IMG/VR virus record: IMGVR_UViG_3300021142_000042
Location: 1-51,905 of that record
DNA length: 51,905 nucleotides
From: a virus
Reading direction: 5' to 3' (one strand)
A program made the position numbers and the translations under genes. Each line of letters starts with the position of its first letter. Within the stretch, counting starts at the first letter, position 1. Positions 1-51,905 of the stretch are shown one piece after another. The notes below the pieces were generated by a model. The model was not told where the DNA came from and made no database searches. It saw only the letters and a program-made list of their open reading frames with translations.

Positions 1-86
1 GCGCCGTGAGCCCCATGCAGCCGTCGAGGTAGATGGAGCCGCCGACGCTCAGGCCATCGGGCAGCGCCGTGAGCCCCGTGCAGCCG
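1..86. repeat. Terminal direct repeat, left copy
   Basis: These 86 bases are identical to 51820-51905, including the variant CCCCATGCAG within an array otherwise reading CCCCGTGCAG. This is most simply an assembly overlap of a circular or circularly permuted genome. A short true terminal redundancy cannot be excluded. Confidence 0.9.
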
Positions 87-376
87 TCGAGGTAGATGGA
101 GCCGCCGACGCTCAGGCCATCGGGCAGCGCCGTGAGCCCCGTGCAGCCGTTGAGGCAGAGGTAGCCGCCGACGCTCAGGCCATCGGGCAGCGCCGTGAGC
201 CCCGTGCAGCCGGCGAGGTAGAGGGGGCCGCCGACGCTCAGGCCATCGGGCAGCGCCGTGAGCTCCGTGCAGCCGTTGAGGCAGAGGTAGCCATCAACTT
301 TGCACCCAGTCATCGTCGCGAACTTTGCGAACGAGACTCGCTTGCCGTTGATCATCACAGTCTTTTTCGTAGCCAT
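1..376 (-). CDS. Leucine-rich-type 21-residue repeat protein, N-terminal part (joins 51716..51819)
   Basis: On the circularised genome this gene is 159 aa, reading 376 to 1 and then 51819 to 51716. The start at 376 follows a GAGAGGGTG ribosome-binding site. After about 28 residues come five 21-aa repeats, each built around GC-x-G-LT-ALPDGLSVGG with a short SIYLDG, YLCLNG or PLYLAG strand, plus a degenerate sixth unit. At DNA level these are 63-bp tandem repeats. The regular Leu/Ile and Gly-Cys spacing suggests a leucine-rich-repeat-like solenoid, usually a protein-binding surface; the target is unknown. It is last in the leftward chain after the SMC-like ATPase. The assembler ended both contig ends in this repeat, so the true copy number may be larger. 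Confidence 0.85.
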   Translation of the reverse strand, partial: MATKKTVMINGKRVSFAKFATMTGCKVDGYLCLNGCTELTALPDGLSVGGPLYLAGCTGLTALPDGLSVGGYLCLNGCTGLTALPDGLSVGGSIYLDGCTGLTALPDGLSVGGSIYLDGCMGLTA

Positions 377-444
377 CACACCCTCTCGCGCTTCTCGCGC
401 TCTGTCGTTGGTCGCGCGTCCACCTTTCAAGGCGGCAGGGCTTG

Positions 445-458
445 AACCCGCGCGGGTT
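445..458. other. Perfect 14-bp palindrome between genes
   Basis: AACCCGCGCGGGTT lies just after the stop codon of the SMC-like ATPase gene and before the repeat-protein gene in the leftward operon. It could form a short hairpin or bind a dimeric protein. There is no T-run, so it is not a clear terminator. Confidence 0.4.
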
Positions 459-462
459 GGCG

Positions 463-1908
463 CTAAATCAGCGCGGCTTGCACCGGCTTGGCGCGCACGC
501 GGCCATCGTCGATGATCACCGCGCCTTCGTCGCCGTCGCCCACGCGCTCAATCCAGAGTTGCGTTCCGGACGCCTCTGCCATCTCCGCCACCATCGCCAT
601 GCTGCGGCGGTCCAAGAGCGAGGCGTCACGCACCAGGACAACCCGCAGTTGCGGATTCATCGCCTGCGCAATCGCCATGCTGACACGGATCTGCTCGGCT
701 TGGCTCGCCTGCGACAGCGGGATCGCGTAGAACGTCACTTCACCTTCGTCGCCGAATCCGAGTCCGGCGATCGGATACACAGCGGCAGCAATCCGCTTGA
801 CGCGCTCCGAATCGATGGTCGCGATTTCGTCGCTCATGGCCTTGTACTTGCTAGCGAGCGTGAGCAACTTGTCGTGCGCCGCCTTGCGCTGGGCATTGGC
901 GCGGACCTTGGCGTTCGTGGCGTCCACGTTCGCCGCCTTGGCGCGGATCGCTTCCACGTCCGGCAACTTCACGGCATCTGCGGCGCGCAGGTTCTCGGCG
1001 GCAGTGGCGCGGCTGGCTTTGGCTTTGGCATCGTTGTTGTCGATGCGCAGTTTCAGGTCCGCTTTTTTCGCCTCGCACTCGCCTTGAATCCGCGTCGCCT
1101 CTGCCAGTTTGCGCACCTTCAACTCGTCGATCTGGCGGTCAAACTCGGCATTGCTGCGCTCGATTTGCTTTGCCGTTTCGATGGCGTAGAGATCGGCGCG
1201 CCGTTCGCCAGCGCGCACATCGCAGGCGTCCGCTTCCGCTTCTAGCCGCTGCGCGTCTGCCCGCAGGTTGTCCACCGTGCGCGCCAACTCCGTCGCCTCG
1301 GTCAACTCCGTCAGCACTTCGCCCGCAGACAACTCCGCTTCTGGCACGTCCAGATGCTCTTGCGGCAACACCTTGCACGCACCGTCCTGTGCATCGCGGT
1401 CGCGGCCCGTCTGCAGCCGTTGCGCGTACAGCAGGGCGCGGCGCGAATCCAGGTCCGACACGTCGACCCCGACCAACCGCCGCAGCGTCTCCGCCTGCTC
1501 CTTCTCCGCCTGCTCCTTCTCCGCCAGCCGCGTGAACGCCAGCGGGTCAAACGACAGTTTGCCGATCCGCTCGTTCAACCACTCTTGCGGGCGCGGAACG
1601 ATCATGCCTTCGCGCGTCGTGACCTTGAGCGTGAAAACGTCGTCTCCACCTTCCTTGGCTGACTTTTTGACCTCGCTGGCGATCTTGAAATCGCCACAGT
1701 CAATGAACACTTCGCTCTTGTCGGCACCTTCGCGGATCGGCTTGGACGGCATAGCGCCTTTGCCACCAAACGCGCCGGCAATCGCATCCAGCACGCTCGA
1801 CTTGCCCTGCGCGTTGTCGCCGCCGAGGATCACGACGCTACCGTCCGGCTTGATTTCCGCACGCTCGATGCGCTTGAAGTTGTGGACGCTGAGAGAGAGA
1901 ACTTTCAT
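463..1908 (-). CDS. SMC/RecF-like AAA ATPase
   Basis: Predicted 481-aa ATPase of the SMC/RecF/Rad50 class. The N-terminus has the typical LSVHNFKRI start and a Walker A motif GGDNAQGKSS at residues 29-38. The middle (roughly 200-345) is an Ala/Glu/Arg-rich coiled coil. Near the C-terminus are an LSQAEQ-like ABC signature and the strand VVLVRDAS, which takes the Walker B/D-loop place but lacks the usual acidic pair. Such ATPases hold or process DNA ends in recombination. The gene follows recT and a PDDEXK exonuclease in the same leftward operon, which supports a role in phage recombination or end processing. The exact activity is inferred. Confidence 0.85.
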   Translation of the reverse strand: MKVLSLSVHNFKRIERAEIKPDGSVVILGGDNAQGKSSVLDAIAGAFGGKGAMPSKPIREGADKSEVFIDCGDFKIASEVKKSAKEGGDDVFTLKVTTREGMIVPRPQEWLNERIGKLSFDPLAFTRLAEKEQAEKEQAETLRRLVGVDVSDLDSRRALLYAQRLQTGRDRDAQDGACKVLPQEHLDVPEAELSAGEVLTELTEATELARTVDNLRADAQRLEAEADACDVRAGERRADLYAIETAKQIERSNAEFDRQIDELKVRKLAEATRIQGECEAKKADLKLRIDNNDAKAKASRATAAENLRAADAVKLPDVEAIRAKAANVDATNAKVRANAQRKAAHDKLLTLASKYKAMSDEIATIDSERVKRIAAAVYPIAGLGFGDEGEVTFYAIPLSQASQAEQIRVSMAIAQAMNPQLRVVLVRDASLLDRRSMAMVAEMAEASGTQLWIERVGDGDEGAVIIDDGRVRAKPVQAALI

Positions 1909-1941
1909 GATTGCACCGTGTTTGCCTTGCGGCGGTTAGAG

Positions 1942-2913
1942 TTACAGGGGCTTGTCGTCTTCGGAGCACACCTTGCACACCGCGGATTTCGTGTCGGACC
2001 ATGTGAACGGCTTGGCGCACTGGACGCAGATAGCCGGCGCGCGCCCCGCCAGAACGTCAGCGCTGGGCTGTGCCGCGTCCCTCCCGTCGTCGCCGTGCAA
2101 CTCCGCGTCTTGGACCTGCGCGGCTTCTGCGGGCTTGGGGGTGCGCTTGGCCAGCCACTCGTCAAACTGCTTGCGCGGCGGCGTGCCAGCGGCCAGCCCG
2201 GTCAGCAGGTCGCGGCGCTGGGATTCGCTGCGGTCGCGCGGCAGCGTCTTTTTGTACGCGCCCAGCCACGCCTTCACGTCCTCGTATTTGCAGCCGAGTT
2301 CGGTCAACCGCGCCATGAACGCCTTGCGATCGTTGTCCAGCCACTCAGCCACAGGCAACGACTCGGCAATCAGCGCCACGGGCGCGGAGATCGGAGCGCC
2401 GCCGCCGTCCACTTCCGCGCCCAATTCCTCGGGCGTGTAGTGGATGCCGTTCAACGCCTCCTCGCAGGCCATGCGGGCACACTCGGTAATCGCGCGGCTC
2501 TTGAGCATCGACGCCGGGAAGTTTTTCCAGGTCGGGTTTCCGGTCAAGCCAGCCTGCCGCGCGCGGTCCATCGTCCACGTCGCCGTGAACTTGAACTCGG
2601 GATCGTCTGCGCGCACGATCTCCGCCATCGCGCTGTTGTCCGTCGCCGTCACGCGCAGTTTATGCCCCGCGCGCCGCACCAGCGCGGAGATCAGGTTGGC
2701 GCTGGCTGTGACTTTGCCCTTGATGACGTGGATCCCGTTGATCGCGGTAATCGGCGGGATTCCCAGCGCCTCGCCGAACTCGATCGCCCAGATCACATTG
2801 CCGGGGTTGCGCTTGAACGCGTCCGGCAGCAGGTCGGACTTCGCCAGCGTCTCCGCGTAGGCGAGTTTGGAAGCGAGCGCGTTGCCGCCGCCGATGGTTA
2901 TTTCGTTTGCCAT
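1942..2913 (-). CDS. recT: RecT-family single-strand annealing protein with C-terminal zinc motif
   Basis: Predicted 323-aa recombinase that would anneal complementary single strands during phage recombination. The core resembles RecT-family phage proteins: WAIEFGEALGIPP, then TAINGIHVIKGKVTASAN and the SMLKSRAITECARMAC segment. The last 30 residues add a likely zinc ribbon, CVQC with 13 or so residues to CKVC, which is not part of the minimal RecT fold. The start at 2913 follows a GGGGGA ribosome-binding site and lies just after the exonuclease stop; a longer in-frame start at 2928 would overlap that gene. Its neighbours are a PDDEXK exonuclease upstream and an SMC-like ATPase downstream. 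Confidence 0.85.
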   Translation of the reverse strand: MANEITIGGGNALASKLAYAETLAKSDLLPDAFKRNPGNVIWAIEFGEALGIPPITAINGIHVIKGKVTASANLISALVRRAGHKLRVTATDNSAMAEIVRADDPEFKFTATWTMDRARQAGLTGNPTWKNFPASMLKSRAITECARMACEEALNGIHYTPEELGAEVDGGGAPISAPVALIAESLPVAEWLDNDRKAFMARLTELGCKYEDVKAWLGAYKKTLPRDRSESQRRDLLTGLAAGTPPRKQFDEWLAKRTPKPAEAAQVQDAELHGDDGRDAAQPSADVLAGRAPAICVQCAKPFTWSDTKSAVCKVCSEDDKPL

Positions 2914-2915
2914 GG

Positions 2916-3776
2916 TCAGATCCCCCAAGTGGAAAGGCTGTCGGTTTCGTCATCGGCGGACACCGCGCCCCATTTGGGCAACGACGCGACGACAGTTTTC
3001 TGCGCAACACCAAGCCAACGGCCAGTCACCAGCGCGGCGGCGTAGCGTTTCAGCAGTTTGTCCGCGAGGTCATAGCCCGCCTGCATCATCGCGGCGTCGG
3101 CCTGAATCACCACCACGTCAAACGGTGCCGACGATTCGACAAACACCCAGCCGATCGCGTTCACGTCGATGCCGTTTTTCGCCAGCCCGCGCGTGTAGTA
3201 GCCGAGTTGGCCAAAGTAGGCACGGCGCGCGATTGCCATCACGCAGGCGTTGACGCTGAGGTCGGTCATGCTCGTGCCGATCGACTTGAGATCCCACAGC
3301 AGGCCCAATTTCGTGCAGATCGCATCGGCCTTCATCCGGCAGTCGATCTGCGTCACGACGCCAGCCGCTTCCACACTTTCAGACCAGAACGCCTCATGCT
3401 CGCGCAGATCGGCGGATTCCAGCCAAACGCGCGCGTCATCGTGGGCCAGTACGTTCTCGCGGATCGCCTCGCACGTCGCGATTTGCTGCGCCGTCAGGAC
3501 CAGCGCGTCAGGCGCAATGCCTGCGCGCCACGCCTTCGCCTCCTTGCCGGTGGACAGCGCGCCACCAGCGGTCACGAACGCCTCGGGCGCGGTGACAACG
3601 GACGCGACGAACCGCTCCGGTTCCAGAACGGCCAAGTGAATCGCCGTCCCCAACTCCATCGCCGCAGTCGCCGGTTTGTTGCCATCCACGATGACCTGGC
3701 GCAAGTGCGCGGCGGACGTGGCAGCGGCTTTGAGGCGGCTCCAGTTCATCGCCGGATGATCGTGATAGTTGCTCAT
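2916..3776 (-). CDS. PDDEXK-family exonuclease (RecE/exonuclease VIII-like)
   Basis: Predicted 286-aa nuclease that would resect double-stranded ends to feed the RecT-like annealing protein. Visible elements are GTAIH (43-47), an Asp in CRMKADA (about 151), DLKS (162-165) giving the D...(D/E)xK core, and QLGYY (190-194) matching the RecB-family QxxxY motif. This layout fits the exodeoxyribonuclease VIII-like PDDEXK family. Its start overlaps the preceding gene by ATGA, implying translational coupling, and recT starts two bases after its stop. Exonuclease plus annealing protein is a classical phage recombination pair. Confidence 0.85.
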   Translation of the reverse strand: MSNYHDHPAMNWSRLKAAATSAAHLRQVIVDGNKPATAAMELGTAIHLAVLEPERFVASVVTAPEAFVTAGGALSTGKEAKAWRAGIAPDALVLTAQQIATCEAIRENVLAHDDARVWLESADLREHEAFWSESVEAAGVVTQIDCRMKADAICTKLGLLWDLKSIGTSMTDLSVNACVMAIARRAYFGQLGYYTRGLAKNGIDVNAIGWVFVESSAPFDVVVIQADAAMMQAGYDLADKLLKRYAAALVTGRWLGVAQKTVVASLPKWGAVSADDETDSLSTWGI

Positions 3777-4078
3777 TTCCCCACCTCATCCATCGTCAAA
3801 GTCCGCTTATGCGAATCCCGCCACTTGCGCCCCGCCGCGTCCAGCGACGGAAACTCAGCCACCGCGCGAGCCTTGGCCACGCGGAACCGCAGCGCCGTGC
3901 GCTTGATGCCGAAGTGCGCCGCGATGGTGTCCAGCGTTCCCGCCGTCGCAGCCGTCTCCGTCCAAACTTCCTGCAAGCGCAGGCCGTCCGCGGTCAGCTT
4001 GCCGTTCTCGACCATGTGAACCGGCGATTGCTTGTTTTTCACGCGGTCCCCCTTCCGTTGTTTCTTCTGCTTTGCCAT
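3773..4078 (-). CDS. Small basic helix-turn-helix-like protein
   Basis: 101-aa protein with a Lys/Arg-rich N-terminus (MAKQKKQRKGDRVKNK) and a central segment TLDTIAAHFGIKRTALRFRVAKARA that reads like a helix-turn-helix. It may be a DNA-binding regulator or an accessory factor of the recombination genes it precedes. The start at 4078 was chosen because it follows GGAG and lies downstream of the promoter at 4113-4141. The upstream in-frame ATG at 4111 is essentially next to the -10 and would not be in the transcript. It overlaps the exonuclease start by ATGA. Confidence 0.7.
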   Translation of the reverse strand: MAKQKKQRKGDRVKNKQSPVHMVENGKLTADGLRLQEVWTETAATAGTLDTIAAHFGIKRTALRFRVAKARAVAEFPSLDAAGRKWRDSHKRTLTMDEVGK

Positions 4079-4112
4079 TGTCTTTGCTCCGTTTGCGTTT
4101 GCCGCTGTCATG

Positions 4113-4141
4113 ATGTTAGTAGCGTTGGAATCTGCTGTCAA
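4113..4141 (-). promoter_or_regulatory. Leftward sigma70-type promoter with operator-like repeats
   Basis: On the minus strand: TTGACA (4136-4141), 17-bp spacer, TAACAT (4113-4118). CATCATG words sit beside both boxes, giving AGCATCATGCT just upstream of the -35, a near-palindrome. The same arrangement recurs at 9325-9352. It would drive the helix-turn-helix protein, exonuclease, RecT and ATPase genes. The shared words suggest binding sites for a common regulator. Confidence 0.75.
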
Positions 4142-4149
4142 GCATGATG

Positions 4150-4971
4150 CTAAGTGGCATCGAACAAATCGACCTGCATGCCAATTGTAGGCGGAACGAA
4201 AAGCCCGGCCTGCCGCGGCTTCTGCATCCGCCTGACCGATTCGTCGTAGGCTTCCTGCCGGATCTCGCTGCCGATGAACTTGCGCCCCTCGCGGATCGCG
4301 GCGATGCCTGTGCTGCACCAGCCCATACACGGATCGGCTATCGTGTCACCCGGTCGGCTGTAGTCGCGGATCAACTGACGCAAAAGCCAAACAGGCTTGC
4401 CGCCGATTTCGCGCTTTTCTTCCGCCTCGTCCAAACCTTTCGGCATGACATAGCCGCCCGGCAACGCGCCCCACTTGCTGTACGGCTCGCGTCGCGGACG
4501 GGCGACGACGATCCACACGGACCATTGTGCGGGGCCGTCGCCAGTCATGCGGACGCGACTACCAGGCTCAAGAAATGCCAGCGGCGAAAAGACGTAGCGC
4601 CCGCGCTGATCGAGCGCTTCCGCCCAATCCGTCGACAGCAAGTGATCGGTCAGAATGACGATCCAGCCGTCGCAACGCTCCGCCCAAAAGTCGCAGAAGC
4701 CGTCGACCTCGGATCTGCCCCATGCGTCGTAAGTCAGCGACCGACGATGCGCAACGCCAGCCTCGGCTTTGCGGCGGGCGTAGGCGCGATCCTTTTCCTG
4801 TCCGCCCGCGTAGTCTGCGCTCGGAATTGCCGATCCTGAATCGTGCCCCACATGCGTTCGCGCGGAATACGGCGGATCGCAGATCACAGCGGACACGCGC
4901 TCACCCGCCAGCGCCGTCGCGTAGTCGCCGTGGTGCAGCGTCCAGTCAGCCCCGGTGGCGATGCGGCTCAT
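4150..4971 (-). CDS. DNA methyltransferase (DPPY type)
   Basis: 273-aa protein with the catalytic motif DPPY at residues 32-35, preceded by AVIC, and a C-terminal motif I-like segment DPCMGWCSTG at 213-222 followed by FIGSEI. The order (DPPY first, AdoMet motif last) fits beta-class N6-adenine or N4-cytosine DNA methyltransferases. Motif I is unusual: the common DPFxGxGTT is altered to DPCMGWCST. No restriction endonuclease is adjacent, so it is probably an orphan enzyme protecting phage DNA from host restriction. The start at 4971 overlaps the upstream small gene by ATGA; a longer start at 5013 is possible. Confidence 0.8.
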   Translation of the reverse strand: MSRIATGADWTLHHGDYATALAGERVSAVICDPPYSARTHVGHDSGSAIPSADYAGGQEKDRAYARRKAEAGVAHRRSLTYDAWGRSEVDGFCDFWAERCDGWIVILTDHLLSTDWAEALDQRGRYVFSPLAFLEPGSRVRMTGDGPAQWSVWIVVARPRREPYSKWGALPGGYVMPKGLDEAEEKREIGGKPVWLLRQLIRDYSRPGDTIADPCMGWCSTGIAAIREGRKFIGSEIRQEAYDESVRRMQKPRQAGLFVPPTIGMQVDLFDAT

Positions 4972-5102
4972 TTCGACCTCGCAGGACACTTCTCGCCGAC
5001 AAGCCGCGCCCAATCCACGACGCAGCCGCAGAGGCGGCAGATCGCGGGGATGTGGCTGGACGGGTGATGCGATGGAAGGTGTGATTTTGGCGGGTGTTTC
5101 AT
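4968..5102 (-). CDS. Small Cys/His-rich protein
   Basis: 44-aa protein coupled on both sides by ATGA overlaps, which is the main evidence that it is real. It has a His/Pro-rich N-terminus followed by CRLCGC and a later Cys, a plausible single zinc site. Function unknown. Confidence 0.6.
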   Translation of the reverse strand: MKHPPKSHLPSHHPSSHIPAICRLCGCVVDWARLVGEKCPARSK

Positions 5103-5485
5103 TTCACACCCCGCCGCGTCGCTTCCGCCTCGCACCACGCGGCAAACACGCGCCACCCGTCATCGTCGCACTTCCAGCCAACCCAAAACCGCGAGTCGCT
5201 TTCGCGGACCGGCTCGCCAGTGCGGACGAACTCGGCTTGCCGCGCGTCGTCGTGGCGCTGCAATTCCTCGCTGACCTCGCGACCGATCTGCGCGAGCTGA
5301 TGCGGCGTCAGCGCCTCCGAGTAGCGGCGCACGGCGTCCTGAGCGTTACCAGGTGCGGCGGTCATCCTGCCCAAACTGTAGCGCACGGATTGCAGCAGCA
5401 GCGGCCACGCGTCGTAGTGCGACACGGCGATCTGGCCGTCGATGGCGACATAGCGCCGCCCGCGTTTCTCGAAAATCTGGGTCAT
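5099..5485 (-). CDS. Unknown protein
   Basis: 128-aa soluble protein beginning MTQIFEKRGRRYVAIDG and ending with a Trp-rich stretch (FWVGWKCDDDGWRVFAAWC). The start at 5485 was chosen because it overlaps the upstream stop by ATGA, the pattern used throughout this operon; the frame is open further upstream. No family recognised. Confidence 0.65.
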   Translation of the reverse strand: MTQIFEKRGRRYVAIDGQIAVSHYDAWPLLLQSVRYSLGRMTAAPGNAQDAVRRYSEALTPHQLAQIGREVSEELQRHDDARQAEFVRTGEPVRESDSRFWVGWKCDDDGWRVFAAWCEAEATRRGVK

Positions 5486-5811
5486 TTCTCCACCTTCACG
5501 CCGTCGCGGGTGAACTCGCACTGCATCGTATCCGCAAAATTCGCGCGGTCCTGTTGCGGCGGGGCGGAAAGGTCGCGCAGGATCGCCGCGCACAACTCTC
5601 GCCCGCCTTGCTTTTCTGCCTGCGATCCTCGCGCGTATTCCGGCACGAAAACGACCGGCGTGGATGCGATGACCTCTTGGCAACACGTCCGCACAAATCG
5701 GACCATTCGCCGCATCGCGTCCCGCTCCGCCGTCACCGCCCGCAGTTCCACCCTGAGCGATTCCACTTCGCTTTCGCGCATCGCCGCCGCTGTCGTGTTC
5801 GTGTCGTTCAT
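5482..5811 (-). CDS. Unknown protein with N-terminal coiled coil
   Basis: 109-aa protein. Residues about 10-45 are rich in Glu, Arg and Leu in a heptad-like pattern (ESEVESLRVELRAVTAERDAM), suggesting a coiled coil. The start is set by ATGA overlap with the DnaQ-like exonuclease gene upstream. No family recognised. Confidence 0.65.
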   Translation of the reverse strand: MNDTNTTAAAMRESEVESLRVELRAVTAERDAMRRMVRFVRTCCQEVIASTPVVFVPEYARGSQAEKQGGRELCAAILRDLSAPPQQDRANFADTMQCEFTRDGVKVEK

Positions 5812-6404
5812 CGGTTTGCCTTCTGCCAAGCCAACTGCTTTGCGCGCACGTCCGTTTCGTTGTCTGGCAGCCACTTGGTCAGCGCGTACAGCAATCGCCC
5901 GCTCGCCTCGGCATCGTTGGCGGCATCGTGCGCCGCGCCGTCGAACTCGATCCCGATCTTCTCGCACAGGTCGGTCAGGCGGTAGCCGCGCTCATACTTG
6001 CCGACGCCACGGATCGCCTTTGCCAGCGCCAGCGAGCACAGCCAATCGCCAGCGATCCACTGCGCAACCGAGCCGTCGCGCACCAGTTCCGCCATCAGAA
6101 ACGGCTGGTCAAACTGCGCGTTGTGGGCACACAGCAGCGCGCTTTGCACCGGCAGCCCGTCGCAGAGGCGCGAGAATGCAGCGCCAAACCGCAGCGCGTC
6201 CGACACCGCGTCATCGCCGATGCCGTGAATCGCTGTCGTCTCCGCGGGGATCGGGATTCCAGGATTCACGAGGATCGCGCGCTTGGCCAGCAACTCGCCG
6301 CCGCGGAAGTGCGCAAGGCCAAGTTGTACCACGCGATCCCGCGTCGGGCTAAGCCCTGTCGTTTCGGTGTCCAACACAATCAGGTCACGTTCATCGAGCC
6401 ACAT
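5808..6404 (-). CDS. DnaQ-like 3'-5' exonuclease (DEDDh)
   Basis: 198-aa exonuclease of the RNase H-fold DEDDh group (DNA polymerase III epsilon/oligoribonuclease-like). Motif Exo I is LDTETTG (about 11-17), Exo II is HNAQFDQ (94-100), and Exo III is HDAANDAEA (159-167) with its conserved His. These residues coordinate two metals to remove 3' nucleotides. With no phage polymerase present it could proofread or trim for the host polymerase, act in recombination, or degrade host nucleic acid. The start at 6404 follows a GGTGAG-type ribosome-binding site and overlaps the upstream gene by 14 bp. Confidence 0.85.
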   Translation of the reverse strand: MWLDERDLIVLDTETTGLSPTRDRVVQLGLAHFRGGELLAKRAILVNPGIPIPAETTAIHGIGDDAVSDALRFGAAFSRLCDGLPVQSALLCAHNAQFDQPFLMAELVRDGSVAQWIAGDWLCSLALAKAIRGVGKYERGYRLTDLCEKIGIEFDGAAHDAANDAEASGRLLYALTKWLPDNETDVRAKQLAWQKANR

Positions 6405-6720
6405 TCTCACCTTCCCGCGCCGCAGCGCCCAAATCGTCACAACCCGCGAGCGCGACCAGTTCCGCAAGCTCGCGCTGCATCCGCAGGTTTTCCGCCCGCA
6501 GCAACTCCAGGTTCCCAGCCATCTCCGCGACCATCAGCCTAAGCGTCGCGTCCGGCGCTTTCGCTACCTTCCACGCCTGATTCGCGTCGCGCCGGTACAC
6601 GTTCGCCTCGCTTCGGATGCGCTCACGCTCGTACTCGGATTGAGCCACGGCAGCACGCAGCAGTTCGCACGACGGGCAATCGCTTTCGTTGCGCAGGCGT
6701 TGGGTTTCGAGGTCGGTCAC
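6391..6720 (-). CDS. Unknown coiled-coil protein
   Basis: 109-aa protein with an N-terminal CPSC pair and long Glu/Arg/Leu-rich helices (ELLRAENLRMQRELAELVAL). Probably a small coiled-coil protein; function unknown. Its start overlaps the upstream gene stop by ATGA. Confidence 0.65.
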   Translation of the reverse strand: MTDLETQRLRNESDCPSCELLRAAVAQSEYERERIRSEANVYRRDANQAWKVAKAPDATLRLMVAEMAGNLELLRAENLRMQRELAELVALAGCDDLGAAAREGENVAR

Positions 6721-6908
6721 GTCACACCATCCAGCGTTTCCGCATCCAGCATAGCCACATCAAATCCAAGCTCCGGCGGGTCAACGTACTGCACGAACGG
6801 CCCCAGCGCGTAGCACGGCGGCGATTCGTTACTGCCACGGCGGTCAAGCCCATCGCGCTGGACGTGGGCGGCTCCGCACTTGCGGCAGGGTGTGTAATCC
6901 CAACTCAT
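6717..6908 (-). CDS. Small protein with CxxC motif
   Basis: 63-aa protein starting MSWDYTPCRKCGAAH, with one CxxC pair and a later Cys. The start at 6908 is fixed by ATGA overlap with the upstream gene. Possibly a small metal-binding protein; function unknown. Confidence 0.6.
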   Translation of the reverse strand: MSWDYTPCRKCGAAHVQRDGLDRRGSNESPPCYALGPFVQYVDPPELGFDVAMLDAETLDGVT

Positions 6909-7135
6909 CGCGACCACCTTGCCGCGCTGCGGATCTCCGCGTCGCGCTCGCCGTCGGACAGCGACTCCCAACGCGCAACCGCCCGCTCTTCGTCCGCCTC
7001 ACGCTTCAGTTCGTCGCAATCGCAACCGCCATCAAGCCAGAAGGCGCACGCGTCAACGTGCTCGTCATCGTCAGGCGGCTCCATGTCAGGCCCACCGCGC
7101 ATCGCTGCGGGGCTTCCCAACTTGTGCGCGCTCAT
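6905..7135 (-). CDS. Small acidic protein
   Basis: 76-aa protein, strongly acidic (PPDDDEHVDAC, GGCDCDELKREADEE), linked to both neighbours by ATGA overlaps. No family recognised. Confidence 0.6.
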   Translation of the reverse strand: MSAHKLGSPAAMRGGPDMEPPDDDEHVDACAFWLDGGCDCDELKREADEERAVARWESLSDGERDAEIRSAARWSR

Positions 7136-7467
7136 GGCTTTCCGCCAATGTCGCCGTACCGGCTCGGCATCACGTCGCGGGCAAGCTGCTCACCGATGCT
7201 CGGCGCAGCCCCGTCCATCGCGATGAAGCGGTCGATCTTCGCGTCCAGCGCAAGCACGTCAGCGCAGATGTGCTCAGCCAGTCGCTTGGCCTGGTCCTCG
7301 CTGGCCACGTGCTTGTGCGAGAAGTGGACTTGAAAGCCGGGGACGACCGTGCCGAACGTGGCGTCGGTATGCGGATGCAACACGGAAAAGCGCGGCGCGA
7401 GGTAGTCATCTTCCTTGGCGTTCGCCGTCTCGTGCCAGTCGTTGCGGGTCCAGTTCAGGTTGCTCAT
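7132..7467 (-). CDS. Unknown protein
   Basis: 111-aa soluble protein beginning [20 protein letters not shown]. No catalytic motif or membrane segment is visible. Both ends overlap neighbouring genes by ATGA. Confidence 0.65.
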
Positions 7468-8036
7468 TTCGTCACCTCCGTTTTCTCAAACCGCTTCGCA
7501 AACTCCGCGCGCTGCTCGGTTGACCAGTCAGGGCACTTCTCCGCCAGAATCTCGACCATCAGGTCATACGGGCGCGGGCACGGAATCGACGGGTCCCACA
7601 ACTCGCGCGACTCAGTGAACACGCAAGCGCGTTCCAGTTTCACGCCTTGATACGGACACGGGCCAGGCGGTGACGCTGCCCAGCGGTCAAACGCGGTCGG
7701 ATCGGGGTGGCACGCTGCATCGTAGGCCATCGCTTTCGCCGTCAGCGCTGGCGACAGTGATCCCCATCTTGCGAGTAGCAGCATCGTCGGCGCGCACAGG
7801 TACGCCCCCGACAGGTCCGCCCCCGACAGGTCCGCCCCCGACAGGTACGCCCGTGACAGGTTCGCCCCCGACAGGTACGCCCGTGACAGGTTCGCCCCCG
7901 ACAGGTACGCCCCCGACAGGTACGCCCGTGACAGGTCCGCCCCCGACAGGTCCGCCCGCTTGCCTTCCGGCGAAAGTCGCAACCACAGACCATGCGATCG
8001 CACGATCTCGTTCAGTTCTTCTTGAGTCATCTTCAT
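7464..8036 (-). CDS. Pentapeptide-repeat protein
   Basis: 190-aa protein. About residues 27-82 form an uninterrupted run of pentapeptides of the type A(D/N/Y)LSG or A(Y)LSR, encoded by nearly identical 15-bp units (7801-7965). Such repeats fold into a square right-handed beta-helix. Some family members (Qnr, MfpA) mimic DNA and bind gyrase; whether this one does is inference. The non-repeat C-terminal half is rich in Pro, Trp and Cys. ATGA overlaps on both sides show it belongs to the early operon. Confidence 0.8.
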
Positions 8037-8518
8037 TTGTCACCTCCACAAGCCTTCAGGAACTGCTGGCCCATCGGCGACAGCAGGAACGCGACACCCG
8101 CACCGCATGCGACGAAGATCGCCAACGACCACAGGGCGCGAGAGTCGCTGTTTGGCGCGTCCGCTGCCTCTGTGGCTGGCGCAACGGCGATCGGCGCGGG
8201 AATGGGCGTCTGGACTGTTTGCGGCGGTTCTGGCGCGTTCTGGAGCGTATCCGTCTGCGCCAACCGCTTGCGCTCCACAACGCCGTGATCCCAGGTCAAC
8301 GGGCCGCGCACTGGCCAAGAGCCAGACTTGCCCGCGCCAAACTTCACGGCTGCGATCGGATCGCGCACGCCCTCGCGAATGACCATCAACTCGGCAGGCA
8401 GCGGACGGCAATCGACACACAGTCCAGATTCGCTACGCGTCAACCCGCGGATCGTGGCTTTGTTGTTGCAGAACTCGTGTTTGCAGCGCGTTCGGCTGCG
8501 GTTGCTGTCGGTTCCCAT
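8033..8518 (-). CDS. Membrane-anchored protein with N-terminal Cys/His motif
   Basis: 161-aa protein. The N-terminus has Cys/His residues (CKHEFC then CVDC, zinc-like), the middle is Pro/Ala-rich, and near the C-terminus there is one likely transmembrane segment ([19 protein letters not shown]). The start at 8518 follows GGAG with good spacing; the frame is open to 8644 but without a better site. Function unknown. Confidence 0.6.
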
Positions 8519-8564
8519 GTCCTCGTCTCCGTTTGCGCGTTGCAGTCGCGCCATGTTTGCTGTG

Positions 8565-8948
8565 CTACTTGCTCGCTCCGTCGCCACATCCGTCGCCATG
8601 CGAGATAATTGGCCACGGCTCAAGCTCGTTGCCTTCCCCGTCAACAGCCAGCACTGGCGCGCGACGGCGGCATGACCAGCGCGGCCACGTCAACAGCCAC
8701 TTCCGTCCAAGCGATTCCGCGTGTTCCTTGCGGTCAAACGCGAACCGGCAAGAGTCGCACTCGGTCAGCGCGGGCGGCTCAGCGTGTTGCGCCATCGCGA
8801 TCGACAAGTCCTGAACGTGCATGGCCATTTGCCGGACGTAATCACCAAACGTTTCGGCGCCTCGGTTGATCTCGCTGGCAGCGTCGCGCATGGCGTAACC
8901 GGCCGATTGCACACTGTCAGCGCCAATCAAGTGCATGTATTCAGTCAT
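8565..8948 (-). CDS. Unknown protein
   Basis: 127-aa protein starting at 8948 after a GAGGAGA ribosome-binding site. The N-terminal half looks helical (DSVQSAGYAMRDAASEI); the centre has a CDSC pair and further Cys residues. No family recognised. Confidence 0.65.
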   Translation of the reverse strand: MTEYMHLIGADSVQSAGYAMRDAASEINRGAETFGDYVRQMAMHVQDLSIAMAQHAEPPALTECDSCRFAFDRKEHAESLGRKWLLTWPRWSCRRRAPVLAVDGEGNELEPWPIISHGDGCGDGASK

Positions 8949-8984
8949 GTGTCTCTCCTCGCGGGTTGGTTCGCTGTGGGGCGG

Positions 8985-9278
8985 TTAGGCGGTGCGATTC
9001 CAGAGTTGCGCGCGAATAGCCTTGTGACGAGCGATCTCGTCTGCGATCCGCCTGTGCATGGCCGCAGCGGCGGAGTCGTAGGAGTCACCCGCGTCGCCGT
9101 CGCCGTCATTGCCTTGCGTCCACAGCAGAAACTTGCGGTCGTTGCCGTGCGTCACGGTCGCGCCGTCGCCCAAAAACGCGACGCACATTGCCGCATCTTC
9201 CGCCGCGTGCGTTTGCATCCGCATTGCCCCGTCGCTGCCGCGCACCTTGAACTGCATCCGCTCGCTCGTGATTGCCAT
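8985..9278 (-). CDS. Unknown protein, first gene after the 9.3-kb promoter
   Basis: 97-aa protein starting after GGAG. It is the first complete gene downstream of the leftward promoter at 9325-9352 and so should be among the most strongly expressed of this segment. Composition is mixed and soluble; no family recognised. Confidence 0.65.
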   Translation of the reverse strand: MAITSERMQFKVRGSDGAMRMQTHAAEDAAMCVAFLGDGATVTHGNDRKFLLWTQGNDGDGDAGDSYDSAAAAMHRRIADEIARHKAIRAQLWNRTA

Positions 9279-9305
9279 CGTCGTTCTCCGTTCGTTCGCG
9301 CCGCG

Positions 9306-9671
9306 TCAGTGCGTCGCTGTCATGATGATAGCGCCGCCCGCAGTGGTGTCAAGCATGATGATAGCGGCGAGTCTGCGGAATGGGGTCCCTGACCTTTGCG
9401 TGTCACGTTTAGGTTTTTGCAGCGACGTGATCAGCGTTTCGCCAGATCCGCCGCATTCCGCCACCTCGGCGCGCAATGCTGCGCAATCTTTGCACAAGTC
9501 GCCGTCATCGCGCAGGAACGCCACAGCGCTCTCGCCGCGCACCCACGTTCGGATGTTCGGCGTGCACAAAGGCGCGTAACTGCTGATGCTGGACGCGTCC
9601 CAATCGTGGATAAGCCCGCTCGGCTGACCTTCGCGGTGCAGGCGGCTTTTGCGGAGTTGGATGCGGTTCAT
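9306..9671 (-). CDS. Unknown protein overlapping a promoter
   Basis: 121-aa protein. The start at 9671 overlaps the SF2 helicase stop by ATGA. It contains CKDCAALRAEVAECG. Its last dozen codons run through the promoter at 9325-9352, so the 3' end is doubly used. Function unknown. Confidence 0.6.
   Translation of the reverse strand: MNRIQLRKSRLHREGQPSGLIHDWDASSISSYAPLCTPNIRTWVRGESAVAFLRDDGDLCKDCAALRAEVAECGGSGETLITSLQKPKRDTQRSGTPFRRLAAIIMLDTTAGGAIIMTATH
9325..9352 (-). promoter_or_regulatory. Leftward sigma70-type promoter with operator-like repeats
   Basis: On the minus strand: TTGACA (9347-9352), 16-bp spacer, TATCAT (9325-9330). CATCATG occurs next to the -35 and overlapping the -10, as in the promoter at 4113-4141. 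It would transcribe the gene at 8985-9278 and onwards. Confidence 0.8.
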
Positions 9672-12157
9672 GCGTTCTCCGTCAGTTTGGGCCATGGCAG
9701 ATGCGCCTTGCGCCGGTTCTTGAGCGCGAAGTTGATTGACAACAGGTCGCTGATCTCTCCCTTGGTCAATTCGGCGGCGTTCGCGCTCACGGCCTTCAAC
9801 GCCTTGCGGTGCTCAATCGGGATCGCCGTGTCGCTGGCCATTCCCGCCATCGCCCATTGGAGCGCGCCAAGCTGGCGATCGGACGGTGGCAGCGGTCGCC
9901 AAGCGGTCGACGTGATTTTCTGGTCAACGATGCCATCGCACAGAAACGCGAGGTACAGGCGACGGACGTAGGCGCGGAAGCTGTTGAGCTTCTGATTCAC
10001 GATCGTCTTGCCAAAGTCGTCCGGCTCGCGCGTTTCCTTCGCCGTGACTTCCTTCGCCAGCGACACCAGATCATCGGCGTTTTCGTCATCCTCGGCTTCC
10101 GCGCTGCCCGCAAGCATCGCCTCATAGGTCAGCCCGAACGTGTGAAACAAATCGTGCGGGTCCAGCAAATAGGCCGTCGTCTTGCCTGGTGAACTGCGGA
10201 TGACTCGGCCAACTTCCTGACAGAACCGCACGCGCGACACCACAGGCCGACGCATACACAGCCACCGCAGCCACGGGAAATCCACGCCCTCCGCGAGCAT
10301 GTTGACGTGAACCATCGCCTCTATTTTCCCGCTCTTGAGGCTGGCGACTACCGCCGCTTGCTCGTCCGGTGACAGCCGCGAATGCACGGCGCGCGCTTTG
10401 ACGCCTTCCGAGTTCAGGCGATCGGCGAACGAGTCCGCGTCGGCGATCGTCTTGGCGTTGACCAGACCGGGGCCAACCTTGCGGATGCCGTGGATGAGTT
10501 GCATACAGCAGTCGTCAAGCGGAACGTCGCCGCCCGTCCAGTGAATCAACTCGGGCTTGACGATGACACCATCGGCGAACGCCTGCGCTGGGCCGTATTC
10601 GTAGATCAGCTCCGTCCACAGGCTCAAGTCCTGCGTCTTGAGCGCGCGGAACGGCGTGGCGGTGAAGCCGATCGCAGATGCTGGATTCAGCACGCCAACC
10701 GCCGCGATGCAACTTGCGGCCTCATTTTTGTGAACCTCATCCCCAAGCCACAGCGACACCGCCAGCCCGCGCGCCTGCAATTCCAGCGCGAGCGCGCCAA
10801 GAGACGGCTGGCAGCACACGATCACGTCGCGGATTTCCTTGGCTTCGGTGAAGTAGTGGCCAACACGGTCGGCGCCGATGCGGTCGGCGATTGTCGACGC
10901 GAGTTGCTTGACCAGGCGGATTGTCGGCGCCGTCACAACCGTGACTTGCCCGCGCTTGGGCATCCGCTGGCAGACAATTTCAGCCGCGCAGATCGACTTG
11001 CCGGAGTTGTGCGTGATTGTGAAATCATCAAGCAAATAGCGGTTGTCCCCGTCGATTTGGAAGCCGTAGAACGGCTCGACTGTCCCGCTCGGCGTGACGC
11101 TGAATCCTGACCGCAGCGCATTCTTCGGCTGCAACCGCGGCGCTGCCATTTTACGCGCCACCCGCGTCGGAATCATGTCCGTGTGACCGCTGATTGAAAC
11201 GCGCCAGTAAGTGCCGCGCGCGCCGGTCTGACACGACTTTTCACACTCGGCGAGATACGCGGCAAGCCCAAGCGACCGGCACACAAACACCACGTCAGCG
11301 GACAACTGCTTAGATTTGGAAATGAAATCAAAACCTTTGTTGAGCAAGTGGCCGTCCGTGTCCAACAAGCCAGCAAGAACCTGCAACCGCGTTTCGCGCG
11401 AGCCGAGGCGGTAGGCGTCAGGGATGAACTTGCGATCGCAAATCAATCCGCTGATGCCTGACGCCGCCACAGCTTCATGCAATGCACCTTCGTTGCGGAT
11501 GAAGTAGTCGGCAGCCTTGTTGTTGGTTTTTCCGCTGACACGAACCGTCGCGCCGTACTTTTCCGCGATTTCCCGGACCGTCTGGACAATTTCACGATCC
11601 GGGGTGCAGACCGCGATCCGGTTGCGCAGCGTTGTGCCGTCCCCGAGCATGACCCCGATAAAATACGGCTCGAACGGCTCTGGACGCGGCGGAAAGTCAC
11701 ATGCGGACCTGACCTGCTTGCACAGTTCGCGCAGAGAGGTCCCCTTTTTCAGCCACTCGTGAACCGTCAGATCCCGAAGCGGAGCATCCGCGCCGTCGCG
11801 CGAGTCCACAAATGTCAGGACGTGATCGCCGTTGACGCGCCACGGCTCGCCCTTTATCGGCGTCACGTCAAACATTTCAGCGTTACCGCGACAAAGCGAA
11901 AGCACGCGCCTGGGCGTCGAGTCCGGCCCCATCAGCAGATCGCCAACAGCCACGGACTCAACAGTTTTCACGCTGCCGTCGAACATGAGAATGCGCTGCC
12001 CGCGCGCATGGCATCCCATGACGGCGGACACCACGCCGCGTTTGCCGGAATCGATCGCGGCCAGCGCGAGTGGCAGCGCAGCCCGTTGCCACTCGCGAGG
12101 GGCGACGCCGTGCCACTCGTTCGCCTGCAAATCCTGATTGAACATCGATAACTGCAT
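9668..12157 (-). CDS. SF2 DNA helicase (DEVH-box) interrupted by an intein
   Basis: 829-aa precursor. The host protein is a superfamily 2 helicase of about 493 aa. Its Walker A motif (MG/SGKS) is split by a 336-aa intein at residues 49-384. DEVH (473-476) is motif II, GFTATP (497-502) motif III, and QEVGRVIR (647-654) motif VI with its arginine finger. It may remodel forks or recombination intermediates, like phage UvsW-type helicases. The start at 12157 immediately follows the DnaB stop; the frame is open to 12352 inside the helicase gene but that start is unlikely. The protein can only be active after splicing because the ATP-binding loop is divided. Confidence 0.85.
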   Translation of the reverse strand: MQLSMFNQDLQANEWHGVAPREWQRAALPLALAAIDSGKRGVVSAVMGCHARGQRILMFDGSVKTVESVAVGDLLMGPDSTPRRVLSLCRGNAEMFDVTPIKGEPWRVNGDHVLTFVDSRDGADAPLRDLTVHEWLKKGTSLRELCKQVRSACDFPPRPEPFEPYFIGVMLGDGTTLRNRIAVCTPDREIVQTVREIAEKYGATVRVSGKTNNKAADYFIRNEGALHEAVAASGISGLICDRKFIPDAYRLGSRETRLQVLAGLLDTDGHLLNKGFDFISKSKQLSADVVFVCRSLGLAAYLAECEKSCQTGARGTYWRVSISGHTDMIPTRVARKMAAPRLQPKNALRSGFSVTPSGTVEPFYGFQIDGDNRYLLDDFTITHNSGKSICAAEIVCQRMPKRGQVTVVTAPTIRLVKQLASTIADRIGADRVGHYFTEAKEIRDVIVCCQPSLGALALELQARGLAVSLWLGDEVHKNEAASCIAAVGVLNPASAIGFTATPFRALKTQDLSLWTELIYEYGPAQAFADGVIVKPELIHWTGGDVPLDDCCMQLIHGIRKVGPGLVNAKTIADADSFADRLNSEGVKARAVHSRLSPDEQAAVVASLKSGKIEAMVHVNMLAEGVDFPWLRWLCMRRPVVSRVRFCQEVGRVIRSSPGKTTAYLLDPHDLFHTFGLTYEAMLAGSAEAEDDENADDLVSLAKEVTAKETREPDDFGKTIVNQKLNSFRAYVRRLYLAFLCDGIVDQKITSTAWRPLPPSDRQLGALQWAMAGMASDTAIPIEHRKALKAVSANAAELTKGEISDLLSINFALKNRRKAHLPWPKLTENA
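11006..12013 (-). mobile_element. Intein with LAGLIDADG homing endonuclease, inserted in Walker A
   Basis: The insert begins with Cys (CHARGQRILMFDGSVK, block A) and ends TITHN followed by Ser+1, the standard splice junction residues. Two DOD/LAGLIDADG-type motifs are visible: FIGVMLGDGT (about intein residue 118) and LAGLLDTDG (about 213). Length is 336 aa. The insertion sits exactly between Gly and Ser of the P-loop, a favoured conserved intein site. The endonuclease would spread the intein to intein-free alleles. Confidence 0.92.
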
Positions 12158-12158
12158 G

Positions 12159-13436
12159 TTATTTCCCCACAAAGCGAACGTGCGCGCCTTCCCAGCGCAG
12201 GGCGCCATCGCGCGTCCTTCCGCTCGGTCCCGACTTGTTCTTGAGCAAGACAGCGATCGCCTCGCCCTTGTCCTGAGACATGCCCATTTTTTCAGGGATA
12301 ATCGGGCAAGTGATGGTGTAAGCGTCCTTTTCGAGTTGGCTGCAATCAGCAAGATCGGCCATCGTTGGCATCCGCTTGGACTTTTCCACGTCGCGGTTGA
12401 GTTGCGCCAGCACTAAAACCGGCGCGTTGATCGTGCGCGCAAGGTCGGCGAGTTCCGTGCTGATCTTGACCAACTCATCGAGCCGGCTGTGACTGCGCGA
12501 GTCGCTGCGGATGCGCTGGTAGTAGTCCACCACAACAAGCGCCACCTTGCCGCGGCTGGCGGACCTGCGCGACTCGGCGACGATTGACTGCACGGTCACG
12601 TTGACATCGCGCATTCGAATTGGCAGCGCGGACAGTCCGCTGAACGCGTCGCGGTAGCCCGCTAGCGATTCGTCGTTGTGCTGCTTTTTCGTGATCGTCC
12701 GCAGTGGCACATCGGACACCTGCGCGGCCAGCCGGCGCACTTGGTCGGTGTTCGGCATCTCGACGCAGAAAAACAGCACTTCACCAACGCCTTGCGCCGC
12801 CACGCCGACAGCGATCTGTGTCGCCAGCGAAGTCTTGCCTTGTCCTGGGCGCGCTGCCACGACGTGCATCGCTGCGGTGTATCCGCCGTCCAGCAACTCA
12901 TCGAGCCACGGCACGGCTGTCGGCGTCTTGGATGCGGTTTCAGATTCGCCGTTGTCTTCAGCCCACGCGCGCTGGATCACGTCTGCGATCGACTCCATCG
13001 CCGTCACCTTCGGCTCTGGGCCATCCGCTCCAAAACCGGAGACGGCCGCCAGAAACTCCTCTGCCGTTTGCTCCCGCGCCGCAGATCCAAGTTGCGCCAA
13101 ACGCTGCCACTGCCGGCGCGCCTCTGCGGCCAGCGCCACCTGTTGCGCGTGATGCTTGGCGCTCATGGTCGATCCGCAGGCGTCGGTGATGTCGACCAAA
13201 AACTCCACATCTGCGCGGCCATTGACCGCTTGGGAGACGGTGACAATATCGATCGGGGCCTTGGCCGCCTGCAACGCCTGCAACGCGCTCCAGACGGCGA
13301 CGTGACGCGGATCGTAGAAGTCGGCGGCGCTAACCACGTCCGCGGCGTCAAGCAGCGCGTCGGGGTCAACAATGCACGATCCGAGCAGCGCGCGCTCGCT
13401 TTCGTCGTTACGGACCATGGCGGGGATTTTGCTCAT
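12159..13436 (-). CDS. dnaB: Replicative DNA helicase, DnaB family
   Basis: 425-aa hexameric replicative helicase that would unwind DNA ahead of the host polymerase. An N-terminal DnaB-like domain (ALLGSCIVDPDAL... DFYDPRHVAVWSAL) is followed by a RecA-fold domain with Walker A ARPGQGKTS (195-203), Walker B VALVVVDYYQRI (Asp about 304) and the KNKSGPSGR segment near the end. The start at 13436 overlaps the initiator stop by ATGA. Initiator followed by helicase is the classic phage replication pair, as in lambda O-P or P22 18-12 type modules. Confidence 0.9.
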   Translation of the reverse strand: MSKIPAMVRNDESERALLGSCIVDPDALLDAADVVSAADFYDPRHVAVWSALQALQAAKAPIDIVTVSQAVNGRADVEFLVDITDACGSTMSAKHHAQQVALAAEARRQWQRLAQLGSAAREQTAEEFLAAVSGFGADGPEPKVTAMESIADVIQRAWAEDNGESETASKTPTAVPWLDELLDGGYTAAMHVVAARPGQGKTSLATQIAVGVAAQGVGEVLFFCVEMPNTDQVRRLAAQVSDVPLRTITKKQHNDESLAGYRDAFSGLSALPIRMRDVNVTVQSIVAESRRSASRGKVALVVVDYYQRIRSDSRSHSRLDELVKISTELADLARTINAPVLVLAQLNRDVEKSKRMPTMADLADCSQLEKDAYTITCPIIPEKMGMSQDKGEAIAVLLKNKSGPSGRTRDGALRWEGAHVRFVGK

Positions 13437-14386
13437 AGTTCCTCGTAGGTTTTGTCGTTTCGCCATGTTTCGGACGTGGATGGCTGCTGCGCCTTTGCCC
13501 TGTTTTCACGCTCCTTGATGACCGCCTCCAGGTTCTCGCGAGCAAGCCACGCACGGATTGGCTTCACGCGCTTTCGTCCGCTGTGCCAGTCGTCTGCGTG
13601 CGCCCATGCCAGCAACTCGCGCAGTCCATCTTCCTGCAACTGCTCCAGCGCAGCGGCCAAAACGCGGTGATTCGTCGCGTCCGCCTTGGCTTCTGGCTGG
13701 TCGCGCATCATCTCGTTCCATATCGCCGCGACGCGCATCGCTTTGGCAAACATCGCGTTGATTGGCCTCGCCGGCTTCTCCGGTTTGGGTGTCGTCAGGC
13801 CCAATTGGTAGGGGCGCAATTCTGCTGGGGTAGCTGGGTCGCTACCCTGAACCGCTGTGTAGTCTGAACAGCCGTTCAGGGTCGGATTTGGAGTTGCGGT
13901 CAAGGCCCAGTTGTCGTCAGGATCTGGAGCAGGTGACGCGGTGTTGTTCTTGGTCTCTGATGAATGACTATCTGATTGGCTGAACCGCTGTTCAGGGTAC
14001 GAGACTGAACCGCTGTTCAGGGTGGGACTGAACCGCTGTTCAGGGTGGGACTGAACCGCTGTGTAGTCTGAACAGCCGTTCAGGGTAGCATCGGAATCCC
14101 ATTGATACCAAAGGCAATCGTAAGACGTTGCCGCATCAGCGCCGTGTTTGGTTTTGCGCCGTGTTTCGCGCAAAAAACCAGCAGTTACAGCTCGGTCAAG
14201 AACCTTTCGGACGCCGCGATCTGTCATGCTGAGCGCGGATGCAAGTGTCGCTACCGCAGGCCGCGCGTCGCATCCGGTCTGAAAGTCTGCCCAGTGCGCC
14301 AGACGCAGGCACACCCGGAGCATTGTCGCATCCGTGCAGCGGTCGATCAGACTAGATGTTGCGCGGCTGTAGCGTTCAGCGACCAC
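13433..14386 (-). CDS. Replication initiator, winged-helix plus DnaD-like C-terminus
   Basis: 317-aa protein, first major gene of the leftward block and coupled to dnaB by ATGA. The N-terminal third reads as a winged helix-turn-helix (AVATLASALSMTDRGVRKVLDRAVTAGFL). The C-terminus (IRAWLARENLEAVIKERE) resembles DnaD/replisome-organiser tails that recruit DnaB. The middle contains duplicated LNGCSDYTAVQ and repeated PEQRFS peptides created by DNA iterons at 13847-14086. The protein probably binds those sites and loads DnaB, like lambda O. The GTG start at 14386 was chosen for its AAAGGA site; the frame is open to a GTG at 14434. Confidence 0.75.
   Translation of the reverse strand: MVAERYSRATSSLIDRCTDATMLRVCLRLAHWADFQTGCDARPAVATLASALSMTDRGVRKVLDRAVTAGFLRETRRKTKHGADAATSYDCLWYQWDSDATLNGCSDYTAVQSHPEQRFSPTLNSGSVSYPEQRFSQSDSHSSETKNNTASPAPDPDDNWALTATPNPTLNGCSDYTAVQGSDPATPAELRPYQLGLTTPKPEKPARPINAMFAKAMRVAAIWNEMMRDQPEAKADATNHRVLAAALEQLQEDGLRELLAWAHADDWHSGRKRVKPIRAWLARENLEAVIKERENRAKAQQPSTSETWRNDKTYEEL
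13847..13882. repeat. Iteron unit A (36 bp)
   Basis: Identical to the 36 bp at 14051-14086. It contains a CTGAAC half-site followed by CTGAACagccGTTCAG, a dyad. It lies inside the initiator gene. Confidence 0.8.
13980..14086. repeat. Iteron cluster, candidate replication origin
   Basis: Three copies of CTGAACCGCTGTTCAGGGT (13980, 14005, 14028) are spaced 25 and 23 bp apart, then a 36-bp variant starts at 14051. Each copy holds the dyad CTGAAC-4-GTTCAG. The cluster lies within the gene of the protein most likely to bind it, as lambda ori does within gene O. The stretch between this cluster and unit A (around 13950-13978) looks somewhat richer in A and T. Confidence 0.7.
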
Positions 14387-14501
14387 GGCTCGATCCTTTG
14401 CGCAGCCGACCAACGACACGATTGGACTGATCACAGCGGCGGCAAGGCGGACGCGCGCGGATCATCGTGAAGCTGGAGGCTGCGAAAAGGGAACGAACCA
14501 T
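14376..14501 (-). CDS. Possible 41-aa leader protein
   Basis: Open frame starting ATG at 14501 after AAGGTGA, encoding a basic 41-aa peptide with a CRRC pair, and overlapping the initiator start by 11 bp. It is the first reading frame behind the leftward promoter at 14558-14587. It is short and without recognised relatives, so it may be spurious. Confidence 0.35.
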   Translation of the reverse strand: MVRSLFAASSFTMIRARPPCRRCDQSNRVVGRLRKGSSRGR

Positions 14502-14557
14502 GTGATTCACCTTGCGCGTTGCTCGGGACCGTCCAAGGTCGAATCGGCAACACCCTG

Positions 14558-14587
14558 ATTACCGCACAGTCCGCCACACGCTGTCAA
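14558..14587 (-). promoter_or_regulatory. Main leftward (early) promoter
   Basis: On the minus strand: a perfect TTGACA (14582-14587), 18-bp spacer, GGTAAT (14558-14563). It points into the replication genes with a leader of roughly 160 nt to the initiator start. Confidence 0.6.
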
Positions 14588-15006
14588 CGCCCGTCGCGGA
14601 CTTTCACGCAGATAGGTGGGAAAAAATCTATGGCGCTTTGTCACCGTTTGGCAACATCCATTGCCAGCCCGCTTGACACCGCGCACTCTCCGACCGTGAC
14701 ACTCGCGCGCCCCCGCCGTCCGAACGCGACAGCGACAATCGAGCGCCGACGCAGGCGATTAGCGCGGAACTTGCAGAAGCGGCAGAACGTGGCGAAGCCT
14801 GGCCGCTCGAACAGCCACAGCCGAACGCACGCGCAACGGCTTGACTACTGAAGTTTCTGAAACAGAACGCTACAAGGCAGATTCACCGCAACTTTCGCGC
14901 AACCGCACAGAATCGCACGCGCTTATCCGAGACCCATCCACTCCCGCGCAATCCACTCCTCGCGCGCGAAAAGGAAAGTGTCTCAGACTGCCTCATTCGG
15001 GTGAGG

Positions 15007-15041
15007 GAGAGGCCTTTTCTCTCTGTCTGAGCCTCTCTTTT
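15007..15041 (+). terminator. Terminator-like hairpin
   Basis: GAGAGGC (15007-15013) pairs with GCCTCTC (15031-15037), followed by TTTT. The 17-nt loop is long, and the region can also form the alternative CTCAGAC/GTCTGAG pairing. Confidence 0.45.
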
Positions 15042-15198
15042 CGTGGCGTTTAGTCGGGCGTAGGTCGGTTGTGGAAACAATCGCCGCAGATTGTTCGCTG
15101 TGGTGGACAATCGGGCTCGACCGGACTGGGCTTGATTTCGGTCACGGTTTTGCGAAGGCTCTTGCGTGACGCGCGCGACCGGGCGTCAAAAACGACAA

Positions 15199-15219
15199 CG
15201 CCAGCGGGCTAGGCTGGCG
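15199..15219 (-). terminator. Hairpin, possible leftward terminator
   Basis: CGCCAGC (15199-15205) and GCTGGCG (15213-15219) form a 7-bp stem with a 7-nt loop. Read leftward it is followed by TTGTCGTTTTT, the T-rich tail expected of an intrinsic terminator. It could stop leftward transcription arriving from the late side. Confidence 0.5.
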
Positions 15220-15239
15220 CGTCGGGGCGGTTGTGCCGT

Positions 15240-15248
15240 GGTTTAGTC
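15240..15248 (+). promoter_or_regulatory. GGTTTAGTC intergenic motif
   Basis: One of three exact GGTTTAGTC words (also 20352-20360 and 43153-43161), all on the plus strand and each ahead of a rightward gene. A variant, CGTTTAGTC, is at 15047-15055. It lies inside a GGGGCGG/CCGCCCC dyad here. Confidence 0.45.
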
Positions 15249-15254
15249 CGCCCC

Positions 15255-15284
15255 TTGACGCGGCGCGCGGGTTCGTCGCACACT
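15255..15284 (+). promoter_or_regulatory. Candidate rightward promoter of the late block
   Basis: TTGACG (15255-15260), 18-bp spacer, CACACT (15279-15284), about 35 bp before the first rightward gene. The -10 match is moderate. Confidence 0.45.
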
Positions 15285-15318
15285 GAGATTGCGCCACCTT
15301 GCGCGCGATGGTGAGTCT

Positions 15319-15690
15319 ATGCCGCGTGGAATCCCGAACCCCAAGCCAGAAGCGCCTCAGCAGCCCGCGGAGCGCGTGCGGAGAAGCCCGATGAACCCAT
15401 GGCCCGCAACGGTGCCGACAAGCTACGGCGGGTGCATGGCTCTCCTGTCCGCCATGTTCTCGGCTGACCGGCCCTACAGCGCGGGTGATCTCCAGGTGCT
15501 TGCGCAAGTCCGCTTCTCGCTCGGGCGCAACCGGATGATGACTCGTCAACACCTTCAGTTCCTGCAAGCAATCGAGAACCGATGGGCGGGCGTGGATCAG
15601 TTGAAGACCCACGAAGCGCGGAAGATCGCGCAGATGGAAGCTCAAAGCCGCGCCTACACGGCCTCGGTTGCTGGCGGGGGTGAGCTGTGA
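15319..15690 (+). CDS. Unknown protein, first gene of the late block
   Basis: 123-aa protein beginning MPRGIPNPKPEAPQQ, with a Pro-rich N-terminus and a helical C-terminal half. The start at 15319 was preferred because it follows GGTGAG and lies beyond the predicted transcription start; an in-frame ATG at 15289 is too close to the promoter. Position ahead of the terminase might suggest packaging, but nothing in the sequence shows it. Confidence 0.6.
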   Translation: MPRGIPNPKPEAPQQPAERVRRSPMNPWPATVPTSYGGCMALLSAMFSADRPYSAGDLQVLAQVRFSLGRNRMMTRQHLQFLQAIENRWAGVDQLKTHEARKIAQMEAQSRAYTASVAGGGEL

Positions 15691-16211
15691 GCGGGCCGGT
15701 CGGCGCGAACACGCCGCAACAGTACATGCGAGAGACGGCTTTCGCTCGCGCCCTGCGCGAGTGTCAGCTTGCCTTTGACGGGTTCGTGATTGCCGCCATG
15801 CGCGACAACTTCGACGCGGAGACTGGCCGCCAGACTCACGAGAAGCCGCACAGACTGGACGAAGTGGGCTCAGCCGACGCTGCACGCATCATTGTGCGGG
15901 ATCAGGTTAAGGGGCTGCTTGTCTACTTCGGTACGGATGACCGGCTCCTGCCGCAACGTCTGCGCGTGGCGTCCAAACTCTGCCGCGAGCACATGCGCCG
16001 CTCGGTTGAAATGGGCGTGACGCTGGCCGACAAGGACGTTTTCAAGTGTATGCAGGAGATCAGCTATTTCATCCGCGCGCTGCATCTTGCCCTGCGCTCC
16101 GAGAAGGCGAATGAACGTGACCAGATCGCGGGGTTGTACTGGCAGGGGAAAGACCCGACTGCGGCGGCGCGGCACTTGGCGGTTGCGATGACGCCGGGAG
16201 AGGCGGACTGA
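15687..16211 (+). CDS. Unknown helical protein
   Basis: 174-aa protein with a GTG start overlapping the previous stop (GTGA). It is largely helical and soluble (ADKDVFKCMQEISYFIRALHLAL). No family recognised. Confidence 0.65.
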   Translation: MSGPVGANTPQQYMRETAFARALRECQLAFDGFVIAAMRDNFDAETGRQTHEKPHRLDEVGSADAARIIVRDQVKGLLVYFGTDDRLLPQRLRVASKLCREHMRRSVEMGVTLADKDVFKCMQEISYFIRALHLALRSEKANERDQIAGLYWQGKDPTAAARHLAVAMTPGEAD

Positions 16212-16516
16212 TGGCTGCTGGTATCAAATCAGGCGACGCTACCCATCGCATGGTGGGGTTGGACCGAACCCGCGAATGGGGCAGTTTCACACTGTCGATT
16301 CCGGTTTCGCAACCACGGGCTTCCTTGGCGTCAGTCGCGATCGAGAGCATTGGCGAAATCGTCAGCGAGTGTTACAGCGAGTTGGCTAAGGCGATCAACG
16401 CTGACACTGAGTACATGACGTTGCTTGTCGAGGGCTATTCCGTCTGGCGCAAGCGTTTCCTGCTGCCACGCATCAAGGCTGCGCTCGCCGCCCGTCGCCT
16501 TAGCAGGGGGCGCTAG
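16211..16516 (+). CDS. Unknown protein
   Basis: 101-aa protein; its ATG overlaps the previous TGA (TGATG). The C-terminus is basic (IKAALAARRLSRGR). No family recognised. Confidence 0.6.
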   Translation: MAAGIKSGDATHRMVGLDRTREWGSFTLSIPVSQPRASLASVAIESIGEIVSECYSELAKAINADTEYMTLLVEGYSVWRKRFLLPRIKAALAARRLSRGR

Positions 16517-16753
16517 ATGGGCTTTCCGCACTTTTACAAGTTCGTGCGTTATCCTTTCCGCGTTTGCACCGGAAAAAGTACGCCGCTCCCAGCCGATGAG
16601 CCAATTGAAAAGGTGCTTGACCGCGCACTCGCGGAGTTGCGTCAGGCCGAGCCTGACATGTCGATTGAGTTCGCCTTGACCGGACTCGCCAAGGGCTTGG
16701 ACTTTGCGCAGATTGTCTATAGTTTTCAGCAGACGCGGTCGCAATCGCGGTAA
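16517..16753 (+). CDS. Unknown small protein
   Basis: 78-aa protein starting directly after the preceding TAG. It begins MGFPHFYKFVRYPFRVC and is otherwise helical. Function unknown. Confidence 0.6.
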   Translation: MGFPHFYKFVRYPFRVCTGKSTPLPADEPIEKVLDRALAELRQAEPDMSIEFALTGLAKGLDFAQIVYSFQQTRSQSR

Positions 16754-16763
16754 AGGGGCGTTG

Positions 16764-17006
16764 ATGGCTGTCCAAATGTTCAGGAAAATAGCGTGGCCGC
16801 TGGATCACGCGGTCTACTTTGAGAACTTGGACACAGGCAAGGTTGTGACTCGGTTTGCCGAGTTTCACTTCGCGCCAGACCTTGAGGCTGAGATGTTCAG
16901 TTTGCAGAACGGCAAGCGGTGGAGACGGGTCTGGAAGGTTGGCATCGGGCAGTGGCAGTCCTCGATTCCTGCTTTGAGTTTGCCGCTGATGGGAACGGTG
17001 GTCTAG
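16764..17006 (+). CDS. Unknown small protein
   Basis: 80-aa protein; the start at 16764 follows AAAGGGG. The compact mixed sequence ends ALSLPLMGTVV. An upstream in-frame start at 16704 would overlap the previous gene. Confidence 0.6.
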   Translation: MAVQMFRKIAWPLDHAVYFENLDTGKVVTRFAEFHFAPDLEAEMFSLQNGKRWRRVWKVGIGQWQSSIPALSLPLMGTVV

Positions 17007-17687
17007 ATGCCCCGCCCGCAGTCCTGCACCCACGGAGACCGCTGGATCTTCGCCAACGCCAAGGACATTTGCGTTCACCCGTCATGCTGGGCAAAAGCGG
17101 TCGTCGGCAGCCTGCGAATCACGAACGTTGGGCGCAAGTGCTTGGCTCAGCTCGTGCGCGGTGAGGACTTCGACGACTTCTGTCAGTTCTACGCCACGTC
17201 GGTGCTGGGCATCATGGCCTCGGGGAACGAGAAAGCGATCTGGTGCGTTCTGTCGCCGCAGATCACGAAGTTCCGCGCCTTGTCGTATTTGGAGCAACTG
17301 CGCAAGACGCGCCGGTTTGTCTCCATCGTGGACGACGGACCGGATGGGAGCACGTACAACCCGTCGCCGTACGTCATTTGCGAGTCTGACTTGGCAGAAG
17401 CCATCGCCGCGCACGTTGTCGCCGCTGGCATGATCAACCCGGATGACGCCAGTATGCCCGCGCTGGAAGCAACCCGCGAGAGTGCTGAACTTCAGGCGCG
17501 GTTGGTCGATCTGGACTTCATCACGTTGCTGATGCTGCTGCGGGGCGACATTGCCTACGGCGACGCGATCAAGATCGAGTACGCTGTGAACGGCTTGACC
17601 GTGACAGAGGCGATGGATAAGTTGGCGTTCCAGCGCGAGTACGTGACATCACACGCGCAATTCGGGGCGAGCGATGCCAGAGCGTGA
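17007..17687 (+). CDS. Unknown protein
   Basis: 226-aa protein. The N-terminus has His/Cys residues (CTHGDRWIFANAKDICVHPSC), possibly a metal site. The C-terminal third is helical and hydrophobic (DFITLLMLLRGDIAYGDAI). It overlaps the next gene by 14 bp. No family recognised. Confidence 0.6.
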   Translation: MPRPQSCTHGDRWIFANAKDICVHPSCWAKAVVGSLRITNVGRKCLAQLVRGEDFDDFCQFYATSVLGIMASGNEKAIWCVLSPQITKFRALSYLEQLRKTRRFVSIVDDGPDGSTYNPSPYVICESDLAEAIAAHVVAAGMINPDDASMPALEATRESAELQARLVDLDFITLLMLLRGDIAYGDAIKIEYAVNGLTVTEAMDKLAFQREYVTSHAQFGASDARA

Positions 17688-17991
17688 CGACGACCGCCAA
17701 GAGCGCAGGGGACCGACGCGGCGGGTAGGCGGTCAACTGGCCGCTGCCATCAAGGCGATTCAGGTGGACGGCTCTGCGGTGGACGATGCCGCACTGAAGC
17801 GTCTTGCGCTCAACGTGGCGCTGGATGCCGACTTTGACGACGACACGGCGGCTCATGCCCGCGTGCAGTTGGACGCGTTGAAGTTGGTTCACCAGATCAA
17901 CCTGGACAACAAGGCGGACAAGCCGGACGACGCGGGCGGCTTCACGGCGTGGCTGGACAAGATCCGGGGCGCGAAGAAGGGCGACAAGTGA
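17674..17991 (+). CDS. Small acidic protein before terminase, possible small terminase subunit
   Basis: 105-aa protein with an Arg/Glu-rich N-terminus and a helical centre (AALKRLALNVALDADFDDD). Its place two genes before the large terminase and its small helical nature would suit a small terminase subunit, but no helix-turn-helix is clear. This assignment rests on position only. Confidence 0.55.
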   Translation: MPERDDDRQERRGPTRRVGGQLAAAIKAIQVDGSAVDDAALKRLALNVALDADFDDDTAAHARVQLDALKLVHQINLDNKADKPDDAGGFTAWLDKIRGAKKGDK

Positions 17992-18695
17992 TCCACGAAC
18001 TCGAAAACCCGTTTGTAGCCAGCATCGACGCGGGAGTGCGCGCCATCCTGCAATCGCGCAAGTTGCCACGCTGCCGCAAGATGCGGTTCGTGCGCGCGGA
18101 GTTGAACAAGTTCGAGCATCGCTGGAAGTTCAGCTACTACTTCGACGGCGTGCAGGATTGGGACGCTGCGGCTGGGACCATGGTTGACGTGGACTTGCCG
18201 GAGATTGCGCCGGTGTCGTTCTACCTGCCCATGGAGGACGGCGCGAAGTGGCTGCACAAGGCGGCGGACGTGGTGGAGAGGCATGTGCGGGCGGCGATTG
18301 GGGAAGGACCGTTTCTGACCGACAGCGAGAAGCAACTGCAAAGCCAACTTGACGACGAGTATCGGCGCAACGGCGAACTTCGACAGCAGTTGTGCGAGTG
18401 GCAGGACAAGCACAGCGAGGTATGGTCGGAACTTGTGCGCGCAAAGACTGATCCGAACATGCAGGCGCTTCACGTCACGCCTGACATGGACGAAACCAAC
18501 ACGGTGATCCTGATCAAGTCCACCGTCGACCCGAGAGAGGCTGTCGCTCTTTTCGATGCGATCCCGAACTTGCGCGGGGTTTGGTGTCGCACGGTCGAGC
18601 AGTTGGACGAGATTCGGCTGCTGAAGGTTCCGCCCGCGTTTTTGCATCTCGTGAAAGACGCGGAAACTGAATTTCCGAGCGACGCTGGATCCTAA
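17988..18695 (+). CDS. Unknown protein before terminase
   Basis: 235-aa protein using a GTG start that overlaps the upstream stop (GTGA). The middle (about 115-160) is a predicted coiled coil (EKQLQSQLDDEYRRNGELRQQ). The terminase gene begins directly after its stop. It could be a packaging cofactor; no family recognised. Confidence 0.6.
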   Translation: MIHELENPFVASIDAGVRAILQSRKLPRCRKMRFVRAELNKFEHRWKFSYYFDGVQDWDAAAGTMVDVDLPEIAPVSFYLPMEDGAKWLHKAADVVERHVRAAIGEGPFLTDSEKQLQSQLDDEYRRNGELRQQLCEWQDKHSEVWSELVRAKTDPNMQALHVTPDMDETNTVILIKSTVDPREAVALFDAIPNLRGVWCRTVEQLDEIRLLKVPPAFLHLVKDAETEFPSDAGS

Positions 18696-20315
18696 ATGGC
18701 AGACGGATCGCGCCCCGGCCCCGAAGACATCGTGTACGAGTGGGACGGCAGTTTCGAGATGTTCGCGTCCGAAGCGGTCCTTCTCAACGTCGCAGAGGAG
18801 CGGCGCGATGCATTGGGCATTGAAGAGCGCGAGGTTCCGTTTGCGCTGAATCCAGGGCAACGCCTGCTGCTGGACATTACGCGCACGGACGCCAACCAAC
18901 GCAAGATGCGTCGGCTTCGCGTGCTCGTGCTCAAGGCGCGGCAGGTAGGCAGCACGACGTTTTGGGTGCTGTGGTTCCTGTGGATCTGCATCTTCCAGCC
19001 CGGATCGCGCATTGTCATCGTGGCGCAACACCGCGACTCGGCCGCCGCCATCCTGCTCAACATTGCCACGTTTGCCTGTCACAACCTGCCGTCGTGGTTT
19101 AGCAGCCGACTCCAGTACAAGGCGGTGACGGAGACGATCACGTTCGGCAACGGCTCGACCATGTTCTGCGCGACGGCGAATAGCGAGTTTCTGCGGTCGG
19201 GATCGCTGGACGGCGTGTTGTTCACGGAGGTGACAAGTTACGACGATTTTCAGACGACGCTAACGGCCGTCACGCGCGCTTGCGCCGGTCCTGTGATCGT
19301 AGAATCGACCGCAAAGGGCCTCGGTCTGTTCAAGGACATGTGGGAGAGCAACCGCAGTTCTTGGCGCAAGCTGTTCATCTCGTGGCTGATCGATCCGTTC
19401 TGCCACCTCGAACACACGAACATCGAGCCGACGGCCGAAAACCTGCTCTACATCAAGGAGCACAACCTCTCGCGCACGCAGGCGAACTGGTACCTTGAAA
19501 CGCTGTGGACGGAGTTTGCAGGCAACCAGAAGCAGTTCGACCAAGAATGTCCAGCGACACCCGCGCTGGCGTTCATCACCGCAGGGACCAAGTTTTTTGT
19601 CGGCCGCACGTTCCAGTTCGACCACTCCCTGCTGCCGTGGAAGGGCGCAGAGCGCGTGGACTACGCCAAGCCCATCGCAGGGCACAAGTACGCGCTGGGC
19701 GTGGACGTGGCGCAAGGTGGCGTGGACAACGACGACTCGACAGGGATCCTGCTGGACGTGACCGACTTGAAGCGAATCACGGTGGCCAGCGTCATCCAGT
19801 GCTGGAAGGCGATCCCGCTGTTCGGGGACGACCTCGTGAAACTCGCCAAGGACTATGGCAACGTGCTTGCGGTGGTCGAAAACAACATCGGCCTGGAGTT
19901 GACGCGGCTTCTGCGCAAGAACGGGATCAAGCAGTACAAGAAGCAGCACGACGACACGATGACCGTGCAGGTGGACGAGTACGGCTTCACGACGACCGTA
20001 TCCACGCGACCCACGCTGATGGCGCACCTGACGCGCTATGTGATGGGCAACATCATCGACGACCTGCGCGACCCGAGATTGATGGACCAGTGCAATACGT
20101 TCGTCTACAACAAACAGGGCAAGCCGGAAGCCGCGCAAAGCAAGCGGGACGGGCTCGTGCTGGGGCTGGGTCTGGCGCTGGAAGCAATCGCGCAGTACAG
20201 CCTGTTTGAGACGCCGCCGCCGCGAGAGGTCATTCCGCCGCGTCCTACGGGCGGCGATGCTAATGCCCAACTCATGTGGGATATCAAGTACTTGACAAAG
20301 GCCGTGCGCCGGTAG
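18696..20315 (+). CDS. terL: Terminase large subunit
   Basis: 539-aa DNA packaging motor and headful or site-specific nuclease. The ATPase part shows a Walker A variant KARQVGST (80-87), Walker B LDGVLFTE (171-178) and the coupling motif ESTAKG (203-208). The nuclease part shows GVDVAQGGVDNDDST (Asp about 337), VVENN (Glu about 395) and a C-terminal acidic motif KRDGLVLGLGLAL. It docks on the portal and fills the capsid with DNA. The portal and capsid genes follow in the usual order. Confidence 0.92.
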   Translation: MADGSRPGPEDIVYEWDGSFEMFASEAVLLNVAEERRDALGIEEREVPFALNPGQRLLLDITRTDANQRKMRRLRVLVLKARQVGSTTFWVLWFLWICIFQPGSRIVIVAQHRDSAAAILLNIATFACHNLPSWFSSRLQYKAVTETITFGNGSTMFCATANSEFLRSGSLDGVLFTEVTSYDDFQTTLTAVTRACAGPVIVESTAKGLGLFKDMWESNRSSWRKLFISWLIDPFCHLEHTNIEPTAENLLYIKEHNLSRTQANWYLETLWTEFAGNQKQFDQECPATPALAFITAGTKFFVGRTFQFDHSLLPWKGAERVDYAKPIAGHKYALGVDVAQGGVDNDDSTGILLDVTDLKRITVASVIQCWKAIPLFGDDLVKLAKDYGNVLAVVENNIGLELTRLLRKNGIKQYKKQHDDTMTVQVDEYGFTTTVSTRPTLMAHLTRYVMGNIIDDLRDPRLMDQCNTFVYNKQGKPEAAQSKRDGLVLGLGLALEAIAQYSLFETPPPREVIPPRPTGGDANAQLMWDIKYLTKAVRR

Positions 20316-20320
20316 GTTTG

Positions 20321-20335
20321 TGCCGCATTTCGGCA
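20321..20335 (+). terminator. Small hairpin after terminase
   Basis: TGCCG-5-CGGCA stem directly after the terminase stop; no T-run. A weak attenuator at best. Confidence 0.25.
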
Positions 20336-20351
20336 ATCTTCCGATGACGCA

Positions 20352-20360
20352 GGTTTAGTC
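20352..20360 (+). promoter_or_regulatory. GGTTTAGTC intergenic motif
   Basis: Second exact copy, in the gap between terminase and the scaffold-like gene, in the context GCAGGTTTAGTCAGGC. Confidence 0.45.
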
Positions 20361-20467
20361 AGGCAGAAGTGTCTGCAAGTTGGCCGTGCGCTGACTCACG
20401 CCGACGCTTCACCGCGCAGTCGAGCGAAATCGACCCTCGCCAAATCCGGCGTAAAAGGACTCAGCCA

Positions 20468-21283
20468 ATGACACGTACCCCTGAACAGCAGGCGGCAGCC
20501 CTCGCGGACATTCAAAAGATGTTCGACGCGGAGAAAGCCCCACAGGCACCGGAACCGACGCCAGAAGCCACACCGGCTGAAGTCGTTGAGACCGCGCCCG
20601 CGACGGAAGACAAGCCCGTCGAGGACAAGCCCACTGAAGAGGCTGTGCCGCCAAAGGAAGAGCCTGCCGAGAAGGGACGGGTGCCATACAGGCGCTTTGC
20701 CGAGAAGAACGCCGAGGCAAAGGCTGCGATTGCGGAACGCGACGCGCTGAAGGCTGAACGTGACGCTCTGAACGCCAAGATTGCTGAACTGTCCAGGACG
20801 CCTGCAAAGGGGCCGGAAGACAAGGGAAAGCACTGGCTGGACGACATTCTCGACGGTCCCGAAGCGGACGAACCGACGCAGCCCACGCCGCAACTCACAG
20901 AGTACGAGGCGCGGCTTGCACGGATCGAAGCGCGAGAGGCGCAGGCTGAACTGCGGGAAGTGCTGGCGACGGCGACGAAGGATTACCCCAACGTTCCCGA
21001 GCATGTGTTTCTGGCAGGTCTGGCAGCGGGCAAAGAGGTCGAGGACATTGTGGGCGAATGGGATCCTGCGTTCGAGCACATCGGGCAACTGTATGTGAAG
21101 CAGCACGGGTACCAGAAGGCGGCGCCGGTGGCAGAAGCCCCGAAGCCCAAGCCGGACACGATGCCCCGTTTGGGTGGAGCGCCCGCACCGTTGGTGCCCG
21201 AGGCGACGAAGAACAAGTACGCACCCGGTACGGCACAGCACCGGGCGGCAGCGATCGAGTGGATGAAACGCAACGGTTTTTAA
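20468..21283 (+). CDS. Scaffold-like protein
   Basis: 271-aa protein, acidic and rich in Glu, Pro and Ala in its N-terminal third, then a coiled coil (AEKNAEAKAAIAERDALKAE) and a C-terminal segment near the capsid gene. The composition and the position just before the major capsid gene are typical of capsid scaffolds, which guide shell assembly and leave before packaging. The start at 20468 follows AAAGGA. No catalytic motif suggests a fused protease. Confidence 0.75.
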   Translation: MTRTPEQQAAALADIQKMFDAEKAPQAPEPTPEATPAEVVETAPATEDKPVEDKPTEEAVPPKEEPAEKGRVPYRRFAEKNAEAKAAIAERDALKAERDALNAKIAELSRTPAKGPEDKGKHWLDDILDGPEADEPTQPTPQLTEYEARLARIEAREAQAELREVLATATKDYPNVPEHVFLAGLAAGKEVEDIVGEWDPAFEHIGQLYVKQHGYQKAAPVAEAPKPKPDTMPRLGGAPAPLVPEATKNKYAPGTAQHRAAAIEWMKRNGF

Positions 21284-21295
21284 GGAGAAACAGAG

Positions 21296-22561
21296 ATGAA
21301 CATCGCGCAACTTTCCGCACTGCTCAAGGTCCACTACGTCGATGGCGTGGTCGAGCAAATCAACTACGAGTCGATTCTGGTGAACCACTTCGAGCCTGCT
21401 GAGTTGCAGTGGTCGGGTAAGAACGTCACGTTCGCCCTGCACGCCAAGAGCAACGGCTCGGTGGCGGCGGCTGCTGAAGGTGTGACGCTCGCGCAGCCCG
21501 GCTCGCAGGTGTACACGGATCTGATCTTTACGTCGGCGTACGTGTACGGGCAGTTTGTGCTGTCCGGTCCCGCGCTGGCGGCGGCGAAGAAGGGCGGTCC
21601 TGCCGCGTACCTGTCTGCGATGGACGCCGAGATGATCCCGCTGCGCAAGGACGTGCGTTTGTACGCCGACACCTGCTGCTTCACGGGCGGTCCGTTCATC
21701 GGCTACGTGTGGCAGAAGAACAACGCGTTGACGACCCTCCAGTCCAGCGTGCGCTTCAACTACGCCAACCTGCCTGGCTACAACCCGACCGGCTACGGCG
21801 TGAAGATCTACCGGCTTGACACGTTCGCGGAAGTGGACCCGAACGCCGCGCGCACCATCACGGCGATCAGCACGGAAGGCGACTACATCACGGTCAACAT
21901 CGCGATCGACACGTCGGCGGTTCCTGCCGAAGTGCTGCTGGGCGTCGTGAGCGCTGCGCCGAATCTGGCTGTCGAGTCCAACGGCATGGCCTACAACATG
22001 TTCTCCCCGCAGTGGTACAACGTCACGCGCGGCACGGCGAACACGGAGAAGCTGAACGGCAACTACCTGTTGGCGAACAGCATCACGGCAGCGCGCGACG
22101 ACCTGACGCCGGGCAACTTGCAGGCGCTGGTCAGCCGCATCATGTTCGCGAGCGGCGAGACGCCCGACGCGCTGTACCTCAGCCCGTTGCAGTTGAACTC
22201 GTATGTGGCGCTCTTGCAGGGCGTGGCGAGCGGCGTGCCGAATGCGGCGCGGTTGGACGTGAAGACGCCTGCTGGCAAGGGCGATGTGGGCTTCACGTCG
22301 TACGCCTACAACGGCACGATCCCGTTCTTCCAAGGCCAGAACTGCCCGCTCGGCGTGATCTACATGCTGCGCCGCGAGTATTGGAAGATCGCGACCTTGC
22401 AGGATCCCGAGTTCGACGAGACGACGGGCAACATCCTGCGCGCGCCGTCGAGCCAGTTCGACAGCTACAGCGGCCTGTTCAAGTGGTACTTCCAGTTCGC
22501 GTGCAAGCGTCCGAACTCCAGCGGCGTGATCGCGGGTATCTCGACTCCGCTGGGCGCGTAA
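21296..22561 (+). CDS. Major capsid protein
   Basis: 421-aa protein, the likely main shell subunit. Evidence is size, composition (balanced, beta-rich, few Lys) and position between scaffold and head accessory genes; the N-terminus MNIAQLSALLKVHYVDGVVEQ and the long beta-rich middle resemble HK97-fold capsid proteins of podoviruses. It has a strong ribosome-binding site (AAGGAGAAA) fitting high expression. Confidence 0.82.
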   Translation: MNIAQLSALLKVHYVDGVVEQINYESILVNHFEPAELQWSGKNVTFALHAKSNGSVAAAAEGVTLAQPGSQVYTDLIFTSAYVYGQFVLSGPALAAAKKGGPAAYLSAMDAEMIPLRKDVRLYADTCCFTGGPFIGYVWQKNNALTTLQSSVRFNYANLPGYNPTGYGVKIYRLDTFAEVDPNAARTITAISTEGDYITVNIAIDTSAVPAEVLLGVVSAAPNLAVESNGMAYNMFSPQWYNVTRGTANTEKLNGNYLLANSITAARDDLTPGNLQALVSRIMFASGETPDALYLSPLQLNSYVALLQGVASGVPNAARLDVKTPAGKGDVGFTSYAYNGTIPFFQGQNCPLGVIYMLRREYWKIATLQDPEFDETTGNILRAPSSQFDSYSGLFKWYFQFACKRPNSSGVIAGISTPLGA

Positions 22562-22609
22562 GGTTTGCCGCAGCAACTCACTGACCTCTGACATCTGAAG
22601 GAAACGACA

Positions 22610-23107
22610 ATGGCGAACACCAACTTGAACCCGAATCCCGGCATCGTGGCTGTCGGCATGAACCAAGGCGCTCCGGTGAGCATCGGCGCGCAGAAGGCCA
22701 GTTCGATCCAGCAGTACGACGCTGCGGGAAATCTGGTGCAGGTCGCGACGACTCAGCCCGCTTTGGCGTTGCTGGCCGAGATCGTCTGCGCGGACACGGC
22801 GGACAACTACGACCTGATCGTGCCGTTCGCGTGCAAGGCCGTGGATGCGCTGTTCAACTCGACTGGTACGGCCGCTACCTCCGGTGACACGTGGAAGATT
22901 TCCACCGTGACGCTGGCGGGCGCTTCGGCCGACGCAACGGCGGCGCAGGCCATCGTGGCCGCAACCAATTCCATCACGCGCCCCGTCGCCTTGAATCCGA
23001 CGAACGCGCTGATTGAAGCGGGCGGCACGCTGCGGATCACGACTGTCAAGGGCGGCTCGCACGTGGCTGGCATCGCGAAGGTCTGGCTGATCCCGACCGC
23101 GCTGTAA
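22610..23107 (+). CDS. Head protein, probable decoration protein
   Basis: 165-aa beta-rich, Ala/Thr-rich protein following the capsid gene. Its C-terminal half (DTWKISTVTLAG... EAGGTLRITTVKG) aligns by eye with the next protein at 23190, so the two are probably paralogues. Small beta proteins here often decorate the capsid exterior. Ribosome-binding site GAAGGAAA. Confidence 0.6.
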   Translation: MANTNLNPNPGIVAVGMNQGAPVSIGAQKASSIQQYDAAGNLVQVATTQPALALLAEIVCADTADNYDLIVPFACKAVDALFNSTGTAATSGDTWKISTVTLAGASADATAAQAIVAATNSITRPVALNPTNALIEAGGTLRITTVKGGSHVAGIAKVWLIPTAL

Positions 23108-23116
23108 GTATCGACT

Positions 23117-23155
23117 TGCGGGGGCTGGCGCGTCGTGAGGCGGCTGGCCCCCGCA
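23117..23155 (+). terminator. Strong hairpin between the two head-protein genes
   Basis: TGCGGGGGC (23117-23125) pairs perfectly with GCCCCCGCA (23147-23155) over 9 bp, with a 21-nt loop. There is no T-run. It probably protects or attenuates the capsid transcript, tuning expression between capsid and downstream genes. Confidence 0.45.
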
Positions 23156-23189
23156 GGGCATTGAACACTGACAACGAATCGGAGCCGCC

Positions 23190-23582
23190 ATGTCCACGAC
23201 GAACCTGTTCAACAACTACGCCAAATACTTTCAAGGCGGCGTTCAACTGGTGGCCATTCCGGTCGCCGCAACGTCCGGCAACAACGACGCGACCGTTGAC
23301 TTCAACGGCGTTGTGGTCAACTACTGGTTCGTGAAGAGCGGCTCCACGGGCGGCGCTTCTGACACGGTGCAGTTGTCGACCGTGAAGCGCACGGGCACCG
23401 CATCGACGTTGAGTTCGGCGATCTCCGTCAACACGATTGCGGCTGGCACAGTGGTGCCGATGGCGGCCTTGACGCTTGCCAACGCGGCAGTGGAACAGGC
23501 GGGCAAACTCCGGGTTTCTGGCGTTGCTGGCACAACCTCGGCTGCGGGCGTGATGTACGTCCTTTGCGCAGTGACGGCCTAA
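23190..23582 (+). CDS. Head protein, paralogue of 22610-23107
   Basis: 130-aa beta-rich protein. Shared pattern with the preceding protein: DTVQLSTVKRTG, EQAGKLRVSGVAGTTSAAGV and a short hydrophobic tail, against DTWKISTVTLAG and EAGGTLRITTVKG. Both probably bind the capsid or portal region. Confidence 0.6.
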   Translation: MSTTNLFNNYAKYFQGGVQLVAIPVAATSGNNDATVDFNGVVVNYWFVKSGSTGGASDTVQLSTVKRTGTASTLSSAISVNTIAAGTVVPMAALTLANAAVEQAGKLRVSGVAGTTSAAGVMYVLCAVTA

Positions 23583-23594
23583 GAATGAGGCGTC

Positions 23595-23945
23595 ATGGCG
23601 GACTTCGACTACAGCGCGTTTGACCCCGAGCAGAGTTCCGTACAGCAAGCGGCGCAAGCTGAGATCGATCGGCGCAACGGCGACAAATCGAGCAAGTTGA
23701 GCGCGATTGCGGGGCCTAGCCTTGGCGTCATCGGGGCGATCATCGGCGGGCTCGCTGGCGGTCCTGCTGGCGCTGGGCTTGGGCTCACAGCGGGCAAGAC
23801 TGCTGCGGGCGCATTGACGGGCAATACGTCGAAGTTCCCAGGCATGGACCAACTACGCGGCGCGCTGGACCTGTACGGCAAGCAGACCCAGTCGGATGCA
23901 GCGGTTCCACAAAGCGCTTCTGTAGGCGCATCGGACGCGTGGTAG
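23595..23945 (+). CDS. Small virion-block protein with glycine-zipper segment
   Basis: 116-aa protein with a Gly/Ala-rich hydrophobic centre (AIAGPSLGVIGAIIGGLAGG, continuing PAGAGLGL) that could insert in or bind membranes, flanked by polar ends. It may be a minor ejected protein; a holin is less likely because it sits in the head cluster. Confidence 0.55.
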   Translation: MADFDYSAFDPEQSSVQQAAQAEIDRRNGDKSSKLSAIAGPSLGVIGAIIGGLAGGPAGAGLGLTAGKTAAGALTGNTSKFPGMDQLRGALDLYGKQTQSDAAVPQSASVGASDAW

Positions 23946-25901
23946 ATGCGGACTCACGACGAACAGGACGCGCGAGACGATCAGGACGACGAAACCGAAG
24001 TCATGACCGGCGCGATCGATGATGACGCGGACCAACTATCGGCGGCAGAAGTCGCGCAGATGGCGCAGCGCTGCCTTGAAGTGAACGCGCCACGTCGTCA
24101 GATGACGATGATCTGCATTGAGTTCTTGCGCGGCAATCAGGATCCGGCGCTGGCAACTGGCGAGTCTCCGCAGACGGCGACGGGACAGAACATCGCGGCG
24201 CGCGTGCTGGGCCCGACCGAAGTCATCATCAACAAGATCCTGCCGAAGCGTAATCAGGTCGTGTCGCGGCTGGCGACGGCCTACCCGTCGATGACGGTGA
24301 TGCCCGCTTCTGACAGCGCGGAAGACGAGGAAAAGACCAAAGCAAGCCAACTGCTGCTGCGGTACTTCTGGAACCAAGCCAACATGAAGCGCAAGCTGAA
24401 GCGCGGATCGCAATGGCTGGTCGACGCGGGCATGTACGCGCTGCATGAGTTCTTCAACCCGGCGACGGGAAACGTCGACATTGAAGTCATCAGCCCGTTG
24501 GACTTCCTGCACGAGGCTTATGTCCACGACGTGGAGGACTCACGCATCCTGGGTGTTCGCCGGTTCACGACTCGGCACGCGCTGCTGAAGACGTTTCCCG
24601 ACAAGTCTGAGGAGATCCTCAAGTACGGCAACAGCACGCGCGACGTGACCTCGCTGCGGCAGACGGGCGTGGACTCGCAGCCTGCGGATCGCGTGGAACT
24701 GTTCGAAGTCTACACGCAGGACGGGCAGCACCTGCTGTTGCTGGGCTCTCACGTGCTCAAGCGCCTGAAGATGGACACAACCAAGATCCCGATCCAGCTC
24801 ATCCGCTACAACGAAATCAGCGGCATTCTCGCGGGCATTGGCATGGTCGAGACCTGCCTTGCGCCGCAGATGATGCGCAATCGGTTTTTGACGCAGATCA
24901 CCGAAAACGCGCGGAAGATGGCGAACCCGAAGATCATGATCCCGATTGAATCGGGCGTGACGGAGGACGCGTTTGCCAGCGACACAGGCGAAAAGATCCC
25001 GTTTACGGGCGGTCACCGGCCGATTCCGTGGCAGCCGCAGGCGATGACGCCGGATCTGCTGTCGATGCCGACGCGGTTCGACGCGGACATGGACGACGCC
25101 AGCGGTCAGGCGGCAATCGCGCAGGGCAAGATGGTCGGCGCGCGTTCTGGCGTGGCAATCGACGCACTGACGGAAAACGCGCTGTCGCCGTTGCAGTTGG
25201 TGCAGGAAAACATCGAGGAAGGGGTCAAGGACGCCGCGGAACGCGTGCTGGAACTGATGAAGGTCCACTACAGCGAAGGCAAGATGGTGCGCATGTTCGA
25301 CCCCGACACGGGCGTTTTCGTGTCGCAGGAGTTGAACGCCACGCACATCGTGGACAACCCGCAAATCTTCTTGGAAGCGGGCAGCCTGTTCCGTTCGGAA
25401 GCGGCGGATCGCGACAAGCAGACGATGGACCTGTTCAAGGCGGGCCTCATCGACAAGGATACGGCCATGCGCAACCTGTCGCTGCACAATGTCAGCGGCG
25501 ACGTGGTGGGCAAGATGAAGGCGCTGAAGCACGCGCGCAACCTGCTGAACGCTGTTGTGCAGTTCCGGCGCCCGTTGCAGGACTTGACCGCTGGCGACGA
25601 CCTCGACTCGCTCAAGGAAGTCTTCGGCAACTTCTTGCACAGCGACGAGTTCTACGCCGCGCCGCCTGAAACGCAGGACATCGTAAATCAGGCGTACATG
25701 CAGATCGTCGCGGCCATGCAGGCGCGTGCTCAGACAATGGCGAATCCTGGCGCTCCGATGCCGCCTGCGGGCGCTCCGCAAGGTGGCCCGAGCGCTTCGC
25801 TGGGTGTGAACCCGGTGGCTACGGCGCAAGCGAACGCGCCGCAGACCGCACAGTTTCAGCCGCCGCCGCTTGGGCAGCCGTCCGCAAACGCGCAGCAGTG
25901 A
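23946..25901 (+). CDS. Portal protein
   Basis: 651-aa protein, the dodecameric ring through which DNA enters and leaves. The size, the position after the head genes, and the N-terminal RRQMTMICIEFLRGNQ plus VVSRLATAYPSM segment fit podoviral portals. A central beta-rich domain is followed by long helices (VQENIEEGVKDAAERVLELM) and a Gln/Pro/Ala-rich tail likely to form the barrel or be disordered. Relatedness to P22-like portals is by pattern only. Confidence 0.8.
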   Translation: MRTHDEQDARDDQDDETEVMTGAIDDDADQLSAAEVAQMAQRCLEVNAPRRQMTMICIEFLRGNQDPALATGESPQTATGQNIAARVLGPTEVIINKILPKRNQVVSRLATAYPSMTVMPASDSAEDEEKTKASQLLLRYFWNQANMKRKLKRGSQWLVDAGMYALHEFFNPATGNVDIEVISPLDFLHEAYVHDVEDSRILGVRRFTTRHALLKTFPDKSEEILKYGNSTRDVTSLRQTGVDSQPADRVELFEVYTQDGQHLLLLGSHVLKRLKMDTTKIPIQLIRYNEISGILAGIGMVETCLAPQMMRNRFLTQITENARKMANPKIMIPIESGVTEDAFASDTGEKIPFTGGHRPIPWQPQAMTPDLLSMPTRFDADMDDASGQAAIAQGKMVGARSGVAIDALTENALSPLQLVQENIEEGVKDAAERVLELMKVHYSEGKMVRMFDPDTGVFVSQELNATHIVDNPQIFLEAGSLFRSEAADRDKQTMDLFKAGLIDKDTAMRNLSLHNVSGDVVGKMKALKHARNLLNAVVQFRRPLQDLTAGDDLDSLKEVFGNFLHSDEFYAAPPETQDIVNQAYMQIVAAMQARAQTMANPGAPMPPAGAPQGGPSASLGVNPVATAQANAPQTAQFQPPPLGQPSANAQQ

Positions 25902-25909
25902 GGTGATCC

Positions 25910-26692
25910 GTGGACGGACAATCGATCTACAACTTGGCGCGGTCGATTGCCGACGACGGAGACGTGACGTTTCAGACCCAAGCGGATTGGGCGTCTGCGC
26001 TTCAGCAGGGCTACGCGTCCTATCAGCAGCTCATCGCCGCGCAACTCCCCAGCATCTACGAGAAGCGTTACGACTTCACGGTCAACGCGACGGCCGAATA
26101 CGACTTGGACGGCATTCTTTTCGGCGCTACGCCTTCCGAGGGCAATCGGCTGTACAAGATCACGAAAATGCACAACGTCAACGTGGGCAGTACGCCGGAC
26201 TTTGGCGGTTGGGTGCAGCCCGCGACTTCGATGGAGGAACTATGGGCGTACGCTGTCGGTGGCGCGGGTGCCGGTGCGCCGGGTGCGTGGGGTAGTTGGC
26301 GGTGGTTTTTGCAGGACACCAAACTCCTGTTCAGTTGCCAACTGACGCAGCAGCTTCGGCTGTACTACATCCCCAGCCCGACGATCGATTGGGCGACGGC
26401 GATCGCGACTCCCAACATCTTCATCGACAACACGCCGGACTTCGCACAGCAGGCGATTGCCTACTACGCGTTTCAGGCGTACGCGATCAAGGACTTCCAG
26501 CAGAATCCGGTTGCGCAACAGCGTTTTGACGGGATTCTGTTGCAGATCAAGCAGTGGCTTGCGGTAGGTCGCAACGGCGATGCTTCGCGCTGGGTGCAAC
26601 CGGGGCGTCAACGTAGCCCGTGGGGTTCCTTTGCGTTTCTTTTCGGCCTGTTGGCGTGCGCTTTGCCGGTGGCGGAAAGGCTGATGACCTGA
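25910..26692 (+). CDS. Head-tail adaptor-like protein
   Basis: 260-aa protein with a GTG start behind GAGGTGA. It begins with short helices (SIYNLARSIADD) and continues with a Tyr/Trp-rich mixed domain. Position directly after the portal is where podoviruses encode adaptor (connector) proteins. The hydrophobic C-terminal tail (FAFLFGLLACALPVAERL) is odd for an adaptor. Its stop overlaps the next start (TGATG). Confidence 0.6.
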   Translation: MDGQSIYNLARSIADDGDVTFQTQADWASALQQGYASYQQLIAAQLPSIYEKRYDFTVNATAEYDLDGILFGATPSEGNRLYKITKMHNVNVGSTPDFGGWVQPATSMEELWAYAVGGAGAGAPGAWGSWRWFLQDTKLLFSCQLTQQLRLYYIPSPTIDWATAIATPNIFIDNTPDFAQQAIAYYAFQAYAIKDFQQNPVAQQRFDGILLQIKQWLAVGRNGDASRWVQPGRQRSPWGSFAFLFGLLACALPVAERLMT

Positions 26693-28149
26693 TGGCAAAC
26701 CCCGCGTACAACCAGCAAGCGGTACTCGACGCGGACATTACGCGCGGCATCGATGCGGATTCATTAGAGAAACAGGGCGTCTCTTTTGTACTCAACATGT
26801 CGTACCGCGTCAACCGCTTGGAGGTGCGCGGCGGCTTCGGCACGCTGGCACAATTTGGCACAACGCTCAACGCGGGGCGCGATGCGACGTTGCCCGCGTA
26901 CGGCTACGGTCCGCCCCTTGCAGCCACGCTACAGGTCACGAACTTCGGGCACGTCCAGATTCTCAGCGTGCATCAATTGCAGGGCTTCACGGGCACGCTA
27001 GGCGGCCAGTATTTGACCAACCTGTTCGCGCTGTCGGTGTACGACGTGACGACGGGTCGGCGGTCTGAGCACGTCTTTCGCCAGCAAACGCAGTGGACAA
27101 GCAACCTGCCCGCCGCTGCGTTGCCGAGCGCGGGTCAACCGCAATGGCTGGAACGCAACCCGCTGTCGGTGCCGTGCTTTACGCAGTTGAGCGATCTTCA
27201 GTACGTGTGCATCCCGCAGCAGGGCGTGTGGTTCTACCGCCCGATCGACGTGTACGCGGTGGACCAGCGATTGCAGACGGTCCCGGGCGCGTTGCAGAAC
27301 GGCGATAGCGCGTGGGTGGAGACGCTTGTGCCCGTGGACGGCGTGTTCGCCGGCGCTGGCGTTGTGTACTTCAACGCGGCGACCTTCCCACCTCCGCAGT
27401 GCCTTTGCGCGTTCCAAAACCGCATGGTCTACGCGAGTGGGCGCAAACTGTTCTTCAGCGACGCGGATCGCCCCGACAACATCGCGGCTAACAGCTTCTT
27501 TGCGATCCCGACAGAAATGCCGATTACGGCTATCGCGTCGGTGAAGGGCGTGATCCTCGCGTTCACGGAAAACGAGACCTGGCTGTACCAACCCAGCAAC
27601 CCGACGCAGACGGGCTTGATCTCCGGTGGCGTGGTGTACAACTTGAGCCGGTCGCGCGGGTGTCTGTCTCCGCAGTCGTTTACGCTGATGGGTGACACGG
27701 TTGTGTTCATGGACCGTCGCGGGATCTACACGACGGACGGCGGCACGGCTATCACGAAGATCAGCGAGAGCATCGACACATGGTTTACGCTGCCTGAGCA
27801 GATTCAGAACCCGTTGACGAACTACCTGACGCAATTGGGTGGATCTCCTGCGACGGGGGCGCAGCCTCGCGCGTTCATCGACTTTCAGGATCAGTTGTGG
27901 CGGTCGACGTTCACATGGGATCCGCTGAATCAGTTTTTGTACGTGACCTTTGACGACCTGACGCTGTGCTACAGCCCCGATTTCGGGTGGTCGGTGTGGC
28001 TGTACGAGACGACGGCGGTTCCGCTTGTCGGCGGCGTTCCCAAGGTGGGCTTGCAGCAGCGGATTGTGAACCCGATCATCTTGTGCAACAACGGCGACAC
28101 GTACATGATCGGCGGGTCGGATCAGCAGGCGTATTCGCCCGCACCGTAG
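26692..28149 (+). CDS. Tail nozzle/DNA-stabilisation-like protein
   Basis: 485-aa beta-rich protein with repeated blade-like elements (LCAFQNRMVYASGRKLFFSD, GVILAFTENETWLYQ, GDTVVFMDRRGIYTTDGG, FLYVTFDDLTLCYSPDFGWS). These suggest a beta-propeller like P22 gp10 or podoviral tail nozzle proteins, which close the portal and build the tail tip. Start 26692 is set by TGATG coupling. Assignment to a named family is inference. Confidence 0.65.
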   Translation: MANPAYNQQAVLDADITRGIDADSLEKQGVSFVLNMSYRVNRLEVRGGFGTLAQFGTTLNAGRDATLPAYGYGPPLAATLQVTNFGHVQILSVHQLQGFTGTLGGQYLTNLFALSVYDVTTGRRSEHVFRQQTQWTSNLPAAALPSAGQPQWLERNPLSVPCFTQLSDLQYVCIPQQGVWFYRPIDVYAVDQRLQTVPGALQNGDSAWVETLVPVDGVFAGAGVVYFNAATFPPPQCLCAFQNRMVYASGRKLFFSDADRPDNIAANSFFAIPTEMPITAIASVKGVILAFTENETWLYQPSNPTQTGLISGGVVYNLSRSRGCLSPQSFTLMGDTVVFMDRRGIYTTDGGTAITKISESIDTWFTLPEQIQNPLTNYLTQLGGSPATGAQPRAFIDFQDQLWRSTFTWDPLNQFLYVTFDDLTLCYSPDFGWSVWLYETTAVPLVGGVPKVGLQQRIVNPIILCNNGDTYMIGGSDQQAYSPAP

Positions 28150-28189
28150 GGTGTCGGCATGTAGCGCCCACGGCGCGGGAAGGTGAAGG

Positions 28190-28858
28190 ATGGGCGGGAT
28201 TTTCAGAAGTTCGGAAGATGCGGTCGTTCGAGTTCCGTATCCTGCGCTCGGAACTGATGCAAGCACGTACGAGACGACGTTTGCAAATTTGCGCTGTTAT
28301 GTGCGCGCAAACGACGGAACAAGCATTGCTTTCGGATTTCTCAACGCCCTGACCGGATGCACTGCTACGGACGAGTCGGCAATATGCGTACGGTTCGTCA
28401 TTCCCGCTGCCGCTATTGCTGGTGCCGGTTTGCAAGGCTCCTGTGCAATTGAGCTTTTTGTGGATGCCTCAGTGACGCAAACCGTCGTCGTCGTGCCGTT
28501 CCAATGGGGCGGCACCATCGATCTGCTGGCAGGCGGCGCTACAGCAGCAGAAGCCGTCGACACGCTGACCAAGGCTGGCGGACCCGGCGACCTCGCGGCA
28601 GTCAAGGCCGTGACAGACCTGTTGCCGAATGCTGGCGCGTTGACGGGAATTGCTGCTGACGCTCTCACGGGGGCGACGCAGGCCAACCTTGCCCGCAAAG
28701 CCCTGCTGAACGAGTGGGTGCCCAACAGCGCGACCACGCCGACCACGCTGACGCTCAACGACGACGGCGGAAGCCCGATGCTGACGCGCACGATCGCCAA
28801 CGCAAGCGCAACGGCGGTTAGCCCTGACCAAGTGCTGCACCTCGGCAAAGCCGTGTAG
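28190..28858 (+). CDS. Unknown virion-block protein
   Basis: 222-aa protein with an N-terminal beta-rich half (VRFVIPAAAIAGAG, IELFVDASVTQTVVVVPFQWGG) and a helical Ala-rich second half ending in beta strands. It resembles small baseplate/fibre-like proteins in composition. No family recognised. Confidence 0.6.
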   Translation: MGGIFRSSEDAVVRVPYPALGTDASTYETTFANLRCYVRANDGTSIAFGFLNALTGCTATDESAICVRFVIPAAAIAGAGLQGSCAIELFVDASVTQTVVVVPFQWGGTIDLLAGGATAAEAVDTLTKAGGPGDLAAVKAVTDLLPNAGALTGIAADALTGATQANLARKALLNEWVPNSATTPTTLTLNDDGGSPMLTRTIANASATAVSPDQVLHLGKAV

Positions 28859-28866
28859 GGGGTGCC

Positions 28867-30150
28867 GTGATCTTCTCGCCGTTCCCGCTGTTTGCGACCC
28901 CGCCCGCCCCGCTTCCCGTTCGTTCGGTTGTGGACTCGTCCGTCTACATCCTGCAACTAGGGCGCGGTGGTGCGTTGGATCGCAGCAGCGTGACGCAAGA
29001 GGATCTGCGCCAGCCGTACGAGTCCTGGCAGTCCGTCGCGCAAGCCAGCGCAGGTTCCGCCGCGCTGTACATTGCGCCGCCGATTCTTCTGCCCGCAGGT
29101 TTCCGCACGACGCAGCCCGATCCCCTCGCCGCGCCGACGTGGCTTGTCCCGCTTTGCCTCGCTGGCAACACGCTGAACGCGTCCCTTCTCGTGTCCAGCG
29201 TTGAACTGCAACTGCGCTTCGACAATGCCCTGTGGCAGCCGGTTTTGATTTCAGGCTACACCCTGAACTACATGACGCCTCCCGCGCGCTGCAAGTCACG
29301 CACGGCGTTCAAGGACGTATCCGTGTACACGGGCGCGACCCACGATCCCGCTGGCAATACGATCCACGTCAACTGGAACACGAACGGCAGCGTCCCGCCG
29401 TCTGGCTGGTCCGCGTATCCATACATGGTCATCAACGCCGGAGTCCCGCAGCCGATTGCCTACCTGCTGATGCAGCGTCGCACGGGCACGGAAGCGGGAA
29501 CGTCGCTGTCCATGAAGTGGGCAATCACCCGCGCCAAGGTCAACGGCGAGGACATTAACGCGTACATCGCGCAGGAATCGGGGCAACCATCCTACCCGCA
29601 GCAGGATCTCGGCGACAACACGCAGGCTCAGCCGGTGGATTGGGCGCTGTCCACCCCGCTGATTGGCGACGGCAAGGCTCAATTGAAGTCGCGCGGCGTG
29701 TTCGCTGTGTTGCAGTCCTACGGCAAGGCAACGGCGGCACAAGTCGCAGGCTGGCCGGTTGGACCCTACGCCACGGTCACGACAAGCGATTTCAAGGACT
29801 TCTCCGCGCAGCAGATCGACTGGAGCAACGGCGATCCGCACGAGATCCAGAACATCGGAGCGCCTCGTTTTCGTATCGAGCCCAACGGCACGACGATTCC
29901 GACAAGCAAGACCGGCAACAACGTCGCGACGTGGGGCAGTTCCGCTACGCCGTCCGCTGGCAACATGCTGATCGACGATGCGGCGGTGGACACGATCGCG
30001 ACCTCTGAAGGCGTGCGCGGTGAACGCTTCCGCTCCATGCTGTTTGGGTGTATGAACAGCAACGGCGAGCAGTTGAAGGTGAGCAAGGTGCGCATCATCG
30101 TTCGTCAGGTTGGCGGATTGCGCCGTTCCGGTCGGCGGGGGCTGACATGA
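28867..30150 (+). CDS. Unknown virion-block protein
   Basis: 427-aa protein, GTG start, beta-rich with many Pro, Ser and Thr. It is followed by an ATGA overlap to the next gene, so these genes form one tail-protein operon. Function unknown; probable virion component because it lies between tail and ejection genes. Confidence 0.6.
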   Translation: MIFSPFPLFATPPAPLPVRSVVDSSVYILQLGRGGALDRSSVTQEDLRQPYESWQSVAQASAGSAALYIAPPILLPAGFRTTQPDPLAAPTWLVPLCLAGNTLNASLLVSSVELQLRFDNALWQPVLISGYTLNYMTPPARCKSRTAFKDVSVYTGATHDPAGNTIHVNWNTNGSVPPSGWSAYPYMVINAGVPQPIAYLLMQRRTGTEAGTSLSMKWAITRAKVNGEDINAYIAQESGQPSYPQQDLGDNTQAQPVDWALSTPLIGDGKAQLKSRGVFAVLQSYGKATAAQVAGWPVGPYATVTTSDFKDFSAQQIDWSNGDPHEIQNIGAPRFRIEPNGTTIPTSKTGNNVATWGSSATPSAGNMLIDDAAVDTIATSEGVRGERFRSMLFGCMNSNGEQLKVSKVRIIVRQVGGLRRSGRRGLT

Positions 30151-30626
30151 GCAGTGAAATCCTCTTTCCGCAGAACGCAGGCGACACGCTCAACTTCGCC
30201 GCGCGTAAGCAGACGCAGGACACGGTGACGAATCAACGCCTCGTTCCTCCGGGGTCGCTTGTGGACTCGCACCCGACGCGAAACAACTACGCCCTGATGC
30301 CGGGGCATTACGGCACCTACGTCGGCAAGTTGCCCTCAGTCATGCAAGGCGCCCCCGGCACGACGTTCGGCGTCGGCAACTATCACGCGGTTGTCCAGGC
30401 GCAGACGGTCCAGCACACGGAAGCGGTCACGGTGCATCCGACCGCGCAAGGGCAGTGGCTCAACAGCCAATTTGCGGCGGTCACGGTCAAGGCGGGCGGC
30501 AAGGCAAAGTACATGGGCTGTCGCTTCTCCGGTGTGCTGGACAACAGCGCGGGCGTTGCAGCAGACGTGCAATGCGTCGGCTGCTTCTTTGACGTTCCGC
30601 CCGTCAACGTGACGGTGATCGCATGA
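30147..30626 (+). CDS. Unknown virion-block protein
   Basis: 159-aa protein coupled by ATGA on both sides. The C-terminal half carries a beta-helix-like pattern (NSQFAAVTVKAGGKAKYMGC, AADVQCVGCFFDVPPVNV) that could trimerise on the virion. No family recognised. Confidence 0.6.
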   Translation: MSSEILFPQNAGDTLNFAARKQTQDTVTNQRLVPPGSLVDSHPTRNNYALMPGHYGTYVGKLPSVMQGAPGTTFGVGNYHAVVQAQTVQHTEAVTVHPTAQGQWLNSQFAAVTVKAGGKAKYMGCRFSGVLDNSAGVAADVQCVGCFFDVPPVNVTVIA

Positions 30627-31507
30627 CCAAATCCGCGCGCATCGCCCCGAATCAGTTTGCGGCAGGGCTGGACATTTCAGCGACTCGCATGCAGGCGGAT
30701 CTCGTCGCGCTGGCGAATCGGCTGAACGTGCCGTTGCCTGCCGACATTGCGCGGCGCTGGGTCGAGACGCACATGGTCGCGGGCTTTCTGCCCAACACCT
30801 ACGGCGTGCCTGCGAACGCAGAGCCGATCCCGCAAGCGTTGCCGTGGATGGGCGCGTACAACTCGCTTGCATCGACTTCCGCCCCTGCACCCGCTGCCGC
30901 TGACATTGCGAACCCGTGGCGCGCGAAGTCCACGTCGCAGGTTGGAATCCAGCCTTCGCAGACAGAAGGCGGCGACATCCTCTCGTGGGAATGCGCGTGG
31001 TCGCAGACTGAGCCATGCCTGCTCGATAGCGTGCAAATCACGCTGGCAACCGACGACTTCCACGTCAACCCGTTCCTGTGGGGCGCAGACGGCGCGCACG
31101 GCGGCGGTGTCGCTGGCAATCCAGTCAACAACATCACGCTTCAGGTGCTCGTGGACTCGGCGCTGGCGACTGAGAATCGCGCGGCGTCGTTGATGCCGGT
31201 CCTGCTGCGCTCGTTCACGGCGGCTCAGTTCTGGATCACGCAGCCGACTGCGCCCATGAACACGACGGCAGACACGATGCAGCCGCCTCCCAGCGCAACC
31301 ACGGTTGTCCCTGCGGGGATCTGCCTGCGCGTGTTCCCTCGCCAGCCAATCCCTGAGAATGCACGCGTGCGGCTGATTCTGAGCCTGCCGCAGTACAGCA
31401 GCAACGTGGGCGATTGGCCGTACGTGGACTGGTTCGGCTATCACCCGTGGCAGAAGCAAGTCATGTCGTCGCACGTCACGATCCTTTGCCCGGCGGTGTC
31501 TCAATGA
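30623..31507 (+). CDS. Unknown virion-block protein
   Basis: 294-aa protein, ATGA-coupled at both ends. An N-terminal helical part (RMQADLVALANRLNVPLPAD) is followed by a beta-rich domain. Probable virion protein by position. Confidence 0.6.
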   Translation: MTKSARIAPNQFAAGLDISATRMQADLVALANRLNVPLPADIARRWVETHMVAGFLPNTYGVPANAEPIPQALPWMGAYNSLASTSAPAPAAADIANPWRAKSTSQVGIQPSQTEGGDILSWECAWSQTEPCLLDSVQITLATDDFHVNPFLWGADGAHGGGVAGNPVNNITLQVLVDSALATENRAASLMPVLLRSFTAAQFWITQPTAPMNTTADTMQPPPSATTVVPAGICLRVFPRQPIPENARVRLILSLPQYSSNVGDWPYVDWFGYHPWQKQVMSSHVTILCPAVSQ

Positions 31508-33975
31508 GCAACAGCGATCCGCAGTTCACCGTCCGCAGTTTCCCGCGTGGGGTCAAACTCACGTCGCAGGCTGTGTGGAATCCCGCGCAGGACATGGCCA
31601 CGGCGCTGTCCAACGCCGCCGTCACGGGGCAACCGCAACTCGTGCCGTTCAAGCAGTCGTGGACCTTCACGATGGACTCGGAAACGTTCGGCGCCGATCC
31701 CGCAGGACTCGCGCCCAACCAACTGCCGCGCGTGACGCTGCCGATGATCTTCCCGCCTCCGCAGACGGTGTTTGACGCGACAACGCAAGCCTACACGTCT
31801 GCGCCGCGCCTGACTGAACTGTGCGTGTCGATGGACCAGCGTGCAAACCCGTACGGCATCACCGACGAGTGGACCGTTTGGCCGGTGGAGACCCCCGATC
31901 GCCCGACGACGCCGTTTCCGGGCTATCTGACCGACGCGGATATGAGCCGCTACGACACGGTGCTGACGCTGATCCAGAAAGTGCCGACGTGCTTTGACGT
32001 GAACGGCAACAGCGTCGAGTACCAGGAAGTGCTGACGTTGACGCTGCCGGGCTTGGCGCTGTTTGGCACTCCCGGATTCAACCCGTACGTGGTCGATGGG
32101 CTGTCGCAGTACATCAACCCCTACGGCGTCTACTACTGGCTTGTCTCGGTTCCCGGACTCGCAGGCTTGACTGGTCCTGACGTAGAGCAACACAGCGCGT
32201 TGATCGTCACGGGAACGCCTGCGGGCGGCACGTCGCAGCAGTACGATTGCAAGTTGCATCTCGTGGCGGCTGTCACAGGCGGCAATACGTTCACTCTTGG
32301 CACGACGGGCGGCGGTCCGTACGTCTTCGTTGCCAGCATCACGGACGGTCAGCAGGACATCGTGAGCGGACTGCTCGCGCTGGCGGCAGGCAACACGCTG
32401 TGGAACTTCACGGACGGCGGCAACTACAACGGCGGCTATGTGCCTCCGGGTACGGGGCACATCATCGCGACGTATAAGACGGTGGGACCGACTGCTGACA
32501 CCGTGACCGCAGCGTTGAGTAACGTGGCGGATGGCACGTTCACCGCGACCGCTGGACCCGCAGGCACTACTGCCAACACGCTCGCAGTCAACGACGGCAC
32601 GCACACCTACACCTACGTCCTCCAAGCGGGCGATACGCTGGCAACGGCGTCTGCGGGACTCGCTGCGGCAATCAACAACAACAACGGCTACACGGCGCTG
32701 TACGCGAACAACGTCATCTCGGTCAGCAACCTGCCTGGAGTCGCATTTGCGTTCACGGACACGTCCAGCAACTCCGCGCATGCGCTGTCGCCCTGTTACA
32801 TCTTCTTTGAGATTGCCTACGCGCTGCTGGCAATGCCCAACTTCAACCTGACTTGCATGTTCAAGTACCCGTTGGAGCCGCGCGACTTCTCGGCAAGCAC
32901 GACGCCGACTGTTGACCCGTACTTGCAGAACGTGCCGACGAAGCATCTCGGACAGCCGCAGACCGGCACGCTGGCGTTGCCGACGCAGCCCGCAGGAAAC
33001 GCTCTCATTACCGGCGACGACGTGCAAACGGTCGTGACGGACTTGGAAGCGCCGATTCTCGACAAGTTGCGCGCGGGTTACGGCCGCGACCCCGGCAGCG
33101 AGGCTGACACGTTCCCGTGGGAGCAGTTGTCGGCAGACGCGGGCTATCAGGCGATCAACGTGCAGATGTTCCCGAATTGGTGGGACGTGCGCGGCAGTAG
33201 CATCAACCCGACTGGCAGCGGTCCAAAGCCTTGGCGCCCTGAAGGCGTCGGGTTCCCGTACCTCTCCGGCAGCCCGCCTTATCAGAACCCGGTTTGCGAC
33301 CAGCGCATCATCCGCGTGCCGACTGGCTTCGTGTTGCATCACGTCGTAGTCGCGCAGAACGGGTTTCCGTACCCGAAGAATCGCGTCTTCAGCCAAGGCG
33401 CGCAGTGGGGCAATCTGTTCACGACGGCGACGTTGACGCATCGCGTTGGCGTGGCGCTGTACAACGGGCTCTCTGCTGACGACCAGTCGTTTCAGCAGGT
33501 CGCGTTCATGCAGTGGACCGACACGACGGGCGCGCATTCGTACGCTCCCTATCTCGTGGACCGCCTGAAACTGGACCAGACGCACGCCAACATGCTTCTG
33601 CTCAACTGCCCGCTCGTGTGGCCCAACACGGCAAACGGCGGGAAGTCCTACGGCGGTACAGGCGTCGGCACGGGAAAACCGTTCTGGATGGGCGCGGGCA
33701 ACTCGACGACGCAGGGGCGCACGCAAGCCGGTCAAATGCCCGCCAACTTCGGCGGTGGCGCAATGGTCAACCCGTCCACAAGCGGCGGCGAGAATCTGCT
33801 GATCCTGCGGTGGTCGATTCAAGACGCGGCAACCTTTGGGCTCGCTGGCAATCCCGAAACGGTTTTGACCGGACCGGGCGGCCACCACATCATCCTGATC
33901 GGTAAGCAATCGACAGTTGGCGCGGATGTCAATGGTAAGGTAGTATCGGGCAACGCCGCGATCGGCGGATGGTAG
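31504..33975 (+). CDS. Large virion protein with fibre-type modules
   Basis: 823-aa beta-rich protein. Residues about 290-430 contain a module (NTLWNFTDGG ... GLAAAINNNNGY ... GVAFAFTDTS) that recurs in the protein at 43181-44479. Flanking parts are Pro/Asn/Trp-rich and look like virion surface domains. It may be a tail or capsid appendage. ATGA coupling sets the start. Confidence 0.65.
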   Translation: MSNSDPQFTVRSFPRGVKLTSQAVWNPAQDMATALSNAAVTGQPQLVPFKQSWTFTMDSETFGADPAGLAPNQLPRVTLPMIFPPPQTVFDATTQAYTSAPRLTELCVSMDQRANPYGITDEWTVWPVETPDRPTTPFPGYLTDADMSRYDTVLTLIQKVPTCFDVNGNSVEYQEVLTLTLPGLALFGTPGFNPYVVDGLSQYINPYGVYYWLVSVPGLAGLTGPDVEQHSALIVTGTPAGGTSQQYDCKLHLVAAVTGGNTFTLGTTGGGPYVFVASITDGQQDIVSGLLALAAGNTLWNFTDGGNYNGGYVPPGTGHIIATYKTVGPTADTVTAALSNVADGTFTATAGPAGTTANTLAVNDGTHTYTYVLQAGDTLATASAGLAAAINNNNGYTALYANNVISVSNLPGVAFAFTDTSSNSAHALSPCYIFFEIAYALLAMPNFNLTCMFKYPLEPRDFSASTTPTVDPYLQNVPTKHLGQPQTGTLALPTQPAGNALITGDDVQTVVTDLEAPILDKLRAGYGRDPGSEADTFPWEQLSADAGYQAINVQMFPNWWDVRGSSINPTGSGPKPWRPEGVGFPYLSGSPPYQNPVCDQRIIRVPTGFVLHHVVVAQNGFPYPKNRVFSQGAQWGNLFTTATLTHRVGVALYNGLSADDQSFQQVAFMQWTDTTGAHSYAPYLVDRLKLDQTHANMLLLNCPLVWPNTANGGKSYGGTGVGTGKPFWMGAGNSTTQGRTQAGQMPANFGGGAMVNPSTSGGENLLILRWSIQDAATFGLAGNPETVLTGPGGHHIILIGKQSTVGADVNGKVVSGNAAIGGW

Positions 33976-33994
33976 TAGGACTCGGAGGAACGTC

Positions 33995-34669
33995 ATGGCA
34001 ATCGACCCGACCACTGGAATGCCCGACACCGGCAAGCCGACGCCTACGACGGGCGCGGGCGCGTTTGGCGCTGCTCAGAACGATTGGCAGACCGGCTACA
34101 ACGCGCTTGGCAACCAGCAGAAGATCGCGGGTCAGACCGGCGACCTGTGGAACACGATTCAAACCACGCAGCAGGCGCAGACTCAGCAGGGCTTGGACGC
34201 AATGAAGCGGCAAGCGGCGCAGGCTCTGTACGCCAATCGTGGCAGCCTGGGCGGTGGCGGCGGACTCGCGGCGGCGCAGCAGGCGAATCAGGCGAACGCT
34301 CAGAACGTTGGCGCGTTCACGACCGCTGCAAACGCACAATCGGCGCAGACGGCAGCGCAAGGTCAACAGGCGCAACTCGGCGCACAGGGGCAGATCGCTC
34401 AGGCTGCGGGGAATCAGTACAAAATGATCCAAGATCAGCAGCAGCGCCAGACCCGCGTCAATCAGGCTCTGGACTCGGCGCGCTCGATCATGGCGCGCTA
34501 CTCCGGGACACTTTTCACAACCGCTGGCGACAAGCAGAAGGCGGCCAACGCGATCCAGCAGGAAGTGCTGAAAACCGAGAGCGACCCCGCCGTCATTGAC
34601 GCCGTGCAGCAGTACGTCAACGGGCTGTTGAACGGATCTGAGTCCAGCCCCGGCAGCATCAACACTTAG
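33995..34669 (+). CDS. Predicted ejection protein (Gln/Ala-rich)
   Basis: 224-aa protein, extremely rich in Gln, Ala and Gly, helical, with a GGGGG stretch after residue 80 or so. First of three consecutive genes that look like internal virion proteins of podoviruses (as in P22 gp7/gp20/gp16 or T7 gp14/15/16), which leave the capsid with the DNA and build a channel across the envelope. Ribosome-binding site GGAGG. Confidence 0.6.
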   Translation: MAIDPTTGMPDTGKPTPTTGAGAFGAAQNDWQTGYNALGNQQKIAGQTGDLWNTIQTTQQAQTQQGLDAMKRQAAQALYANRGSLGGGGGLAAAQQANQANAQNVGAFTTAANAQSAQTAAQGQQAQLGAQGQIAQAAGNQYKMIQDQQQRQTRVNQALDSARSIMARYSGTLFTTAGDKQKAANAIQQEVLKTESDPAVIDAVQQYVNGLLNGSESSPGSINT

Positions 34670-34678
34670 GAGTCCCAC

Positions 34679-37306
34679 ATGGCGCGCGTTCGTGTTGATC
34701 AAAACGATGTTGCCTCTGCCGTCGATGCGTTCCGTCCGGGCGGCAGCGCTACGCCTTTGGGCGCGGATCGCGACTATCCGGGACACCAGCATTTCAACTT
34801 GTCGCAGGGTATCGACTTTGCGACGAACACGGTCTACCCGATTGCGGGCAAGGTCGCAAAGTTGGTTGCGGGCTTGGGTCACAACATCGGCAACGCGGTG
34901 TCTGACGCGCAGGGCGCTGAACGCGGCGCGACTGCTGGACCGGACCTGACGGCGCTGCGTGCGGCTGCGGCGGAGCGGATTCGCCAGAAGTATGCGCAGG
35001 AGCGTGGTGTGCCCGTCGCGGCCGCTCCCGTTGCACCTCGCGGGAACGGCATTGCAATCGCAGATCAGAGCAACCCGTATGAGCAGCGGATGCGCCAAGT
35101 TGCCGCCGATGAGCGGGTTGCGCGCGAACAGTCGCCCGGTCAGATGCCGAATGATCCAGCGGCGCAACTGCGTTGGGCGCAAGATCCAGCCGCACAGCGC
35201 GCGTGGTCTGCGCAGCATCCGGCTCCGGCAGGAATGCCGCTCGCACCGATGCACGAAGCGCCCATGCACCCCGACGTGCAGGACATTCACGACCGCGTGT
35301 TTGACCCGCATCGCCCACACATCGCTGAAGATGACTTGAAGCGCTACACGGAACTGCGCAAGTCTTTGGCAAAGGCGCGCACGCCAGCAGAAGGCGCGGC
35401 GATCCATGCTGAGATGCAGTTGCTTCAAGAGAAGATCACGAACGGTCCGGAACGCCAGCCGTCGACCACGCCGCAAGGCGCTCGCCCGCAAGACGCGCAA
35501 CTCGCGACCCCGCCTACGCCGCAGAACCCGATGGGCACGCCAGACGCCGCCGCAACCGCTGCGTATCGCGCGCAACAGGCGGCACCTACCGTGAAGATGG
35601 TTCAGACGCCCAAAGGCATGTTGCCCGCGACTCGCATCGACCAGAACCGCGTCATGCTGCACGACCCGTCTACTGACGAGTTTGTGATTGTGACGCGCAA
35701 CCCTGACGGCACGAAGCGCACGCAGTTGTTGACCGGCGCACAGGCAAACGCGCTGCTGAGTGCGGAGGAGCGCGCACAGTACAAGCCGGAGCAGGCTGCA
35801 CAGCACGCCGCCCCCGCGCCGGTTCCGCCAGCTGCCGCATCAACGATGGATCTAACGCTCGCCGGTCGCAAGGATGAAATCGAGCGTCGGATCGACGAAC
35901 TCTATCGTCAGCGCGGACGGATGGAGCCGCAGCAAATGGCAGAGTTCAACGATCTGCGGGAAGAACTGGATGCGCTGAATCAGGAGCCTGCCCCTCGTGC
36001 GCCCGCTTCTCAGAATGCTCCACAAGCCCCGCAAATCGCGGAGACGCCCGCCACAGCGCAACCTGCCGCGCCCGCCACAGCGCAACCTGCCGCGCCCGCC
36101 ACAGCGCAACCTGCTGCGTCTGTCGCAGAACCTGCCGCTACAGCGCCTGCAAAGGCCGAAACGCCCGCAGAAGAAGCGCCCGCGACGGATTTGAACGCCC
36201 GCTTGATGCAGTTGGCTGCCAAGGCGCGCGCTGGCACGATGACGGCGGAAGATCACCGCGAGTCGCAGTTGCTGATGCAGCACTACAACGCGATGCGCCC
36301 TTCGCCGGCGCCCGTTGCCGCGCCGCAGCGCATGAACCAAGAGCAGATGATTCTTGCCGCCGCTGCTGCCGACACGCCGGAAAAGAAAGCCGCGCTTGCC
36401 AGGCAGATCGACAACGCTGGCGTGTACAGCGACGACCTGTTTGACCTCGTAACGGGTTCGCACGACGCACGGGCGAAGTTTGCGCAGCACCTGGCTTCGA
36501 CCATGCCGCACGCGCAGCCGCATCAAGCGCAGACGCCGGAACAAGCCGCGCACTTGGTGGCTCAGACGGGCTTGGCGGAAGCGCAGCGGGACTACTACAA
36601 GAACGCCAAGACGCCGGACGTGGCTGCGGATAATGCGCGCGAGGACAAAAAGCGGACGGATCGCGTTGCTGCTGAAGAAGCGAAACTGAAAGAGCGCGCC
36701 GCTGAGGCCACTGGCAAGCAGACCGTCGCACAGGGCAGGCTTGACCAGCAGAAAGTCAAGGACACGGCGGAAGCCACCTACAAGGCTGCCAAGACCACGA
36801 TTGCCAAGGATTCGTTTGCGCTCAAAACCAAGATCGAGGAGTTGAAAAAGAAACTTGGCTACTACGACCCGCGTCTGCACAAGGGAAACACGACCACGAT
36901 CAACGTTGGGCGCGATTCCGTTGCGGCTGGGCGCGAGTTGGTAGACGCGGCTGACAAGGTTCTGCACCTGCACGCTGCGACGGTCGCGGACATTCACAAG
37001 AAGGCCGCGGAACTGGAATCGACCGAACCCGCAAAGCCCGGCAAGTTGCTCTCTGAAATGACGGATAAAGAACGCGACAACCTGACCTTCGCGGAAGTTG
37101 AACAGGAAGCCAAGAAAGAAGCCACGCACAACGAAAAAATGCAGCTTTGGCGCGACAATCAAGCGAAGAAATCCGCCTTGGATGCGGTGCTGCAACAGCT
37201 TGAAAAAGACGCGAACGATCCCGCGTCTGACGTTGGCGAGGCCCGCAACGCCCGTAAAGACGGCTTGCGCCTGATTCAACACGGCGCCCCCAAGGCAAAG
37301 AAGTAG
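34679..37306 (+). CDS. Predicted ejection protein, 875 aa
   Basis: 875-aa, hydrophilic protein rich in Ala, Gln and Glu. A Pro/Ala spacer near residues 445-490 contains three copies of PATAQPAA, encoded by 24-bp repeats (36045-36120). Long coiled coils follow (about 660-860: VKDTAEATYKAAKTTIAKDS, KTKIEELKKKLG). The lack of enzyme motifs, the position and the length fit the second ejection protein. Function by analogy. Confidence 0.6.
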   Translation: MARVRVDQNDVASAVDAFRPGGSATPLGADRDYPGHQHFNLSQGIDFATNTVYPIAGKVAKLVAGLGHNIGNAVSDAQGAERGATAGPDLTALRAAAAERIRQKYAQERGVPVAAAPVAPRGNGIAIADQSNPYEQRMRQVAADERVAREQSPGQMPNDPAAQLRWAQDPAAQRAWSAQHPAPAGMPLAPMHEAPMHPDVQDIHDRVFDPHRPHIAEDDLKRYTELRKSLAKARTPAEGAAIHAEMQLLQEKITNGPERQPSTTPQGARPQDAQLATPPTPQNPMGTPDAAATAAYRAQQAAPTVKMVQTPKGMLPATRIDQNRVMLHDPSTDEFVIVTRNPDGTKRTQLLTGAQANALLSAEERAQYKPEQAAQHAAPAPVPPAAASTMDLTLAGRKDEIERRIDELYRQRGRMEPQQMAEFNDLREELDALNQEPAPRAPASQNAPQAPQIAETPATAQPAAPATAQPAAPATAQPAASVAEPAATAPAKAETPAEEAPATDLNARLMQLAAKARAGTMTAEDHRESQLLMQHYNAMRPSPAPVAAPQRMNQEQMILAAAAADTPEKKAALARQIDNAGVYSDDLFDLVTGSHDARAKFAQHLASTMPHAQPHQAQTPEQAAHLVAQTGLAEAQRDYYKNAKTPDVAADNAREDKKRTDRVAAEEAKLKERAAEATGKQTVAQGRLDQQKVKDTAEATYKAAKTTIAKDSFALKTKIEELKKKLGYYDPRLHKGNTTTINVGRDSVAAGRELVDAADKVLHLHAATVADIHKKAAELESTEPAKPGKLLSEMTDKERDNLTFAEVEQEAKKEATHNEKMQLWRDNQAKKSALDAVLQQLEKDANDPASDVGEARNARKDGLRLIQHGAPKAKK
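36045..36120 (+). repeat. 24-bp tandem repeat in ejection gene
   Basis: Three near-identical 24-bp units encode PATAQPAA. Part of a Pro/Ala-rich linker; likely length-variable between relatives. Confidence 0.75.
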
Positions 37307-37309
37307 CCG

Positions 37310-40300
37310 ATGGCAAACCCGACGCCAATCCAACCCAATGCAATGCGCGCCGCGTCCGATCCCATGGGCGAGGCTTCGCAGGCGTGGGCTGCTGGCGTGG
37401 ATCCTGCGGCAAGGGCGGCGTTGAAGGCGTTGCGCACGTCGCAGGGTGTGGCCAAGCGCGCGAAGCAGGAAGCGGCACTTCCGACGTTGGAAGAAGAAGG
37501 AACGGCGGGCACTGAAGAAGCGCAAAACCAGCCCACGATCCAGCGCGACGTTGAGTGGTCCCCCGTGTCTCGTGCAATCGGCGTGCTGCTGGGTGCAGGA
37601 CACGGCGCAACTGCGGACTTTGGCAACTCGTACCTGACCGGCAAGAGGCGGGCGGAAGCGGATCGCAAGGAACGTCGGGGAGAACCCAAGACGGCTGCGG
37701 AGTACGCTGCATCTCGCGGCATGAACGCGCTGACTGACTTGTGGGACATGACCACGATGGTTCCGGGTTTGGCGGCTGAAGTGCTGTTGCCGCAAGAGGC
37801 GCCTCCTGGAACTGAACACGAGACGAACCTTGAGCGTTCGCTGCGCGGGTTTGGCGAGGGCGCGAAGATCGGCAAGGGCGTAGCGCAAGGGCTGATCGGC
37901 GGCACTGCCGACGTTCTGGAGCATCCGCTTGAATCGCTGGAGTCGCGCCCGTTCACCACGGCGGCAACGTACCTGCCGGGCATTCGCGCGCTGCGTAACG
38001 CTGGCAAGGCCGCGCACGCGTCAATGGCAGGAGAGTCGCATGTTCACCCCGTGGACGTGGAGACGCAACCCGGCAAGGTCGGTCCTGAACACCCCGTCAC
38101 GCCGCAAGCTGACATTCACGGAGAAGGCGCATTCGACCGCGCTGCCGCCAAGGTGAAAGATGCGTTTCGCGGCATCGGCGGCAAGTGGGCGGACCAGTAC
38201 CTTGCCAAACTCGCCAACGGCTTTCACGCGGGCGATCCCATCGTCACCGCGTTCGTGTCTGACTTGGCGCGGGCAGAAGAACACGCGACGGCGCGGTTGA
38301 AGGCGTCGGCGGAGAAGGTCGCGTCTGCTGTCGGTCGTGACGTGTCCAAGCCGCGTGCGCCCGTTCACAAGGGCAAGCCTATGCCGGGATTGCCTGTCGA
38401 GTCGCAGGTTGCGATTCCGGGCGAGCGGCACCTGCAAACCGAGCACGACCTTGCGCGCGGTCTGATCCCGCCAGAAGAACGCGTTGTCGGTCAGGAAGTT
38501 GGCGGCGGTCGCAAAGACCCGCTCACGTACTCGCGCGAAGTGCAGGACGGCAATCCGCTGGGCGACATTCCCGCGCTGCAACCCGAGACGCATCCAGCGA
38601 TCGAGGCGCACGTCAACGAATTGATGGACGCGGCGAACCTGACGCCAGAAGAACGGCGGCAGTTCAAGCCTGCAATCACGCACGACGTGATGCTGCACGC
38701 CGCTGACATCGTCGGTCACGACGGCGAGACAGCAAACTGGCGCGGGCAGATGCACGGCAACCCCGAGCACTTTGCCAATGCGTATCTTGAAGCGGTGGAG
38801 CGCGAACACGGTCGTCCGCTGAACCCCAACGAAAAGGCGACGCTGCTGGAAGCATTGGATCCTCGCAGCGAGGACGCGACGAAAGCGCCCCGCACGGGTT
38901 TGGAGACTGGCAAGAAGCAGGAGTTTGTGCACGCGCAAGAAGTCGCGCCCAATCCTGAAGGCGGCGTAGATCGCGCGTTGGATGCGGAAGAACTGCCGAT
39001 CAGCGAGCAGGATGCACGCAAGGCGCGGCAGAAAGCGATGGACACGGCAGAACGTGACGCGATGCGTTTGCGCGCTGCTGCCGCTGCCCACGAAGAACAC
39101 GCGCTTACCGCACAGCACGAACACGGACGCGCCAAGAACGCGGCGGCAGAAGCGAACTATCACGCTGTTGGCGCTGCTGACGAGATGAGCAATCGCCGGT
39201 CAGAGGCGCAGCAAGCCAGGTGGGCGGCGGATACGGCGCAGAAGTTGGCGCGGGACAAGGCGCAGAAGGCTATCGTCGCGAAGGCTGCTGCGGACAAGGC
39301 CGCTGAGCGTTTGCGCGTTGCAGTCGAAGCCGGAGACAAGCCGGAGCGCATCAAGGAATTGAAAGCGAACGCTGACGCGCTAGAAGCGACTGCCGCGACC
39401 GTTGCCGACGAAGCCTCTGAAATGGTCGCAGAGTCTCGCCGTGCTGCCGAATTGGCCAAGATTCGCGCCACAACCGCCGCGACCGCAGAACAGCGCCACG
39501 CCGCCGCCCGTCAAGCGCACATCGCCGCTAAGCGCGCGGAAGGCGTCGCCAAGACGATTGCAGACCGTGCAGCGGCGAAGCACGACGCAGCCCGTGAAGC
39601 GCATCTTGCAGCCGAAGCGGAAGCCGAGAAGGCGGGAGTCGAGCCGCACAAGTTTGAAGCGCGCCGACTTGTCCGCACAAGCGTCGTCCCGCACCTGAAC
39701 GGAATCCCGTTCGACCCAGCGAAACTTGTCCCGCCGCGTGTCCTGACGCCTGCTGAACGCGCCAAAGCGTTTCAGTCGTCGTTCAAGAACATGCAGGAGC
39801 GGTACAAGGGACGGCAGGAAATGGGGCGCAAGTTGGAAGCGCACGCCAACCAGTTTGAATCCATCCCCGACGACGAAGTACCTGAGAACTTCCGGCACAC
39901 GGTGCAAGTTGCGACGTTCGATAAGCCCACGGGAGAACTTGTCAGCGGTGCGGAGAGCAAGACAGCGGCGCAGAACACTCTCGCGAAACTGGCTTACGGC
40001 ATTGTGCGCGGGATCCAGAACGGCGACATGCGCCCCGTGGTACTGCCGCAAGGTGTGCGCGCCCCGTTTCTTCGCGGCATCATCGAATCGGCTACGCACG
40101 ACATGCCGGAAGCGGAACGCGCCAAGGTCAAGAAAGTCGCGCGCCAGGTCGGTGGCTATAAGATGATGGACCCCGACACCGGATACGGTGAAAAGACGTG
40201 GGGCGATCCGCTTGTCAACGACGCGCTGAAGTGGCACGCACGCGCCAGCAAACCCGGCAAAGGCGTCTTGCACGAGATTACGCAGGCTCTCAAGGGCAAC

Positions 40301-42073
40301 GTCACTGGCAAGTCGCTCGCGGGCGGCATCAACAACGCGCTTCCCAACCTGAACGCCACGGCGATCCATCGCGGGCTTGGTCCGGTCGAGTTTGTCGCCA
40401 AGGCGGAAACGCTGATGCGCAACCTGAAGAAATGGGGAGAAACCGGCAAGGTCGAGTCTGGACCGATCGGGAAAGCCGCGCAGAAAGCGGGCGTCATTTC
40501 CGACGATGCGATGCAAGCGCGGGCGTTTGACGCGCTGGCGAAAGCAGGCAATCAGTCGCTGGACTTCGTATCGAAGGAACTTGGCGAACGGCAATTGTCG
40601 CCTGCCGAGAAACTGCGCATGAACAAGGCTCTCGCGTGGTTCCGCGACCCGCAGACCGACTTGCCGACGACGAAGTTCTCCAAGTGGTTCTACCAGCACG
40701 GAGATCACATCCTGCGCGTGGAAGAAGGCGTGATGCAGTTTGAGCAGAAGGCTCGCAGCATCGACGAGTTGAAAACGGGGCAGTACCAAGACCTGCAAAT
40801 TGACCGCAACCGGACGATCCGCATCGGCAAGGAAGGCGATCGCTACACGGCGCAAGACCCGTTTGCCGAGAAGGCAGCAGACCGCAAGCCGCGCTACGTC
40901 AGCAAGGAAAAGATCGACGAATTGATCGGCAAGGATGCGACTCTGCGCGCGTCCGACATCGTTCAGGACTACGGGGATTTGCCGCAGTCTGCCAAGGCTG
41001 TGAAGTCCCTGCACAACAATGGCAGCGAGGTGTTTACGCCGTTCGTGTCGTGGGCTGCGTCGTCCGTGGATGCGCCGTTCAAGGCGGGCTTGCTATCCAA
41101 GACGCTGTTCAAGTCGCCGTACGAGATGCACACGAATAACCCCGCCGCGCTGGCTCGTGCAGCCCGTGCGGAAGCAGGACTTGCGCTGCGTCGCGCTGTG
41201 TGGATCAACGGCGTGCGGTCGCAACTTGAGCAGCAGGGCGCGAACGGTCCACTTGCCGACGCCTATCGCCGGTCGAGCGATGACGATCAATCCATCATTA
41301 TCGGCAATCTGACAAACCCGCATGTGATTCAAGGCGTCCCGCTGGATCAAACGGCGCAGATTGGCGGCACAGGCGCAATCGTCGGTGGCTTGGCTGGGCT
41401 TGCGACGCTGGCGCAACGGTTGCACGAGACTGAAGGCGCCAAGTCCGGCGCACAGCACGAGTTCAGCAAAGCCGTGCGCGACGCCATGTCGGGCAAGGAT
41501 TTCAGCGTCAAGAAAGCGATGCGGCTGGCGTACCTGTCTGGCGGTCCGCTGCTGCGCATCTACGACGCAATGCAGGGCACTGGCGACGCTGGAGACGTGG
41601 CGCGTTCGCTGGGCAACTCCGTCATCGGCGGAACAAACGCGGGCATCCTGCGGGCCGTTGCGGGCGCCGCCAGCGACAAGGGCAAGGAAACGCACCCGCG
41701 TTTGCCGGAAGGCGCGGCCAGCGATTTTCTCGCCAAGGCGTCAGGGCGCAACCGCTCGCTGGGTGAAACCGCCAAGGGATCGCAGCCGCTGATTCAGTGG
41801 ATGGTGCAGCAAATCATCGGCTTGGGCTGGCAGGCTAAGGACTTTGACCCGACGAACCCCAAGATGGTGGTTCAGTACACGAAGATGATCAAGCAGGCGA
41901 TGAAAGAGGGCTTGAAAGTGCCGCCGCATCAAGAACTGCGCAACATGAAGGGCAAGGACGCACGACCGCTGGAACGCATCGAGCACGCGATCGACTTGAC
42001 CATCGACCACGTTAACCAGCAGTACATGCGGGTCTACCGTATTCTCCACAGCAAGGCCACAGCGCCGAAGTAG
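37310..42073 (+). CDS. Giant predicted ejection/internal virion protein, 1587 aa
   Basis: The largest gene of the window. The N-terminal 300 residues include a hydrophobic stretch (GVAQGLIGGTADVLEHPLES). Residues about 560-780 are an almost continuous Ala/Arg/Glu/Lys coiled coil. A globular region follows. Near 1345 there is a glycine-rich hydrophobic helix (GGTGAIVGGLAGLATL) that could insert in membrane. Size and position match the largest podoviral ejection protein. No lytic transglycosylase or protease motif was recognised, so any enzymatic role is open. Confidence 0.65.
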   Translation: MANPTPIQPNAMRAASDPMGEASQAWAAGVDPAARAALKALRTSQGVAKRAKQEAALPTLEEEGTAGTEEAQNQPTIQRDVEWSPVSRAIGVLLGAGHGATADFGNSYLTGKRRAEADRKERRGEPKTAAEYAASRGMNALTDLWDMTTMVPGLAAEVLLPQEAPPGTEHETNLERSLRGFGEGAKIGKGVAQGLIGGTADVLEHPLESLESRPFTTAATYLPGIRALRNAGKAAHASMAGESHVHPVDVETQPGKVGPEHPVTPQADIHGEGAFDRAAAKVKDAFRGIGGKWADQYLAKLANGFHAGDPIVTAFVSDLARAEEHATARLKASAEKVASAVGRDVSKPRAPVHKGKPMPGLPVESQVAIPGERHLQTEHDLARGLIPPEERVVGQEVGGGRKDPLTYSREVQDGNPLGDIPALQPETHPAIEAHVNELMDAANLTPEERRQFKPAITHDVMLHAADIVGHDGETANWRGQMHGNPEHFANAYLEAVEREHGRPLNPNEKATLLEALDPRSEDATKAPRTGLETGKKQEFVHAQEVAPNPEGGVDRALDAEELPISEQDARKARQKAMDTAERDAMRLRAAAAAHEEHALTAQHEHGRAKNAAAEANYHAVGAADEMSNRRSEAQQARWAADTAQKLARDKAQKAIVAKAAADKAAERLRVAVEAGDKPERIKELKANADALEATAATVADEASEMVAESRRAAELAKIRATTAATAEQRHAAARQAHIAAKRAEGVAKTIADRAAAKHDAAREAHLAAEAEAEKAGVEPHKFEARRLVRTSVVPHLNGIPFDPAKLVPPRVLTPAERAKAFQSSFKNMQERYKGRQEMGRKLEAHANQFESIPDDEVPENFRHTVQVATFDKPTGELVSGAESKTAAQNTLAKLAYGIVRGIQNGDMRPVVLPQGVRAPFLRGIIESATHDMPEAERAKVKKVARQVGGYKMMDPDTGYGEKTWGDPLVNDALKWHARASKPGKGVLHEITQALKGNVTGKSLAGGINNALPNLNATAIHRGLGPVEFVAKAETLMRNLKKWGETGKVESGPIGKAAQKAGVISDDAMQARAFDALAKAGNQSLDFVSKELGERQLSPAEKLRMNKALAWFRDPQTDLPTTKFSKWFYQHGDHILRVEEGVMQFEQKARSIDELKTGQYQDLQIDRNRTIRIGKEGDRYTAQDPFAEKAADRKPRYVSKEKIDELIGKDATLRASDIVQDYGDLPQSAKAVKSLHNNGSEVFTPFVSWAASSVDAPFKAGLLSKTLFKSPYEMHTNNPAALARAARAEAGLALRRAVWINGVRSQLEQQGANGPLADAYRRSSDDDQSIIIGNLTNPHVIQGVPLDQTAQIGGTGAIVGGLAGLATLAQRLHETEGAKSGAQHEFSKAVRDAMSGKDFSVKKAMRLAYLSGGPLLRIYDAMQGTGDAGDVARSLGNSVIGGTNAGILRAVAGAASDKGKETHPRLPEGAASDFLAKASGRNRSLGETAKGSQPLIQWMVQQIIGLGWQAKDFDPTNPKMVVQYTKMIKQAMKEGLKVPPHQELRNMKGKDARPLERIEHAIDLTIDHVNQQYMRVYRILHSKATAPK

Positions 42074-42079
42074 GACACC

Positions 42080-43087
42080 ATGGCTATTCAACCGCTCTTC
42101 AAATCCTACGCCGGAACCCTCGGCGGATCGCCCATCGCCTACAACGTGCAAAACGACCTGGAAGGGAATACGGCGGATTACGTCATCGTCATTCCGGGCG
42201 GCACGGGAGACGGCGTCGTTGTCACGATTGGCACGGTGACGATCCCTGTGCCGTTGGGCGTTGGTCTGACGATTCCGGGTCCGGTGTCGTCCATCTCGCT
42301 TGGCGCTGGAACGAACACGTACGTCATTTGGGCTGGCGTCGGCGTAGCCCCCTCGTTCTTTCTTGCCGCGTCCGGTGGTGGCGGAGGCGGAGGCGGTGCG
42401 CCTGCGGAAGCGCCTTACCTGCTGAACACCGACGCGCCTGTGTCGCAGCTGCCGAACGCGACGACGATCCGCGCGCTTGCTATGCCGGTAGATTACATCT
42501 GGCCAGCATCGTCGCCTTCTGGCGCGGCCGCGCCCTTGCGCGTGTACACGACCAACGTCGCCAATCCCCCGACTACGGGCGGCGGCGTGGCGTTGCCATT
42601 CCGCTACAAGTCCAGCAGTGGCGAGCAGACGATTGCGCAGATTGGCGCGGTCTGGACCGTCGTCACGGACCCAGCGCATCCCGAGGGAGCGCTTGCGTTT
42701 GCGCTTGGCGCCGACGAGACGCTGGCGATGCTGCTGACAAAAGACAAGATGCAGTTTGCGGCGCCGACTGAGATCACTGGGATCAAGGACGGCACAAGCG
42801 CAACATCGGGCGCGGCGGTCGGTCAGTTCTCCGGCACGATTGCGACCATCTTGACAGGCCAGAGCTCGATTTCGTTTTATGTCGGGCCCAAGTTCAACGG
42901 CAAGCCCGTGCAGGTCACGCTCGCGTCGATTCCCGGCACCGCGATTGCCGCAACGCCCATTGCTTTCCAAGGCGTCGTGAGCGGCGGCTACTGCATCGTG
43001 TCCGTCATCGACACAACCAACGGGTCGCTGCTCTCGGGCGGCGTACTGACCGCCATCGACGTGGCTGTCACCATCATGGCGGTTTGA
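42080..43087 (+). CDS. Fibre-like virion protein
   Basis: 335-aa protein, beta-rich, with a glycine-only linker at about 94-101 separating an N-terminal attachment-type domain from a C-terminal beta domain. This two-part layout is usual for small tail fibres or spikes. Receptor specificity cannot be read. Confidence 0.6.
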   Translation: MAIQPLFKSYAGTLGGSPIAYNVQNDLEGNTADYVIVIPGGTGDGVVVTIGTVTIPVPLGVGLTIPGPVSSISLGAGTNTYVIWAGVGVAPSFFLAASGGGGGGGGAPAEAPYLLNTDAPVSQLPNATTIRALAMPVDYIWPASSPSGAAAPLRVYTTNVANPPTTGGGVALPFRYKSSSGEQTIAQIGAVWTVVTDPAHPEGALAFALGADETLAMLLTKDKMQFAAPTEITGIKDGTSATSGAAVGQFSGTIATILTGQSSISFYVGPKFNGKPVQVTLASIPGTAIAATPIAFQGVVSGGYCIVSVIDTTNGSLLSGGVLTAIDVAVTIMAV

Positions 43088-43138
43088 CCGCTTAACGTTG
43101 AAGGTGAGGGCGCGATGCCCTACACTTGCCCAAAGATG

Positions 43139-43154
43139 CCAGCCGCAACGCTGG
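43139..43154 (+). terminator. Small hairpin overlapping the GGTTTAGTC motif
   Basis: CCAGC-6-GCTGG followed by TTTAGTC, 27 bp before the TTG start of the next gene. Could be a weak attenuator. Confidence 0.3.
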
Positions 43155-43161
43155 TTTAGTC
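43153..43161 (+). promoter_or_regulatory. GGTTTAGTC intergenic motif
   Basis: Third exact copy, 20 bp before the fibre-like gene at 43181, in context GCTGGTTTAGTCAGAC. Confidence 0.45.
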
Positions 43162-43180
43162 AGACAAAGGAAGGTGTACT

Positions 43181-44479
43181 TTGGCCAGAACGATTCCGCT
43201 CCCATCCGGCACAGGCAATGGCAACGGTTCCCCGTGGGGGCCGCGATCCTCGGACACCGGGACGCCGCTTTCTGGCGTTGCTCAGGCGTCGACGTTGACG
43301 ATCACCGGCACGCCGCAGCCGGACGTCGCGAAGGTCGAGTACAGCACGCTTGTTTGCGCGCCCGGTCCTCTCGGCGGCGACGTTGCGACCTTGACCGGCA
43401 GTTCCGCGTGGACCGCCACATCGGTTGCCGCTGTCGCCGATGTTTGGGACGCGCCTGTCGGCACGGCCACGGGCGGCGATACCTGCGATCTGACCATCGG
43501 CGCCACGACCTACTCCGCGCCGGCCGTCAATGGCGACGACGCGTCCACGGCTGCCGCTGTGGCGCTGGCGGCTGCGGCGGATGCTGACTACTTGGTGACG
43601 GCGGTGGGCACGAGCGTGCATTGCGTGCAGAAGTTTCCCGGCACCGCACCGAAGGTCATTTCCGCAGGCGTGACCGGGGCTGGCGGAACAACGTTCGGGC
43701 CTGCCGTCAACACGACGCCGGGTGTTCCGCAGTCCACGCAGCAGGAAATGGTGGACCTGCTGATCGCCGCGGCGGCTGGCGATACGCTCTGGACGTTCAC
43801 GGACGGTGGCGCCGGCGTCATCCACGGCGCGCATCAGGTCGCAGGTGTTACGGCTGATGCTGTCACGTCAGGCTACGTGCCGAACGACGGGGCGGGAACG
43901 TTCGTGACCGCCGTGCATCAGCCGGGGATCGCGGCGAACACTGCGCGCGTGCAGGACAACCTGGGGCACCTGTACCCGTACACGGTCCAAGGCGGCGACA
44001 CGAACGACGACATTGCCACGGGTCTCGCTGCGGCAATCAACGGCAACGACGGCTACAGCGCGTCCGCGTTGGGGCATGTCGTTTCCGTGCAGAACGCTGT
44101 CGGTGTCGCGTTCAGTTTCACAGACGCGTCCGTGAACGTCACCACGCCTGGAACTGTCATCACGTACGCCTTGGTTGCCGCTGGGTCGACCATCGTTGCG
44201 GCGGGCAGCCCGTTTCTCCTCCAAGCGTCGCGCGTGCAGTTTGGCGGCTTGTGGTGCGATTTGCTGGCAGGCACGGGTTGCACCGTCGTCCCGTGGTTCT
44301 GGAGCGGTCCCGCCAACGTGTTCGCAGCGCAGGCGCCGATCGTCATCACGGCGAACAAGTTTATCCCGCTGGACCTGTCTGCGGTCGACGGGCTGTTCAT
44401 TGAGCAGAAGACGTTTGTGGGCGGTGGCGTCGTCAAAGTGACGGCAACCGGCGCTCCTCTTGGTCCGGGCGGGATGTAA
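43181..44479 (+). CDS. Modular fibre-like virion protein (TTG start)
   Basis: 432-aa protein starting with TTG after a strong AAAGGAAGG site. After a Gly/Ser-rich N-terminus it shows repeated beta modules, each with a gated pattern of GD/NT...IA...GLAAAI..GY...VVSVQN..GVAFSFTD; one is shared with the 823-aa protein at 31504-33975. The modules look like phage adhesin domains. Last 30 residues are Gly/Val-rich. Probably part of a tail fibre or collar appendage. Confidence 0.65.
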   Translation: MARTIPLPSGTGNGNGSPWGPRSSDTGTPLSGVAQASTLTITGTPQPDVAKVEYSTLVCAPGPLGGDVATLTGSSAWTATSVAAVADVWDAPVGTATGGDTCDLTIGATTYSAPAVNGDDASTAAAVALAAAADADYLVTAVGTSVHCVQKFPGTAPKVISAGVTGAGGTTFGPAVNTTPGVPQSTQQEMVDLLIAAAAGDTLWTFTDGGAGVIHGAHQVAGVTADAVTSGYVPNDGAGTFVTAVHQPGIAANTARVQDNLGHLYPYTVQGGDTNDDIATGLAAAINGNDGYSASALGHVVSVQNAVGVAFSFTDASVNVTTPGTVITYALVAAGSTIVAAGSPFLLQASRVQFGGLWCDLLAGTGCTVVPWFWSGPANVFAAQAPIVITANKFIPLDLSAVDGLFIEQKTFVGGGVVKVTATGAPLGPGGM

Positions 44480-44481
44480 CC

Positions 44482-44835
44482 ATGTCGACACTCTCAGCGA
44501 AAGCACGCGAGAAACTGCGTCCGTCTGACTTCGTGTTTCCCAAGACGCGGCAGTACCCGATTCCCGACGAAAATCACGCTCGGAACGCCCTTGCGCGGGT
44601 TGCGCAGTACGGCACGGCGGCGGAGAAGGCTGCGGTGCAAGCGGCGGTGCGGCGCAAGTTCCCGAAGATCGGCGCGCTGGCGGAGGCGGCTGCCAAGAAA
44701 CTGCACGCTGAGCCCAAGGGCGAACGCGACAAGGGCGGAGAGAAGCACGAGTCGGCTGCGGAAAAGCGGCGCGAGATGCTGTCGATGGCCGCCAAGCGCA
44801 AGTTGCACGCCATGCGGGCGCGCGGCGAGGGATAG
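44482..44835 (+). CDS. Small basic protein, DUF6582-like
   Basis: 117-aa basic protein. The pattern ...FVFPKTRQYPIPDENHARNALARVAQYG...AVRRKFPKIG is that of the DUF6582 family found in many phages, function unknown. Tail rich in Lys/Ala/Glu. It follows the fibre gene by two bases. Confidence 0.7.
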   Translation: MSTLSAKAREKLRPSDFVFPKTRQYPIPDENHARNALARVAQYGTAAEKAAVQAAVRRKFPKIGALAEAAAKKLHAEPKGERDKGGEKHESAAEKRREMLSMAAKRKLHAMRARGEG

Positions 44836-44837
44836 CC

Positions 44838-44954
44838 GTGGATCACTGCCTTCTCGCGGACAAGAAATGCCCGCTCGGTCTTGACAACTTCCTCGCCCAA
44901 CTGGCAGATAACCACGACACGGCCGCGTATCTGCTCGGCCAACGCGACGCCTAG
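44838..44954 (+). CDS. Possible 38-aa protein
   Basis: GTG start two bases after the previous stop; the peptide begins VDHCLLADKKCPLGLDNFLAQ. It fills the gap between two tightly packed genes, which is the only evidence for it. Confidence 0.45.
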   Translation: MDHCLLADKKCPLGLDNFLAQLADNHDTAAYLLGQRDA

Positions 44955-44962
44955 AGGACACG

Positions 44963-45337
44963 ATGACGCCACCGCTTTCTCACCGATCCAAACTGCTTCA
45001 TGACATCCGCAACCTGAGCGGAATCGACCTGACCAAGATGAAGGTGCAGGCGATGATCACGATCAGTGGCGTCCTGTTTTCGGCAGTCGGAACCGGCGCC
45101 GTGTTGTCCTGGCAGGCCGGAAGTCGCTGGACGACGTTCGAGCTTGCGCAGACGGAGCGCGACAAGAAGATCGCCATCGCCATCGGCAAAGTCCAGAGCC
45201 ACGACGGCGCACTTGTCGAGTTGAAAGTGCGGCAAGATGGCTTCGACAAGTACTGCTGCGCTGGAGCTTCCGCGCACACTGTCGGTCTGTTCGATGTGAT
45301 GACGCTGGCGACGATTCCGCCACAGAGGACCAAATGA
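44963..45337 (+). CDS. Inner-membrane spanin-like or holin-like protein
   Basis: 124-aa protein with a single transmembrane segment at about 32-52 (MITISGVLFSAVGTGAVLSW) and a polar, charged C-terminal domain. It overlaps the next gene, a small lipoprotein, by ATGA. A single-TM protein with an overlapping lipoprotein directly before the lysozyme is the layout of an i-spanin/o-spanin pair, which fuses the membranes of Gram-negative hosts in the last lysis step. A holin is the alternative. Confidence 0.55.
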   Translation: MTPPLSHRSKLLHDIRNLSGIDLTKMKVQAMITISGVLFSAVGTGAVLSWQAGSRWTTFELAQTERDKKIAIAIGKVQSHDGALVELKVRQDGFDKYCCAGASAHTVGLFDVMTLATIPPQRTK

Positions 45338-45513
45338 AACTCATTCCCATCCTGTTCCTGATGTTTACCGCGCTCGCTCTGGCCTCATGCGGCAAGCCCG
45401 TCCTGAACGCTGCTGCTGCCGGCATTGAAGGTCTGCCCGTTGACGCGACGCCGTGCGTGCTGCCTGCGATTGTGACCGCGGAGGACGCGACGCCGATTTG
45501 TGATGCGCGATGA
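45334..45513 (+). CDS. Lipoprotein, probable o-spanin
   Basis: 59-aa protein with a lipoprotein signal: charged start, hydrophobic LIPILFLMFTALAL, then ASC lipobox. The mature part is short, as in Rz1-like outer-membrane spanins, but not very Pro-rich. It overlaps the upstream membrane protein and the lysozyme gene by ATGA at both ends. Confidence 0.6.
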   Translation: MKLIPILFLMFTALALASCGKPVLNAAAAGIEGLPVDATPCVLPAIVTAEDATPICDAR

Positions 45514-46166
45514 TCAACGGACTAGACTTGAGCCACTGGAACGGCGACGTGGATTGGCCGTCAATCGCTGGCGCCGGCATCCGCTTTGCTTGGGCGAAAG
45601 CCAGCCAAGGACAGGCTAACCGTGACGAACGCTGGACGGCTGGGCGGCGCAAGGCGGCATTGGCTGCGGGCGTGCGGATCGGCGCGTACCACTTCGCCGA
45701 CCTGTCGCAGACGCCAGAGGCAAACGCCCAGAACTTCGCAGACGCCATCGACGCGCTTGACGTTGGCGGTCTCATCCCTGCGCTGGACGTGGAAAGCGGC
45801 GGACTGCCCGAACACATGACAGCCGACGAGATCATGGCGTGGTGCGCGCGTTTCGCTGCGGCATTTCGCGCCGTCATCGATACGCCGCTTGTCCTGTACA
45901 CGGACCACGGCACGCTGATCAACCGCATGGACGGCGGGCGGTCGGAACTGCTTGCAGCGTACCCGTTCCTCTGGATTGCGCGGTACACGAACGCGGCAGA
46001 CCCCGGCGAGTGCGGCGCTTGGGACAAGTGGACGGCGTGGCAGTGGACGCAGGGCGGCAAGGTTGCTGGCATCGTCGGCAACGTGGACTTGAACCGGATC
46101 GCGACGGAAGATGACCTGAACGCTTTGACGATCCATGACCCGCAGTTGGCGCAACCGGGCGTCTGA
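45510..46166 (+). CDS. Endolysin, glycosyl hydrolase family 25 lysozyme
   Basis: 218-aa muramidase that cleaves the MurNAc-GlcNAc bond of peptidoglycan to release progeny. GH25 hallmarks: GLDLSHWNGDVDW at the N-terminus (Asp6), KAS (30-32), GAYHF (58-62), the acidic pair ALDVE (91-95), PLVLYT, WIARY, WQW and VDLNR. No signal peptide and no cell-wall binding domain, so it needs a holin or similar for release. Start overlaps the lipoprotein stop by ATGA. Confidence 0.92.
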   Translation: MINGLDLSHWNGDVDWPSIAGAGIRFAWAKASQGQANRDERWTAGRRKAALAAGVRIGAYHFADLSQTPEANAQNFADAIDALDVGGLIPALDVESGGLPEHMTADEIMAWCARFAAAFRAVIDTPLVLYTDHGTLINRMDGGRSELLAAYPFLWIARYTNAADPGECGAWDKWTAWQWTQGGKVAGIVGNVDLNRIATEDDLNALTIHDPQLAQPGV

Positions 46167-46180
46167 CTGCTAGACCTACC

Positions 46181-46199
46181 GAACGGCGTTGACCCGTTC
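46181..46199 (+). terminator. Hairpin after lysozyme
   Basis: GAACGG (46181-46186) and CCGTTC (46194-46199), 7-nt loop, followed by TATT. Weak intrinsic terminator or RNA processing structure ahead of the tRNA-like gene. Confidence 0.35.
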
Positions 46200-46274
46200 T
46201 ATTGCGCGCGGCACAATCACCAAGGGCTTTGGTGCAGGTTGTACGCCTTGACCAGATAGCCTATGCTTTCAATG

Positions 46275-46355
46275 GGCGCGTTGGGGGAGAGGTCCATCCC
46301 AATTCAGTCGCAAGGCTGGAGAAACAACCCGAAGGTTCGAATCCTTCACGCGCCC
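46275..46355 (+). tRNA. tRNA-Cys-like gene (GCA), degenerate anticodon arm
   Basis: 81-nt cloverleaf candidate. Acceptor GGCGCGT (46275-46281) pairs with ACGCGCC (46348-46354), the same arms as Escherichia coli tRNA-Cys. D arm GGGG/TCCC has A14 and GG. T arm GAAGG-TTCGAAT-CCTTC (46331-46347) is canonical. The anticodon stem TTCAG/CTGGA closes an 8-nt loop TCGCAAGG containing GCA but with C33 instead of U33, and the variable loop is 10 nt. It may be a pseudo- or specialised tRNA. No CCA is encoded. Confidence 0.55.
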
Positions 46356-46423
46356 CCGTCCGAACACCGATGGAGAAACGACCGCTCTGTGTGGATCGCC
46401 AAACGGACCGGGCAATCCTGCTT

Positions 46424-46461
46424 GATGTGGAACCAACCGAGCAATGCGCTCGGTCCACATC
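46424..46461 (+). terminator. Two-tier hairpin downstream of the tRNA-like gene
   Basis: GATGTGG (46424-46430) pairs with CCACATC (46455-46461), enclosing ACCGAGC-5-GCTCGGT; a small 5'-side bulge separates the two stems. It lacks a T-run, so it is a strong RNA structure rather than a proven terminator; it may bound the tRNA transcript. Confidence 0.45.
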
Positions 46462-46485
46462 GGCAGAACAAACGAATGAGGCGAC

Positions 46486-46545
46486 ATGAAACAAGGAATG
46501 CGCCGCAGGATGTTTCAAGCCTTCACCGGGCCGCCGCATGAGTAG
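46486..46545 (+). CDS. Possible 19-aa peptide
   Basis: MKQGMRRRMFQAFTGPPHE, after GAGG, overlapping the next start by 8 bp. May be a leader peptide coupling translation of the next gene. Weak call. Confidence 0.3.
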   Translation: MKQGMRRRMFQAFTGPPHE

Positions 46546-46795
46546 CCCCGCCCGCAACATGAAACGCGCCGTGGCAAGGCGTGCGCAAGCCCGTATCATC
46601 GGCCGCGCATGGTCAAGCACAGGTCGCTGGTACGTCTGCGCGTGGGGTTGCGGCCATCGCCAGCACTTGCACGAGGACGCGGAGTGGCTTGGCTACGGGC
46701 ACGAACGCTGCGCGCTGCGTCCGCCGCAAGCGTGGAATCACCTGAACCGCGAGGGCCTGGAATTGCCCGCGCCCGCAGTCCAAGGCGACGCCTGA
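46538..46795 (+). CDS. Small basic Cys/His protein
   Basis: 85-aa protein with a basic N-terminus (MKRAVARRAQARIIGRAW) and CAWGCGHRQHLHED, a likely zinc site. The ATG at 46538 overlaps the small upstream frame; an internal ATG at 46559 is possible. Possibly nucleic-acid binding. Confidence 0.5.
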   Translation: MSSPARNMKRAVARRAQARIIGRAWSSTGRWYVCAWGCGHRQHLHEDAEWLGYGHERCALRPPQAWNHLNREGLELPAPAVQGDA

Positions 46796-46896
46796 CCGCA
46801 TCGCGGGCTTTGCTGTTTTCGCACCTTGCCTAACCATGCTGGCAGCGGTACATTCTGCCAACCGCCCGCGTCGTTTGGCGCGGGGAATGAGGCGCA

Positions 46897-47073
46897 ATGT
46901 CACTCGACAAAGCCATCGCCAGCGGACACGAGAAGCGGCATCCGTATCGCGGCTCCAAGCGTTTCGACAAGTCCTGCCGCAACCACGGCGGCTGTCCTGC
47001 CTGCGAAGGCACACGGCTGCGGTACGTGCGCCAGAATCGCCAAGCACTCAAGGACTCCCAATGCGCCACCTGA
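46897..47073 (+). CDS. Small zinc-ribbon-like protein of a widespread phage type
   Basis: 58-aa protein beginning MSLDKAIASGHEKRHPYRGS. The motif K-R-x-PY-x-GS...FDKSC(R/..)..GGCPAC occurs in many unrelated phages as a conserved small protein of unknown function; the Cys trio (C27, CPAC) suggests a metal site. It follows GAATGAGG and overlaps the next gene. Confidence 0.7.
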   Translation: MSLDKAIASGHEKRHPYRGSKRFDKSCRNHGGCPACEGTRLRYVRQNRQALKDSQCAT

Positions 47074-47300
47074 CCGCCATCGCCTTGATTCTGCTCGCAG
47101 GCTGTGCCACCTGCGGCACCTTCCGCGAAGCCACGCCGACCGGATACCAGCTCGCGGAACTTTGCTTCACGGACCATGCGGCGCTGAAAGCCGCTGTCGC
47201 CACTGGCCATCTGGACACGTCCAAAGTCTCGACCCATTCCGTCTGCGCCAAGTCCGCGCAGCCGTTCCCAGAGGGCGCTACCTGCCCGCAAGCCAAGTAG
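47061..47300 (+). CDS. Lipoprotein
   Basis: 79-aa protein with a lipoprotein signal MRHLTAIALILLAGC (lipobox LAGC). The mature part has further Cys residues (CATC, LCFTD, VCAKS). The start at 47061 follows AAGGA inside the previous gene. It may be a lysis accessory, superinfection exclusion or envelope protein. Confidence 0.65.
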   Translation: MRHLTAIALILLAGCATCGTFREATPTGYQLAELCFTDHAALKAAVATGHLDTSKVSTHSVCAKSAQPFPEGATCPQAK

Positions 47301-47307
47301 GAGCCAC

Positions 47308-47661
47308 ATGAACACGCTGAAACTTCTCTCCCTCGCGCTCAAGGCCGAGGGTTCTACGCACCCGGTACTGGCCGCTATCGCCGCCAAGATCGACGCGTTC
47401 ACCAAGACGCTGCCCACCACGCCGCCGGAAATGACGCCGACCGAGCAGACGATCGCCAGTGTGGCGGCCGAAGCGACGACGCTGGCGCTGCAATTCCTGC
47501 CCGCGGGTGGCGTGGCTGCGACAATTCTGGGCGCGGAGCCGCTGGTTGCCGCGGCCATTGTCGAGGTCGAGGACTTGTTTGCGAAGCTGACCGCGCCGGT
47601 GACGGGCACGCTGACCGGCACTTTCGGCCCGGACGGTCTGCCGCTTGACCCGACCGCTTGA
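47308..47661 (+). CDS. Unknown protein
   Basis: 117-aa protein with Ala/Val/Leu-rich helices (TIASVAAEATTLALQFLPAG, AATILGAEPLVAAAIV) and a Gly/Pro-rich tail. It has a strong site (AGGAG). Mildly hydrophobic; a membrane role is possible. Confidence 0.6.
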   Translation: MNTLKLLSLALKAEGSTHPVLAAIAAKIDAFTKTLPTTPPEMTPTEQTIASVAAEATTLALQFLPAGGVAATILGAEPLVAAAIVEVEDLFAKLTAPVTGTLTGTFGPDGLPLDPTA

Positions 47662-47673
47662 AAGGAACTGGCC

Positions 47674-47910
47674 ATGCCCGACACCCCGCCGATTGTGCAG
47701 TTGAAGATTCCGCCAGACACGTCACTGCCCGCGCAGTTGAAGGCGATCGGGCTGGGGCTGCTGTCGAAGCGGCTGGCGACAATCAGCCTCGCGGGCTGTG
47801 TGACCACGTTTGCCAGGCTGAGCGATCACCAACTGGCGGCGATCACGGGTATGGCGTGCGTCGCGATGATCTGCTGGACGTGGGAGAAAGTCGCCACGGC
47901 GCCGAAGTAG
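47674..47910 (+). CDS. Small membrane protein, possible holin
   Basis: 78-aa protein. Hydrophobic stretches at about 24-44 and 53-72 (LAAITGMACVAMICWTW) with a basic C-terminus could be two membrane helices, holin-like. No family recognised; it is last in the rightward block. Confidence 0.5.
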   Translation: MPDTPPIVQLKIPPDTSLPAQLKAIGLGLLSKRLATISLAGCVTTFARLSDHQLAAITGMACVAMICWTWEKVATAPK

Positions 47911-47942
47911 ACCCCGTTCGCGGAAGCGGCGGATTGGCGGCT

Positions 47943-47991
47943 GCTGCGGTGGAAGGTCAGGCTCTAGGGCTTGGCCAGAGTACACCGCAGC
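47943..47991. terminator. Inverted repeat between the convergent blocks
   Basis: GCTGCGGTG (47943-47951) and CACCGCAGC (47983-47991); extending outward gives 14 bp with one mismatch. The loop is 31 nt. It lies exactly between the ends of the rightward and leftward blocks, so it is a likely bidirectional terminator. Confidence 0.6.
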
Positions 47992-48027
47992 GGCCGTTTC
48001 CTTTGGAGCGTTGGCCGTACAGCGAGC

Positions 48028-48438
48028 CTACAGGTCCGCGTCGGCTGAATTGAACAGCGGATCGTACTCGGCGCGGCCAAGCAGGCGCTCAAGCGCGTTG
48101 GTTGCAGAGTCGCGGTCCGGGAAGCCAACGCACTGAACGATGATGCGCCCGCGAGTTGAGTTGATACGCGCCTCTGCTGTGCATTCGTCGGCAAACTCAT
48201 GTCCGCCAAGCACGATCGACAGCGACGTGAAAAGCCGACGGCACTTGTCGTTGACCGCGTTCAGCGGTCTCCGCTTGTCCACGCCGAGAGCGATAGCCAT
48301 CCGCTGCGGCAGCGTGAAGCACTTGGAGTATTGCGCTTGGCAGTGATCGAGTTGTGGCCAAACATCGCCGGTCTGGTTGCACGCCTCTGCCATCGCCGCC
48401 TCGTACCGCTGCCACTCGCTGTAAGTCATCGTCAACAT
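48028..48438 (-). CDS. Unknown protein
   Basis: 136-aa soluble protein, last gene of the leftward block. It begins MLTMTYSEWQRYEAAMAEACNQ; the start at 48438 follows GAGGGGG. No family recognised. Confidence 0.65.
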   Translation of the reverse strand: MLTMTYSEWQRYEAAMAEACNQTGDVWPQLDHCQAQYSKCFTLPQRMAIALGVDKRRPLNAVNDKCRRLFTSLSIVLGGHEFADECTAEARINSTRGRIIVQCVGFPDRDSATNALERLLGRAEYDPLFNSADADL

Positions 48439-48462
48439 CGCTTTCCCCCTCGCCCGCAGGCT

Positions 48463-48479
48463 GCGCCGTGGCGCTAGAA
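48463..48479. repeat. 17-bp repeat (copy 1), hairpin at stop codon
   Basis: GCGCCGTGGCGCTAGAA, also at 49571-49587. Each copy embraces the TAG stop of the gene before it in leftward order and can form a GCGCC/GGCGC hairpin. Confidence 0.55.
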
Positions 48480-48713
48480 TCCATCAAACTCGGGCAAGTA
48501 GCCTTGCTTGTCCCGCTCATCGCCAACGCCGTCATCTTGGACGCATTGCCAGCAACGCTCCGTGCCACGGCAGCCGCACTCGTCATAGGCGTAGTCGTCT
48601 GCATCCGCGCGAGCCTCACAGCTGCATCCCTTGCACGCGGACGGGCGCGCAAGTCCGAAGTCATCGGCGGCACTGCACATGCAGGTCAGTCCGCAGTCTT
48701 GGCATTCGTGCAT
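48474..48713 (-). CDS. Cys-rich small protein
   Basis: 79-aa protein with at least ten Cys (CQDCGLTCMC, CKGCSC, CGC, CWQC), probably binding two or more metal ions. It starts at 48713 after GAGGA. Function unknown. Confidence 0.65.
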   Translation of the reverse strand: MHECQDCGLTCMCSAADDFGLARPSACKGCSCEARADADDYAYDECGCRGTERCWQCVQDDGVGDERDKQGYLPEFDGF

Positions 48714-48723
48714 CGTGTCCTCC

Positions 48724-48918
48724 TCAAAACGGCACGATGGCCGTGTTGTGACAGTGCCAGCGAAACGAACGCCGAAACGCTTTCTGCGGCGGTCGCTGGT
48801 ACGGTCCTGCGTCGTCGATCCAGCGAATCCAGCGCGGCAGTCTGCGAAGGCGCAACCTGTCGTTGTAGTCGATCGGCGTCACGAAGTAGCGTTCGCTTGT
48901 CCGTCCGTCAAGGTGCAT
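48724..48918 (-). CDS. Unknown small basic protein
   Basis: 64-aa protein, Arg/Trp-rich (LRLRRLPRWIRWIDDAG). The start at 48918 follows GGAG. May bind nucleic acid. Overlaps the preceding lipoprotein gene by 11 bp. Confidence 0.6.
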   Translation of the reverse strand: MHLDGRTSERYFVTPIDYNDRLRLRRLPRWIRWIDDAGPYQRPPQKAFRRSFRWHCHNTAIVPF

Positions 48919-49111
48919 GGTCTGGCTCCGTCGCGCGATTGGCAAACGCTGCTGCGATACACGCCTTGAAGCATTCGGGATCGACATCCTCGGTCGTCCC
49001 GTGGCTGGAGTCGCAGGCAAGGTCGCATCCGTGGATCGCGATCTCCCGATGGGATCTACACCCCGCCAACAGGACTACCGTCGCGATTGCCGTTTTCGTG
49101 CTGAGTTTCAT
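48908..49111 (-). CDS. Lipoprotein
   Basis: 67-aa protein with signal MKLSTKTAIATVVLLAGC (lipobox LAGC) and four more Cys in the mature part (HGCDLACDSS, CFKAC). ATGA overlap with the upstream gene. A surface lipoprotein expressed from the early block may act in superinfection exclusion; this is inference. Confidence 0.65.
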   Translation of the reverse strand: MKLSTKTAIATVVLLAGCRSHREIAIHGCDLACDSSHGTTEDVDPECFKACIAAAFANRATEPDHAP

Positions 49112-49320
49112 GGTTTCACCTTGCACGTCGAGCAGTAGTCACGGCGCGTGCCATCATCGGCGATGCGACCTGTCCAACTCGGAGGCGGCTTCTTGTTCAG
49201 AAACCATGCGGGCGGACGATTGCCAGCGAGCGGGATCGGCAACTCTCGGTTGCACAAGTCGCAGATGATACGCGGCGACGTGTTCTGTCCCCATCCTTGA
49301 ATGCCTGCTCTGTAGCTCAC
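49108..49320 (-). CDS. Small zinc-ribbon-like protein
   Basis: 70-aa protein with CDLC near the N-terminus and CSTC near the C-terminus, typical of a zinc ribbon. The GTG start at 49320 overlaps the upstream stop by GTGA; an ATG at 49344 would overlap more. Confidence 0.6.
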   Translation of the reverse strand: MSYRAGIQGWGQNTSPRIICDLCNRELPIPLAGNRPPAWFLNKKPPPSWTGRIADDGTRRDYCSTCKVKP

Positions 49321-49532
49321 GATTTCACCTCCAGTTCCGACCATCCGATCGGCTGTGTTGCGTCATCCTCGCACGGTTGCGGGATACCGAGTTCGTCCCA
49401 TCGCATCCAGCCCGTCCATCCGTCGCGGTAGCCTGTCCACGTCACGTCGTCGGGATAGTGCAGGATCACGTTGACGGAGCAGTCCGCGTTTGGCAGTGGC
49501 TGGTCTGGCGGCCATTCGTCCATGCTGTGCAT
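49317..49532 (-). CDS. Unknown small protein
   Basis: 71-aa acidic, Trp-rich protein (YRDGWTGWMRWDELG). The start at 49532 follows a perfect GGAGGTGG site. Function unknown. Confidence 0.6.
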   Translation of the reverse strand: MHSMDEWPPDQPLPNADCSVNVILHYPDDVTWTGYRDGWTGWMRWDELGIPQPCEDDATQPIGWSELEVKS

Positions 49533-49570
49533 CACTTTCCACCTCCACAACCCGCGGCATCGCAGGCATC

Positions 49571-49587
49571 GCGCCGTGGCGCTAGAA
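49571..49587. repeat. 17-bp repeat (copy 2)
   Basis: Second copy of GCGCCGTGGCGCTAGAA, containing the TAG stop of the gene at 49582-49806. Confidence 0.55.
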
Positions 49588-49806
49588 CGGCTGCGACTTC
49601 AGATCCGCGAGGCATTCCCGCAGAGTCGCAAAGTCGCGCTCGCTGTTCGTGATTCCCATGTCGCACTCAAACATCCATCCCCAGCCGTCGAAGTCGCAGA
49701 TCGTCAGGTCGCCGCGTTTGCCGCCACGTCCGTACAAGTGCCCATCCTCGCAGGTGGACCACTCGCACCACGGGAAGGCGGCGCGGACTTGTTCAAGATT
49801 GTTCAC
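49582..49806 (-). CDS. Unknown small protein
   Basis: 74-aa protein, GTG start overlapping the upstream stop (GTGA). Sequence VNNLEQVRAAFPWCEWSTC then a Trp/Gly/Asp-rich middle. An in-frame ATG at 49875 lies inside the neighbouring gene and is less likely. Confidence 0.55.
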   Translation of the reverse strand: MNNLEQVRAAFPWCEWSTCEDGHLYGRGGKRGDLTICDFDGWGWMFECDMGITNSERDFATLRECLADLKSQPF

Positions 49807-49937
49807 CACGCGAACCTCCACCAAGCGCGAGCAAGCCGCGCCCAAATCCCACCAGGCTTGCGGCACTCGCGGCAAGTCGTTTCAGGTGTCTTGCGACCGC
49901 AGCCGGCGAGGCAGTACAGGACGGGATCGGGATTCAC
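49803..49937 (-). CDS. Small Cys-rich, Trp-rich peptide
   Basis: 44-aa protein with GTG start overlapping the upstream stop. CLAGC and CREC provide a four-Cys zinc-type site; the C-terminus is Trp/Arg-rich. Overlaps on both sides (GTGA) support it. Confidence 0.55.
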   Translation of the reverse strand: MNPDPVLYCLAGCGRKTPETTCRECRKPGGIWARLARAWWRFAW

Positions 49938-50173
49938 AGCGCCTCCAACTCAGCGATCTTGCGCTGCGCCAGCGTTTGCAGATTCCGCCGCGCCTGCTCG
50001 CGGTGTGACTGGTTCGTGTGCGGTGCCCAAAGCCAGTCGATCCCGCTGGCAACCGCGTCGTGTCCGACCTGTTCAAGCCAGCGTTGCGCGTCCCAAATGT
50101 ACAGCGTGCCGTTGGCGGATTGCTTGGCGAGTCGCTTCCAGATCGCCATCGCGGTTTTCGTGCTGGTTTTCAT
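49934..50173 (-). CDS. Unknown small basic protein
   Basis: 79-aa protein beginning MKTSTKTAMAIWKRLAKQSA. Basic and helical, with a Trp-rich middle and a helical tail (NLQTLAQRKIAELEAL). ATGA overlap with the upstream gene fixes the start. Confidence 0.6.
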   Translation of the reverse strand: MKTSTKTAMAIWKRLAKQSANGTLYIWDAQRWLEQVGHDAVASGIDWLWAPHTNQSHREQARRNLQTLAQRKIAELEAL

Positions 50174-50628
50174 GGGGATACCTCGATAATGGCGAGAGCA
50201 ACACGGCAAGGAAAGCACTCGTCGCAGTCGTCGTCGTGATCGCCGTGATCGTGGTCGCATTCGCAATCGCAGCCGTTCTCTGACAGTAACTCGCGCACCC
50301 GCACCAACTTCTCGGCATTCGCATCGCAGTCGCAGAGGTTGCACGGTCCACTCGTCTTGCCGCCGTGCGCCTGGCAACGGTGGACCTTGGAGGCTTCGCG
50401 TTGCAGGACGGCCATACCTTTCTTGAGCGCGTCGCGTTCCGCCGTCACCCGCGCCAAGTCTGCCGCCAAACCATCGCGGGCGAGCTCGGCGGATTCGGCG
50501 CGGGCTGCGGTGCGGGAAGCGCAGTCGTCGCGGTCCAAGTCTCTGTAAAACGTGTCAACATCCACAGCAAGTGTTTTCCATCGCAGGCACTCCGCGCTCC
50601 AACATCGTGGGCAAGTCTCGGCGGTCAT
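50170..50628 (-). CDS. Zinc-ribbon and coiled-coil protein with metal-rich tail
   Basis: 152-aa protein. N-terminal CPRCWSAEC, a central coiled coil (ARVTAERDALKKGMAVLQRE), CNLCDC, and then a striking Cys/Asp/His segment (GCDCECDHDHGDHDDDCDEC) that should bind metal ions strongly. Start 50628 by ATGA overlap. Confidence 0.6.
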   Translation of the reverse strand: MTAETCPRCWSAECLRWKTLAVDVDTFYRDLDRDDCASRTAARAESAELARDGLAADLARVTAERDALKKGMAVLQREASKVHRCQAHGGKTSGPCNLCDCDANAEKLVRVRELLSENGCDCECDHDHGDHDDDCDECFPCRVALAIIEVSP

Positions 50629-51020
50629 TGGGATACCTCGGGTGGCGCGGGGCGTTCGCGCCAATGTGTGATCTGGAAATCGACCGGCTGCCACGCCTCA
50701 ATTCCACTGTCCGTCACGCGCCATTCAAGCCACTGAGTGCCATCGTGGCAGTTCGTGTCCACGCCGGATGTACCGAACGTGTCTACAGGATGGTACTTTT
50801 CCGGCAACCTCTCGCGCACGTCGATCCACCGCTCGCGCTCCCGCGCTTCGGCAAGTTCGGCTTCAAGCGTCGCAATCCGATCCTCAAGCGGCGCGATCAG
50901 CCCTGTGCGGCAGTCTTGAACCGCCGCAGCAGCAGGTTGGTTCACGCCACGGCTGATGCCGAGGCAATGCGGGCACATCCGCCAGTCTGGGCGCCCGTGT
51001 TCGCAGGGTAATCCGCTCAT
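50625..51020 (-). CDS. DUF551-domain protein
   Basis: 131-aa protein. N-terminal CPHC and a coiled coil, then the C-terminal pattern WIDVRERLPEKYHPV ... THWRERPAPP matching DUF551, a domain seen in many phage early proteins with unknown function. ATGA overlap with the resolvase gene. Confidence 0.7.
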   Translation of the reverse strand: MSGLPCEHGRPDWRMCPHCLGISRGVNQPAAAAVQDCRTGLIAPLEDRIATLEAELAEARERERWIDVRERLPEKYHPVDTFGTSGVDTNCHDGTQWLEWRVTDSGIEAWQPVDFQITHWRERPAPPEVSQ

Positions 51021-51595
51021 TTCGCACCTTCCTTCGCAGCCTTGCGTTCCCGCTTCGCCTTGTTCGCCGTCGCCTTGCGCTTTTTGTGCAGTTTGATCGC
51101 CTCTGGCGTCAATTGCTCGGCATTTTCATAAGCCCATCGCGCCATCCACAAAGCCGACGCCTCATCATTGCCAACCGGATAACCGACACACCGCTCGGTC
51201 AACTCGGCTTGCGGTAGTTGCAGCACAGCCTTGGCATCCTCGCCGGGTTGCAGCGTCGCCTTGACCGCCCGCGTCATCATCGCCCGCCACGACGCAGGAT
51301 TGACCCACTGGACAGGCCAGCCGTGCAACTCCGCCGCGTGACGCCAGCAGAAGATGTTGGCCCACTGTCCAGCCTGCGAGTCGAACGTTGAGCCGCCACC
51401 CTTGATCGCGGGCTGCTCCACCGTCACCAGGTCCGGCACGCCAAACCGTTTCACAAGCACAGACAACTCGCGCCAAGCGTGGGTCATCTTGGTCAACTTC
51501 GCTGGCATCGTCGCCTGCTCGCTGTGCATCACCGTGCCGTCTTCGCAGATCGCGATGCCGTATGCTCCACCTGGATCAACAGAAATTACACGCAT
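51017..51595 (-). CDS. RuvC-like Holliday junction resolvase
   Basis: 192-aa RNase H-fold nuclease. VISVDPGGAYGIA (Asp7) is the first active-site strand, LVTVEQPA (Glu60) the second, and NDEASALWMARWA (Asp144/Glu145) the third, giving the acidic cluster of RuvC-type resolvases. The C-terminus is very basic (KKRKATANKAKRERKAAKEG), suited to DNA binding. It would resolve branched DNA before packaging, acting with the RecT/exonuclease set. Ribosome-binding site AGGAGAG. Confidence 0.8.
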   Translation of the reverse strand: MRVISVDPGGAYGIAICEDGTVMHSEQATMPAKLTKMTHAWRELSVLVKRFGVPDLVTVEQPAIKGGGSTFDSQAGQWANIFCWRHAAELHGWPVQWVNPASWRAMMTRAVKATLQPGEDAKAVLQLPQAELTERCVGYPVGNDEASALWMARWAYENAEQLTPEAIKLHKKRKATANKAKRERKAAKEGAK

Positions 51596-51680
51596 TTTTC
51601 ACTCTCCTACTCGTCCAGCCCACGCCAGCCGCGTCAACCGACACGTCGCGAGTCGCCTCATTCAGTGTGCCAGCGTGGGG

Positions 51681-51697
51681 ATCTGCACCTTGCAGAT
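51681..51697 (-). terminator. Hairpin between repeat-protein and resolvase genes
   Basis: ATCTGCA (51681-51687) and TGCAGAT (51691-51697) with a 3-nt loop, in the gap after the repeat-protein stop. No T-run in leftward reading; may be an attenuator or RNA-stabilising hairpin. Confidence 0.4.
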
Positions 51698-51715
51698 TGG
51701 TCGCGGCGTTTGCCG

Positions 51716-51905
51716 CTATCGGTAGATGTTCCCCTTGACGCCAGCGTGACTCGTGACGTGCGTCAGCCCGGTGCAGCCGTCGAGGTAGATGGAGCCGCCG
51801 ACGCTCAGGCCATCGGGCAGCGCCGTGAGCCCCATGCAGCCGTCGAGGTAGATGGAGCCGCCGACGCTCAGGCCATCGGGCAGCGCCGTGAGCCCCGTGC
51901 AGCCG
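51716..51905 (-). CDS. Leucine-rich-type 21-residue repeat protein, C-terminal part (joins 1..376)
   Basis: This is the 3' part of the repeat gene that begins at 376. Bases 51820-51905 duplicate bases 1-86, so the unique coding part is 51716-51819. The last repeat degenerates into a tail ending GVKGNIYR and a TAG stop at 51716-51718. The frame is continuous across the junction (480 nt in total), which supports circular closure. The sequence alone gives no function beyond a repeat scaffold. Confidence 0.8.
   Translation of the reverse strand, partial: GCTGLTALPDGLSVGGSIYLDGCMGLTALPDGLSVGGSIYLDGCTGLTHVTSHAGVKGNIYR
51820..51905. repeat. Terminal direct repeat, right copy
   Basis: Exact copy of bases 1-86. 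Joining the two copies keeps the 63-bp repeat gene open in frame and gives a unit of about 51,819 bp. Confidence 0.9.

What the first reader, a model, noticed from the sequence alone, without database searches (positions are those of the whole stretch)
13847..14086. Iterons inside the initiator gene: candidate replication origin
CTGAACCGCTGTTCAGGGT is repeated three times at 23-25 bp spacing, and a 36-bp variant is present twice. All lie within the gene for a winged-helix, DnaD-like protein that precedes dnaB, as lambda ori lies in gene O. The repeats also force repeated peptides (PEQRFS, LNGCSDYTAVQ) into the protein, showing selection on the DNA.
Basis: partly seen in the sequence, partly recalled or inferred. 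Interest (0 to 1): 0.7.

Follow-up and report, generated by a model that had tools for sequence, protein, structure and literature searches.

The report
Phage replication origin inside initiator gene
A DNA virus of bacteria carries a cluster of palindromic repeats inside the gene for its own replication starter protein, almost certainly the place where its DNA copying begins, as in phage lambda, and the same repeat code turns up in dozens of otherwise unrelated phages.

Summary
The repeats are real and lie where described. Five copies of the palindrome CTGAAC-N4-GTTCAG, plus two degraded ones, lie in 13847-14086, inside a minus-strand gene for a winged-helix, O-like replication initiator that overlaps dnaB by 4 bp. 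The core GAAC-N4-GTTC occurs nowhere else in the 51.9-kb genome. The copies are read in different frames, and 20,000 synonymous-codon shuffles gave at most 2 copies, so the constraint is on DNA, not peptide. The gene's most easily melted 40 bp directly follows the repeats, as measured here in lambda O and P22 gene 18.

A protein-blind search of IMG/VR for paired GGAAC-N3-GTTCC palindromes returned 61 loci. In 38 the array lies inside an ORF encoding a related winged helix, against 1 of about 4,500 other ORFs. Among 27 non-redundant genes, spacing centres on 22-23 bp and 19 have the melting-prone stretch directly after the last repeat (1.2 expected). Several are followed by dnaB.

Best explanation: a lambda-type intragenic iteron origin, bound by the protein it encodes. 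Binding and origin activity are inferred, not shown. It is a new member of a known kind; the shared GAAC dyad code across many phage initiators is the more interesting result.

The parts
13433..14434 (-). O-like replication initiator gene: N-terminal winged helix, unstructured linker holding the iterons, helical C-terminal part. ORF start GTG 14434; GTG 14386 preceded by AAAGGA is a likely alternative start.
   Evidence: ORF; phrog_391 'replication initiation O-like' E 1.4e-4; family HMM built without the window sequence E 9.5e-14 at Z=1000; start context
14096..14386 (-). winged-helix (wHTH) domain, residues 17-113; recognition helix TDRGVRKVLDR
   Evidence: HMM alignment; AlphaFold helix-helix-helix-strand-strand, low confidence (pLDDT 57); no significant PDB match, weak hits mostly winged helices including DnaD
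14051..14086 (-). composite iteron: exact palindrome 14068-14083 plus degenerate palindrome 14051-14066
14028..14046 (-). iteron
14005..14023 (-). iteron
13980..13998 (-). iteron next to the unwinding segment
13940..13979 (.). candidate DNA unwinding element: least stable 40 bp of the gene, within the least stable 0.07% of 40-mers in the genome
13847..13882 (-). distal composite iteron (second copy of the 36-bp element) beyond the unwinding segment; 15-bp inverted-repeat arms 13844-13858 / 13868-13882
12159..13436 (-). dnaB-type replicative helicase; ATG 13436 overlaps the initiator stop codon (ATGA); the ORF can also be read from ATG 13466
   Evidence: Pfam DnaB_C 1.2e-45, DnaB 4.1e-18; junction CTATGAGC

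Best explanation
The segment is the phage's theta-replication origin, of the lambda type, embedded in the initiator gene. Dimers of the winged-helix domain bind the palindromic iterons (GAAC half-sites, 4-bp spacer), which sit about two helical turns apart (23-25 bp) and so build an ordered complex. The complex melts the adjacent low-stability 40 bp (13940-13979), and the initiator's C-terminal part brings in the phage DnaB helicase encoded immediately downstream. Shown by sequence: repeats, palindromy, DNA-level constraint, melting-prone neighbour, gene order, family recurrence. Inferred: that this protein binds these sites, that they melt, that DnaB loads there, and that replication starts there. 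The distal 36-bp element beyond the unwinding segment may be an accessory site or hairpin (inferred only).
For: All five GAAC-N4-GTTC sites of the genome lie within 217 bp. Synonymous shuffles give at most 2 full palindromes against 5 observed. Copies are read in different frames. The gene's least stable 40-mer is at gene nt 456-495, directly 3' of the iterons; the same script gives lambda O 437-476 and P22 gene 18 436-475, and iteron spacing is 20/24/23 in both those phages. The first iteron starts at gene nt 349 here and in lambda. The 4-bp gene overlap is shared with lambda O/P and P22 18/12. Protein-blind DNA search: 38/61 arrays lie in wHTH ORFs against 1 of about 4,500 other ORFs; 17 of 79 N4-type loci likewise against 3. 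19/27 non-redundant genes have the unwinding stretch directly after the last site, 1.2 expected. dnaB follows directly in L027, L072 and L051. Some array-bearing genes are strong O-like family members (phrog_678 3.6e-42, phrog_391 3.4e-44), and one has a C-terminal stretch matching lambda O. Cumulative GC-skew minimum at 13.8-15.0 kb.
Against: No binding, melting or replication data. The skew minimum coincides with the switch of gene direction, so it is confounded. Other equally unstable segments exist in the genome. The window's own melting segment is only 57% AT. Pairwise similarity to lambda O or P22 gp18 is not significant in the winged helix and marginal (P22, p=0.027) in the C-terminal part. 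Two neighbouring 23-bp units are identical, so recent duplication contributes to the array.
Confidence: 0.87

Rival explanations
1. The palindromes are operators of a repressor (a phage repressor or a LexA-type protein of the host; GAAC-N4-GTTC resembles the SOS box of some bacteria, from own knowledge), or autoregulatory sites only.
For: Dyad GAAC-N4-GTTC form; an unrelated phage (L007) has two CTGAAC-N4-GTTCAG palindromes in an intergenic region.
Against: All five sites lie about 350-570 nt inside the coding sequence and none near a promoter in the genome; regular 23-25 bp array beside a melting segment; the same layout recurs in winged-helix initiator genes of many phages.
Confidence: 0.05
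2. The array is a protein-level or neutral feature: tandem duplication of linker DNA with no binding function.
For: Exact 23-bp tandem units at 14005-14050 suggest recent duplication; the region codes for a linker predicted, at low confidence, to be unstructured.
Against: Different reading frames, palindromic cores with divergent flanks, synonymous-shuffle test, recurrence across phages.
Confidence: 0.04
3. The iterons bind the initiator, but the working origin is elsewhere (for example the 850-bp divergent intergenic region 14435-15288, or a second origin as in SPP1), and this site serves for regulation or fork arrest.
For: Raw skew minimum at 14961 and other melting-prone segments at 14845-14884 and 14967-15046; SPP1 has two origins, one outside gene 38 (PMC6316719).
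Against: No repeat cluster in the intergenic region and no further GAAC-N4-GTTC site anywhere.
Confidence: 0.06

Closest known systems
Phage lambda ori within gene O
   Same: Palindromic 18-bp iterons at 20-24 bp spacing in the linker after the winged helix, read in several frames; AT-rich segment directly 3'; next gene overlaps by 4 bp (PMC7466680, PMC3349717).
   Different: Iteron sequence unrelated (ATCCCTCAAAACGAGGGA); the next gene is loader P, not a phage dnaB; winged-helix sequence similarity not significant pairwise; no second iteron element beyond the AT-rich segment is annotated.
Phage P22 origin in gene 18, followed by the dnaB-like gene 12
   Same: Same gene order (initiator, then phage-encoded DnaB, 4-bp overlap), annotated origin at gene nt 353-497, four repeats at 20/24/23 bp, unwinding stretch 436-475.
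   Different: Iteron sequence (ATCGGTAAAAC type); C-terminal similarity only marginal.
SPP1 oriL within gene 38
   Same: Direct repeats plus AT-rich unwinding element within the gene of the origin-binding protein (PMC6316719).
   Different: Separate helicase loader gp39 and a second origin oriR; no such second site seen here.
Lactococcal phages TP901-1 and Tuc2009 rep genes (DnaD-like)
   Same: Replication gene said to contain the origin (Tuc2009 record).
   Different: No GAAC palindromes and no match to the wHTH family model.
repABC plasmid origin within repC
   Same: Origin inside its initiator gene, with a melting-prone region (PMC3155836).
   Different: No iterons in repC.
Burkholderia phage KS9 gp46
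   Same: Member of the same wHTH family (E 9.7e-24) with GGMAC-N3-GTKCC sites inside the gene.
   Different: N3 spacer and degenerate half-sites; sites not clearly more frequent than chance over the locus.

Membership tests
lambda-type intragenic iteron origin | Three or more iterons inside the initiator gene, in the linker after the DNA-binding domain | tested here: met
   5 exact and 2 degenerate sites, gene nt 349-588
lambda-type intragenic iteron origin | Each iteron is an inverted repeat, spaced about two helical turns | tested here: met
   CTGAAC-N4-GTTCAG; spacing 23, 25 (and 17+23) bp
lambda-type intragenic iteron origin | AT-rich/unwinding segment directly next to the iterons | tested here: met
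   Least stable 40 bp of the gene directly 3'; only 57% AT in absolute terms
lambda-type intragenic iteron origin | Initiator gene followed by helicase or helicase loader in one operon | tested here: met
   dnaB, 4-bp overlap
lambda-type intragenic iteron origin | Initiator binds the iterons; segment supports replication | not testable with these tools
   needs biochemistry or genetics
O-like wHTH initiator family | N-terminal winged helix homologous to the family | tested here: met
   HMM without window sequence E 9.5e-14 at Z=1000; phrog_391 E 1.4e-4
O-like wHTH initiator family | C-terminal domain homologous to lambda O / P22 gp18 | tested here: inconclusive
   P22 p=0.027, lambda p=0.38
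DnaD-like proteins | Match to DnaD domain models | tested here: not met
   No DnaD Pfam match in the window protein; only relatives L044 and L027 show DnaD_N, below cutoff
LexA/repressor operator | Sites at promoters | tested here: not met
   All sites inside the coding sequence

The most novel reading that the evidence does not exclude
A large, so far unnamed set of phage winged-helix initiators shares one origin code (GAAC-N3/N4-GTTC palindromes, 22-23 bp spacing, unwinding stretch directly 3') written inside the initiator gene, so origins of many uncultured phages can be located, and initiator-iteron specificity read, from sequence alone; this phage represents a TGAAC/N4 branch with an extra composite site on the far side of the unwinding segment.
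Probability: 0.55. Interest if true: 0.62.

Novelty: new member of a known kind. Interest (0 to 1): 0.5.

Why it matters
Origins of environmental phages are rarely known. Here the origin is predictable from sequence, and the same dyad code recurs in at least 27 non-redundant initiator genes, giving a data set for studying how initiator and iteron specificity change together, when the binding site is part of the gene for the protein that binds it. For this phage alone the result is ordinary: a lambda/P22-type origin in a divergent phage.

Tried and rejected
Close homologues of the initiator: only the same virus in viral contigs, none in phage or plasmid records by tblastn. The one genome-contig hit (L010) is a chance frame with no repeats. 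AlphaFold of the full protein was too poor (pLDDT 43); the winged-helix model gave no significant PDB match. PDB sequence search gave nothing relevant. No Rfam match near the site. TP901-1 and Tuc2009 rep genes do not share the code. L020 and L023 (protein-found relatives) show no GAAC array. The GC-skew minimum was judged uninformative because gene direction switches there. Literature searches found lambda, SPP1 and repABC descriptions but none of the shared GAAC code; most subscription papers are not held.

Full report
OBSERVATION. The window is a complete-looking virus record (51,905 bp; first and last 86 bp identical). In the minus-strand ORF 14434-13433 there are five exact palindromes CTGAAC-N4-GTTCAG, at 13864, 13980, 14005, 14028 and 14068, and two degenerate ones at 13847 and 14051. 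Three stand alone as the 19-mer CTGAACCGCTGTTCAGGGT. The others form a 36-bp composite present twice, identical 36/36 with unrelated flanks. GAAC-N4-GTTC occurs nowhere else in the genome; 0.9 are expected. Only four 12-mer repeat clusters exist in the genome, none in 30 simulated sequences. The other three have periods of 63, 15 and 24 bp and so are codon-phased; this one is not.

DNA OR PEPTIDE. The same 19 bp is read as PEQRFS (13980, 14028) and as TLNSGS/TLNGCS (14005, 14068, 13864), with the half-composite in a third frame. Shuffling synonymous codons 20,000 times with the protein fixed gave at most two palindromes against five observed. The DNA, not the peptide, is what is repeated. Two 23-bp units are identical, so recent duplication plays a part.

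SURROUNDINGS. The gene encodes a winged-helix protein with weak but consistent similarity to O-like initiators (phrog_391 E 1.4e-4). The dnaB gene (Pfam DnaB_C 1.2e-45) begins at ATG 13436, overlapping the initiator stop codon as ATGA. The least stable 40-mer of the gene, 13940-13979 (gene nt 456-495), directly follows the last proximal iteron and is within the lowest 0.07% of 40-mers of the genome. Beyond it lies the second 36-bp composite. Single-stranded folding of the segment is much stronger than shuffles (z -5.5), as expected for clustered palindromes.

CONTROLS. The same script on lambda O found iterons from gene nt 349, spaced 20/24/23, in several frames, with the least stable 40-mer at 437-476. 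On P22 gene 18 it found repeats spaced 20/24/23, with the least stable 40-mer at 436-475. P22 has the same gene order (18 then dnaB-like 12, 4-bp overlap). The exact agreement at nt 349 with lambda should not be over-read: the start codon here is uncertain, and GTG 14386 has the better ribosome-binding site.

RELATIVES. Protein-only searches found just the same virus. An alignment with the Caulobacter phage Sansa initiator (winged helix 72 against shuffle mean 25, 0/1000) reached distant relatives in IMG/VR. In the linker right after the winged helix, L015 has four CGGAACAAAGTTCCG at 23/22/23 bp. L018, L019 and L021 have three GGAAC-N3-GTTCC each, L022 two GGCACAAGGTGCC, and Sansa three CAACCGGC. 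L020 and L023 show none.

PROTEIN-BLIND TEST. Scanning IMG/VR for two GGAAC-N3-GTTCC palindromes 6-24 bp apart gave 61 stretches. In 38 the array lies in an ORF matching the winged-helix HMM (E<1e-3), against 1 of about 4,500 non-overlapping ORFs in the same loci. After reduction to 27 genes under 70% identity, spacing is dominated by 22-23 bp, 22 genes have sites in more than one frame, and 19 have the least stable 40-mer within -13 to +20 nt of the last site, 1.2 expected. The spacing peak is only unbiased within the 19-37 bp range the pattern allowed, and the uniform null for the unwinding segment ignores any general AT bias of linkers. An HMM from these 38 genes without the window sequence scores the window protein at E 9.5e-14 (Z=1000); its seed model had included the window domain, so this is not fully independent. 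Downstream genes include dnaB in L027, L072 and L051, a DnaB_C-bearing 680-aa protein in L039 and a DEAD helicase in L084. Array-bearing L027 and L079 proteins are strong O-like members (phrog_678 3.6e-42; phrog_391 3.4e-44), and the L079 C-terminal stretch matches lambda O. A scan for three GAAC-N4-GTTC sites, the spacer of this phage, gave 88 stretches. Of the 79 newly fetched loci analysed, 17 have the array in a wHTH ORF, against 3 hits among the other ORFs.

MECHANISM. Best reading: initiator dimers bind GAAC dyads set two turns apart, melt 13940-13979, and hand over to the phage DnaB. Binding, melting, loading and origin activity are inferred by analogy with lambda (PMC7466680, PMC3349717) and SPP1 (PMC6316719). 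GC skew turns at 13.8-15.0 kb but is confounded by gene direction.

NOVELTY. Origins inside initiator genes are well known (lambda, P22, SPP1, repABC). This one is a new member. The shared GAAC code over many phage initiators was not found described in the open papers searched, but that search is incomplete.

Noticed in passing
9668-12352 (-): DEAD/ResIII-type helicase interrupted by an intein with LAGLIDADG homing endonuclease, inserted in the Walker A motif (MG|CHARGQ ... ITHN|SGKS).
   Followed up: no
1-292 and 51761-51905: 63-bp tandem repeats at both ends of the record (21-aa repeats if coding); the ends share 86 identical bases, so the genome is probably circular or circularly permuted.
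   Followed up: partly
7464-8036 (-): Pentapeptide-repeat protein with a 15-bp DNA repeat.
   Followed up: no
L007:1200-1265: Unrelated phage IMGVR 3300025141_000137 has two palindromes CTGAACGCCTGTTCAG 28 bp apart upstream of a gene, operator-like, beside other inverted repeats.
   Followed up: partly
463-6467 (-): Leftward recombination and repair module: AAA_23/SbcC-like ATPase, RecT, RecE-like nuclease, DNA methylase match, RNase_T exonuclease.
   Followed up: no
46275-46357 (+): ARAGORN reports a tRNA with a 4-base anticodon (gcaa); likely spurious or unusual.
   Followed up: no
arrays in L107, L150, L143: Several N4-type arrays have C-rich spacers (such as CACCCCTCCCC) between the GAAC dyads, suggesting a further conserved element of that subgroup.
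   Followed up: no
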